Shown one piece after another: positions 1 through 41,142 of a stretch of DNA of 41,142 bases (its first letter is position 1; the number at the start of each line of letters is the position of its first letter). Source of the stretch: Candidatus Thermokryptus mobilis. GTDB taxonomy: Bacteria > Bacteroidota > Ignavibacteria > Kryptoniales > Kryptoniaceae. The notes under the pieces are model-generated. The model was given only the letters and a program-made list of their open reading frames with translations, did not search any database and was not told where the DNA came from. The stretch covers positions 1 through 41,142 of the forward strand of contig NZ_FAOO01000003.1 of NCBI RefSeq assembly GCF_900070205.1, in the 5' to 3' direction. Made by a program: the position numbers and the translations under genes.

Positions 1-45
1 GATGGTGATAATGAAGTGAGGAGTGAGGTTTTTCGGTTTTGTTTA

Positions 46-81
46 AATCCTCCCCTTTGTGGGGAGGATTTTTTATTTTTT
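46..81 (+). terminator. Rho-independent terminator, also a palindromic repeat copy
   Basis: A 10-bp perfect stem (AATCCTCCCC at 46-55, GGGGAGGATT at 61-70) with a 5-nt loop is followed by a T-rich run at 71-81. On the plus strand this is a textbook intrinsic terminator, probably for a gene left of the window. The sequence also resembles the three palindromes that follow, so it may be one member of a repeat family rather than a dedicated terminator. Confidence 0.7.
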
Positions 82-119
82 CAAGTATCAGTGAAATTAT
101 CAATGACACAAAAAGAAAA

Positions 120-300
120 GATTCAACGGCATCCTTCACTTTTATTCTCTCCCGCAGGGGGAGAGAAGAGAAGGAAAATTTAAGGAAATTATTCAGGGGC
201 TTCCTCCCCATTGATGGGGGAGGATTGAGGTGGAGGTGAAAAATTAACGGCACTCTCACTTTAATTCCCTCCCACAAGGGGAGAAGAGGAAAGAAAAGTG
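120..300. repeat. Cluster of degenerate REP-like palindromes
   Basis: Three further GC-rich inverted repeats lie in this non-coding stretch. One pairs 145-153 with 159-167, one pairs 202-209 with 217-224, and a weaker one pairs 269-273 with 279-283. Segments 124-170 and 245-288 are also direct repeats of each other: both start (C/T)AACGGCA, continue through CACTTT and ATTC, enter a CTCCC/GGGAG palindrome and end in AGAAGAG. The 1-311 interval has no credible gene; the one reading frame that crosses it is built from the repeats. Such clustered palindromes are typical intergenic repeats and may stop transcription from both sides. Confidence 0.7.
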
Positions 301-311
301 TAGAAAAGATT

Positions 312-2867
312 TTATTTAATCAAAAGCATTTTGTTTGTTTTTACAAATTTTGGGGTTTTTAAAGTATAGAAATAGACACCGCTTGGCAAGTCATTCGCGT
401 TGAAACTGACCTTGTATTTCCCGGGTTCAAGATTTTGATCAATCAATGACTCAACTTCACGACCGAGGACATCATAGACCGCGAGCTTGACATGGGACTT
501 TTCAGGAATTTCAAATGTAATAATCGTCGTTGAGTTAAATGGGTTTGGATAATTCTGATGTAATGCAAAGTTTTGCGGGATTGGTTCTTTTTCAAAATTA
601 GCAGTTGTTATCTTACCGCCACGTTGTAAGTCATCAAGATAGAGCTCGCCCTCTAGATCAGCTCCAGCAATTTGTCTTAAGACCACGCTATGAAATTGCT
701 TGTTCGTCCCGGGAACGGATGAAATCGGATATGATATAAATTTCCAGCCATACCAGTTCACTGGTCCGAGGTTTACGATGTAATTGTCGGGGTTATAAAA
801 CCAAAATTCAAGTTGGTTACCGCTCAAGTCGCCATAAACCCACAAACCGATATTTCCGTCAGCATTTGAAATGTTTGGTTTGGATGAGTTATAAACTCTA
901 ACTACCCCGCCACTTTCACCTGTGAATTTATAGAACAATTTACCTGAGTAGCTTCCATTCATTTTCTTTTCGTTCGTTATCAAGAAATCGGTTGCATTTG
1001 GATCAATTCCCGTAGTGCTTCCACTTAGGGTTGGTTTCCACCAAGGACCCATCGTTTCAAACGAATCAATCACAACGCCTTGTTGAAATATGCCCTCTTC
1101 TGTTTTGAATGTGAAAACATAGTCCGAGCTCGTTGCATTGCCAAATAAATCTTTCAAACCAGCAAGGAACTTGACTTTGTAAATTTTACCATTTAAGAGA
1201 ACACTTGCTGGTTTAAATGTCACTATACTTTTATCGTTTTTAATGATATGTTTTCCACTTGTGATTGAAATAACTTGATCGTTTTCATCAAGTAACTTGA
1301 CTCTACCAGCTAAGCTTGCGCTTTCAATAATTTCATTGAAAACAAATTTCATCTCTGCAAAGATGCTTATATTATCACCTTCGGGGAATCCCTTTTCAAC
1401 GACTGGCGGATAAATATCTGGTTGAGTTGTTGTAAATTGAAGTATAAATGGAGCATTAAGTTTTCCACCATATAAACTTTTTGCACCGGTGTCAATTTTT
1501 ATCGTGTAAGTTGTTGAAAACTCCCAAAACTTATTCGGCTTTATCTCAAGGGTTTTGCTATCGGAGCTCCAAATAAAGGTAACGGTATCATTTGGAGTTA
1601 TTGATAGATTTGCTTGAACGGAAGATCTATCCATTGGGAGTGAAAAAGTTATAAAGATAGATTTGTAAGCGATAAAATTAGTAGCACCTGATTGAGGTGT
1701 TGAGGTAATTGTTGGTGGAGTAGGATCACCGCGTATCAATTTAAGGTAATGATTCCAATCCCAACCTGGTCCTGGGTCAGTGTGATTGTTGCAGGATGTT
1801 GGATAAGTTGAAGCGGGATCGTAAGTTGCAAAGTCCCATTCTTGACGAACTATCGGCCATTGTGGTTGTTGCCAGAAATTGTGTCCTATGATATGATTGC
1901 TATCAACTGGAACAGCCCATCTATTGACCATATTTCTGACAAGCTTTGCCGATTCAAGATACATAACTTGTGTAAACCATACGCTTGGATTTTCAATATA
2001 GCCCTCGTGTTCAATTCCAAGCGTAAAACTGTTCCAACATCTCGCATGCCATGCTTTATCTTTTTCTCTGACGAGTTGGACAATATAACCGTCACTGCTT
2101 CTTATTACATAGTGAGCACTTGCATTTGACTGTGGATTTTTAAGCCAGGAGACAGAACCAGCGAAACTTCCTTGGGTCACATGGATTACAATCCTTGTCG
2201 TATAAGGTCTATTTGCGGTGTAGTTTGGGCTCGGGTCCCAAACAGCGGGTGGATAATCATCGGAGTTTATCTCTTCCGGTTTTATAATTTTTAACCCCGC
2301 TTTCTCAAATAAATCTTTCGGAAAAATTGACATATCAATTTCTTTTTTCTCAATTTTTATCCCGAAGCCATCAAATCCAGTAGATAAGACCTTATAAACA
2401 TCGTAAGCAAAAATTTGAGCTATCTCTGGCTGTGGGATACCGCTAAATTTTGCTACTATGTCTTTGTAATCTTCAATTCTTTGAATTTTATCTTTCTTAA
2501 ATCCGCTCTCGGAAGCAATCTTTGAAATCAAAGCTGCCCCAGCTCTTATGTTTTGGTATGGGTCTTGCTTAACAATTTCAACTGGAAGATTTATCAACTT
2601 TGCTCCTTCTTTTAAGCTATGTCCGAACCATTCATCATCTCGCAAGCCCATTATCCCATATGCTGGTGGTTGACCATTGCAAGACGGCTCAAACTTTTCT
2701 GGTTCTATATGAACCCAGCGGGTATTCACGAATGCTATCGCTTCAAGGAGCTCAGCTGGGACATTAAATTCGTCTGAGGCGAGTTTAAAATAATTTTTGA
2801 TTTCCTCTGTGGTTTGAGAAAATGTAATGTTAAGTAACAAAATCAGCGAAATGATGATTTTTTTCAT
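312..2867 (-). CDS. Secreted N-acetylmuramoyl-L-alanine amidase with T9SS sorting domain
   Basis: Predicted to cleave the amide bond between peptidoglycan glycan and stem peptide outside the cell. A signal peptide covers residues 1-17. Residues about 22-165 resemble a lysozyme-like transglycosylase fold (AYGIMGL, NIRAGAALI), but the usual catalytic Glu position reads FVNTRW. An Amidase_2 domain spans about 205-375; its likely zinc ligands are H229, H329 and D364 (in HTDPGPGWDW). Two Big_5-type beta domains (about 383-595) and a jelly-roll-like module follow. The last 80 residues are a T9SS type A sorting domain starting near QNYPNPFNSTT and ending in a KMLLIK tail. The gene has its own promoter candidate and is likely exported by the T9SS encoded at 18098-23352. 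Confidence 0.88.
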   Translation of the reverse strand: MKKIIISLILLLNITFSQTTEEIKNYFKLASDEFNVPAELLEAIAFVNTRWVHIEPEKFEPSCNGQPPAYGIMGLRDDEWFGHSLKEGAKLINLPVEIVKQDPYQNIRAGAALISKIASESGFKKDKIQRIEDYKDIVAKFSGIPQPEIAQIFAYDVYKVLSTGFDGFGIKIEKKEIDMSIFPKDLFEKAGLKIIKPEEINSDDYPPAVWDPSPNYTANRPYTTRIVIHVTQGSFAGSVSWLKNPQSNASAHYVIRSSDGYIVQLVREKDKAWHARCWNSFTLGIEHEGYIENPSVWFTQVMYLESAKLVRNMVNRWAVPVDSNHIIGHNFWQQPQWPIVRQEWDFATYDPASTYPTSCNNHTDPGPGWDWNHYLKLIRGDPTPPTITSTPQSGATNFIAYKSIFITFSLPMDRSSVQANLSITPNDTVTFIWSSDSKTLEIKPNKFWEFSTTYTIKIDTGAKSLYGGKLNAPFILQFTTTQPDIYPPVVEKGFPEGDNISIFAEMKFVFNEIIESASLAGRVKLLDENDQVISITSGKHIIKNDKSIVTFKPASVLLNGKIYKVKFLAGLKDLFGNATSSDYVFTFKTEEGIFQQGVVIDSFETMGPWWKPTLSGSTTGIDPNATDFLITNEKKMNGSYSGKLFYKFTGESGGVVRVYNSSKPNISNADGNIGLWVYGDLSGNQLEFWFYNPDNYIVNLGPVNWYGWKFISYPISSVPGTNKQFHSVVLRQIAGADLEGELYLDDLQRGGKITTANFEKEPIPQNFALHQNYPNPFNSTTIITFEIPEKSHVKLAVYDVLGREVESLIDQNLEPGKYKVSFNANDLPSGVYFYTLKTPKFVKTNKMLLIK

Positions 2868-2923
2868 CAGGATTAACCAAAATTTTTTTGAAATTTTTAA
2901 TTAAGCAGTGATTTTTCAATGTT

Positions 2924-2953
2924 AAAATAGCGATATGATATAGTTCAAGTCAA
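2924..2953 (-). promoter_or_regulatory. Sigma-70-like promoter for the amidase gene
   Basis: Read on the minus strand, TTGACT (2948-2953) is followed by an 18-bp spacer and TATTTT (2924-2929), about 57 nt before the amidase start codon. It lies in the gap after the antiporter gene, so the amidase can be transcribed independently of the operon upstream. The -35 box equals that of three other candidates in this window. Confidence 0.55.
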
Positions 2954-2960
2954 GCAGTTT

Positions 2961-4943
2961 TTAAGTAAAATTGAGATTTTTGAAAAATTCAACTGCCTTT
3001 TCAAGTTCCGAGGGTTTTCCAAGCGCTAAAACTAAATCGCCGGGTTTTAATATAAAGCTCGGACTCGGGTTTAAATAAATTTCCTCCCCACGTTTTACGG
3101 CTATTATTGTTGCCCCGGTTTGAGCTCTGAAGTTAAGTTCCCCGATTGATTTATTAGTTGATTTTGAGTTCTCCAAGACCAGATATGTGGACAAGTTAAA
3201 TGATATGGAAGGAAATTTTTCTTGAACAAGTTTTGAAAACTCGTTTTTGGGGATATCAAGCAAGGCAACATAACTGTTCTCACGCAACTTCGCCGTGTAA
3301 TCTTTTATGATATTTAATGGGACATTAAAGAAATCAAGGACGCGTGATGAAATTTGAATTGATGTTTCAAATTCTTCAGGTATGACTTCGTTAGCGCCAA
3401 GCTTTTTTAATTCTTCAATTTCGGATACATATCTTGTTCTAACGATAATGTAAATGTCTGGATTTACGGAGCGAGCTATTGTAACAATTCTTCGGGTTGA
3501 AGTCGGATCTGAAATGGCTATAACTATCAGCTTGGCTTTATCTATCCCAACGGATTTGAGGACATCAATGCTTGTCGCATCTCCCAAGTAGATCGGTTCG
3601 CCTTGTTTTTTCATCTCTCTGACGGTGATAGGGTTGAGCTCAAGTATGACGTAAGGTATGTTTAAATCCTTCAAGATTTTAGCTACATTTCTCCCGTTTA
3701 TTCCGAAGCCGACGATTATGACATGTGAATCAAGCTTCATCACCTTTTCAAGTTCATCTCTTTGCACCTTTACAGATGGTGACATCTTTTTAGAGAGCAT
3801 CTCCGCTATTTTGTGGATATGCAGGAGTATCAGTGGTGAGAAAAGCATAGTTATAATTGAGATGGAAATAATGAAATTGAATGATGTTTGATCTATCATA
3901 TTGTGCGATTGAGCGATTGAAACCAGAACGAAGGAGAATTCGCTCATCTGTGCGAGCGCAAGCGCTGAAATCAATGAAACCCTCATACTTCCACCGGCGA
4001 GGCGAATGGATAGGAAATTTGCGATGAGTTTCAGCAAAATTACACTCAGCGAGATCAAGAGGATTAAAACCAGGTTATCTTTGACGAATTTGAAGTCAAG
4101 GAGCATCCCTATTGAGATGAAGAATATAGCCATAAAGCTTTCTCTAAGGGGTGTCACATCGGCTGTGACCTGATGTGCATATTCTGACTCTGAGATTAAA
4201 AGTCCAGCTATAAAAGCCCCGAGGGCGAGTGAAAATCCGAGCTCTGAAATTAAAAGGGCGACGCTGAAACATAGGAATAGAACCGATACAATAACCAGAT
4301 CCCTTATCCTTGACTTAACGATCTGAAACAGTAGCCATGGTATAAGTTTTTTTGAACTCCAGATTGCAAGCGAGATGACCACCAATGACATTGCGATTTT
4401 CTCAAGTAGCAGGTTAATTTGTATTTTACCGCCAGCAAGAGAAGGTATCAAGCCAACCATGAAGATCGCAAACAGGTCTTGAAAAAGCAGGATTCCGATT
4501 ATTATTTTACCGTGAGGTGTGTCAACTTCGCCTTTATCTGAAAGATGTTTCAAGACAATTGCAGTACTGCTTAAAGCTATCAACATACCTGCAAGAATTG
4601 CCTGAGCAAGGTTCATAAAAGTTAGGGCGATTATCGCACACAGAGTTACGGTTAAAAGAACTTGAAGTCCGCCGGCGAATAACAGAAATCGGCGCATTTC
4701 AAAAAGTTTCGTAGGGGAAAGTTCAATTCCCAAAACGAACAGAAGAAGGATTATCCCTATTTCAGCAAATAGCTCAACCAGTTCAACATTTTTGACAAGA
4801 CCTATGGCGTATGGTCCGATCATAAAACCAGATATTAAAAAGCCGATCACGGGGGGCATTTTCATCTTGTGTAATGTATAAACAATGACGGTTGATGTGC
4901 CTAAGATAATCGCGAAGGTTTTAAGGAATTCAATGGAGTTCAT
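2961..4943 (-). CDS. CPA2-family monovalent cation:proton antiporter (KefB/YbaL type)
   Basis: Inner-membrane K+ or Na+/H+ antiporter of the CPA2 family. The first 390 residues hold about 12 hydrophobic segments with family motifs such as FLISGFMIGPYAIG, LFVLGIEL and LALGAFIAGLLISESEYAHQ. Residues about 408-525 are a TrkA_N (RCK) domain with the Rossmann motif VIIVGFGINGRNVA. A TrkA_C domain fills the C terminus (GATIIAVKRG, LKPGDLVLALG). The 660-residue length is usual for Kef/YbaL-like proteins. The gene starts 3 nt after purC ends and closes a five-gene operon. The ion carried cannot be told from the sequence; the RCK domain implies nucleotide or redox gating. Confidence 0.9.
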   Translation of the reverse strand: MNSIEFLKTFAIILGTSTVIVYTLHKMKMPPVIGFLISGFMIGPYAIGLVKNVELVELFAEIGIILLLFVLGIELSPTKLFEMRRFLLFAGGLQVLLTVTLCAIIALTFMNLAQAILAGMLIALSSTAIVLKHLSDKGEVDTPHGKIIIGILLFQDLFAIFMVGLIPSLAGGKIQINLLLEKIAMSLVVISLAIWSSKKLIPWLLFQIVKSRIRDLVIVSVLFLCFSVALLISELGFSLALGAFIAGLLISESEYAHQVTADVTPLRESFMAIFFISIGMLLDFKFVKDNLVLILLISLSVILLKLIANFLSIRLAGGSMRVSLISALALAQMSEFSFVLVSIAQSHNMIDQTSFNFIISISIITMLFSPLILLHIHKIAEMLSKKMSPSVKVQRDELEKVMKLDSHVIIVGFGINGRNVAKILKDLNIPYVILELNPITVREMKKQGEPIYLGDATSIDVLKSVGIDKAKLIVIAISDPTSTRRIVTIARSVNPDIYIIVRTRYVSEIEELKKLGANEVIPEEFETSIQISSRVLDFFNVPLNIIKDYTAKLRENSYVALLDIPKNEFSKLVQEKFPSISFNLSTYLVLENSKSTNKSIGELNFRAQTGATIIAVKRGEEIYLNPSPSFILKPGDLVLALGKPSELEKAVEFFKNLNFT

Positions 4944-4946
4944 CTT

Positions 4947-5852
4947 TTACAAATTCAATTTTTTAAGCAGGTCTTCTCCCGTTAGAAATTTATACGCTTC
5001 AAGATATTTTTCACTTGTCTTTTTTATAACCTCTTCGGGTAACTCTGGAGCTGGTGGGGTTTTATCCCAATTTAATGATTCAAGGTAATCACGAACATAT
5101 TGTTTATCAAATGATGGTTGAGGTTTCCCAGGTTTATATTCAGAAAGTGGCCAAAAACGGGACGAATCGGGTGTCAAGACCTCGTCAATTAAAATTAACT
5201 CACCGTTCTCATCAATCCCAAATTCAAATTTAGTGTCAGCGATTATTATCCCTCTTTCTCGGGCGTATTTTTCTGCTTTCGTGTAAATTTCCAAGCTTAT
5301 ATCGCGAATTTTTTCGGCGAGTTCTTGCCCGATCAAATCAACAACTTTTTCAAAACTTATATTTTCATCGTGACCTGTTTCCGCCTTCGTTGAAGGGGTG
5401 AAAATCGGCTCATCAAGTTTATCAGATTCATTAAGTCCGTCGGGAAGTTTAATCCCGCATACGCTTCTACTTGCTTTATATTCCTTCCACGCCGAGCCAG
5501 ATATATAACCCCTGACTATGCATTCAACTGGCAATGGCTTCGCTTTTTTCACTAACATTGATCTGTGTATAACTTGCTCATAATTTCTCTTGAAAACATC
5601 CGGGAATTCACTTATATCTGCGCTGATGAGATGATTTTTTATTATGCCTTTCAGAAAGTTAAACCAAAAAATTGAAATTTGAGTTAGAACATAACCCTTA
5701 TACGGTATCGGGTTTGGCAACACAACATCAAAAGCGGAAATTCTATCGGTTGCCACAATAATGAGGTTTCCATCAACTTCATAAATATCGCGAACCTTCC
5801 CTCGCTTCAATAACTTCGCCCCTGGGATATTTGTCTCGGTGATCAGTCGCAT
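4947..5852 (-). CDS. purC: Phosphoribosylaminoimidazole-succinocarboxamide synthase
   Basis: SAICAR synthase of de novo purine synthesis: joins CAIR and aspartate with ATP. Family signatures are visible in order: [11 protein letters not shown] (nucleotide binding), [27 protein letters not shown], and [12 protein letters not shown] followed by [14 protein letters not shown]. At 301 residues it is the longer, yeast-like form rather than the roughly 240-residue enterobacterial one. It is 5 nt from the lipoprotein gene upstream and 3 nt from the antiporter gene downstream, so it is co-transcribed. No other purine gene is present in the window, so purC is not part of a pur cluster here. Confidence 0.96.
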
Positions 5853-5857
5853 ATGGA

Positions 5858-6325
5858 TTAGGTCTTTTGTTTTAGAAGGGAATGTAATGTTTCAATAGCA
5901 ATGGGGAAATCAGCTGAAAGCCAAATAAGTCGGTTATCCTCACTATAGATATAATGCGCCTGTCCCATTCCAAAGACTAACACTATAGTTCTACCTTCAA
6001 CATTTATTTGACCGTGGTAAATAAAAGGTGTATTTTGGTGGATTATTTTAACGAGCATCTCTGAAAATTTTTGCTGTGCCGTTCTTGAATTTTTAAACTT
6101 TGAAATGTAGAGTGTTGCGTTAAGCGTGTCAAGGGAGTAGAATCCGACTTCATTTTCAACACCTGCTACATTCCCACTTTCATGCATTTGATTTATAAAT
6201 TTTTTCGCCTTTTCCCCCGAAAGATATTTTTCAAGTTTTAATTTCCCAAGCGATGTCGGTATCATGCTTGGTTTTTGTGAACAAGAAGTTAGAAAAATTA
6301 GAAATAGGATTGTCAATCTTCGCAT
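5858..6325 (-). CDS. Small predicted lipoprotein, function unknown
   Basis: A 155-residue protein I do not recognise. Its N terminus is a lipoprotein signal: MRR, a hydrophobic stretch, then a lipobox LTSC with Cys15. The mature part is a compact alpha/beta sequence with no repeat or known catalytic motif; it includes [13 protein letters not shown] and [14 protein letters not shown]. That pattern recalls small lipoproteins that judge the size of a variable or provide a membrane-side sensor fold, but no function can be assigned. It sits between uvrB (13 nt) and purC (5 nt) in one operon. Confidence 0.75.
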
Positions 6326-6338
6326 TTTAAATGTTCGG

Positions 6339-8357
6339 TTAATTTTTCATTAAACTCATCAGCCGTTGAATCTCGTCCCTTAATTCAGCTGCTCTTTCAA
6401 ATTCAAGGTCTTTAGCTGCCTTTATCATCTCTCGCCTTAATTGTTCAATTAATTCTTCTTTTTGTTTTTGTGTCATAAATCTCAAGCCGATGTCTGTAAC
6501 GATTGAAATTTTCGTTCTCTCCTTGACCTCATATTTTGGTTTGGCATCAGCGACGATTGTCGTTGCAAGTATATCTTCAATGGTTTTATAAACAGTTTGC
6601 GGTTTAATACCATGTTTTTCGTTATATTCCATTTGGATTTTCCTTCTTCTGTTTGTCTCATCAATCATCTTTTGCATTGATTTCGTTATCCTATCGGCGT
6701 ATAAAATTACTTTCCCATTTACATTTCTTGCGGTTCTTCCTGCTATTTGGATGAGCGATTTTTCCGAGCGTAGGAAACCTTCTTTATCTGCGTCAAGTAT
6801 CGCAACGAGCGAGACCTCTGGTAAGTCAAGCCCCTCTCTTAAAAGATTTACGCCAACAAGGACATCAAAATCCCCAAGTCGCAGGTCTCTTAAAATTTCA
6901 ACCCTTTCAAGCGCGTCAATGTCTGAGTGTATGTATCTTACTTTTATCCCAATTCCCTGAAGGAATTCAGCAAGGTCTTCAGCCATTTGTTTGGTTAAAG
7001 TTGTAACAAGAACCCTTTCCTTTCTTTTGACCCGTTCTCTTATCTCAGATATCAGGTCGTCAATTTGATTTTTGGTTGGCTTAACGACAACTTCCGGATC
7101 AAGAAGTCCTGTCGGTCTTATTATTTGCTCAACTATGACGCCTTTGCATTTCTCAAGTTCATAATCACCAGGGGTTGCGCTTACAAAGATGACTTGGTTT
7201 ATAAGCGATTCAAATTCCTCAAACTTCAAGGGTCTGTTGTCAAGTGCCGATGGCAACCTAAATCCGTGTTCAATCAATGTCTCTTTTCTTGATCTATCGC
7301 CGTTATACATACCGCGAATTTGTGGTATCGTAACATGCGATTCATCAATTATCATAAGGTAATCCTTAGGGAAGTAATCAATCAAGGTATATGGTCGTTC
7401 CCCTGGTTTTCTTCCTGTTAAATGCCTTGAGTAATTTTCAATTCCCTTGCAATATCCTATCTCGCGCATCATTTCAATATCAAATCTTGTTCTGCTTTCA
7501 AGACGTTGTGCCTCAAGAAACTTGCCCTGAGCTCTGAGCTCGGAAAGTCGCTGTTCAAGTTCTTCTTCTATGCTTTTTATCGCCCTTTCAAGCGTTGGTC
7601 TATCGGTTATGAAATACTTCGCTGGATAGATAACAACCTCATTGGTTCTTCCAATAACTTTGCCGGTTAATCTGTCAATATATGATATCCTTTCAATTAC
7701 ATCATCAAAGAATTCAATCCTTATTGCTTCTTCATTTTCATAAGCCGGGAGAATTTCAACCACATCGCCTCTGACCCTGAATGTCCCGCGTGTGAATTCA
7801 AAATCGTTCCTTGCATAATGGATGTCCATAAGTTTATAAAGGAGGGAATTTCTATCAATTCTTTCCCCTGTTCTTATAGTCACAATTTGTCTGACATAAT
7901 CTTCGGGTGAGCCGATATTATAAATGCAGCTGACGGAGGCAACTATTATGACATCTCTTCTTCCTTCAAGTAGGACGCTTGTTGCTTTAAGTCGCAATCT
8001 ATCAATTTCATCGTTTATAGCTGCGTCTTTTTCAATATATGTGTCTGTTTCGGGGATGTATGCCTCAGGTTGATAATAGTCGTAATAACTTATGAAGAAC
8101 TCAACTGCGTTTTCAGGGAAAAAACTTTTGAACTCACCGTAAAGTTGAGCAGCGAGCGTTTTGTTGTGCGAGATTACAAGTGTGGGTTTATTGACATTTG
8201 CTATCACATGCGCAAGCGTGAATGTTTTACCGCTCCCGGTGACGCCAAGCAATGTTTGATATTTTTCACCGCGCAGGATTCCCTCGGTCAGTTCTTTTAT
8301 CGCTTTTGGTTGATCGCCCGTTGGTTTATATTTTGAGACAAGTTTAAACTTTTCCAT
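6339..8357 (-). CDS. uvrB: Excinuclease ABC subunit B
   Basis: UvrB, the damage-verifying helicase-like subunit of nucleotide excision repair. Walker A is GVTGSGKT at about residues 38-45. The damage-probing beta-hairpin region [20 protein letters not shown] follows, then the DESH helicase motif (about 337) and motifs V/VI ([26 protein letters not shown] and QIAGRTARN, among others). The C terminus carries a UVR domain ([17 protein letters not shown]) for contact with UvrC or UvrA. The 672-residue length is normal. It starts 3 nt after the glycine-zipper gene ends. uvrA and uvrC are not in this window. Confidence 0.98.
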
Positions 8358-8360
8358 CGG

Positions 8361-8927
8361 TTATCGTTCTTTATACTTCTTTATCAGTTTTTGAATCGTT
8401 TCAATCTTTTCGCTTCCGGTCATTTTTGAAAAATCATAGACAATGTTTTTGCTAACTATCGCTCCAGTAATACCACCAATTGTTGCACCAGCAATAAGCC
8501 CAATTCCAGCCCCCGCAAATAAAATAGCAAAACCAATAGCATACGCAAGACCGCTTAAATCAATATATCTTGAACTTGATTGAGAATTTTCTGAAGAGAT
8601 TTTTCCTAAAATGATGATCCCTGGAATAGCGCCTGCAACAATCCCAATGCCAGCACCAGTTGCAAGATATTTCCAGAACTTTGATTTCTTCGCAACAATT
8701 ATTTTACTTATGTCATCAATGCTGACGCTTAGGAGTTCGCCCTTGTAAAGAAATATCAAAGTATCACTTGCGCTCGGATCGCTTGAATAAATTATTTCAA
8801 TCGGTTTAATCGGGACGAAAATTTGATCATCTATCAACTCAATTATTAAGCTATCACTTTGCGCTCTCATTTGTTCTTCCAATGGGAAAACGGTGAGAAG
8901 GAGCAAAAGTAAAACTTTAACCATCAC
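8361..8927 (-). CDS. Exported glycine-zipper membrane protein, function unknown
   Basis: A 188-residue protein with a signal peptide (LLLLLLTVFPLEEQMRAQ). A short soluble part (about 24-80) is followed by two glycine-rich hydrophobic segments with small-residue spacing: ATGAGIGIVAGAIPGIIILG and a second of the form IGFAILFAGAGIGLIAGATI. These are glycine-zipper transmembrane pairs like those in outer-membrane-associated lipoproteins. The listed start is GTG; an ATG lies 3 nt downstream at 8924, and both fit the AAGGAG ribosome site. It is the first gene of the uvrB-purC-antiporter operon, just behind the promoter at 8952-8980. Confidence 0.72.
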   Translation of the reverse strand: MMVKVLLLLLLTVFPLEEQMRAQSDSLIIELIDDQIFVPIKPIEIIYSSDPSASDTLIFLYKGELLSVSIDDISKIIVAKKSKFWKYLATGAGIGIVAGAIPGIIILGKISSENSQSSSRYIDLSGLAYAIGFAILFAGAGIGLIAGATIGGITGAIVSKNIVYDFSKMTGSEKIETIQKLIKKYKER

Positions 8928-8951
8928 TTTTGACTCCTTGATTTTTTCCTT

Positions 8952-8980
8952 AATTTAGGCATCGCTATTAAATAAATCAA
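8952..8980 (-). promoter_or_regulatory. Sigma-70-like promoter for the glycine-zipper-uvrB operon
   Basis: On the minus strand TTGATT (8975-8980) is followed by a 17-bp spacer and TAAATT (8952-8957), some 25 nt before the start codon at 8927. Its -35 box lies only 4 bp from the -35 box of the opposite promoter. Confidence 0.55.
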
Positions 8981-8984
8981 GCGT

Positions 8985-9013
8985 TTGACTTTTTTCTTGA
9001 ATGTGACTACATT
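8985..9013 (+). promoter_or_regulatory. Sigma-70-like promoter for the Omp85-like gene
   Basis: TTGACT (8985-8990), a 17-bp spacer and TACATT (9008-9013) lie 38 bp upstream of the ATG at 9052. It is arranged back to back with the minus-strand promoter at 8952-8980. Confidence 0.6.
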
Positions 9014-9051
9014 AAAAGTTAAGATTTCAAAGATTAACAAAGGTTTCAGGG

Positions 9052-10338
9052 ATGTGGGTTTTAATCTTTTGGGTCTTGGTGATAAATTTTCTATCTGCAC
9101 AAGAAAAATTTACAGTTAAAAAGATAGTTTTCATTGGGAATGAGAAAACAAAAAAGGAGGTTATAGCAAGGGAATTAAGCTTCGGAGTTGGTTCTCAGAT
9201 TGACACAAGCGATTTGGCTTATAGCGAGAACAGGGTTTATGGGACAGGGCTTTTCAACAGGGTTAAAATTTGGGCTGAAAGGGATTCAGGCGACTCCTCT
9301 ATCGTTTATGTTTGGGTTAATGAAAGATGGTATATATGGCCATTTCCAATTTTGGGGTGGAAGGATAGGGATTTGAAGAAAATGTTTTACGGTGCTGGTT
9401 TAATCCATACAAATTTTAGGGGAAGAAATGAGAAGTTGATTTTTAGTTTTGCGCTTGGTTATGACCCTTGGATTGAAGCAGAGTATTTAAATCCCTGGGT
9501 TTTGGGAAGTAAGAATTTGTTTTATTCAGTTGAGGTTTTTTATCAAAGGGTCAAAAATAGAAGCAAAATTCTTGAAGAGGAATTCGGTTCTTTCTATGAA
9601 AGACATCTTTCCTTTGCTTTAACATTTGGCAAAAGATATGGGCTTTATAAAAGGTTTTGGGGGAGTATCGGTTTCAAGGAGATTTCAACCACAGGGGAAG
9701 TTCCTTATATGAAGACATTATCTCCATCGGGGAGAGATCAAATGTTTGTCTTCGGGGGCGGATTTAGATATGATACAAGAGATATACCGATTTATCCAAG
9801 CCGTGGTTTTCTGGTAAGCGTTGGATATAAATTCAATCGTCTCGTTAACTGTGATTGTTTTTTCCTCCAAGGTGGTTTAGAATTTCAAGGTTTTAAAAAA
9901 ATTGGGATTGGATTGATCGCAAGTAGATTTTTCATTTTGAATTCATTTGGCAGGGAAATTCCAGTTTATTCGCACTTTTACTTCGGATATAACGAGCGGA
10001 TTAGGGGCTATTTTAACGATGTTTTTGAAGGGGAAAACATATTTGGGGGGACAGTTGAATATCGTATCCCGTTTGTAAAGCAAAAATTTTTTAAATGGAA
10101 TAAAGCTCCACTTGAAGAATTTTCAATTTTGAGATTTGGGGTTGATTTGGTGTTGTTTGGTGATTTTGGGAATACATGGTTTAACCGTGAAAAGGTTTTG
10201 AAATTGAGATATTTGAGCGGTTGTGGGGTTGGGATTAACTTTATTTTGCCTTATGATTTGATTTTGAGCGTTGGGTTTGCGAGAAATGACACTGGGCGAG
10301 GTCAGTTTTTCATTGATTTTAAAGGCGGATTTGAATAA
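9052..10338 (+). CDS. Omp85/BamA-family outer-membrane protein with a single POTRA domain
   Basis: Predicted outer-membrane beta-barrel of the BamA/TamA superfamily. A signal peptide ends near residue 16 (FLSAQ). One POTRA domain follows (about 20-100: FTVKKIVFIGNEKTKKEVI, with SENRVYGTGLFNRVKI). The rest is a D15-type barrel with the conserved L6-loop motif in ERIRGYF (about residue 320) and alternating aromatic strands up to the end. At 428 residues with one POTRA it is much shorter than BamA (about 800 residues, five POTRA), so it is more likely a specialised insertase, TamA-like protein or phospholipase-associated barrel than the essential BamA. It has its own promoter. Confidence 0.85.
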   Translation: MWVLIFWVLVINFLSAQEKFTVKKIVFIGNEKTKKEVIARELSFGVGSQIDTSDLAYSENRVYGTGLFNRVKIWAERDSGDSSIVYVWVNERWYIWPFPILGWKDRDLKKMFYGAGLIHTNFRGRNEKLIFSFALGYDPWIEAEYLNPWVLGSKNLFYSVEVFYQRVKNRSKILEEEFGSFYERHLSFALTFGKRYGLYKRFWGSIGFKEISTTGEVPYMKTLSPSGRDQMFVFGGGFRYDTRDIPIYPSRGFLVSVGYKFNRLVNCDCFFLQGGLEFQGFKKIGIGLIASRFFILNSFGREIPVYSHFYFGYNERIRGYFNDVFEGENIFGGTVEYRIPFVKQKFFKWNKAPLEEFSILRFGVDLVLFGDFGNTWFNREKVLKLRYLSGCGVGINFILPYDLILSVGFARNDTGRGQFFIDFKGGFE

Positions 10339-10362
10339 AATGGGCAAGGGGATTTAAAGGAG

Positions 10363-10394
10363 ATTTTCAAATTTGCTTTATTTGTGAAAATTTT
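10363..10394 (+). terminator. Weak AT-rich terminator after the Omp85-like gene
   Basis: ATTTTCAAAT (10363-10372) can pair with ATTTGTGAAAAT (10380-10391) with a two-base bulge, and a short T run follows. The stem is AT-rich, so the call is tentative. It lies 25 nt after the stop codon. Confidence 0.35.
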
Positions 10395-10436
10395 TAAAAT
10401 TTTGATTGGTTTTTTAAAAGTAAAAAAGAAATAAGG

Positions 10437-11546
10437 TTGAACAAGAGACGACTGCTTTCAGGGAAACCTATAAATCGTAAGCCAATTGAACCTAATATAA
10501 AGGTCACGAAACTTGTTGACGAGTATTTTCAGGCTTATAACGCTGGAAGATTGAGGGAAGCGTGTCAATTGTTTGTTGAAAAAATGCTTGAGGATGATGT
10601 AACTGTTGGGATGAGTTTGACGGGTGCTCTTACGCCTGCTGGACTTGGTGGAAGTTGCGTTGTTCCTTTGATACAAGCTGGGTTTGTTGATTGGATTGTT
10701 TCAACAGGGGCGAATTTGTATCATGACATTCATTTTTCAATTGGGCATAATCTACATCGCGGAACCCCGTTCGTTGACGATAGAATTTTAAGGAAGGAAG
10801 GGGTGATAAGGATTTATGATATTTTGTTTGATTATGAGGTTTTGCTTTCAACGGATGCTTTTATAAGAGAGGTTTTGAAAGGACCTGAATTTCAAAAGGA
10901 AATGGGGACAGCTGAATTTCATTATTTGCTTGGAAAATATGTTTATGAGCGTGAAAAGGTGCTTAAAATTAAAAATATGAGCATTCTCTCGGCAGCTTAT
11001 AAGTATGGTGTTCCTGTTTATGTTTCTTCACCAGGGGATAGTTCAATTGGGATGAATTTGGCTGGATTGGTTTTAAATGGATACAAGATAAAGATAGACA
11101 TTGCGAGGGATGTAAATGAAACAGCTGCGATAGTTTATAATGCGAAAGCCAGTGGTGGTAAAAGTGCTGTTTTGATTTTCGGTGGTGGTTCGCCGAAAAA
11201 TTTCTTGCTTCAGACCGAGCCACAAATACAGGAAGTTCTCGGAATAGATGAAAAAGGTCATGATTATTTCTTGCAGATAACGGATGCGAGACCGGACACT
11301 GGAGGATTATCTGGCGCAACCCCATCTGAAGCGGTGAGCTGGGGAAAAGTTAACCCTGACAAATTACCTGACGCTGTTGTTTGTTATACCGATTCAACCA
11401 TTGCGATGCCGATACTTGTTTCCTACGCTCTTGCCAAGAGAAAACCGAGGAAGCAAAAGAATTTATATCATAGATTGTCGGAACTCGTTGAAAACCTAAA
11501 GAAGGCACATTTAAAAGCTGTTGCAAAAGGGAGGGTTAAAGTATAA
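10437..11546 (+). CDS. Deoxyhypusine-synthase-like protein
   Basis: A 369-residue member of the deoxyhypusine synthase (DHS) family, NAD-dependent enzymes that move an aminobutyl group from spermidine. NAD-fold sequence is seen at [14 protein letters not shown] and [13 protein letters not shown]. The Lys of GGGSPKNF (K254) matches the catalytic Lys in GGGVVKHH of eukaryotic DHS, and [13 protein letters not shown] matches SGARPDEAVSWGK. By my alignment, spermidine-binding D313 and D316 of human DHS become T288 and L291, and H288 is also lost. Bacteria lack the normal substrate eIF5A, so this is probably a different aminobutyl or polyamine transferase, for example a homospermidine synthase. The start is TTG with no clear upstream alternative. 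The histone-like gene follows after 36 nt. Confidence 0.85.
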
Positions 11547-11582
11547 ATCCCAATTTAAAAACTAAACCACAGGAGGTAGAAA

Positions 11583-11801
11583 ATGCATCACAGATTTCAG
11601 CAACTGCAAGAATTTGTCAGCTCCCTTGAGGATGATTTTAGGAAGTTTTATGAAAAGGGGGTTATGTCTGCTGGAACGAGACTAAGAAAGAAGATGCAAG
11701 AATTGCGTAAGCTTGCCCAAGAGATAAGGGTTGAGATACAACAGATTAAGCAAGAGAAGAAGTCCGCAAAGGAGGGGAAAGAAGAGAAGGCAGAGGAATA
11801 A
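11583..11801 (+). CDS. Histone H1-like nucleoid protein (Hc1 family)
   Basis: A 72-residue basic, helical protein. The core SLEDDFRKFYEKGVMSAGTR followed by LRKKMQELRKLAQEIRVEIQQIK matches the short histone H1-like (Hc1) proteins common in Bacteroidetes and Chlorobi, which bind DNA and are thought to compact the nucleoid. The C terminus is a charged K/E tail. A very strong ribosome site (AGGAGG, 5 nt before ATG) suggests high translation, as expected of an abundant chromatin protein. It follows the DHS-like gene by 36 nt and is closed by the hairpin at 11808-11826. The family match is by recognition of the core motif. Confidence 0.85.
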   Translation: MHHRFQQLQEFVSSLEDDFRKFYEKGVMSAGTRLRKKMQELRKLAQEIRVEIQQIKQEKKSAKEGKEEKAEE

Positions 11802-11807
11802 GATATA

Positions 11808-11833
11808 GGGGCGCTTTTTGCGCCCCGCTTTTA
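11808..11833 (+). terminator. Intrinsic terminator after the histone-like gene
   Basis: A perfect 7-bp GC stem (GGGGCGC at 11808-11814, GCGCCCC at 11820-11826) with a TTTTT loop is followed by GCTTTT. It starts 6 nt after the stop codon and sits between two convergent genes, so it can stop both transcripts, although the T run is clear only on the plus strand. Confidence 0.8.
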
Positions 11834-12649
11834 AATAAGCGTTATGTTAGTTATCTCCGGCGGGCAGTTTAATCTTATCGGTATCCCAACCACACCAACT
11901 CCACGGGTTACATATAAATGTGAATCACCAAGTTTATAATGCCCTGAGATAAATCTTGACACAAGCGAAGCAGGAGCTATGTAAATGTCATCAATCTTTG
12001 CGAGGACGATTTGCCCACCATGTGTATGACCTGAAACAGTGAGCTGAATTTGGTATCGTGCGAACTTTGGAAAATCGTATGGTTTGTGTGATAAAAGGAT
12101 TTTGAATTTTTCTTTTTCAACATTTTTCATCGCCTTGTCAAGATCAGCTCCATAGCGAAGGTCATCAATCCCAAGGATATAGAAATGTTCACCGTTTATA
12201 TTTATTTTTTCGTTTTGGTTTCTCAGAACTCTAAAGCCGGAATCTTCAAGGGCTTTTGCTATTTTATTTTGCTCTCTCCTGAAAAATTCATGATTTCCAA
12301 GCGTTGCGAAGACACCATATTTTGCCTTTATATCTTTGAATGCTTCAACCAGTGGATAAATTTCTTCGGGGTCCGAGGTTATGAAATCCCCTGGCATAAA
12401 AATTAAGTCGGCGTTTAGCTTGTTGAGGATGTCAGCTAATTTTTTCATTTCTTCTTTCGTCATAAATATGCCTGAATGTATATCGCTTATAAGCGCCAAA
12501 TTTAGACCTTTTAATGGTTCCGGCAGATTTTTTATTTTAATTTTGACCCTTTCAATTTTCGGTTCGTCTTTCAAATTTTCGGAGCTGAACATCAGGGCTG
12601 GAATCCCGAGAAGCGATGTCTTAAGAAAATCTCTGCGCGTCAGCTTCAT
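11831..12649 (-). CDS. Tat-exported metallophosphoesterase (YkuE-like)
   Basis: Calcineurin-like phosphoesterase. The N terminus MKLTRRDFLKTSLLGIPALM is a Tat signal (TRRDFLK), as in YkuE-type enzymes. The metal-binding motifs of the superfamily appear in order: LALISDIHSG (DxH), FMPGDFITSD (GDx), TLGNHEFF (GNHE), ILLSHKP and TVSGHTHGGQI (GHTH). The mature enzyme is predicted to sit on the outer face of the inner membrane; YkuE relatives are linked to cell-wall or lipid phosphate substrates such as UDP-diacylglucosamine, but the substrate here is unknown. A strong AAGGAGG site precedes the ATG. It is last in a six-gene operon, 15 nt after the propeller gene. Confidence 0.92.
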   Translation of the reverse strand: MKLTRRDFLKTSLLGIPALMFSSENLKDEPKIERVKIKIKNLPEPLKGLNLALISDIHSGIFMTKEEMKKLADILNKLNADLIFMPGDFITSDPEEIYPLVEAFKDIKAKYGVFATLGNHEFFRREQNKIAKALEDSGFRVLRNQNEKININGEHFYILGIDDLRYGADLDKAMKNVEKEKFKILLSHKPYDFPKFARYQIQLTVSGHTHGGQIVLAKIDDIYIAPASLVSRFISGHYKLGDSHLYVTRGVGVVGIPIRLNCPPEITNITLI

Positions 12650-12664
12650 TGCTTTGCCTCCTTT

Positions 12665-14152
12665 TTAAGTTGTGATAAAAAACTTAAATCCTTTTTCAGG
12701 AAATCTTAAAGTTTTTCCATTGTAGAATTGAAGTTCAACGAACCATTTGACGATTGAAAATTTTTTAAATGGGGGAAACCTTGCTATAAAATTTTCGCCA
12801 TCGCCAAAGATCGGTGAAGGGAACCACTCGCCGTGTTTGAAGAAATACATCGTTCCTTTTTTAAATAGGGCATTTTCAACCTTTAGGAACAATTCCCAAG
12901 CTTTAATTCTCCCGCGTTTTACTTTTCTAATTTTGGCATCAATTATTGATGTATCCCCATAATAATTTTTTTCAAAGGTTGATGGATTAGGAAATGATTT
13001 AAATTTTTCTGTGACAAGTCCGTTTTCCTTTCCTCTAAATTTATCCCATTTTGACTTCCTTCCCTTTGTCGGGATGATCCAAATTTTCCCATCCATTGTG
13101 CATATTACAATTTCAATGAAACCGTCATCATCAATGTCAAATGCAAGTGGTGTTGAAACAATTGAGGTGGCAATCTGTTTGTTAAACTCTGGGATGAGTT
13201 CGGCTTTATGATTTAAAACCCATACATTTCCGTTATAATCGCAAGCGATGACTTCTTGAATATCATCTCCATTCACATCGCAAATAATAGGGGATGACCA
13301 AAATGTTGATTTAAATCTTGACGGAAAGTTTTCTTCAGTTGAAAGGTTCGGTTTAAAAATATAAATGCCGTCAGCAAGAACAATTATTTCAGCAATGCCA
13401 TCTTCGTCAATGTCACAAATTGCTGGTGAAGAAACGGTGAAACTCCCCAAAGGTTTTGAACCAAGCACCTCGCCGGATTCATTAATTATGAAAATTGAAC
13501 TTGAAACGCATATTATTTCAAATTTACCATCTCCGTTTGAATCACAGACAGCGGGCGATGACCATATGAAATTTGAAAGTGGGGTTTGCCATTTAACGGT
13601 TAATTTTGAGCCGTCAACTCTGTAGATATTCTCGTCCCATGAACCAATCACGATGTCAAATGTAAATTCATCTCTGGGGAACAGAGTTGGTGAGGACGAA
13701 ACGAAGCCGTTTGTTTTAAAGGTTTTAACATCTATGATTTCCGCTTCTTCGTTTATCTTCAAAGCGTAAAGGTTGTAGTCATCCGAACCGAATATCACTT
13801 CATCAAATCCATCGCCGTCAACATCATTTATTAAAGGTGAGCTAAACACATCCCCATTCGTTTTAAACGAAAATGGTTTTATTTGATCATCCAGCGGGAA
13901 GAAGTGAAGCTCATCGTCATCCGAGCCGACGACGATAAATTTAATTCCATTTTTTGATGTGTAAATTTCAGGAGTTGAAGCAAATGGTCCTCGGGCTTGA
14001 AATGTCTTGATAAGTTTAAAATTAAAAGTGTCAAAGATGTAAATTTTATCTGCCGTGATTATCAATTCATCTATTCCGTCTGAGTTTAAATCAAATACAA
14101 CTGGGCTGGCGGTTATCGGGTAGCCTATATCAATTTTTATTTCGCCCTTCAT
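12665..14152 (-). CDS. FG-GAP/VCBS beta-propeller protein without signal peptide
   Basis: A 495-residue repeat protein. At least six FG-GAP-type repeats carry Ca2+-binding-like loops: DLNSDGIDE, DVDGDGFDE, DSNGDGKFE, DIDEDGIAE, DVNGDDIQE and DIDDDGFIE, each followed by hydrophobic strand residues. Together they form a seven-bladed integrin-alpha-like propeller. A C-terminal domain (about 385-495) looks like an all-beta module (FFKHGEWFPSPIFGDG). Such propellers are usually extracellular, yet there is no signal peptide: the ATG overlaps the methyltransferase stop in ATGA (14149-14152), fixing the start. The context suggests a cytoplasmic scaffold or a missed export route. Function unknown. Confidence 0.8.
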   Translation of the reverse strand: MKGEIKIDIGYPITASPVVFDLNSDGIDELIITADKIYIFDTFNFKLIKTFQARGPFASTPEIYTSKNGIKFIVVGSDDDELHFFPLDDQIKPFSFKTNGDVFSSPLINDVDGDGFDEVIFGSDDYNLYALKINEEAEIIDVKTFKTNGFVSSSPTLFPRDEFTFDIVIGSWDENIYRVDGSKLTVKWQTPLSNFIWSSPAVCDSNGDGKFEIICVSSSIFIINESGEVLGSKPLGSFTVSSPAICDIDEDGIAEIIVLADGIYIFKPNLSTEENFPSRFKSTFWSSPIICDVNGDDIQEVIACDYNGNVWVLNHKAELIPEFNKQIATSIVSTPLAFDIDDDGFIEIVICTMDGKIWIIPTKGRKSKWDKFRGKENGLVTEKFKSFPNPSTFEKNYYGDTSIIDAKIRKVKRGRIKAWELFLKVENALFKKGTMYFFKHGEWFPSPIFGDGENFIARFPPFKKFSIVKWFVELQFYNGKTLRFPEKGFKFFITT

Positions 14153-14925
14153 TTCCGTCTGAAAATGAAAATTGTTTGTTCACCGAAGTATTTGAACGGG
14201 AAGAGACCATTAAGTGCGCTTTCAATTTTGTCAAGGATTTTGAAAATTTTCTCGGGCAACCTATCTTTGGGTTTGAGATAAGGGGGTGGAAGGAGAATTG
14301 GGAAAGCAATACATTTTTCAAGTTCAAAATATGGGCTTGCAATTTTCTTGATTTTAAAAACTGAGTAAAAATTCGCCTTTGCATTATATTCCTTTCCATC
14401 AACGGAAATATAACCCCAACCCTTTAACCTCTTTTTAAGATAGTTCGTTATCCCAAGTGCGAAGAAGAGAAAATCACCCCAATACCATCGGTTTATAATT
14501 GAAGCGATGAAATACGCATTGGGTTTTAGAATTGTGTGAAGCTTTTTGAAAAATTCCCCTATGTCCGTTACACAGTTTAAAACGCCAAATGAAGAATAAG
14601 CCCCATCAAATTGAATTTTGAAGGAGTCAATATATTCGGCTGGTAAATTTACATATCTTGCCTTGTCCCCGATTTTTTCATATGCTTTTTTCAACATTTG
14701 AGGTGATAGATCGGTCAATGTAAGTTTGCAACCATATTTTATCATCTCAAGTGATTCGGTTCCAGTGCCACAACCGATTTCAATCAAGTTTTGCCCTGGC
14801 TTGAAAAAAGTTTGAAGTGTTTTTATACTTCTTCCGCGCAGATATTTATCAAAGTCAGCTTTCTTTTCATCGTAAATTTCGGCGTAAAAATCCCAGAAAG
14901 ATTTATTTACTTTTAACTCGTCCAT
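14149..14925 (-). CDS. Class I SAM-dependent methyltransferase
   Basis: A 258-residue Rossmann-fold methyltransferase (Methyltransf_11/25 type). Motif I is LIEIGCGTGTES, followed by LTLTDLSPQML (acidic motif II) and FDGAYSSFGVLNCVTD (motif IV/post I). The C-terminal half is hydrophobic and may hold a lipid or isoprenoid substrate. I chose the ATG at 14925, preceded by GAGGGAAG and adjacent to the radical SAM stop codon, rather than an upstream start inside that gene. It overlaps the propeller gene by 4 nt. Its neighbour, a B12-binding radical SAM protein, makes a joint role in natural-product or lipid methylation plausible, but the substrate is unknown. Confidence 0.85.
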   Translation of the reverse strand: MDELKVNKSFWDFYAEIYDEKKADFDKYLRGRSIKTLQTFFKPGQNLIEIGCGTGTESLEMIKYGCKLTLTDLSPQMLKKAYEKIGDKARYVNLPAEYIDSFKIQFDGAYSSFGVLNCVTDIGEFFKKLHTILKPNAYFIASIINRWYWGDFLFFALGITNYLKKRLKGWGYISVDGKEYNAKANFYSVFKIKKIASPYFELEKCIAFPILLPPPYLKPKDRLPEKIFKILDKIESALNGLFPFKYFGEQTIFIFRRK

Positions 14926-14926
14926 T

Positions 14927-16405
14927 TCATCTTCCCTCAGCCGGTTGGAATCTAACGATGTTTGATGTTTGAACTTGAGCAAGGAGATTTACAATTGTTT
15001 TAGTTATTCCAAGTTCAATTTTGTTTTTAGTTATTTCAAAAATTGTTGCTTTTTTCCCTGCTTTATACCATGCATCTTTCCATTCCCTGTTGAACCATCT
15101 CACAACCCAGCGATAAAAAGTGGTATTGTATTTCTCTCGTTTGAACAAAAGTTTATTCTCAGCTGTATAATCCCAATCAAGCATCCATTCCTGGGATTCA
15201 AACATTAATCTATCTCTGACTTGTTCGTAAAATTTTGTCCCAGGCAATGGGTAAGCTATCGTTGTGCTAAATTCATCTGGCAGGGTTTCTCTTAGAAGTT
15301 TCACGGAAAGTTTAAGGTCTTCAATTTCTTCGCCCGGATATCCGACCATCATAAAAAAGTATGTTTTGATTCCGAGTTTTTTGCAAAGTTCAGATGCTCT
15401 ATAGATTTGTTCAACTGTTATTCCTTTTTCCATTGTATCAAGGACTTTTTGTGAGCCGGATTCAGCGCCGAAATAAATTTTCTCACATCCCATATCTTTC
15501 AATGCTTTCAGCATATCTTCCGAGGCGAGGTTTACCCTTGTCAAGCATTCAAAAGGTATAATTGCATTTCTCTTTATAACTTCTTGACTCCATTTTAAAA
15601 CCCAATTTTTCTGAACACCCGTTATATCGTCAACAACTCTGATGAAATCGGGGGAGAAGACATTTTTTAGAAGTTTCATTTCTTCAGCGCTATTTTCCGG
15701 GGTTCTTATTCTGTATTTTCTTCCGAAAACAGCTTTTTGACACCAAGCGCAATGGTAGGGACATCCTCTGCTATTTATAATTGTTAAAGACCAGTAGCCA
15801 TGTGCTTTTTTCCAAGCCCTTCTGTAATCATCCATATCAACAAGTTCTCTTGCGGGAAATGGGAGTAAATCAAGGTTTTGAATTAGAGGTCTTGGTGGGG
15901 TTGAGATAATTTTTCCGTTTTTATCCCTTAACCTCAGCCCTGGGATTTCTCTTAAATCGTTATATCCTTCATTTTTCAAGAGGAAATTTGCAAGTTCAAG
16001 CATCGTTATCTCGCCTTCATCAAAAACAACGATATCAACTGGAAATTCACCATCGGTTGTCTTGTATAAAAGGTATCTTTCTGGCAAGGCAGTTGGGTCT
16101 GGACCACCGAGTATTACTTTTGCACCATAGCGATGTGCAATCTCAGCAAGTATTAAAGCGTTTCGGCGAATCGTTATTAAAGAGGTGATGCCGACAATTT
16201 TTGGCTTTTTTAACTTGATATAATTTTCAAACTCATTGAAATCTTTTCTAAAAGTGCAATCAAAGAGCTCAACTTCATATCCATTTTCCCTCAAGACGCT
16301 TGCAATATACATCAACCCAAGTGGGAAATACGGGGTCATTATCTTTTTCTCAACAGGGTCCTTTTCAATAAAAAGCGGATGGACCAGCGCAATATCTATC
16401 GCCAT
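14927..16405 (-). CDS. B12-binding domain radical SAM protein
   Basis: A 492-residue protein of the BchE/HpnJ-like B12-dependent radical SAM group. Residues about 5-140 form a cobalamin-binding fold (ALVHPLFIE, PYFPLGLMYIASVLRENGYEV, GITSLI, VILGGPDPTALPERYL). The radical SAM core follows with CPYHCAWC (CxxxCxxC, 4Fe-4S) near residue 215, then IRVVDDITG, FECLTRVNL, KIYFGAESGSQKVLDTMEKG and FFMMVGYPGEE. Members methylate or cyclise unreactive carbons in hopanoids, bacteriochlorophyll and antibiotics. It ends where the methyltransferase begins, so the two are translationally coupled. The exact substrate cannot be told. Confidence 0.92.
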   Translation of the reverse strand: MAIDIALVHPLFIEKDPVEKKIMTPYFPLGLMYIASVLRENGYEVELFDCTFRKDFNEFENYIKLKKPKIVGITSLITIRRNALILAEIAHRYGAKVILGGPDPTALPERYLLYKTTDGEFPVDIVVFDEGEITMLELANFLLKNEGYNDLREIPGLRLRDKNGKIISTPPRPLIQNLDLLPFPARELVDMDDYRRAWKKAHGYWSLTIINSRGCPYHCAWCQKAVFGRKYRIRTPENSAEEMKLLKNVFSPDFIRVVDDITGVQKNWVLKWSQEVIKRNAIIPFECLTRVNLASEDMLKALKDMGCEKIYFGAESGSQKVLDTMEKGITVEQIYRASELCKKLGIKTYFFMMVGYPGEEIEDLKLSVKLLRETLPDEFSTTIAYPLPGTKFYEQVRDRLMFESQEWMLDWDYTAENKLLFKREKYNTTFYRWVVRWFNREWKDAWYKAGKKATIFEITKNKIELGITKTIVNLLAQVQTSNIVRFQPAEGR

Positions 16406-16438
16406 CTGAAAGTTATTCTCTTTATTTAATGTTTGCTT

Positions 16439-17485
16439 TTATCCGAAGAAAACCTCGGCTACTTCAAATAGTTCAATGTCAACCATTTTAAGACCACCGA
16501 CTACTTCACTTAGTTCAATTTCAGTTATATTGTTGCCTTGAATTGATGTCATATAGCCAAACTTTTTCTCATTGATCAATTCAACAGCTTTTACTCCGAA
16601 TCTTGTCGCAAGTATTCTATCAAAAGCGGTTGGTACTCCACCTCTTTGGATATGTCCAAGGATTGTCGCTCTTGCTTCCATGCCGGTTTTTTTCTCAATT
16701 TGATCAGCGACAAGATTACCAATACCACCGAGGCGAACATGTCCAAACTCATCAACCCTAAGGTCTTGGACTATAAGTGTGCCATCTTTATCAACTTGTG
16801 GTTCAACTTTAAATTTTGCACCCTCAGCTACTACAACTATGCTGAAATTCTTCCCTCTTGCATGTCTTCTTTCAATTATTTGACAGACCTGATCAATGTC
16901 AAACGGTTTTTCAGGGATTAGAATTACATCTGCACCACCTGCCAGTCCTGAATATAGGGCTATCCATCCTGTGTGTCTTCCCATGACTTCAACGACTGCA
17001 ACACGGTTGTGGCTTTCGGCTGTTGTGTGGATTCTGTCAATTGCCTCCATTGCGATGTTTACGGCAGTGTCAAAGCCAATTGAGTAGTCGGTTCCGCGGA
17101 CATCGTTATCTATTGTTTTAGGGATTCCGATGACATTTACGCCAGCTTTGTATAGTTTGTAAGCAACGCTTAATGTATCTTCACCGCCGATGGCAACGAG
17201 TGCGTCAATCCCTGCTTTTTCAAGATTTTCAAGTATTGATTTTTCACCGTCGGGATGTTTGTAAGGATTCGTCCTTGATGTGCCAAGTATTGTTCCACCG
17301 CGAGGTAGGATTCCGGAGATGTTATTTAAATCAAGTGGGTAAATATCAAGTTTCATTAAACCTTTCCAGCCATATTTTATCCCTATAGTTTCATACCCTG
17401 ATGCAAGCGCCTTTCTTACAACCGACCTTATTGCAGCGTTTAACCCTGGGCAATCGCCCCCACCAGTTAAAATTCCAATTCTCAT
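16439..17485 (-). CDS. pfkA: 6-phosphofructokinase, PPi-type signature
   Basis: Phosphofructokinase of glycolysis. The family motifs are GGGDCPGLNAAIRSV, PRGGTILGTSR, PKTIDNDVRGTDYSIGFDTA, VEVMGRHTGWIA and ILGHIQRGG. The residue pair that decides phosphoryl donor is D103 (GGEDT, where ATP enzymes have GGDGS/GGEGT) and K123 (PKTIDND, where E. coli has PGTIDND). Asp plus Lys is the diagnostic pattern of pyrophosphate-dependent enzymes, so a reversible PPi-PFK is likely. At 348 residues it belongs to the short, homomultimeric type. Translation starts at ATG behind a near-perfect AAAGGAGGTGA site. It follows the thioredoxin-like gene by 15 nt. Confidence 0.95.
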   Translation of the reverse strand: MRIGILTGGGDCPGLNAAIRSVVRKALASGYETIGIKYGWKGLMKLDIYPLDLNNISGILPRGGTILGTSRTNPYKHPDGEKSILENLEKAGIDALVAIGGEDTLSVAYKLYKAGVNVIGIPKTIDNDVRGTDYSIGFDTAVNIAMEAIDRIHTTAESHNRVAVVEVMGRHTGWIALYSGLAGGADVILIPEKPFDIDQVCQIIERRHARGKNFSIVVVAEGAKFKVEPQVDKDGTLIVQDLRVDEFGHVRLGGIGNLVADQIEKKTGMEARATILGHIQRGGVPTAFDRILATRFGVKAVELINEKKFGYMTSIQGNNITEIELSEVVGGLKMVDIELFEVAEVFFG

Positions 17486-17500
17486 CGGATTTCACCTCCT

Positions 17501-17878
17501 TTAGATTATTTCTTTTATTTTTTTCTCAAGCTTCGGTAGTTCATTTGGTTCAGTGACTCTTATAACTTGATTACCCTCCCTGTCAAATAAAATTATCATC
17601 GGCACATTGAAAACGAGATAATTTTCTGAAGTTTTGTAATCTTTGATCGCATTAAAAGTTAGAACTTTGACACTTCCACAATATTCGTTTTTTATTTTTT
17701 CAACCGCAGAGTTCATCTTTCTGCAACGATGGTTATCAACCCAGAAATACATAATCGTTGGCTTACCATTTATAAACTCCGGAAGCAATTTCTTTTTCTT
17801 TTGCAACAAGTCAAAAGTAAACCATAAGACAACGATGATTATAAGAGCAAAAATTGAGACCGCTATTAAACTTATCAA
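17501..17878 (-). CDS. Membrane-anchored thioredoxin-fold protein lacking CxxC
   Basis: A 125-residue protein with one N-terminal membrane helix (residues 1-24) and a thioredoxin-fold domain. The active-site strand reads YFWVDNHRCRKM, where thioredoxins have WCGPC: the second Cys is kept (C52), the first is missing and the loop is one residue shorter. The cis-Pro motif (NVPMIILFD) and central strands (VLTFNAI) are intact. It cannot catalyse normal dithiol exchange; a monothiol or structural role is likely. The start is TTG, behind AGGA. It is the first gene of the pfkA operon, with a promoter at 17950-17978. Confidence 0.75.
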   Translation of the reverse strand: MISLIAVSIFALIIIVVLWFTFDLLQKKKKLLPEFINGKPTIMYFWVDNHRCRKMNSAVEKIKNEYCGSVKVLTFNAIKDYKTSENYLVFNVPMIILFDREGNQVIRVTEPNELPKLEKKIKEII

Positions 17879-17949
17879 GTTTTCCTAAACCTTAACGATT
17901 TGTTTTCAAAAAACATTAACCAAAGAAAGAACAATTTCGTTTCCAGAGA

Positions 17950-17978
17950 AAATTATTAAATGCTTGGGACAAAGTCAA
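17950..17978 (-). promoter_or_regulatory. Sigma-70-like promoter for the pfkA operon
   Basis: On the minus strand TTGACT (17973-17978), a 17-bp spacer and TAATTT (17950-17955) lie about 70 nt before the TTG start at 17878. It faces away from the porU-side promoter, with 18 bp between the two -35 boxes. Confidence 0.6.
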
Positions 17979-17996
17979 AGGTTTAAATGGTAAAAC

Positions 17997-18025
17997 TTGA
18001 CTTTTGTAAAAAATATCTTTATATT
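17997..18025 (+). promoter_or_regulatory. Sigma-70-like promoter for the T9SS cluster
   Basis: TTGACT (17997-18002), a 17-bp spacer and TATATT (18020-18025) give a strong match. Transcription would begin near 18032, some 13 nt before the inverted repeat at 18045-18182 and 66 nt before the first ATG. Confidence 0.65.
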
Positions 18026-18044
18026 GCTTTTGACTGTTAAAAAT

Positions 18045-18182
18045 AAGGACGGTTGCTTATAGCGACTTCGTTAAAGGTTTTATCTCTTTGAATTAGTATG
18101 TCAAATGTAAAGCAAAAACCAAGTGAATACGATATGCAAAAAAACGACGCCTTTAACGCAAGTTCGCTTGGCAACCGTCCTT
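18045..18182 (+). promoter_or_regulatory. Long imperfect inverted repeat in the porU leader
   Basis: Two 33-nt arms (18045-18077 and 18150-18182) are complementary. The outer 12 nt match perfectly (AAGGACGGTTGC against GCAACCGTCCTT), as do the inner 9 nt (CGTTAAAGG against CCTTTAACG); the middle 12 nt pair with small bulges. A 72-nt loop separates the arms and holds a local TTTGA/TCAAA hairpin (18087-18091 with 18101-18105) whose 9-nt loop ends in the annotated ATG. The 3' arm runs into a T-rich stretch at 18181-18198. This is an attenuator-like or structured leader, or a small RNA, of no class I recognise; a small inverted-repeat element cannot be excluded. Confidence 0.6.
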
Positions 18183-21100
18183 TTTTGTTTCTTTTTTTAA
18201 TTTTCATAAGTCAATTAACCTCGGCTCAATATCTTCGGGATTTTTCAATCGTTTCACAGTCATCAGACGAAATTGTAATTGAATATACGCCTTATCTTTT
18301 AAACATAGATACGACGCTTTCACCCGAAGGGATGCTTTTATCATTTCAGATTTTAAACACAAGCATAGCCGATTATACCCCTGGTAAACCACAAATCCCT
18401 GTTCGGATTTTCCCAATTGCGTTTAAATCAAAAATTGGTAATTCGCTCAACTTAATTGAGACCTCGTATGTGGAGTACGAGGGCGTGAAATTAAAGCCAA
18501 ACCCGATATTGATTAAGGATTCAATCTCTTACGCGAAAAGTTATTCTTTTGATGAAGTTTATCGCTCGTTTGAGTTCATACCTGGTGAAATAGTTCAGCT
18601 TGGGGAAATCGGTGTTGCAAGGAATTACATTGTCTCACAGATAAAAGTTTATCCAATTCAATATAACCCAGGGATTGGAAAGGTGAGGTTTTACACGAAG
18701 ATAAAATTTGTGTTGAGATATGGACAGGGTGAAACTGTGTTTTCAAGGGCGGATAAATTTGATTTGAAAATTGCGCAAACTTTCGTCAATTATGAGTTTG
18801 CGAAAAATTGGAAAATTGAAGCGCTTCGCTTATCTAAACCAAGTGATAGCCAGTTTGCAACTGGAGATTGGTATAAAATTCCGATCAAGGATGAGGGAAT
18901 TTACAAGATAACTTACCAAGACCTTAGGAATGCTGGTATAAACCCTGATAACATTGACCCGAGGACTATAAAAATTTTTAACAACGGCGGATATCAACTC
19001 CCGGAAGATGTCCGTGAGCCAAGACCTGAGGGATTGATTGAAAACGCAATTTTAATTTATGGCGAGGATGATGGAAGATTTGATCAGGGTGATTATATAA
19101 TTTTTTACGGTCGCGGGACATCCGGTTGGAACTATAATCCGGAGGCGAAGGAATTCACTCACTATGTTAACGATTATACCGATGAAAATTATTACTTTCT
19201 CACATTCGGAGGTCAGCCAGGTAAAAGAATGCGGATCATTCAATCGTTAAACATCGCTTCACCATTTAGACCAAGTTATACAGTTGGTCTTGTCTTTAAA
19301 GACGAGCAGAAGATAAATTTAACGGAGTCGGGACGCGATTGGTTTATGTCTTCAGTTGAAGCAAGAGAAGGTTTCAATATGTTAAGTTATGTCACAAAGC
19401 TTGATGAACTTATCCCAGGGGGACTGATAAAATATAGAATTCAAGTTGCTTCAAGGTCTGCTGGACCAAATTGGTTTATCATCAAGGAAGGGGATTATGA
19501 GCTTGGTAGAATTGACCTTGGCACGGTTATACTTGAGGGGCTTGGCTCTTTAATTGATTTCTACGCTGTTAAGTCAGGGCCAAGGACATTTACATATTCG
19601 GGGAATCTGCCGGATTCGAGAAGCAACTTGAAATTTTATTTTAACTGGGTGGGTCAAGCTGTGGCTGGATATATTGATTGGTTTGAGATAATTTATCCTA
19701 GAAGTTTTAAAGCTGTGAACGATTTCATTTCTTTTTATTCCTATGACACGACCGCCATCGTTGAGTATAAAGTTTATGGGTTCTCGTCAAATGATATCAG
19801 GGTTTTTGATGTAAGCGATTTTAAAGATGTCAAGTTGATTTCAGGGAATATAAATGCGGGTGAATTTGTATTTCAAGTTTCGCAACAAAGCGGTGATATC
19901 AAGCGGTTCATTGGAGTTGGGAACAATGGATATAAAAATGTCACACGAATTGAAAAGGTGAAGAATACGAATTTAAGAGGCGAGGTTGAGGGTGCTGATT
20001 GGGTTGTTATAGCTCATCCGGACTTTATCCCACAGGCGAAGAAACTCGCCGAACACAGATCAAGAAAGGACTCGCTTAAAACACTTGTAGTTGATGTGAC
20101 GGATATATATAACGAGTTTTCATGTGGTATGTTTGATCCTGTTGCGATAAGGGATTTTTTGAGATTCGCTTTTGAGCGGTGGAATAAAAAGCCGTTTTAT
20201 GTTCTTTTGTTTGGAGATGGAGATTATGATTATAGAAATGTTGAGATTTCGGATAAAAATTGGATACCTCCTTACGAAAGCCGTGAAGGTTTGCAACAGA
20301 TTTTAACCTATACATCTGATGATTTTTATGTTCTTTTGACACCGGATGTTTATATTGATATGGCAATAGGTCGTTTGCCCGTTCAAAAGCAAGACGAGGC
20401 GGAAGCGGTAGTGAATAAAATTATCCAGTATGAAACTGGAAAAGATTTTGGAAACTGGAGGAACATCATTTTGTTTGCTGCTGATGATGGTATGGTCTCT
20501 GGCAGTGATTATGATGGGACAATTCATACATATCAAAGCGAAACTCTTTCAAATTACTATACCCCGGAATTTGTTGATAAAAGGAAGCTCTATCTTGTCG
20601 CTTATCCAACGGTTTATACTTCCGCCGGTCGTAGAAAGCCAGATGCAGCGAGGGCGCTCGTTGATTATATAAATCGTGGTTGCGTCATCGTTAACTGGAT
20701 TGGTCATGGCAATCCTTTCGTCTGGGCACATGAGAGGGTTTTTGAGTTTGGTTATACAATTCAAAATTTGAGAAATGGAAGCAGGACTCCTTTTATAATT
20801 GCAGCGACATGTGATTTTGCAAGGTTTGATAATCCGAAAACGCAGAGTTCTGCTGAGGTTTTATTGCTTTTAAAAGATGCTGGTGCTATCGGTGTGCTTT
20901 CATCCACTCGTCTTGTCTATTCTGGCGACAATGCTGTCTTCAATTATAAGTTTTTCGCTGAGTTGTTTAAACAAACTGATGAATACAAGACCTCAACGCT
21001 CGGTGAGGCGATTTTCAAAGTCAAACAGGTTCAAACATCGCTCAATGATAGAAAATTTATCTTGCTTGCTGACCCGGCAACGCGACTTGTGATTCCGAGA

Positions 21101-22171
21101 TATTCTGCGGAGATTGACTCAATAAATGGATTGAGCCCGAAACAGCAAACGGTTCAGCTAAAAGCTCTTGGTAAAGTTAAACTTTCTGGTAGTTCGTTTA
21201 AAAACAATCAAGTTAAAATTGAGTTATCCGGAAAAGTTGAACTTATACTTTTTGATGCGCTGAAAAATTTAAGTTACACTGACGAAATGGGAACAAGGTT
21301 TAACTTCATAGATCAAGGGAATTTGCTTTTCAAGGGAGAGTATACACTTGACAAAGGGCGGTTCTACGGAGAATTCATCATCCCTAAAGATATTTCATTT
21401 TCAAATTCAAAGTCAAAAATTTTGGCTTATTATTATGGCGATGGCGTTGACGGCATCGGATATACGACAAATGTAATCATCAATGGGATAGATTCAACCT
21501 TTACAATTGACAGAGTTGGTCCAGAGATTGAAGTTTATTTGAACAATAAAAATTTTAGGTCTGGTGATGTCGTGACGAATGAACCGACGCTAATCGTTGA
21601 AATTTCAGATGAAAGCGGGATTAACATTTCAACTTCTGCGATAGGGCATAGAATTGAGGCATTTATTGATGACAATCCGACGGGGATTGACTTGACGGAG
21701 TTCTACAAATCAGAACTTGACGATTATAAAAGGGGGAAGGTGGTTTACAAACTTCCAAAGTTATCGCCCGGGAAACACAGTTTAAAAGTCAGAGCTTGGG
21801 ATGTTTTTAACAACTCATCGGTTAAGGAGATAGAGTTTAATGTCGTTGAAGGTGTTGATTTCGCTATTTTCAATGTGTTTAATTATCCAAATCCATTTTC
21901 CGAGAAAACATATTTTACTTTTCAAAAGGTTGGAACTGAGGAGGAAACGCCAGTTGATGTTGAGATAAAGGTTTATACTTTGAGCGGTAAACTTATAAGT
22001 AGAATTGAGAGGTTTGGGCTTACGGGGAATTTCATCGCTATTGAATGGGATGGGCGCGATATGGATGGAGATGAAATCGCAAACGGGGTATACATTTATA
22101 AAGTCGTTGTGAAGACATTTGACGGCTCAAAAAGAGCTGAAACAATCGGGAAGCTTGTTGTGATGCGATAA
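18098..22171 (+). CDS. porU: PorU-like T9SS C25 peptidase (sortase-like)
   Basis: A 1357-residue outer-surface protein related to PorU, which removes the C-terminal sorting signal of T9SS cargo and attaches it to the surface lipid. A hydrophobic signal peptide spans about residues 29-43 (FLFLFLIFISQLTSAQ), after an unusual 28-residue extension. A C25 (gingipain) domain follows: VVIAHPDFIPQAKKLAEHR, VLLFGDGDYDYRN, His870 in WIGHGNPFVWAHE and Cys905 in AATCDFARFDN form the catalytic dyad. Further beta domains lead to a FlgD-like C-terminal domain (NYPNPFSEKTYF to KLVVMR). PorV follows directly, as expected. The start codon is uncertain; an in-frame ATG at 18134 is an alternative. Confidence 0.88.
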   Translation: MSNVKQKPSEYDMQKNDAFNASSLGNRPFLFLFLIFISQLTSAQYLRDFSIVSQSSDEIVIEYTPYLLNIDTTLSPEGMLLSFQILNTSIADYTPGKPQIPVRIFPIAFKSKIGNSLNLIETSYVEYEGVKLKPNPILIKDSISYAKSYSFDEVYRSFEFIPGEIVQLGEIGVARNYIVSQIKVYPIQYNPGIGKVRFYTKIKFVLRYGQGETVFSRADKFDLKIAQTFVNYEFAKNWKIEALRLSKPSDSQFATGDWYKIPIKDEGIYKITYQDLRNAGINPDNIDPRTIKIFNNGGYQLPEDVREPRPEGLIENAILIYGEDDGRFDQGDYIIFYGRGTSGWNYNPEAKEFTHYVNDYTDENYYFLTFGGQPGKRMRIIQSLNIASPFRPSYTVGLVFKDEQKINLTESGRDWFMSSVEAREGFNMLSYVTKLDELIPGGLIKYRIQVASRSAGPNWFIIKEGDYELGRIDLGTVILEGLGSLIDFYAVKSGPRTFTYSGNLPDSRSNLKFYFNWVGQAVAGYIDWFEIIYPRSFKAVNDFISFYSYDTTAIVEYKVYGFSSNDIRVFDVSDFKDVKLISGNINAGEFVFQVSQQSGDIKRFIGVGNNGYKNVTRIEKVKNTNLRGEVEGADWVVIAHPDFIPQAKKLAEHRSRKDSLKTLVVDVTDIYNEFSCGMFDPVAIRDFLRFAFERWNKKPFYVLLFGDGDYDYRNVEISDKNWIPPYESREGLQQILTYTSDDFYVLLTPDVYIDMAIGRLPVQKQDEAEAVVNKIIQYETGKDFGNWRNIILFAADDGMVSGSDYDGTIHTYQSETLSNYYTPEFVDKRKLYLVAYPTVYTSAGRRKPDAARALVDYINRGCVIVNWIGHGNPFVWAHERVFEFGYTIQNLRNGSRTPFIIAATCDFARFDNPKTQSSAEVLLLLKDAGAIGVLSSTRLVYSGDNAVFNYKFFAELFKQTDEYKTSTLGEAIFKVKQVQTSLNDRKFILLADPATRLVIPRYSAEIDSINGLSPKQQTVQLKALGKVKLSGSSFKNNQVKIELSGKVELILFDALKNLSYTDEMGTRFNFIDQGNLLFKGEYTLDKGRFYGEFIIPKDISFSNSKSKILAYYYGDGVDGIGYTTNVIINGIDSTFTIDRVGPEIEVYLNNKNFRSGDVVTNEPTLIVEISDESGINISTSAIGHRIEAFIDDNPTGIDLTEFYKSELDDYKRGKVVYKLPKLSPGKHSLKVRAWDVFNNSSVKEIEFNVVEGVDFAIFNVFNYPNPFSEKTYFTFQKVGTEEETPVDVEIKVYTLSGKLISRIERFGLTGNFIAIEWDGRDMDGDEIANGVYIYKVVVKTFDGSKRAETIGKLVVMR

Positions 22172-22214
22172 AATTTTTTATATTTAAAATAAAAAGAGGA
22201 GGGTCGCTGAAATA

Positions 22215-22235
22215 GTTTTACGGCTTTTGTAAAAC
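22215..22235 (+). promoter_or_regulatory. Small hairpin between porU and porV
   Basis: GTTTTAC (22215-22221) and GTAAAAC (22229-22235) form a perfect 7-bp stem with a 7-nt loop, 18 nt before a strong AAGGAGGT ribosome site and the porV ATG. There is no T run after it (an A tract follows), so it is not a terminator; it may protect the mRNA end or set the PorV level. Confidence 0.4.
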
Positions 22236-22260
22236 AAAAAAATCAAGGAGGTAAATTAAA

Positions 22261-23352
22261 ATGTTAATTAGAGGCATCGTAAAGTCGTTCGTTTTATCAG
22301 CAATCTTCGTGATTTTGCTTGTTGGAATATCTTACGCTCAAGGAGGGGATGCCGCAGTTCCATTTCTTTTAATAGCACCTGATTCAAGAGCTGGGGCAAT
22401 GGGTGAAACTGGTGTAGCGTTGGCTGACAATGCAAATGCGATTTTCTGGAACCCAGCTGGTCTTGCTTTTCAAAAAGGAACTGAGATAAGCTTTACACAT
22501 GCAAAATGGCTTCCGCAATTTAGTTCAGACCTTTCGTATGAGTATTTAACTGCGAAACATCACATTGAAGCGATAGATGCAACAATTGGTGCCAACATAA
22601 CCTTTTTCAATCTCGGTTCGTTTGAGAGAAGAGATGAGAACAATACATATCTTGGGACATTTAAAGCGTTTGAGTATGCTGTTGCTGTTGGTTATGCTAT
22701 GAGGGTTGCGAGTAATTTGGGCTTGGGATTGAACTTGCGTTTTATCCATAGTCAACTTGCCCCATTTGGCACTGCGGAAGAGCAAGGTAGAGGTGTCGCA
22801 AATGGCGTGAGCTTTGATATTGGGGTTCTTTTCAGAGAACAAGTTTTCGGAAGACGAGTTGGAGTCGGTTTAAATCTTTCAAATCTTGGTCCAATGATTC
22901 ACTATATTGATAAAGAACAAGCCGATCCATTGCCAACACACCTTAGATTTGGTTTCGCCTTTGATGTAATTCAGACGAAGTACAATGATTTTACAGTGGC
23001 GGTTGACTTTGGAAGGGTTCTCGTAAGGAGATACCCGGGTACGGGGAGAAAACCCGATCCACTTCCAAAGTCATTGATAACAGCTTGGAATGAAGAAGCA
23101 AGTTTGAGAAGGGTGACAACTGGTGTTGGGTTTGAGTATTGGTATGGAAGCCCCAAGCTTATCGCATTAAGAGCTGGCTATTTCTATGAAGACCCAAGAG
23201 CTGGGGGGAGGAAATTCGCAACCTTTGGGGCGGGGATAAGATATAGTATAGTTGGCGTTGATTTCAGCTACATTTCAACATTTGAGGCGAATCACCCGCT
23301 TGCTAACACATTGAGGTTTTCAATTTTGTTAAATTTCGGAGAGAAAGAATAA
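22261..23352 (+). CDS. porV: PorV/PorQ-family outer-membrane protein
   Basis: A 363-residue FadL-like beta-barrel of the PorV (LptO) family, the shuttle that carries T9SS cargo from the translocon to PorU. A signal peptide ends near residue 27 (LVGISYAQGG). The family hallmark follows: FLLIAPDSRAGAMGETGVAL and ADNANAIFWNPAGLAF. Barrel strands with aromatic ends fill the rest, ending in LRFSILLNFGEKE. PorV and PorQ are close paralogs; adjacency to the PorU-like gene favours PorV. Spacing to porU is 89 nt and includes a hairpin and a perfect AAGGAGGT site. The next gene starts 22 nt downstream. Confidence 0.88.
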   Translation: MLIRGIVKSFVLSAIFVILLVGISYAQGGDAAVPFLLIAPDSRAGAMGETGVALADNANAIFWNPAGLAFQKGTEISFTHAKWLPQFSSDLSYEYLTAKHHIEAIDATIGANITFFNLGSFERRDENNTYLGTFKAFEYAVAVGYAMRVASNLGLGLNLRFIHSQLAPFGTAEEQGRGVANGVSFDIGVLFREQVFGRRVGVGLNLSNLGPMIHYIDKEQADPLPTHLRFGFAFDVIQTKYNDFTVAVDFGRVLVRRYPGTGRKPDPLPKSLITAWNEEASLRRVTTGVGFEYWYGSPKLIALRAGYFYEDPRAGGRKFATFGAGIRYSIVGVDFSYISTFEANHPLANTLRFSILLNFGEKE

Positions 23353-23374
23353 TATAATCACCTGTGATTCCAAA

Positions 23375-26302
23375 ATGCGCTTCATTTCGTTAAGCATTTT
23401 AACTTTAATCTTGAGTTTTTGTTTGTTTTCACAACCCCAGCGTGCGTATAAAGTTCTTGCTGTTATGGTTGAATTTCAAACAGATGATGACCCATTGACA
23501 ACTGGAAATGGTAAATTTGACCTGAGTTTTCCGAGCAAAAAAATCATTGACCCGCCACCTCACGATAAAAGATATTTTGAGGCGCATCTTCAGTTTTTGA
23601 AGAATTATTTCGCGAAGTTCTCAATTGATGTTGATTATGAAATCATTGATACTGTCTTCACCTTGTCAAAGCAAATGCGATATTATTCACCACCTCAAGA
23701 CTCAGGATTTGACCGACTCTTGTGGCTTGTTTATGAGACATGGACAATTGTTAAAAATTCAGGTGTGAGGATGAATTTACCGATTTCATCCTATGATTGC
23801 TATATAATTTTCCACGCTGGGGTTGGTAGGGATATAAATTTATCCGCTGAGTACGGATATAATCCAACTCCATACGACATCCCATCAGTTTTTATTAACA
23901 CTGATTCAATTATTTCATTTTTGCGGAAGAATGGTATTGGTGATGATTTTGGGATTAAAAATTCAATCATTCTACCGGAGACAGAATCAAGGGTTGTTTC
24001 AACTTTAACAGGTGAAAATCTTTTACAGCTTGGCTTAAATGGTCTTCTTGTCTCAAACTTTGCGAGTTTTCTTGGTTTGCCTGATTTATTTGATACCGCA
24101 ACTGGGCGTTCAAGAATTGGCAGGTTTGGTTTGATGGACGGAGCGGGGATTTTTTCATATCGTGGGGTTTTACCGCCTTCACCATCAGCTTGGGAAAAGG
24201 TTAAACTTGGTATATGTAACCCAATTGAGGTCACCTTGCAAAAAGATACAACCTTAACGATTTACACATTTCAGAGCGATCCAAGCCGTTCTGTTTATAA
24301 AATCCCAATAAATAAAAAGGAATACTTTCTCCTTGAGAATAGAAATCGCGATGCCTTCTCAGATGGAGCGAGGTTGAAATTTCTCTGGCGCGATTCAACC
24401 GGTGAAAGAATTATTGAAAGGGTTTTCACAAGTGAACAGCGTGGGTTTAATTATTTTGAGGTTGATTCAATTTATGGGGTCTTGATTGATGTTGACGAGC
24501 CCGACTGGGCTTTGCCCGGGTCTGGAATTTTAATATGGTATATTGACGAGAATGTGATTGAAGAAAAAATTAAAACCAACTCAATAAACAATGATGTGAA
24601 GCGTCTCGGTGTTAAACTTGTAGAAGCAGATGGACCACAGGTTATTTACGGAGATGAAATCGGCTGGGAGTTTGATATGTGGTTTTTGGGGAATTCAGCT
24701 CCTCTTTACAAAAATGAGTTTTCAATTCGTTCTTATCCTTGGAATCCAACGAATAGCCGTTCAAATTTTAATTTTAAAATTTATGATTTCAGCGCCCCGT
24801 CACCGGTGATGACTTTCAAAGTTGGTTTAAACGATACAATTTTAAGTCCGATGCCTTCTTTTCCGAAACAGATTGAAGGTTTAACATTAAATTCTTCAAT
24901 TACGACTGCAAATATTGACCACGACCCAAAAAACGAAATAATTTTGAATTCTTCAATTGGAATTTACGCTTTTAATCCTTCGGGGACGAGTTTAACTTTG
25001 AACCCAGATGGGAGGTATTCAAGAACTGGAGGCGATTTCCCTTGTGCTGTTTTTGATGTTGATGGGGACGGGAAAAAGGATGTTGTCGGGATAAGTGGTA
25101 ATAAAGTTGTCGTGTTTAAAACATTTGATTCAAATCTTGATGGCTTTGCTGATAGCGTTTGGGTCTTTGAAAATGGGAGTCAAATTTCAACACCACCAGC
25201 GATTTTCCGCAATGAAATTATCTTCGGAGATAGCTCCGGATATCTTAACTTTTTAAGAAGAGATGGGACTTTGGAAAGGAAGGTTAAAATTTCTGATGAG
25301 CCAGTTATCTCTCTTATCGCAAGTGATTCAATGTGGGTCGCTACTTCCAAGACAAAAGTAAAAACCGAGAGCAGAGAATGGAAGTTTAATGTTAATTTTG
25401 TCGCTTCAACTGGAATTGATCTTAAAGGGAACGGTGCTATTGAAATTGTAATAGCAATAGGTGAGGATGGGGATATAGCAATAGTTAACACTCAAAGTGG
25501 TAATTTTAAGATGATAAAGTTGCCTTTTAAATCAAAAGTGAACACAACTCCAGCACTTGCCGATTTGAATGCTGATGGTTATCCTGATGTAATAATAACT
25601 GTTGGAGATGACATTTGGGCGTTGAATTACCTTGGTTCTGTCCTTATGAATTTTCCGATAAAAGTTAGAGATGCCGTTTGGGTTTCTGCGCCGGTTGTTG
25701 TTGATTTTTACGGAGATAGTTTGCCTGAGATAATCGTTGGGACGAAAACAGGGCTTATTTATGCATTTGATGTCTACGGTAAAATAGTTTCGGGTTTTCC
25801 TGTTTCTGTTAGTTCATCGGTTGTTGGTTCGCCGTCGGTTTTCTATGAGAGCAATCTCGTCCATCTTTTTGTTGCAAGCTCTGACGGCTATCTTTATGGT
25901 TGGACGATAAAACCAAGTTCAATTCCAGCTAAAGTTTTCTGGGGGGGTTACCTTCGTGATGAAAAACATTCAAATTATTCCTCAAAGTTTGCTTTTGTTG
26001 AGCCGTTGCCACGGGCTGAAATACTTGATAAAAATGAGGTTTACAACTGGCCAAATCCAGTTTTGAGTGATTATACGTTTATCCGTGTGAAGACATTTTA
26101 TGATTCAAAAGTGAATATAAAAATTTTTGACCTCGCGGGTTTTAAAGTTGATGAATTTGATATAATGACCTCGGCAAATTTTGAAACTGATGTAAAATGG
26201 GATGTGAGCAAAGTTCAAGGTGGGGTTTATTATGCCCGAATTGAAGCGAACGCACAAGGCAGAAGCGATGTTAAGATAATAAAGATAGCCATCGTGAAAT
26301 GA
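23375..26302 (+). CDS. M6-like metalloprotease homologue with degenerate zinc site, FG-GAP and sorting domain
   Basis: A 975-residue secreted protein. A signal peptide (1-19, SFCLFSQ) precedes an M6/immune-inhibitor-A-like domain (about 20-300), recognisable by VLAVMVEFQ and by LGLPDLFDTATGRSR with FGLMDGAGIF and SPSAWEKVKLG. In active M6 enzymes the stretch just before LGLPDLYDT is HEFGH. Here it is SNFAS (residues 227-231, 24053-24067), so both His ligands and the catalytic Glu are gone. FG-GAP repeats follow (DVDGDGKKD, DLNADGYPD, DFYGDSLPE). A C-terminal sorting-like domain (NWPNPVLSDYTFIRV to IAIVK) ends it. It sits between porV and the gluzincin fusion, overlapping the latter by 4 nt. 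Probably a surface binding protein. Confidence 0.82.
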   Translation: MRFISLSILTLILSFCLFSQPQRAYKVLAVMVEFQTDDDPLTTGNGKFDLSFPSKKIIDPPPHDKRYFEAHLQFLKNYFAKFSIDVDYEIIDTVFTLSKQMRYYSPPQDSGFDRLLWLVYETWTIVKNSGVRMNLPISSYDCYIIFHAGVGRDINLSAEYGYNPTPYDIPSVFINTDSIISFLRKNGIGDDFGIKNSIILPETESRVVSTLTGENLLQLGLNGLLVSNFASFLGLPDLFDTATGRSRIGRFGLMDGAGIFSYRGVLPPSPSAWEKVKLGICNPIEVTLQKDTTLTIYTFQSDPSRSVYKIPINKKEYFLLENRNRDAFSDGARLKFLWRDSTGERIIERVFTSEQRGFNYFEVDSIYGVLIDVDEPDWALPGSGILIWYIDENVIEEKIKTNSINNDVKRLGVKLVEADGPQVIYGDEIGWEFDMWFLGNSAPLYKNEFSIRSYPWNPTNSRSNFNFKIYDFSAPSPVMTFKVGLNDTILSPMPSFPKQIEGLTLNSSITTANIDHDPKNEIILNSSIGIYAFNPSGTSLTLNPDGRYSRTGGDFPCAVFDVDGDGKKDVVGISGNKVVVFKTFDSNLDGFADSVWVFENGSQISTPPAIFRNEIIFGDSSGYLNFLRRDGTLERKVKISDEPVISLIASDSMWVATSKTKVKTESREWKFNVNFVASTGIDLKGNGAIEIVIAIGEDGDIAIVNTQSGNFKMIKLPFKSKVNTTPALADLNADGYPDVIITVGDDIWALNYLGSVLMNFPIKVRDAVWVSAPVVVDFYGDSLPEIIVGTKTGLIYAFDVYGKIVSGFPVSVSSSVVGSPSVFYESNLVHLFVASSDGYLYGWTIKPSSIPAKVFWGGYLRDEKHSNYSSKFAFVEPLPRAEILDKNEVYNWPNPVLSDYTFIRVKTFYDSKVNIKIFDLAGFKVDEFDIMTSANFETDVKWDVSKVQGGVYYARIEANAQGRSDVKIIKIAIVK

Positions 26303-29300
26303 GAGCTTTTTGTTTATTTTTTTTAATCTTCGCCATTGCCTTTTCCCAAGATGACGAGTTTATTCATACAGAGCTTGATTGGTTGACGATTGAGACGGAA
26401 CATTTCCTTGTTCATTATCATCCAGGGGCAGAAAGGACTGCAAAAGTCGTGGCAAAAATAGCAGAGGAGATTTACGAACCGATAACATCCCTTTACAATT
26501 ACAAGCCGGAGCGAAAGATCAACCTCATCATAAAAGATTACGACGATTATTCAAATGGCGTCACATATTTTTACGACGACAGGATTGAAATCTGGGCAAG
26601 CGCTCTTGACTTTGAACTTCGCGGTTCACATAACTGGCTCAGGGATGTGGTGACGCATGAATTTACACATATGATTCAAATGCGAGTTGCAATGAAATTC
26701 GGTAAAAAAGTCCCAGCGATTTATCTTCAATGGCTTGGATATGAACGGGAAAATAGACCAGATGTCCTTTATGGGTTTCCAAACATCATCGTCTCTTACC
26801 CAATTTCAGGTGTTAATGTCCCCGCCTGGTTTGCTGAGGGAACTGCGCAATTTAACCATCCGAATTTAAATTATGATTACTGGGATACGCACAGAGATAT
26901 GATTTTGAGAATGCAGGTTATAGACAATAAGCTTTTATCTTGGGAGGAGTTGAATTCTTTTGGGAAGACGAGCTTGGGGAATGAGTCGGTATATAATTCT
27001 GGCTTCTCACTTGTTGAATTCATAGTCAAAAATTACGGCGTTGATAAACTTTATGAAATATCAAGGGAATTGAAATCGCCTTTATGTCTTACGATTGATC
27101 AGGCGATAAAGAAAGCGCTTGGACTAGAGGGTAAGCAGCTTTACGATATGTGGAGGGAGTATCTCAAAGGCAAATATCAAAGGCAAATTGAAAGCATTGG
27201 CGAGAGGGTTGATGGTGAGATTATTTGTGAAACTGGCTTCGGTAATTTTTATCCGAAATTCTCACCCGAGGGTGGGAAAATTGCGTATATTTCAAACAAA
27301 GAAAATGATTACTTTTCTATTTCCGCGCTTTATCTTCTTGAACTTAAAACGAGAAAGGAATTAAAAATCGCCGATGCGGTTAGCTCTTCAATATCTTGGT
27401 CTGCCGATGGTAAAAAAATTTTTTATTCAAAAAGGACGAGGAAAAACAAAAACTGGCAAAATCTTTATGATGTGTTCTTTTATGATTTTGAATTGAAAAA
27501 AGAGACGAGATTAACCTATGGCTTGAGGGCGAAAAATCCAGCTGTTTCTTCAGATGGTAAATATCTTGCATTTGTCTTTTATGAAGATGGAACTGCAAAC
27601 ATAGGCATTGCGGAACTTTCAGGTTCAAGTCGGATAGATAAATTTAAAAATTTGACGAATTTTAAAAACGGCGAACAAATATATAACCTGTCGTTTTCAC
27701 CAGATGGCAAGAAAATCGTTTTTGATTATCTTTTGAAGGACAACCGCGACATTGGGATTATTGATGTTGAGAGTCAAACTTTTCAAAGCCCAATCACAAC
27801 GCAACATGATGAAAGAAACCCAATCTTTTCAACTGACGGGAGCAAAATCTATTTTTCCTCGGATAGAAATGGCGTGTTCAATATCTATGAGTTTGACATC
27901 GCAACTGGTGAGATTATGCAACTGACAAATGTCTATGGCGGTGCCTTTATGCCCGATGTCTATGGGGATAAACTCGTTTATTCAACTTATACATCTGACG
28001 GATTTAAAATAGCATATATCAATGGTTTCAAACGGTTTAAGCCAAGCAATGGTGTTAATCTGCTTGCGATGGGCGATGGGATTATAGAGCAGATGCAAAT
28101 TTCAAAGTCAAACGATTATAACGATGCGGATTTGCCGGAGTTTGAGAGCAAGGAATATAGCAATGTTTATACTCCGATTTCTTTCTATCCTGTGATTCGG
28201 CTTGACAATTATAACAAGCATGACAAAGGAATTGACAAATTGAAAATTGGATTTTACGCTCATTCAACGGATGTTCTTGGAAAATATAGTTTGTTCGGTG
28301 GAGGACTTATTAACCGAAAGTTTGAAAGAGACCTTTTCTTGATATTTGAGTTTAGCGATAGAATCCCGATACTTTATCAACTTGGTCTAAAGCCAAAATT
28401 TTCGCTTGAAGCATACAATATAACAAGAAGAACGAAATTTAATCTTGAACTTGGGTTGAATTTAATCCCCGTTGATATAGTTTATCACCTGACCGAGGTT
28501 GATTTATTGTTTCATTGGAGGCTTTTTCTGCAGAACTTAAATTTGAAAACTGGTTTCACTTTTTCAAGATATTCAGCCGAGATAAAAAGCTTTACGATAC
28601 CGGAGACGAATATGCTCGTCCCATCATCAGATGATGTTTATTTTATCGGTAGGGTTTTCTATCTTAATTTGACATTTAGGGATATTTTGCCGAGGAGCAA
28701 TTCGGATATAAATCCAATCGGTAGGAAAGTGATTTTGCGATTGAATTACGAATTGAATAAATTAAATCCCGATGGAACTTATGAGCTCAAGAATGGATTT
28801 CTTGTCCCTGTTTACAAGAATTATAACTTTTGGCGATTTGAATTGGGATGGAATGAATATTTGAAGTTGCCATTTAAAAATCACGCTCTCGGTTTAATTT
28901 TGAAATATGGAAGCATAATTGGTAAGCCAGTGAATGAATTTTTTGATTTTTATATCGGTGGTTTAATAGGCATGCGTGGTTATTCTTTTTATTCTTTCGG
29001 CGGGAATGAGGTGTTGATGTTAAGGTCTGTTTATAGATTTCCAATTTATGAGAGATTGTCGCTTCAGTTTTTACAGTTCGGGATAAATAGAGTTTATGCT
29101 GGTGTTTTCTTTAATTTTGGAAATGCTTGGAGTGAAAAGTTTAACTTGGATAATTTTAAAAAAGACGCAGGGGTTGAATTAAGAATTGACGGGACTTCCT
29201 TTTATATCTTTCCGATGAAGTTATTTTTCAGCGTCGCTTACGGGTTTGATAAATTTGAAAGGGTTGTAAATAAAGAGAGGTTCAGTTATGGTCGTGAATT

Positions 29301-29346
29301 TAGGTTTTACTTCGGGCTCGTATTTGAGTTTGACTCGCTTGAATAA
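26299..29346 (+). CDS. Gluzincin peptidase - PD40 propeller - Omp85-like barrel fusion
   Basis: A 1015-residue, three-part protein. A signal peptide (1-16) leads to a peptidase MA-like/gluzincin domain with VTHEFTHMIQ (H120, E121, H124) and AWFAEGTAQF (E180 as third ligand), so the zinc site looks complete. A WD40-like PD40/TolB propeller spans about 315-600 (KFSPEGGKIAYISN, SFSPDGKKIVFDY, FSTDGSKIYFSSDRNG). The final 390 residues are an outer-membrane barrel with the Omp85-type motif GMRGYSF and a closing YFGLVFEF. This arrangement occurs in FCB-group bacteria but has no firm function. It overlaps the M6-like gene (ATGA) and lies in the porU-porV operon. Confidence 0.85.
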   Translation: MRAFCLFFLIFAIAFSQDDEFIHTELDWLTIETEHFLVHYHPGAERTAKVVAKIAEEIYEPITSLYNYKPERKINLIIKDYDDYSNGVTYFYDDRIEIWASALDFELRGSHNWLRDVVTHEFTHMIQMRVAMKFGKKVPAIYLQWLGYERENRPDVLYGFPNIIVSYPISGVNVPAWFAEGTAQFNHPNLNYDYWDTHRDMILRMQVIDNKLLSWEELNSFGKTSLGNESVYNSGFSLVEFIVKNYGVDKLYEISRELKSPLCLTIDQAIKKALGLEGKQLYDMWREYLKGKYQRQIESIGERVDGEIICETGFGNFYPKFSPEGGKIAYISNKENDYFSISALYLLELKTRKELKIADAVSSSISWSADGKKIFYSKRTRKNKNWQNLYDVFFYDFELKKETRLTYGLRAKNPAVSSDGKYLAFVFYEDGTANIGIAELSGSSRIDKFKNLTNFKNGEQIYNLSFSPDGKKIVFDYLLKDNRDIGIIDVESQTFQSPITTQHDERNPIFSTDGSKIYFSSDRNGVFNIYEFDIATGEIMQLTNVYGGAFMPDVYGDKLVYSTYTSDGFKIAYINGFKRFKPSNGVNLLAMGDGIIEQMQISKSNDYNDADLPEFESKEYSNVYTPISFYPVIRLDNYNKHDKGIDKLKIGFYAHSTDVLGKYSLFGGGLINRKFERDLFLIFEFSDRIPILYQLGLKPKFSLEAYNITRRTKFNLELGLNLIPVDIVYHLTEVDLLFHWRLFLQNLNLKTGFTFSRYSAEIKSFTIPETNMLVPSSDDVYFIGRVFYLNLTFRDILPRSNSDINPIGRKVILRLNYELNKLNPDGTYELKNGFLVPVYKNYNFWRFELGWNEYLKLPFKNHALGLILKYGSIIGKPVNEFFDFYIGGLIGMRGYSFYSFGGNEVLMLRSVYRFPIYERLSLQFLQFGINRVYAGVFFNFGNAWSEKFNLDNFKKDAGVELRIDGTSFYIFPMKLFFSVAYGFDKFERVVNKERFSYGREFRFYFGLVFEFDSLE

Positions 29347-29350
29347 TTTT

Positions 29351-30184
29351 ATGCGATGTTTTATATCTATCTTGATTTTATCCACAGCTTTGAAAGCACA
29401 AGATATTCCAGTAAGGACAGGTGATATATCGCTTGATTTTTCAAGTGCAAAAGTCGTTGAGAGGGGAAAGTACTCTGTGTTAAAAGCGGGTTTGATGTCA
29501 GGTTTAATCCCTGGTAGTGGTCAAATATATACAGGCAGTTATTTAAAGTCGGCTTTATTTTTCATAGCTGAAATCGCTTCGTGGTCTGCTTATTTTGTAT
29601 ATTCCAAGAAAGGTGATGAGCAAACAAGGAAATTTAAGCAATACGCAGATGAGAATTGGAGCGTTGTTCGTTATACTATGTGGATGAACGAATGGATGGA
29701 GAAATACGGAACACCTGATGCACCGATAGTTCAAATAGATCAAAATGAAAGTTTGAAGCCGTGGCAAAGGGTTGATTGGTCAAAGTTGAACGAGGCGGAA
29801 AGATATATAAGTCGTCTTTCGGGTGGTTTCTCACATACTTTGCCTTATTATGGTGAACAGCAATATTATGAGCTGATCGGTAAATACCATCAGTATGCCC
29901 CGGGATGGAATGATTTTGATAGTGGATTTGTCCCCGAAGATGTTCGCCTTTTACAGCCGACGGAGAAGTTTAAGTTTTATTCACTTGAAAGGGGCAAAGC
30001 GAACGATTTTTATTCAATCGCTTCAACCTCTCTTTTCATTGTTGTGGCAAATCATGTTTTAAGTGCGATTGATGCTGTTGTTGATGCTGCGGTTAAAAAT
30101 AAAAAGATAAAGACAAAGGCAGAATTTGGTTACGATTTCAATTTTGGTTTAAGGGCGAATTTAAAATTAAGCGTTGATTTTTAA
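29351..30184 (+). CDS. DUF5683 family protein
   Basis: A 277-residue exported membrane protein. The best start is the ATG at 29351, which begins a signal peptide (FISILILSTALKAQ) and lies 4 nt after the preceding gene; an earlier ATG inside that gene is less likely. The segment KAGLMSGLIPGSGQIYTGSY followed by LKSALFFIAEIASWSAYFVY is the DUF5683 hallmark: PGSGQIY plus hydrophobic helices. A second hydrophobic stretch (SIASTSLFIVVANHVLSAID) lies near the C terminus. DUF5683 proteins are widespread in Bacteroidetes and Chlorobi with unknown function. It is 3 nt from the next gene. Confidence 0.8.
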   Translation: MRCFISILILSTALKAQDIPVRTGDISLDFSSAKVVERGKYSVLKAGLMSGLIPGSGQIYTGSYLKSALFFIAEIASWSAYFVYSKKGDEQTRKFKQYADENWSVVRYTMWMNEWMEKYGTPDAPIVQIDQNESLKPWQRVDWSKLNEAERYISRLSGGFSHTLPYYGEQQYYELIGKYHQYAPGWNDFDSGFVPEDVRLLQPTEKFKFYSLERGKANDFYSIASTSLFIVVANHVLSAIDAVVDAAVKNKKIKTKAEFGYDFNFGLRANLKLSVDF

Positions 30185-30187
30185 ATT

Positions 30188-31075
30188 ATGTCGGTTGCTC
30201 TTTTATTTTTTGATGGCATCGGGATTGGCGAAAACAATCCCGAAATAAATCCATTTGCAAGATACAAGTCAAAATTTTTTCGCGCCTTTAATGATGGTGG
30301 TGATTATACCGCTGAATATGGCGGGATAATTATTCCAACGGATGCAACTTTGGATATTTCTGGTCTTCCACAAAGTGCTACAGGTCAGACGGTGATTTTC
30401 ACAGGGGTTAATGCTCCGAAAATAATGAACGGTCACATAAATGGTCTGCCAACACCAACGCTCAGGCAAATTCTTCTTTCAGAGAGTATCTTTTTGAAGT
30501 TGAAAAATCTCGGTAAAAAGGCAACCTTTGCAAACGCTTATTCCAAACATTATTTTGAACTTCGCGGTGAAAAGCTTTCAGCGACAACTTATGCGGTTAT
30601 GGCTTCTGATATACCATTCAGATGGTGTGACATAGAGCTTCAGGAGGGAAAGGCAATACCAGCGGATTTAACCGGTGAATTTTTGAAAAGGTTTTACCCT
30701 GACATAAAGGTTATCACCCCTGAGGAATCCGGGGAAATCCTCGCTGGGCTCCTTGAAGAGTATGATTTTGTCTTGTATGAATTTCCTTTTACAGATGAAG
30801 CTGGTCACGAGCAAAACTTTGAACTTGCAATTAAGTATATTGATAGAATTGAGCGTTTCCTTGATTCTTTACTTTCAAAGGTTGACCTTGGGAAGCATTT
30901 GATAATTTTGACAAGTGACCATGGAAATCTTGAGGATTTGTCCGTTAAGACGCATACGATGAATAAAGTTCCGACTATAATTTGGGGCAAGGCTCGGGAG
31001 AAAGTCGGCAGAAGAATAAATTCGCTTCTTGATATAACTCCGGCGATAATTGAATTTTTTGAGGGAGAGGTTTAA
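30188..31075 (+). CDS. Alkaline-phosphatase-superfamily metalloenzyme
   Basis: A 295-residue protein of the binuclear-metal phosphotransferase superfamily (iPGM, phosphopentomutase, alkaline phosphatase). Metal and nucleophile motifs are all visible: LLFFDGIGIGENN (first Asp), PQSATGQTVIFTGVNAP (Ser/Thr nucleophile region), FTDEAGHEQNFELAIKYID (Asp/His), TSDHGNLEDLSVKTHTMNKVP (Asp-His and final His). It is much shorter than iPGM (about 510 residues) and lacks a full-size cap domain, so it is not a standard glycolytic phosphoglycerate mutase. No signal peptide, so cytoplasmic. It starts 3 nt after the DUF5683 gene and ends the T9SS operon. Substrate unknown. Confidence 0.82.
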   Translation: MSVALLFFDGIGIGENNPEINPFARYKSKFFRAFNDGGDYTAEYGGIIIPTDATLDISGLPQSATGQTVIFTGVNAPKIMNGHINGLPTPTLRQILLSESIFLKLKNLGKKATFANAYSKHYFELRGEKLSATTYAVMASDIPFRWCDIELQEGKAIPADLTGEFLKRFYPDIKVITPEESGEILAGLLEEYDFVLYEFPFTDEAGHEQNFELAIKYIDRIERFLDSLLSKVDLGKHLIILTSDHGNLEDLSVKTHTMNKVPTIIWGKAREKVGRRINSLLDITPAIIEFFEGEV

Positions 31076-31088
31076 AAGGGTGGGAAAG

Positions 31089-31117
31089 TTGCAATTTATT
31101 GAGACAATGCATATTTT
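31089..31117 (+). promoter_or_regulatory. Sigma-70-like promoter for the rel operon
   Basis: TTGCAA (31089-31094), a 17-bp spacer and TATTTT (31112-31117) lie in the 106-nt gap before rel, leaving a leader of about 60 nt. A second, weaker TTGAAC candidate begins at about 31122. Confidence 0.5.
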
Positions 31118-31181
31118 AATTTTGAACTTTTTTATGCGATTTTTGTTAATAATTTTGAGCCAAAAATGAGAATTCAAAGAA

Positions 31182-33365
31182 ATGCTTGTGTTTCAGGATA
31201 AATATCAGGCGAAGTTGAAAAAGCTACTTGAGGTATGTGAAAAGAACCTAAGAAGTTTTAATCCGGACCTTATAACCAAGGCATTTTGGTTTAGTTACAA
31301 TGCGCACAAAGATAATTACAGGGCTTCGGGGGAGCCATATTTTAATCATCCTTATGAAGTTGCAATGATAGTAGCAAGCGAGATACCGCTTGATGATATA
31401 TCTGTTGCAAGTGCCTTGCTTCACGATATAGTTGAAGATACGAATTTTACGCTTGAGGATATACAAGCGGAATTTGGTGAAAAAATCGCAAGGATTGTTG
31501 ACGGTCTGACTAAGATAACGGGGATTTTTGAAAGTGATAATCGTGGGATAATTGAGGCAGAGAATTATCGTAAACTTTTGCTCGCTCTTTCTACCGATGT
31601 CAGAGTAATACTTGTGAAGTTTGCTGATCGCCTTCATAATATGAGGACGCTTGAGTATCTTCCGGAGCACAAGCGAAAGAGAATAGCCCAGGAGACGCTT
31701 GAGATTTACGCTCCTCTTGCACATAGATTTGGGCTTGCACAGATAAAATGGGAGCTTGAGGACTTGGCATTCAAGTATTTAAATCCTGAAGCTTATGAAG
31801 ACATAGCAAGGAGGGTTGCTCAAACTCGTAAGCAGAGGGAGGAGTATATAAAAGAATTTGCGAAGCCGATAGAGAAAGCGCTTGCAGAGAGGGGGTTTAA
31901 ATTTGAAATAAGTGGTCGCCCGAAACATCTTTACAGCATTTATAACAAGATGGTTAAAAGAGGGAAAGCGTTTGAGGAGATATACGACTTGTTTGCGGTC
32001 AGAATTATACTTGACACTGAGGATAAAAATGACTGTTGGACGGTTTATGGCATCGTCACCGATATTTACAGAGCTGTTCCTGAAAGATTCAAGGATTATA
32101 TCACTAACCCGAAGTCAAATGGTTATCGTTCAATTCATACAACGGTTATAGGTCCTGGGGGAAAGATGGTTGAGGTTCAGATAAGGACTCGTGCTATGCA
32201 TGAAATAGCTGAAAAAGGACTTGCTGCTCACTGGAAATATAAAGAAAACATAACTGAAACGGACAAACAGTTTGAAGAATGGGTTAGGTGGGTTCGCGAT
32301 ATACTTGAAAATCAGACCGATATGACGCAGTTTATAGAGGATTTAAAGCTTAATCTCTTTCAAGATGAAATTTATGTTTTCACGCCGAAGGGTGATTTGA
32401 AGGTTTTACCAAGAGGGGCGACCCCGGTTGATTTTGCTTTTGAAATTCATACCGAAATAGGACTACGCTGTATCGGTGCGAAAGTTAACGGTAGAATAGT
32501 CCCCCTTGATTATAAACTTAAAACGGGTGATCAAGTTGAGATAATCACTGGTAAACATCGCTCGCCGAGCAAGGATTGGGAGAAGTTCGTCGTCACATCA
32601 AAAGCGAAAGCACAAATCAGAAAGTGGATAAATGAAGAGAAAAGACGACTCATTGATGTCGGTAAAGAAATTTGGGACAAGAAGGTAAAAAGAGCGAAAT
32701 TACACATAAACGACGATGAACTTCTTAAAATAGTTAGGGAACTTTACAAGTTTGACAACTTATCAAAGTTTTATCTTGCGATAGCAGAGGATGGGATTGA
32801 TGTTTCTGAGCTTATAAAGAAAATAGAGGAAAGGCAGAAGCACAAAGATATAATTCCAAGACAATTAGAAGAGAGAAAGGAAAGCGTTGTAGAAGAAATT
32901 ATCAAACCGCTCAAGGTCATAGCGATTGACGGTGGATTAAATTTCCTTTACACATTTGCGAAATGTTGCAATCCTGTGCCTGGAGATGAAATTGTTGGTT
33001 TCGTTACGACAGGTGAAGGTATAAAGATTCATCGTAAAGATTGTATAAATGTCGCTAAGTTGAAGGAGAAAGACGAAGATAGGTTTGTTGATGTCATCTG
33101 GTCAAAGATGCTTGATGGTATGTCATTCCCTGCTGGAATTGTGATTGAAGGTGAGGATAGACCGGGAATGCTTAAGGAGATCACCACAGTGATCTCGGGC
33201 TATCAGAACACAAATATAAGGATGGCCAATATTCAAACCGATGGACCTATTTTCCACGGGTTGATAACAGTTGAAGTCAAAGACCTTGAACATTTGAATG
33301 TCTTGATGGACAAATTGAGAAGAATAAATGGAGTTTACAGTGTCTCAAGATATCAGGAGAGATGA
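31182..33365 (+). CDS. rel: Bifunctional (p)ppGpp synthase/hydrolase (RelA/SpoT)
   Basis: A 727-residue Rel enzyme that makes and degrades the stringent-response alarmone. The N-terminal HD hydrolase is intact (HPYEVAMI, ALLHDIVEDT, FADRLHNMRTL), so hydrolysis is expected. The synthetase domain follows (YDLFAVRIILDTED, RFKDYITNPKSNGYRSIHTT). The TGS domain reads DEIYVFTPKGDLKVLPRGAT, and a CC-containing zinc-finger-like region (FAKCCNPVPGDEIVGF with IHRKDC) leads to a C-terminal ACT domain (GEDRPGMLKEIT). All domains of a classic long Rel are present. It heads the operon rel-ruvX-mtgA-AlbA_2. Confidence 0.97.
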   Translation: MLVFQDKYQAKLKKLLEVCEKNLRSFNPDLITKAFWFSYNAHKDNYRASGEPYFNHPYEVAMIVASEIPLDDISVASALLHDIVEDTNFTLEDIQAEFGEKIARIVDGLTKITGIFESDNRGIIEAENYRKLLLALSTDVRVILVKFADRLHNMRTLEYLPEHKRKRIAQETLEIYAPLAHRFGLAQIKWELEDLAFKYLNPEAYEDIARRVAQTRKQREEYIKEFAKPIEKALAERGFKFEISGRPKHLYSIYNKMVKRGKAFEEIYDLFAVRIILDTEDKNDCWTVYGIVTDIYRAVPERFKDYITNPKSNGYRSIHTTVIGPGGKMVEVQIRTRAMHEIAEKGLAAHWKYKENITETDKQFEEWVRWVRDILENQTDMTQFIEDLKLNLFQDEIYVFTPKGDLKVLPRGATPVDFAFEIHTEIGLRCIGAKVNGRIVPLDYKLKTGDQVEIITGKHRSPSKDWEKFVVTSKAKAQIRKWINEEKRRLIDVGKEIWDKKVKRAKLHINDDELLKIVRELYKFDNLSKFYLAIAEDGIDVSELIKKIEERQKHKDIIPRQLEERKESVVEEIIKPLKVIAIDGGLNFLYTFAKCCNPVPGDEIVGFVTTGEGIKIHRKDCINVAKLKEKDEDRFVDVIWSKMLDGMSFPAGIVIEGEDRPGMLKEITTVISGYQNTNIRMANIQTDGPIFHGLITVEVKDLEHLNVLMDKLRRINGVYSVSRYQER

Positions 33366-33381
33366 AATAAAGGGGAGAGTA

Positions 33382-33804
33382 ATGGGGATTGATTTCGGGA
33401 ACAGGAGAATAGGGATTTCAATAAGTGACCCAACGCTGACTATTGCTTATGGTTTGTCTGTTCTTGAAAACAACGAGGAGGTTTTTGATAGGATAAGTGA
33501 AATTTGTCGGCAATATGATATCGCTTTAATTGTGGTTGGTTTACCTTTAAAGTTGAACGGTAAGCCCAGTTCAAAGACGGAAGAAGTTCTGAAGTTCGTT
33601 GAAAAGTTGGAAAGTAGGCTAAAAGTGAGGGTTGTTCAGTGGGATGAGCGTTTAACCACAAAAATTGCGCAAATGTCAAAGATAGAAATGAATATGAGAA
33701 AGAAGGACAGACAAAGAAAAGGCACGGATGATTTGATTGCTTCAACTTTGATTTTGCAAAGTTATCTTGATTATTTGAAAAATAAAGAAGCTATGGTGGG
33801 TTGA
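33382..33804 (+). CDS. ruvX: Putative Holliday junction resolvase / pre-16S rRNA nuclease
   Basis: YqgF/RuvX, an RNase H-fold nuclease linked to pre-16S rRNA 5' processing and to Holliday junctions. Motifs are MGIDFGNRRIGIS (first catalytic Asp), IVVGLPLKLNG, VVQWDERLTTKIA (Glu/Asp-type site) and KGTDDLIASTLILQSYLD (last Asp). I chose the ATG at 33382, which gives the normal length of 140 residues, follows GGGGAGAG and avoids overlap with rel; a longer form starting at 33328 inside rel would add an atypical extension. Its stop overlaps the TTG start of mtgA. Confidence 0.92.
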   Translation: MGIDFGNRRIGISISDPTLTIAYGLSVLENNEEVFDRISEICRQYDIALIVVGLPLKLNGKPSSKTEEVLKFVEKLESRLKVRVVQWDERLTTKIAQMSKIEMNMRKKDRQRKGTDDLIASTLILQSYLDYLKNKEAMVG

Positions 33805-34535
33805 GAAAAGGGGTTAAAATTTTGCTTCTTTCCTTGGTTTTCATTTCGTTCGTTTATCTTGTTTATGAATTCATTGAGATTGACAGGGAAATTGACCGAC
33901 TGAGATTTGAAAATCCCAAAATCACATCTCTTATGGAGCAAAGAATTGAAGAAGCGAAAAGGAAGGGGAGAAACTACAAAATAAATCAAATTTGGGTTCC
34001 AATATCAAGGATTTCGCCTTATCTAATTAATGCTGTTATCGTCTCGGAGGATGCGAGCTTTTTCTCTCACGGTGGGGTTGACTGGTATGAGGTTAAAGAA
34101 TCCATAAGGAGGAATTTGGAACGAGGGAGAATCTCTCGGGGAGCGAGCACCATAACGATGCAAGTTGCTAAAAATCTTTTCCTTTCAACTTCTCGTAATC
34201 CATTGAGGAAATTGGTTGAGGTTTTAATTGCATATAGGGTTGAGCAAAAGCTTTCAAAGAGAAGGATACTTGAAATTTATCTTAACATAATTGAGCTCGG
34301 TGATGGGATTTTCGGTGTTGAGTCAGCTTCAAGGAAATACTTCGGCAAGTCCGCTTCGGAGTTGACGCTTGAGGAATCTGCTCGTCTTGCTGCTGTGATT
34401 CCGAGCCCTTTGAGGTATAATCCAAATTCAAATAAGAGATTTGTTACTTGGAGGGTGAATTTGATTATGAACAGGTTGTTAGCAAGGGAAAAAATAAAGT
34501 TGGGGATTTCAAATGAATCTGGAGCAATTGAATAA
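33801..34535 (+). CDS. mtgA: Monofunctional peptidoglycan glycosyltransferase
   Basis: A 244-residue GT51 glycosyltransferase that polymerises lipid II into glycan strands. One N-terminal anchor (about residues 5-24) precedes the catalytic domain. Its signatures are VSEDASFFSHGGVDW (catalytic Glu), SRGASTITMQVAKNLFL, KRRILEIYLNIIELGDGIFG and AARLAAVIPSPLRYNP. There is no transpeptidase domain, which separates it from class A PBPs. It begins with TTG overlapping the ruvX stop (TTGA, 33801-33804), so translation is probably coupled. The next gene overlaps its end by 23 nt. Confidence 0.93.
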   Translation: MRKGVKILLLSLVFISFVYLVYEFIEIDREIDRLRFENPKITSLMEQRIEEAKRKGRNYKINQIWVPISRISPYLINAVIVSEDASFFSHGGVDWYEVKESIRRNLERGRISRGASTITMQVAKNLFLSTSRNPLRKLVEVLIAYRVEQKLSKRRILEIYLNIIELGDGIFGVESASRKYFGKSASELTLEESARLAAVIPSPLRYNPNSNKRFVTWRVNLIMNRLLAREKIKLGISNESGAIE

Positions 34536-35148
34536 CCTCATATTTGAGGGGGAGGGGTTAACAGTTGAATTCAAACGGAAGGTTTCCTCTCCCGAGAAGA
34601 TAGCGCGTGCCATGATTGCTTTTGCTAACACGCACGGTGGTGTCCTAATTTTTGGAATTGATGACGATGGAAGCGTAGTTGGCGTTGATAGCGAAAAAGA
34701 GGAAGTTGACCTTATTTTTCAAGCTGCAAGACAGCATTGTTATCCACCCATTGAACCAAAAATTGAAATTTTTGAGCTTAACGGTAAAGATGTCATAGTT
34801 GCAACGATTGAGCAAAGCCAGGATAAACCTCACCGTCTTGTCAGCTCAAATGGTGATGCTGGAAAGGTTTTCATTCGGCTTGGCTCACAAAATGTAGTTG
34901 CAAGCGAAGAGATGATCAAATTGATGAAACTTGAAAATGATAATCAACCCCTTCGCATCATGATCGGAGAAAAGGAGAGGCGTCTTTTGAACTATCTTGA
35001 TAATTTCAAGAAGATAACAGTGAAAGAATTTAGCAAGCTTGTCAAAATAAGTGAAGATGAGGCATCGGATATACTTGTTAATCTTGTTAGGGTTGGGATC
35101 TTGAAAATTAACATCACCGGTGGAGGTGATTATTTTACGCTTGTTTGA
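34513..35148 (+). CDS. AlbA_2 (Schlafen-like) domain protein with winged-helix end
   Basis: A 211-residue protein. Residues about 5-130 are an AlbA_2 domain, the putative DNA/RNA-binding fold formerly called AAA_4: LTVEFKRKV, ARAMIAFANTHGGVLIFGID and GKVFIRLGSQNVVAS. Residues about 140-211 look like a winged helix (VKEFSKLVKISEDEASDILV). There is no P-loop, so older 'ATP-binding' labels for this family would be misleading here. It overlaps mtgA by 23 nt and the convergent RNA methyltransferase gene by 19 nt. It may be a regulator; the target is unknown. Confidence 0.82.
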   Translation: MNLEQLNNLIFEGEGLTVEFKRKVSSPEKIARAMIAFANTHGGVLIFGIDDDGSVVGVDSEKEEVDLIFQAARQHCYPPIEPKIEIFELNGKDVIVATIEQSQDKPHRLVSSNGDAGKVFIRLGSQNVVASEEMIKLMKLENDNQPLRIMIGEKERRLLNYLDNFKKITVKEFSKLVKISEDEASDILVNLVRVGILKINITGGGDYFTLV

Positions 35149-35714
35149 TGACTTTCCCTGTAAATTTTCACAAGCTCAAAGACAGCGATTCCATAAGCAA
35201 CTGCGACATTTAAGGAGTGTTTTATTCCAAATTGAGGGATTTCAATTGAAAGGTCACACATTGAAAGCACTTCTTCAGTAATCCCCGTTATCTCATTCCC
35301 AACGATGAGGCACAGCGGGAAATCCTCAGGTTTTATCTCATAATATGGTATGCTTTCATCTGTTATTTCAAGGGCAACTATCTTAACATTTTCCAATTTT
35401 AGAAGTTTTATCGGATCAATTGGGTTTTTATGATATTCCCAAGGGACACTTTCAATTGCTCCAAGTGCTGTTTTTTCAATGTCTTTCCGCGGAGGGTGTG
35501 GGGTATACCCAGTCAGGAAAAGTTTTTTTATAAGTGCAGCATCGCTTGTTCTGAAGATTGAGCCAACATTGTAAACGCTTCTCACATTATCAAGCAAAAC
35601 ATAAATTGGGTGTCTTTCAATTTTTTTCAATTCTTCAAGTTTATGTCTTTTCTTTTCAATCTCAAAAGCTGTCAACTTGCGCATGTGAGGACTTGGGAAT
35701 TTTAATTTCTTCAA
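35130..35714 (-). CDS. SpoU/TrmH-family RNA 2'-O-methyltransferase
   Basis: A 194-residue SPOUT enzyme that methylates ribose 2'-OH in tRNA or rRNA. The three SpoU motifs are present: NVRSVYNVGSIFRTSDA (motif 1), LIVGNEITGITEEVL (motif 2) and IPQFGIKHSLNVAVAYGIAV (motif 3). It has the short TrmH/SPOUT core without an added RNA-binding domain and a lysine-rich N terminus. The RNA target cannot be told. The gene converges on and overlaps the AlbA_2 gene; the hairpin at 35731-35756 lies just upstream of its start codon on the same strand. Confidence 0.9.
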   Translation of the reverse strand: MKKLKFPSPHMRKLTAFEIEKKRHKLEELKKIERHPIYVLLDNVRSVYNVGSIFRTSDAALIKKLFLTGYTPHPPRKDIEKTALGAIESVPWEYHKNPIDPIKLLKLENVKIVALEITDESIPYYEIKPEDFPLCLIVGNEITGITEEVLSMCDLSIEIPQFGIKHSLNVAVAYGIAVFELVKIYRESHQTSVK

Positions 35715-35730
35715 ATTTTGTTAAAGTAAA

Positions 35731-35756
35731 TAAAAAACATTTCCGAAAAAGGAAAT
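35731..35756 (-). terminator. Intrinsic terminator on the minus strand
   Basis: Read on the minus strand, ATTTCC and GGAAAT (35739-35756) form a 6-bp stem with a 6-nt loop, followed by G and six T residues (35732-35737). It would end transcripts coming from the 36001-40937 operon before the methyltransferase gene. Confidence 0.5.
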
Positions 35757-35779
35757 AGAAAACAAAAAGCAAATTTAAG

Positions 35780-36004
35780 ATGGTTTTCATCGGCGAAACA
35801 GTGAATAATCGGCTTGTGATTTTTGGGAACGAGAAAGAAAAATACTTTTATATAGAATTCACCGGGAATCTTGAATCCCCAAAGATTGAGAAGTATAACC
35901 TTAACAAAGAAGTTTTGCTTGCTCTTCTTGAGAGAAACCTTGACAAATACAGTCAAAAGGGATTGAACATCGTTTTTGAAAAAATGGATGAGTCGTCAGA
36001 TTAA
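35780..36004 (+). CDS. Small hypothetical protein
   Basis: A 74-residue reading frame of coding-like composition (rich in E, K, N; alternating beta then helix: RLVIFGNEKEKYFYIEFTG, then LNKEVLLALLERNLDKYSQKG). I do not recognise a family. It is the only plausible gene in the interval 35715-36000, and its TAA shares the palindrome TTAA (36001-36004) with the stop of the opposing thioredoxin gene, as is common for real convergent genes. No clear promoter or ribosome site is seen before its ATG. It may instead be part of the 3' region of the minus-strand transcript. Confidence 0.5.
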   Translation: MVFIGETVNNRLVIFGNEKEKYFYIEFTGNLESPKIEKYNLNKEVLLALLERNLDKYSQKGLNIVFEKMDESSD

Positions 36005-36504
36005 TTTTTGGGCAACCCTCCGGTCCTTTCAAGGTAATCGTCAAAAGACATTTTCATATAGTAATCGTCTCCGATAAATGTCAATATTTTCATAAAGACA
36101 TCAGCAGGGAAATAACCTGGCACGGCTGTTATCGGTTGCATATCCTCACGAATGAAAATAGTCGTTGGGAAACCTTCAACTCCGAAGATATATGCAAGTT
36201 CGGTCTCGCTATACTCGCGACCCTCAAAAATATGTTTCCTTTCGGATTCAGCGTTGAGTTTTACAAGGATGAATTTAGAAGCAAGATAATTTTTAACCGT
36301 TGAATTTGAATAAACCTCCTTATCCATCTTTTTACACCATTGACACCAATCGGTATATACATCTATCAGAACCTTTTTGTTTTCAGATTTAGCTATTTTC
36401 AGACCTTCGGAGAAGGAATACCATTTCAATTCTTTACTCTCTTGAATACTCAATGTCAATCTTGTGAAAAGCGATGCAATGACCAAGATGCTTAAAATTC
36501 GCAT
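36001..36504 (-). CDS. Exported thioredoxin-like protein (CQWC)
   Basis: A 167-residue periplasmic or membrane-tethered thioredoxin-fold protein of the Thioredoxin_7/DsbD-C type. The signal sequence covers about residues 1-19. The redox centre is YTDWCQWCKKMDKEVYS (C54, C57), and the cis-Pro is in VEGFPTTIFI. A WYSF(S)EGLKIAKSENKKVLIDV lead-in is typical of this family. It probably reduces or isomerises disulfides outside the cytoplasm. It follows the Eis-like gene by 31 nt, behind an AAAGGAAA site, and is last in its operon. Confidence 0.88.
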   Translation of the reverse strand: MRILSILVIASLFTRLTLSIQESKELKWYSFSEGLKIAKSENKKVLIDVYTDWCQWCKKMDKEVYSNSTVKNYLASKFILVKLNAESERKHIFEGREYSETELAYIFGVEGFPTTIFIREDMQPITAVPGYFPADVFMKILTFIGDDYYMKMSFDDYLERTGGLPKN

Positions 36505-36535
36505 TTTAGTTTCCTTTTAAGTTTTAAGAAATCTT

Positions 36536-37765
36536 TCAAAATATATCAAAATGGAAGATAAAAGGCAAGGTATCGGAGAAAACAGCATCAAGAAATTTTA
36601 GAGCGTTCTGATCACCTTCTATTTTCCCACTGTTATAAAGAGAGCTTGGTTTTGCGAAAGATGAAAGAACTTGGGCAAATGTTTTTATGTCCATTCTAAT
36701 CATTGCAGATTGTGTGTTTAATTTTTGTATTGAAACAATTTTATTTTGAACGGAGATTTTAAATGTGATGTTGTTTTCCGGGAGGATTTCGTCTTTTATT
36801 GATATTGTCGTTTCGCCATCGGGGGCATGAGCGAATGTTAAGAGTTTCAATGCTTCTTCAAGATTTATGATTCTCATCATAAATGTTGAACAAATTGAGG
36901 CGACGGATTTATACTCAAAGAATGGCCTTTTGAAATCTATCTCTCGTGGTTCAATCAAAACGTTAAATAATGGTTCATCTGGCGGGGCTAGATATTTGAT
37001 TTTGACGACTTGTTCTGCAAGAGATGCAAGGAAGCCCCATAAACCGCGATAAGCTTCAGGGGTTAGAGCAATAAGTTCTTTTATCTCTACCTCAACTTGA
37101 TTTTTCTCGTTTTTCTTCATCTCAAAACACAGGTAACCTTTTACTTCGCCATCATCATAAACATAGGGATTAGGGAAGTTCGGGAAAATGACGCGAGTCC
37201 AAAAAGCATCGTTTCTGTGAAGAGCAAAGTTTATTGATTTTATTCTTTCGGCGTAAACCTTTTTAATTTTCTCCCTCTCCGAAGTTTTCATTCGCCTTAC
37301 ATTTATTCTCTCGTCATACATTATTATGTTTGATGGTTCAATTTCATAAAGCAATGTCATACCGATATATTCCCAGCCATATTTTCTGTAGAACCTGTGT
37401 TGAAATGGATACAAAATTGAAAAAGGATAGTTCGCCGTAAACATTCTTTTTATGGCGTCTTTTAACATCATATCCGCAATTCCCCTTCTTCTATATTCCG
37501 GGAGAACTGCCACAGCGGATATCCCGCCCGCATCAACGATTTTCCCCTTAAATGATATTTTCAATGGCATTATCTTCGTACAGGCAATTATTTCATTGCT
37601 GTCTTCAACGACGATTATATCTTTGTAGTTATATCTTGGGTTATCAATTATATTTTCTCTTAAACCGTGATAGTCATTTATTAGAAATGAGGTTGAGATT
37701 ATGTGGGCGATATCGTCAATGTCAACCGACCTTGCCTGCCGAATTCTCATGTTTTGCATTTTCAC
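36536..37765 (-). CDS. Eis-like GNAT N-acetyltransferase
   Basis: A 409-residue protein with the three-part Eis architecture: an N-terminal GNAT domain (about 1-140, with ISAVAVLPEYRRRGIADMML as the acetyl-CoA-binding RRxG motif), a second GNAT-like domain (about 150-290) and a C-terminal SCP2-like domain (about 300-409). SILYPFQHRFYRKYGWEYIG is the family's substrate-pocket segment. The chain ends in FHFDIF, leaving the C-terminal carboxylate that serves as catalytic base in Eis. Eis enzymes acetylate amines such as aminoglycosides; the physiological substrate here is unknown. The start is GTG at 37765 or ATG at 37759, overlapping the glycosyltransferase gene by about 40 nt. Confidence 0.85.
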   Translation of the reverse strand: MKMQNMRIRQARSVDIDDIAHIISTSFLINDYHGLRENIIDNPRYNYKDIIVVEDSNEIIACTKIMPLKISFKGKIVDAGGISAVAVLPEYRRRGIADMMLKDAIKRMFTANYPFSILYPFQHRFYRKYGWEYIGMTLLYEIEPSNIIMYDERINVRRMKTSEREKIKKVYAERIKSINFALHRNDAFWTRVIFPNFPNPYVYDDGEVKGYLCFEMKKNEKNQVEVEIKELIALTPEAYRGLWGFLASLAEQVVKIKYLAPPDEPLFNVLIEPREIDFKRPFFEYKSVASICSTFMMRIINLEEALKLLTFAHAPDGETTISIKDEILPENNITFKISVQNKIVSIQKLNTQSAMIRMDIKTFAQVLSSFAKPSSLYNSGKIEGDQNALKFLDAVFSDTLPFIFHFDIF

Positions 37766-38792
37766 TCATTTTATTGCGTAGAATTTTTAACAAAGCATCT
37801 AAAACATCTTGGACTTCTATTCCACCTTCAAAGTCGCATATATGTGGGTCACCAGGACATCTTGTTTTGCAGTAATTTTCAGGTGGCAAGATTATCTCGC
37901 TTTCATTTCCTATCGGACCCCAAAGCTTTGGAGAACAAGCTGGAAGCGGGCAAAACATAGCGACAACTGGAACTTTAAGTGCCGAAGCAATGTGCATGCT
38001 CCCAGTGCTTGGTGTTATGAGGACATCAAACCTTGATATGTAAAGTATTAAATCCCTCAATGAATTGTTCTGTAAAATGTAAATTTTTTCCGAAACCAAG
38101 TTTTTGAATTTATTTAAAACCATGGGGTCGTTAAAGGAATTAATGTAAATTTTCGCCTCGGGAAATCTGTAAATTATTTTTTCCGTCAGCTCAACATATT
38201 TGTCAACTTCCCAATTCGGCGCGGATTTTCCACTTACTGGATTAATTCCGATAATAATTTCCCCCTCGTCTTTCGGGACAAAAAATTTTGCTTTTTCCCT
38301 CTCCTCGTCCGTTAGAAAGATCTCAGGTTCAAGGTTATCAGTTTTCACCCCAATTTTGCGTCCAAGGTCAAGTGAATAGTCAGCTTCATGTCTGAGTGGG
38401 ATGTATTTGTTTCTGCTGACATGTTTCATCAATGTTATAACTCCGTAAAATCTTACCCCAACATTTATTCTCGTTTTAATCCCAGCGAAGAATGTCATCC
38501 AAGCGTGTCTTTGTGTTGGGAGCAGGTGGAGGGCGATATTGAATTTATACTTTCTCAAGTTAAAAACTTGTCTCCAAAACCCGCGCCATCCTTTGTCTTT
38601 TCCTTCGTAATCATCAATTATGATTTCGTCTATATTCGGGTTATTGATTAAAACATCTTTTGTATATGGTCTAACCATTACAGCGATGAATGCATCGGGG
38701 AAAGTTTTTCTAAGTTCACGCAGCAAAGGCGTTGCTAAGACCACATCACCAATTCTATCTGGACGGATGACGAGAATTCGTTTCTGTTTCAT
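37722..38792 (-). CDS. GT9 glycosyltransferase (LPS heptosyltransferase-like)
   Basis: A 356-residue family 9 glycosyltransferase, related to ADP-heptose:LPS heptosyltransferases that build the LPS inner core. Marks are ILVIRPDRIGDVVLATPLLRELR at the N terminus, GINPVSGKSAPNWEVDKYVELTEK in the middle and LITPSTGSMHIASALKVPVVAMF at the nucleotide-sugar site. A C-terminal cluster CKTRCPGDPHICDFEG resembles the Cys-rich end of some GT9 proteins. The sugar and acceptor are not known. It overlaps the DUF72 gene by 4 nt and the Eis-like gene by about 44 nt. Confidence 0.88.
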   Translation of the reverse strand: MKQKRILVIRPDRIGDVVLATPLLRELRKTFPDAFIAVMVRPYTKDVLINNPNIDEIIIDDYEGKDKGWRGFWRQVFNLRKYKFNIALHLLPTQRHAWMTFFAGIKTRINVGVRFYGVITLMKHVSRNKYIPLRHEADYSLDLGRKIGVKTDNLEPEIFLTDEEREKAKFFVPKDEGEIIIGINPVSGKSAPNWEVDKYVELTEKIIYRFPEAKIYINSFNDPMVLNKFKNLVSEKIYILQNNSLRDLILYISRFDVLITPSTGSMHIASALKVPVVAMFCPLPACSPKLWGPIGNESEIILPPENYCKTRCPGDPHICDFEGGIEVQDVLDALLKILRNKMSENAKHENSAGKVG

Positions 38793-39571
38793 TTTATTCC
38801 TTCCTCTTCAAGGATTTTTTGTAACATTTGAGCATTTTTAGGAGCACTACCGCGATGACAATTGTTGAAAAAAATGTATAATGCCTCAACTTTCTCGTTT
38901 AAATCCTTGATCCTTGGAATCCATTCCCTTAATTCGCTTTCAGTGTAAAGATAATCATATCTTTCACTAACTCCTCCCTCCCACCAGCTTTTTTCGTTGC
39001 GACCGTGAAATCTTATATAACCGATTTTTTTACTCGTTGCTATACTTTGAGGTGGTATCAAACCTTTAAGACGTGGTTCATCAACACAAACATAAGGGAT
39101 ATCGTTTTGGGCTAAAAATTGATAAACTGAATTTTTAACCCAACTTATGTGCCTAAACTCCACGATCAATGGAATTTCCCCAGCGAATTTTTTCGTCTCA
39201 AGTATATATTCCCTGTTTTCTGGGGTATCTTTAAATGAGTATGGGAATTGGGCGAGGAAACCTTTTAATTTCCCCGATCTGATAAGTGGTTCGGTGGATT
39301 TCAAAAGTGATTCCATTGCTTCACGGTTTCCTTCACGCTCGTGGGTTGTTTGTTTATGAACCTTGACGATGAAATGAAAGTCAGGCGGTGTTTTCTTGTC
39401 AAGATGATAAAATACGCTTGCGCTTGGGATTCTATAATAAGTTGAGTTTATTTCAACAGCATTGAAAAATCTTTTATAGTAATCAAGCATCCGACCGTCT
39501 TCAATATCCTCTGGGTAAAATGTCCCACGCCAATCCTGAAAGCTATATCCGGAAGTTCCGATTAAAATCAT
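38789..39571 (-). CDS. DUF72 family protein
   Basis: A 260-residue protein of the DUF72 family (TIM-barrel-like, UPF0759/YecE). Characteristic stretches are ILIGTSGYSFQDWRGTFYPE, the block YYKRFFNAVEINSTYYRIP, FHFIVKVHKQTTHE and GYIRFHGRN followed by YTESELREW, with YIFFNNCHRGSAPKNAQ at the end. The length is normal. The biochemical activity of the family is not established. It starts 13 nt after the oxidoreductase gene and overlaps the GT9 gene by 4 nt (ATGA-type), so it belongs to the same operon. Confidence 0.92.
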   Translation of the reverse strand: MILIGTSGYSFQDWRGTFYPEDIEDGRMLDYYKRFFNAVEINSTYYRIPSASVFYHLDKKTPPDFHFIVKVHKQTTHEREGNREAMESLLKSTEPLIRSGKLKGFLAQFPYSFKDTPENREYILETKKFAGEIPLIVEFRHISWVKNSVYQFLAQNDIPYVCVDEPRLKGLIPPQSIATSKKIGYIRFHGRNEKSWWEGGVSERYDYLYTESELREWIPRIKDLNEKVEALYIFFNNCHRGSAPKNAQMLQKILEEEGIK

Positions 39572-39584
39572 GTCATTTGAAATT

Positions 39585-40937
39585 TTATTTCACGGAAATA
39601 TCTTCGTGCGCTAGGTTTGCTCCAGCTTCAATCGCTTTGAGATTTATCTCCGCTATCACTTTCTTTTGTGTTAAAGTCACAGCTTTTTTCAGCGCTTCAA
39701 TCGGGAATAAATCAGTTCGTGCAAGAAATGTCGCAATAGATAGTATCGTAATTGAAAACCTGTCAATGGTATTTGCGGTTTTTCTAAACGGATACACCTC
39801 AATTTTTGCCTTTGTCTCTGGGAGCAAGTTTATGAGATTCTCATCAACCATAATGGTTGAATTTTCATCCATATTTTGGATTAATCTTTTTACCTTACCT
39901 ATACCTTCGGGAGCGATTGCTATGATATAGTTGGGTTTGTCAATCCCAGTATAAAAAATTTCCTTTCGGTCAAGTATAATTTCTGAGACAGAATGACCGG
40001 TCATAATCGTTATGGGATAATCATCTTTTTGTGTCGCATATAGCCCTGATAAAATTGCAGATGAGCCGAAAACGGTGGCGCTTGATTTTACTTTTTGACC
40101 AGCTGCTCCAGCAATTACTATTCCTGTTTTTTGAGTTAAATTGTTTGTAAATTCAGGTTCAAGGGAAAATTGCTTTGATTCCTTTATCGGTTGATTGGAA
40201 TAAGTTTCTTTATATGCTTCAATATACTCTTTTCTTTCAAGTTTATGAACGATGCCCGTTTTAAAGCCGTAAGTTTCTAAAAGTTTCATCATTTTTTCTT
40301 TGTTGAGGTCATTCCTCGGAACATAGTATGCGGTGCAATATTCCCAAACATCAACGACAGCAAAACCTTTGAAAGCGATTGCTTCGGCTATCACATCAGA
40401 AAGATTTTTATCAAAGACGGTCATCCTTGCTGCAAAACCACCGTTTACTGCCTGGACTAATGAACAGGCATCAAGCGGATATTCTATGTTTCCAAGGTAT
40501 GTCGTTGCTGTTTTACCACCAAATGGTGTTGTTACTGAATGTTCTCCTCCGGTCATTCCGAAGTTGAAATTGTTAAAGATTATGACGGTTATATCAATGT
40601 TCCTCCTTGCTGCGTTTATGAAATGCGTTCCACCGATCCCAAGTCCACCATCTCCTATAAGAACTATTACGGTTAACTCCGGATTCGCCATTTTTAAACC
40701 ACAGGCATAGGTTATTGACCTGCCGTGAAGACCATGAAAGGCATTTACATTGAAGTATTGATCCGACAAACCGACGCAGCCTATATCAGTGACTAAAACT
40801 GTTTTTCTTGGGTCAAGGTTAAGCTTCGCCATTGCTTTGTCAAGTTGTGGCAAAATTTGTGAGTGCCCACAACCAGGGCAAAACGGAAGTTCAACTTCTT
40901 TCATATAAACAGCATTTTTTATAATAGCCATTTTCAA
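39585..40937 (-). CDS. 2-oxoacid:ferredoxin oxidoreductase, fused beta and gamma subunits
   Basis: A 450-residue fusion. Residues about 15-245 are the TPP-binding beta subunit (KorB/PorB type): PFCPGCGHSQILP, VTDIGCVGLSD, LIGDGGLGIGGTHFINAARR and NNFNFGMTGGEHS. Residues about 265-445 are the gamma subunit: GIVIAGAAGQKVKSSATVFG, then TIMTGHSVSEIILD and YIIAIAPEGIGKVKRLI. The complex oxidises a 2-oxoacid to acyl-CoA and passes electrons to ferredoxin. The alpha subunit that completes the active site is not adjacent: a coiled-coil protein gene lies upstream and DUF72 downstream. The substrate (2-oxoglutarate, pyruvate, aromatic or branched-chain) cannot be told. Confidence 0.9.
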   Translation of the reverse strand: MKMAIIKNAVYMKEVELPFCPGCGHSQILPQLDKAMAKLNLDPRKTVLVTDIGCVGLSDQYFNVNAFHGLHGRSITYACGLKMANPELTVIVLIGDGGLGIGGTHFINAARRNIDITVIIFNNFNFGMTGGEHSVTTPFGGKTATTYLGNIEYPLDACSLVQAVNGGFAARMTVFDKNLSDVIAEAIAFKGFAVVDVWEYCTAYYVPRNDLNKEKMMKLLETYGFKTGIVHKLERKEYIEAYKETYSNQPIKESKQFSLEPEFTNNLTQKTGIVIAGAAGQKVKSSATVFGSSAILSGLYATQKDDYPITIMTGHSVSEIILDRKEIFYTGIDKPNYIIAIAPEGIGKVKRLIQNMDENSTIMVDENLINLLPETKAKIEVYPFRKTANTIDRFSITILSIATFLARTDLFPIEALKKAVTLTQKKVIAEINLKAIEAGANLAHEDISVK

Positions 40938-40955
40938 ATGATGTGTTTTTTGTTT

Positions 40956-41142
40956 TTACTTTGTTGCAAAAGTTAAAATTGCCCAAATCGCCGTTATCAT
41001 CAAAGTTGAAAAAGCAACGAATAAACCGATCATCCACTTTATAAGGCTTACTCTCACTGAATCCATCCTTTCAATCATCTCTGTCCTGACGCTTTCAATT
41101 CTTCCCATCGTCTCAGTTTTACTGCCCTCAATCCTTTCAATC
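40956..41142 (-). CDS. Coiled-coil membrane protein, truncated by the window edge
   Basis: The last 61 codons of a minus-strand gene, whose beginning lies beyond the window. A repeating Ile/Glu/Arg pattern (SKTETMGRIESVRTEMIERM) forms a heptad-like helix, followed by a single C-terminal membrane helix (WMIGLFVAFSTLMITAIWAI) and the end LTFATK. This is the layout of small coiled-coil membrane proteins related to the DUF1640/CCDC90 group. The stop codon is at 40956-40958, 18 nt before the oxidoreductase start. The family assignment is tentative. Confidence 0.65.
   Translation of the reverse strand, partial: IERIEGSKTETMGRIESVRTEMIERMDSVRVSLIKWMIGLFVAFSTLMITAIWAILTFATK

Follow-up and report, generated by a model that had tools for sequence, protein, structure and literature searches.

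A conserved RNA leader at the start of the sortase gene porU in Candidatus Kryptonia, a probable transcription attenuator with relatives in many families of its class

Introduction

PorU is the sortase that anchors the cargo proteins of the type IX secretion system (T9SS). The DNA analyzed here (the window) is a stretch of 41,142 nucleotides from a Candidatus Kryptonia genome (G000:C3:1-41142). It carries porU on the forward strand at 18134-22171 (NF033707, 1004.8 bits, with Peptidase_C25). Two named relatives, Ca. Chrysopegis kryptomonas and Ca. Kryptonium thompsonii, possess PorU proteins that are about 72% identical, and porU-like genes were found in all of the 100 sampled genomes of the class. 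Downstream of porU, on the same strand, lies porV (22261-23352; NF033710, 256.5 bits with a cut-off of 250), and immediately 3' of porV a gene for a T9SS-dependent, M6-like inactivated metalloprotease is located at 23375-26302.

A long inverted repeat covers the beginning of porU. An earlier note on this DNA regarded it as a riboswitch or attenuator of the secretion operon, or as a small RNA whose end overlaps the gene. Here we ask what kind of element it is and whether it belongs to porU.

Results

Structure of the leader

The two arms of the inverted repeat are located at 18045-18077 and 18150-18182 on the forward strand, and form 12 perfect outer and 9 perfect inner base pairs. The minimum free energy of the complete leader RNA (18045-18182), which comprises the 5' UTR and the first 16 codons of porU, was -48.4 kcal/mol, compared with -25.0 +/- 3.5 kcal/mol for 200 dinucleotide shuffles, none of which was equally stable (z = -6.75). 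Thus, the inverted repeat described in the earlier note is real. The outer stem (P1) consists of 18045-18057 and 18170-18182, and the inner stem (P2), which contains the core, of 18062-18077 and 18150-18167. The 5' strand of the core holds GTTAAAGG (18070-18077), which is common to several families, and its 3' strand holds CCTTTAAC (18150-18157). The 3' strands of both stems are coding. The T-run right after the 3' arm was likewise confirmed as TTTTGTTT at 18183-18190, where it abuts P1, resembles the U-tract of a terminator and lies within the porU frame.

As in an attenuator, the leader has its own promoter directly upstream. This promoter (TTGACT-17-TATATT, 17997-18025, forward strand) matches at 10 of 12 positions, and its sequences TTGACTTT and TTATATTG are kept in the six genomes compared below. 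A leader peptide in the 5' arm was considered and rejected, because by eye the frame is broken by indels and stops between the relatives.

Start codon of porU

The annotated ATG at 18098 is missing or out of the porU frame in the relatives, and is not the conserved start. The ATG at 18134 (ACGATATG), which lies in the hairpin loop, is the sole start common to all six genomes. From this comparison, 18134 is most likely the true start of porU. Since no other ATG is shared, the extension before the signal-peptide core is about 16 residues, and the 28 residues given previously are not correct.

Conservation within the genus

The leader was found 5' of porU in five of the six other members of the genus. 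In the sixth, G003, whose genome is about 71% complete, a porU orthologue is not among the assembled genes; with the window, the leader is therefore present at six of six assembled porU loci. The arms and the promoter are conserved across these genomes, and the flanking sequence drifts. Standard pairing holds in each of the 174 cells that make up the 29 arm pairs. One change is compensatory (A-U to G-C in P1, 18051/18176 of the window) and two are wobble changes. Because the window's 3' change at 18051/18176 replaces Cys by Arg, pairing is preserved at the expense of a protein residue.

The codons of the 3' arm were compared with those of the whole gene. Over porU, 137 of 737 conserved-residue codons (19%) are identical in the six genomes. 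The first 11 of them extend across the 3' arm and the U-tract without a single difference, and no other run of five or more identical codons exists in porU; in the 3' arm of P1, no synonymous variation was detected. This is more than protein constraint alone would give, and the codon comparison indicates that the coding 3' arm is under RNA-level constraint.

A wider leader family in the class

At least seven further families of the class carry a GUUAAAGGUU...CCUUUAAC hairpin 5' of porU. The same core precedes porU in f2, which belongs to the same order as Kryptonia, and in f6, f13, f14, f17, f18 and f20. Probably f4 carries the core before porU too. Often TATAGA comes first; (UUC)GUUAAAGGUUU and CCUUURAC(GAAC) then follow, separated by a variable loop. 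Across families, the loops range from 19 to 69 nt and have little sequence in common; the conserved part is the duplex.

The earlier note had proposed covariation in the porU leaders of relatives as a check, and covariation was found across families. In 38 cores, changes on both sides of a pair numbered 28, compared with 10.4 +/- 2.9 after shuffling, and none of 500 shuffles reached 28. In a second alignment of 29 sequences with natural loops, from which Kryptonia was excluded, 18 such changes were counted against 7.4 +/- 2.6; both counts are somewhat optimistic, since the 3' anchors were picked partly by pairing. Pairing in the 38 cores was 89%, and at most 57% when the strands were slid against each other. 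No relevant family was matched in Rfam, riboswitches and the T-box included.

Several families show arrangements of their own. In f6, two genomes (G050 and G059) possess tandem porU copies. In f2 (L136 and L138), one porU ends before the leader, and the contig then stops at the point where another copy would be expected. In f20 (L154-L156), the leader precedes a membrane-protein gene that resembles a polysaccharide flippase, and porU is the next gene in G085. In f12 (L051, L052, L056, L058, L061 and L062), another conserved leader hairpin, CTATATAGATTTCTTTAC / GTAAAGGAATCTATATAG, and a terminator precede porU; this hairpin may be an analogue of the Kryptonia element with the strands swapped. 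In f15 (L113 and L117-L123), a tRNA-like gene stands before porU in place of the leader, together with a strong terminator (ATGCCTTGCC...GGCGAGGCAT and a T-run).

Linkage of the leader to porU

The second alignment was used to build a covariance model (R1). In the 41-kb window, R1 matched exactly one site, 18052-18169, with an E-value of 0.0013; the aligned stretches are UUAUAG and UUCGUUAAAGGUUU. The remaining five Kryptonia leaders were matched more weakly, with E-values from 0.0002 to 0.12 (over 70 kb). Among 294 genomes of the class, the checked loci with E below 1e-6 were located before porU, between tandem porU copies, or at the f20 position, in which one flippase-like gene stands upstream of porU. 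The porU-linked strong matches among those checked belong to f2, f13, f14, f17, f18 and f20. A match in G147 (E = 4.7e-4) is without a porU link.

The pattern GTTARAGGTTN(10-40)CCTTTRAC matched 25 times in the 294 genomes. Nineteen of these matches are linked to the porU operon, and six lie within or overlap coding sequence. A reversed control pattern gave about a dozen matches, so that the six unlinked ones are expected by chance. Outside the class, a search of the phylum yielded weak matches only. None of the checked ones is porU-linked, and a spread of the leader beyond the class was rejected on this ground.

Terminators at porU

As a terminator we took a U-tract preceded by a hairpin with an energy of -10 kcal/mol or better. 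Such terminators were found at 33 of 33 porU starts in f2, f6, f7, f12, f13, f14, f17 and f18, at only 1 of 33 in f3, f5, f10 and f11, and in 26 of 330 (8%) sequences obtained by dinucleotide shuffling of the leader set. Because this grouping of families was made after a first terminator scan, the contrast between groups is descriptive; the shuffle control is less affected. In f7 and f12, the terminator is present and the leader hairpins differ from the core type. Thus, an intrinsic terminator stands between promoter and gene body in eight families of relatives, and Kryptonia has the long-loop P1 with its U-tract at this place.

In f2, f12, f14 and most of f17, only 6-31 nt separate the end of the terminator stem from the first in-frame downstream ATG. 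This gap leaves no room for a promoter, and porU must therefore be read through the terminator. In f6, no stop interrupts the frame across the terminator when it is read from a possible NTG start 45 nt upstream of the terminator end, which resembles the Kryptonia frame through P1. The Kryptonia P1 is atypical, since it closes a 112-nt loop that contains the P2 stem, and a scan of the Kryptonia leader for short-loop terminators found none. In f17, TTTTTT follows the homologous outer stem itself, and a second terminator comes after it. Kryptonia seems to have kept only the first form, the outer stem with the U-tract.

Alternative pairings

The earlier note had proposed a switch by pairing of GGTTTT (18076-18081) with AAAACC (18115-18120). 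This pairing exists: by eye, 5-7 bp are possible in all six genomes. However, it shows no covariation and competes with only one or two pairs of the core. An antiterminator common to the families was not found (mean z = -0.42), in a scan that missed or mis-set the terminator in many leaders. In the same scan, f14 alone showed antiterminator pairing (z about -2). In f14 (L093, L098 and L104), the leader loop AATTTCGGTTTT repeats the 3' arm of the terminator and can pair with the terminator 5' arm, which makes it a clear candidate antiterminator. In several members of f2, a terminator loop, AAAGGTCTGCA, can pair with the hairpin 3' strand TGTAGACCTTT, also a candidate found by eye.

Discussion

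Our preferred reading, with a probability of roughly 0.7, is a transcription attenuator that acts in cis on porU; the leader would be its Kryptonia version, with counterparts in many families of the class. A conserved hairpin precedes porU, usually beside a terminator. On these comparisons, the T9SS is probably controlled by a previously undescribed RNA switch. The interpretation in the earlier note is supported in part, as far as the structured leader, its promoter, its conservation and covariation, the terminators of the relatives, the single copy and the lack of an Rfam match are concerned; the particular switch pairing, kept in the genus but without covariation, is a candidate only. One point against an attenuator is that only one compensatory pair occurs within the genus.

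The following mechanism would agree with these features. Judging from the promoter, RNA polymerase would start roughly 10-15 nt before P1. The nascent RNA would form the hairpin with the conserved core duplex GUUAAAGG/CCUUUAAC, and then the terminator hairpin with its U-tract, which in most families lies just 5' of the porU ATG, and in Kryptonia and f6 inside the first codons. Termination would be the default, and porU would be expressed by read-through only. The extent of read-through would be set by a factor, most likely an RNA-binding protein, by which the core duplex is recognized. In Kryptonia, the 3' arm (P2 and P1) would also be covered or opened by a ribosome that starts at 18134, which would favor read-through and tie it to translation start.

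A small-molecule riboswitch, in which the hairpin is the aptamer and the ligand sets termination before porU, would share the order of promoter, leader, terminator and gene. The conserved core and the conserved unpaired stretches in the genus loop also suit an aptamer. Across families, however, conservation resides in the duplex and not in the variable loops, a shared expression-platform pairing was not found by the scan (which missed or mis-set many terminators), and the gene concerned is that of a sortase and not a metabolic one. Because the duplex is conserved and the loops vary, the signal suggested by the alignments is a protein more than a metabolite, and we regard a riboswitch as unlikely. 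Somewhat lower still we place a role of the structure in translation or mRNA stability alone, without termination, either as a stem just 3' of the Kryptonia start or as a 5' hairpin against RNases. The start codon in the loop, the 3' arm in the coding sequence and the lack of a classical short-loop terminator in Kryptonia agree with it, but the relatives carry strong short-loop terminators with U-tracts at all 33 porU starts. In antitermination of the LoaP type, a specialized NusG paralogue binds a leader hairpin and polymerase passes the terminator. The layout is that of the dfn leader of Bacillus velezensis, in which a small hairpin and then an intrinsic terminator precede the first gene (PMC12691694). 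Two NusG-domain proteins occur in Kryptonia, and the second, besides the main NusG, is encoded at G000:C2:35348-35626. Yet only one NusG is present in the leader-bearing genomes G022, G032, G010 and G048 (f14, f6 and f17), f10 and f3, where there are two, are devoid of the leader, and the leader hairpin lacks the reported UNCG loop. A NusG paralogue was rejected as the partner, as its distribution does not track the leader, and LoaP-type control of porU is very improbable.

The chance is even slimmer for an independent sRNA gene with its terminator beside porU, or for a leader fragment that is set free and acts in trans as an sRNA. The distance of about 150 nt between promoter and U-tract, with terminators present, would be suitable, but the strong matches that were checked are linked to porU in every family concerned and occur even between tandem copies, and between terminator and ATG there is usually not enough space for a second promoter. 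The independent small RNA of the earlier note is thus not upheld. An inverted repeat with a T-run could also be a mobile repeat or a chance palindrome, for which many copies elsewhere had been named as the sign. Against this stand the z-score of the fold, the single copy in each genome and the same position in all relatives. The genome search found one copy of the window repeat, and a supposed second copy in G002 (L028) was a chance match without arms. The mobile repeat was rejected accordingly, and the probability of either origin is negligible.

To the attenuator we add a more tentative proposal, at somewhat less than even odds: the leader may be an RNA sensor of a new class, through which many families of one bacterial class adjust production of the T9SS sortase to a cellular signal. 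It would be either a riboswitch or a target for an RNA-binding antiterminator, and the in-frame terminator of Kryptonia may link translation start and read-through. Such a leader before the sortase gene offers a handle on the timing of T9SS building in many families, and a new RNA family in which signals can be tested. In the open-access literature, we found no report of RNA-level control of the T9SS or of an RNA leader tied to porU.

T-box leaders, ANTAR targets and amino-acid attenuators are leader RNAs that gate a terminator, and ANTAR targets are paired hexaloop hairpins. The porU leader would gate its terminator in the same manner. It differs from T-box leaders in having no T-box match in Rfam, and from amino-acid attenuators in that no conserved leader peptide is seen by eye in the Kryptonia 5' arm. 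With terminating riboswitches and ribosomal-protein leaders it shares a promoter, a conserved RNA element and a terminator just before the start codon; in contrast to them, it has no Rfam match, its conserved part is a duplex and not an aptamer-like loop or junction, and the scan, which mis-set or missed many terminators, gave no common antiterminator. The LoaP-dependent dfn and mln leaders of B. velezensis also consist of a small leader hairpin and then an intrinsic terminator (PMC12691694), whereas the porU leader has no UNCG hairpin, several leader genomes have no NusG paralogue, and the target is a T9SS gene. An attenuator leader is a known kind of element; the RNA family, its target and the in-frame form of the terminator appear new.
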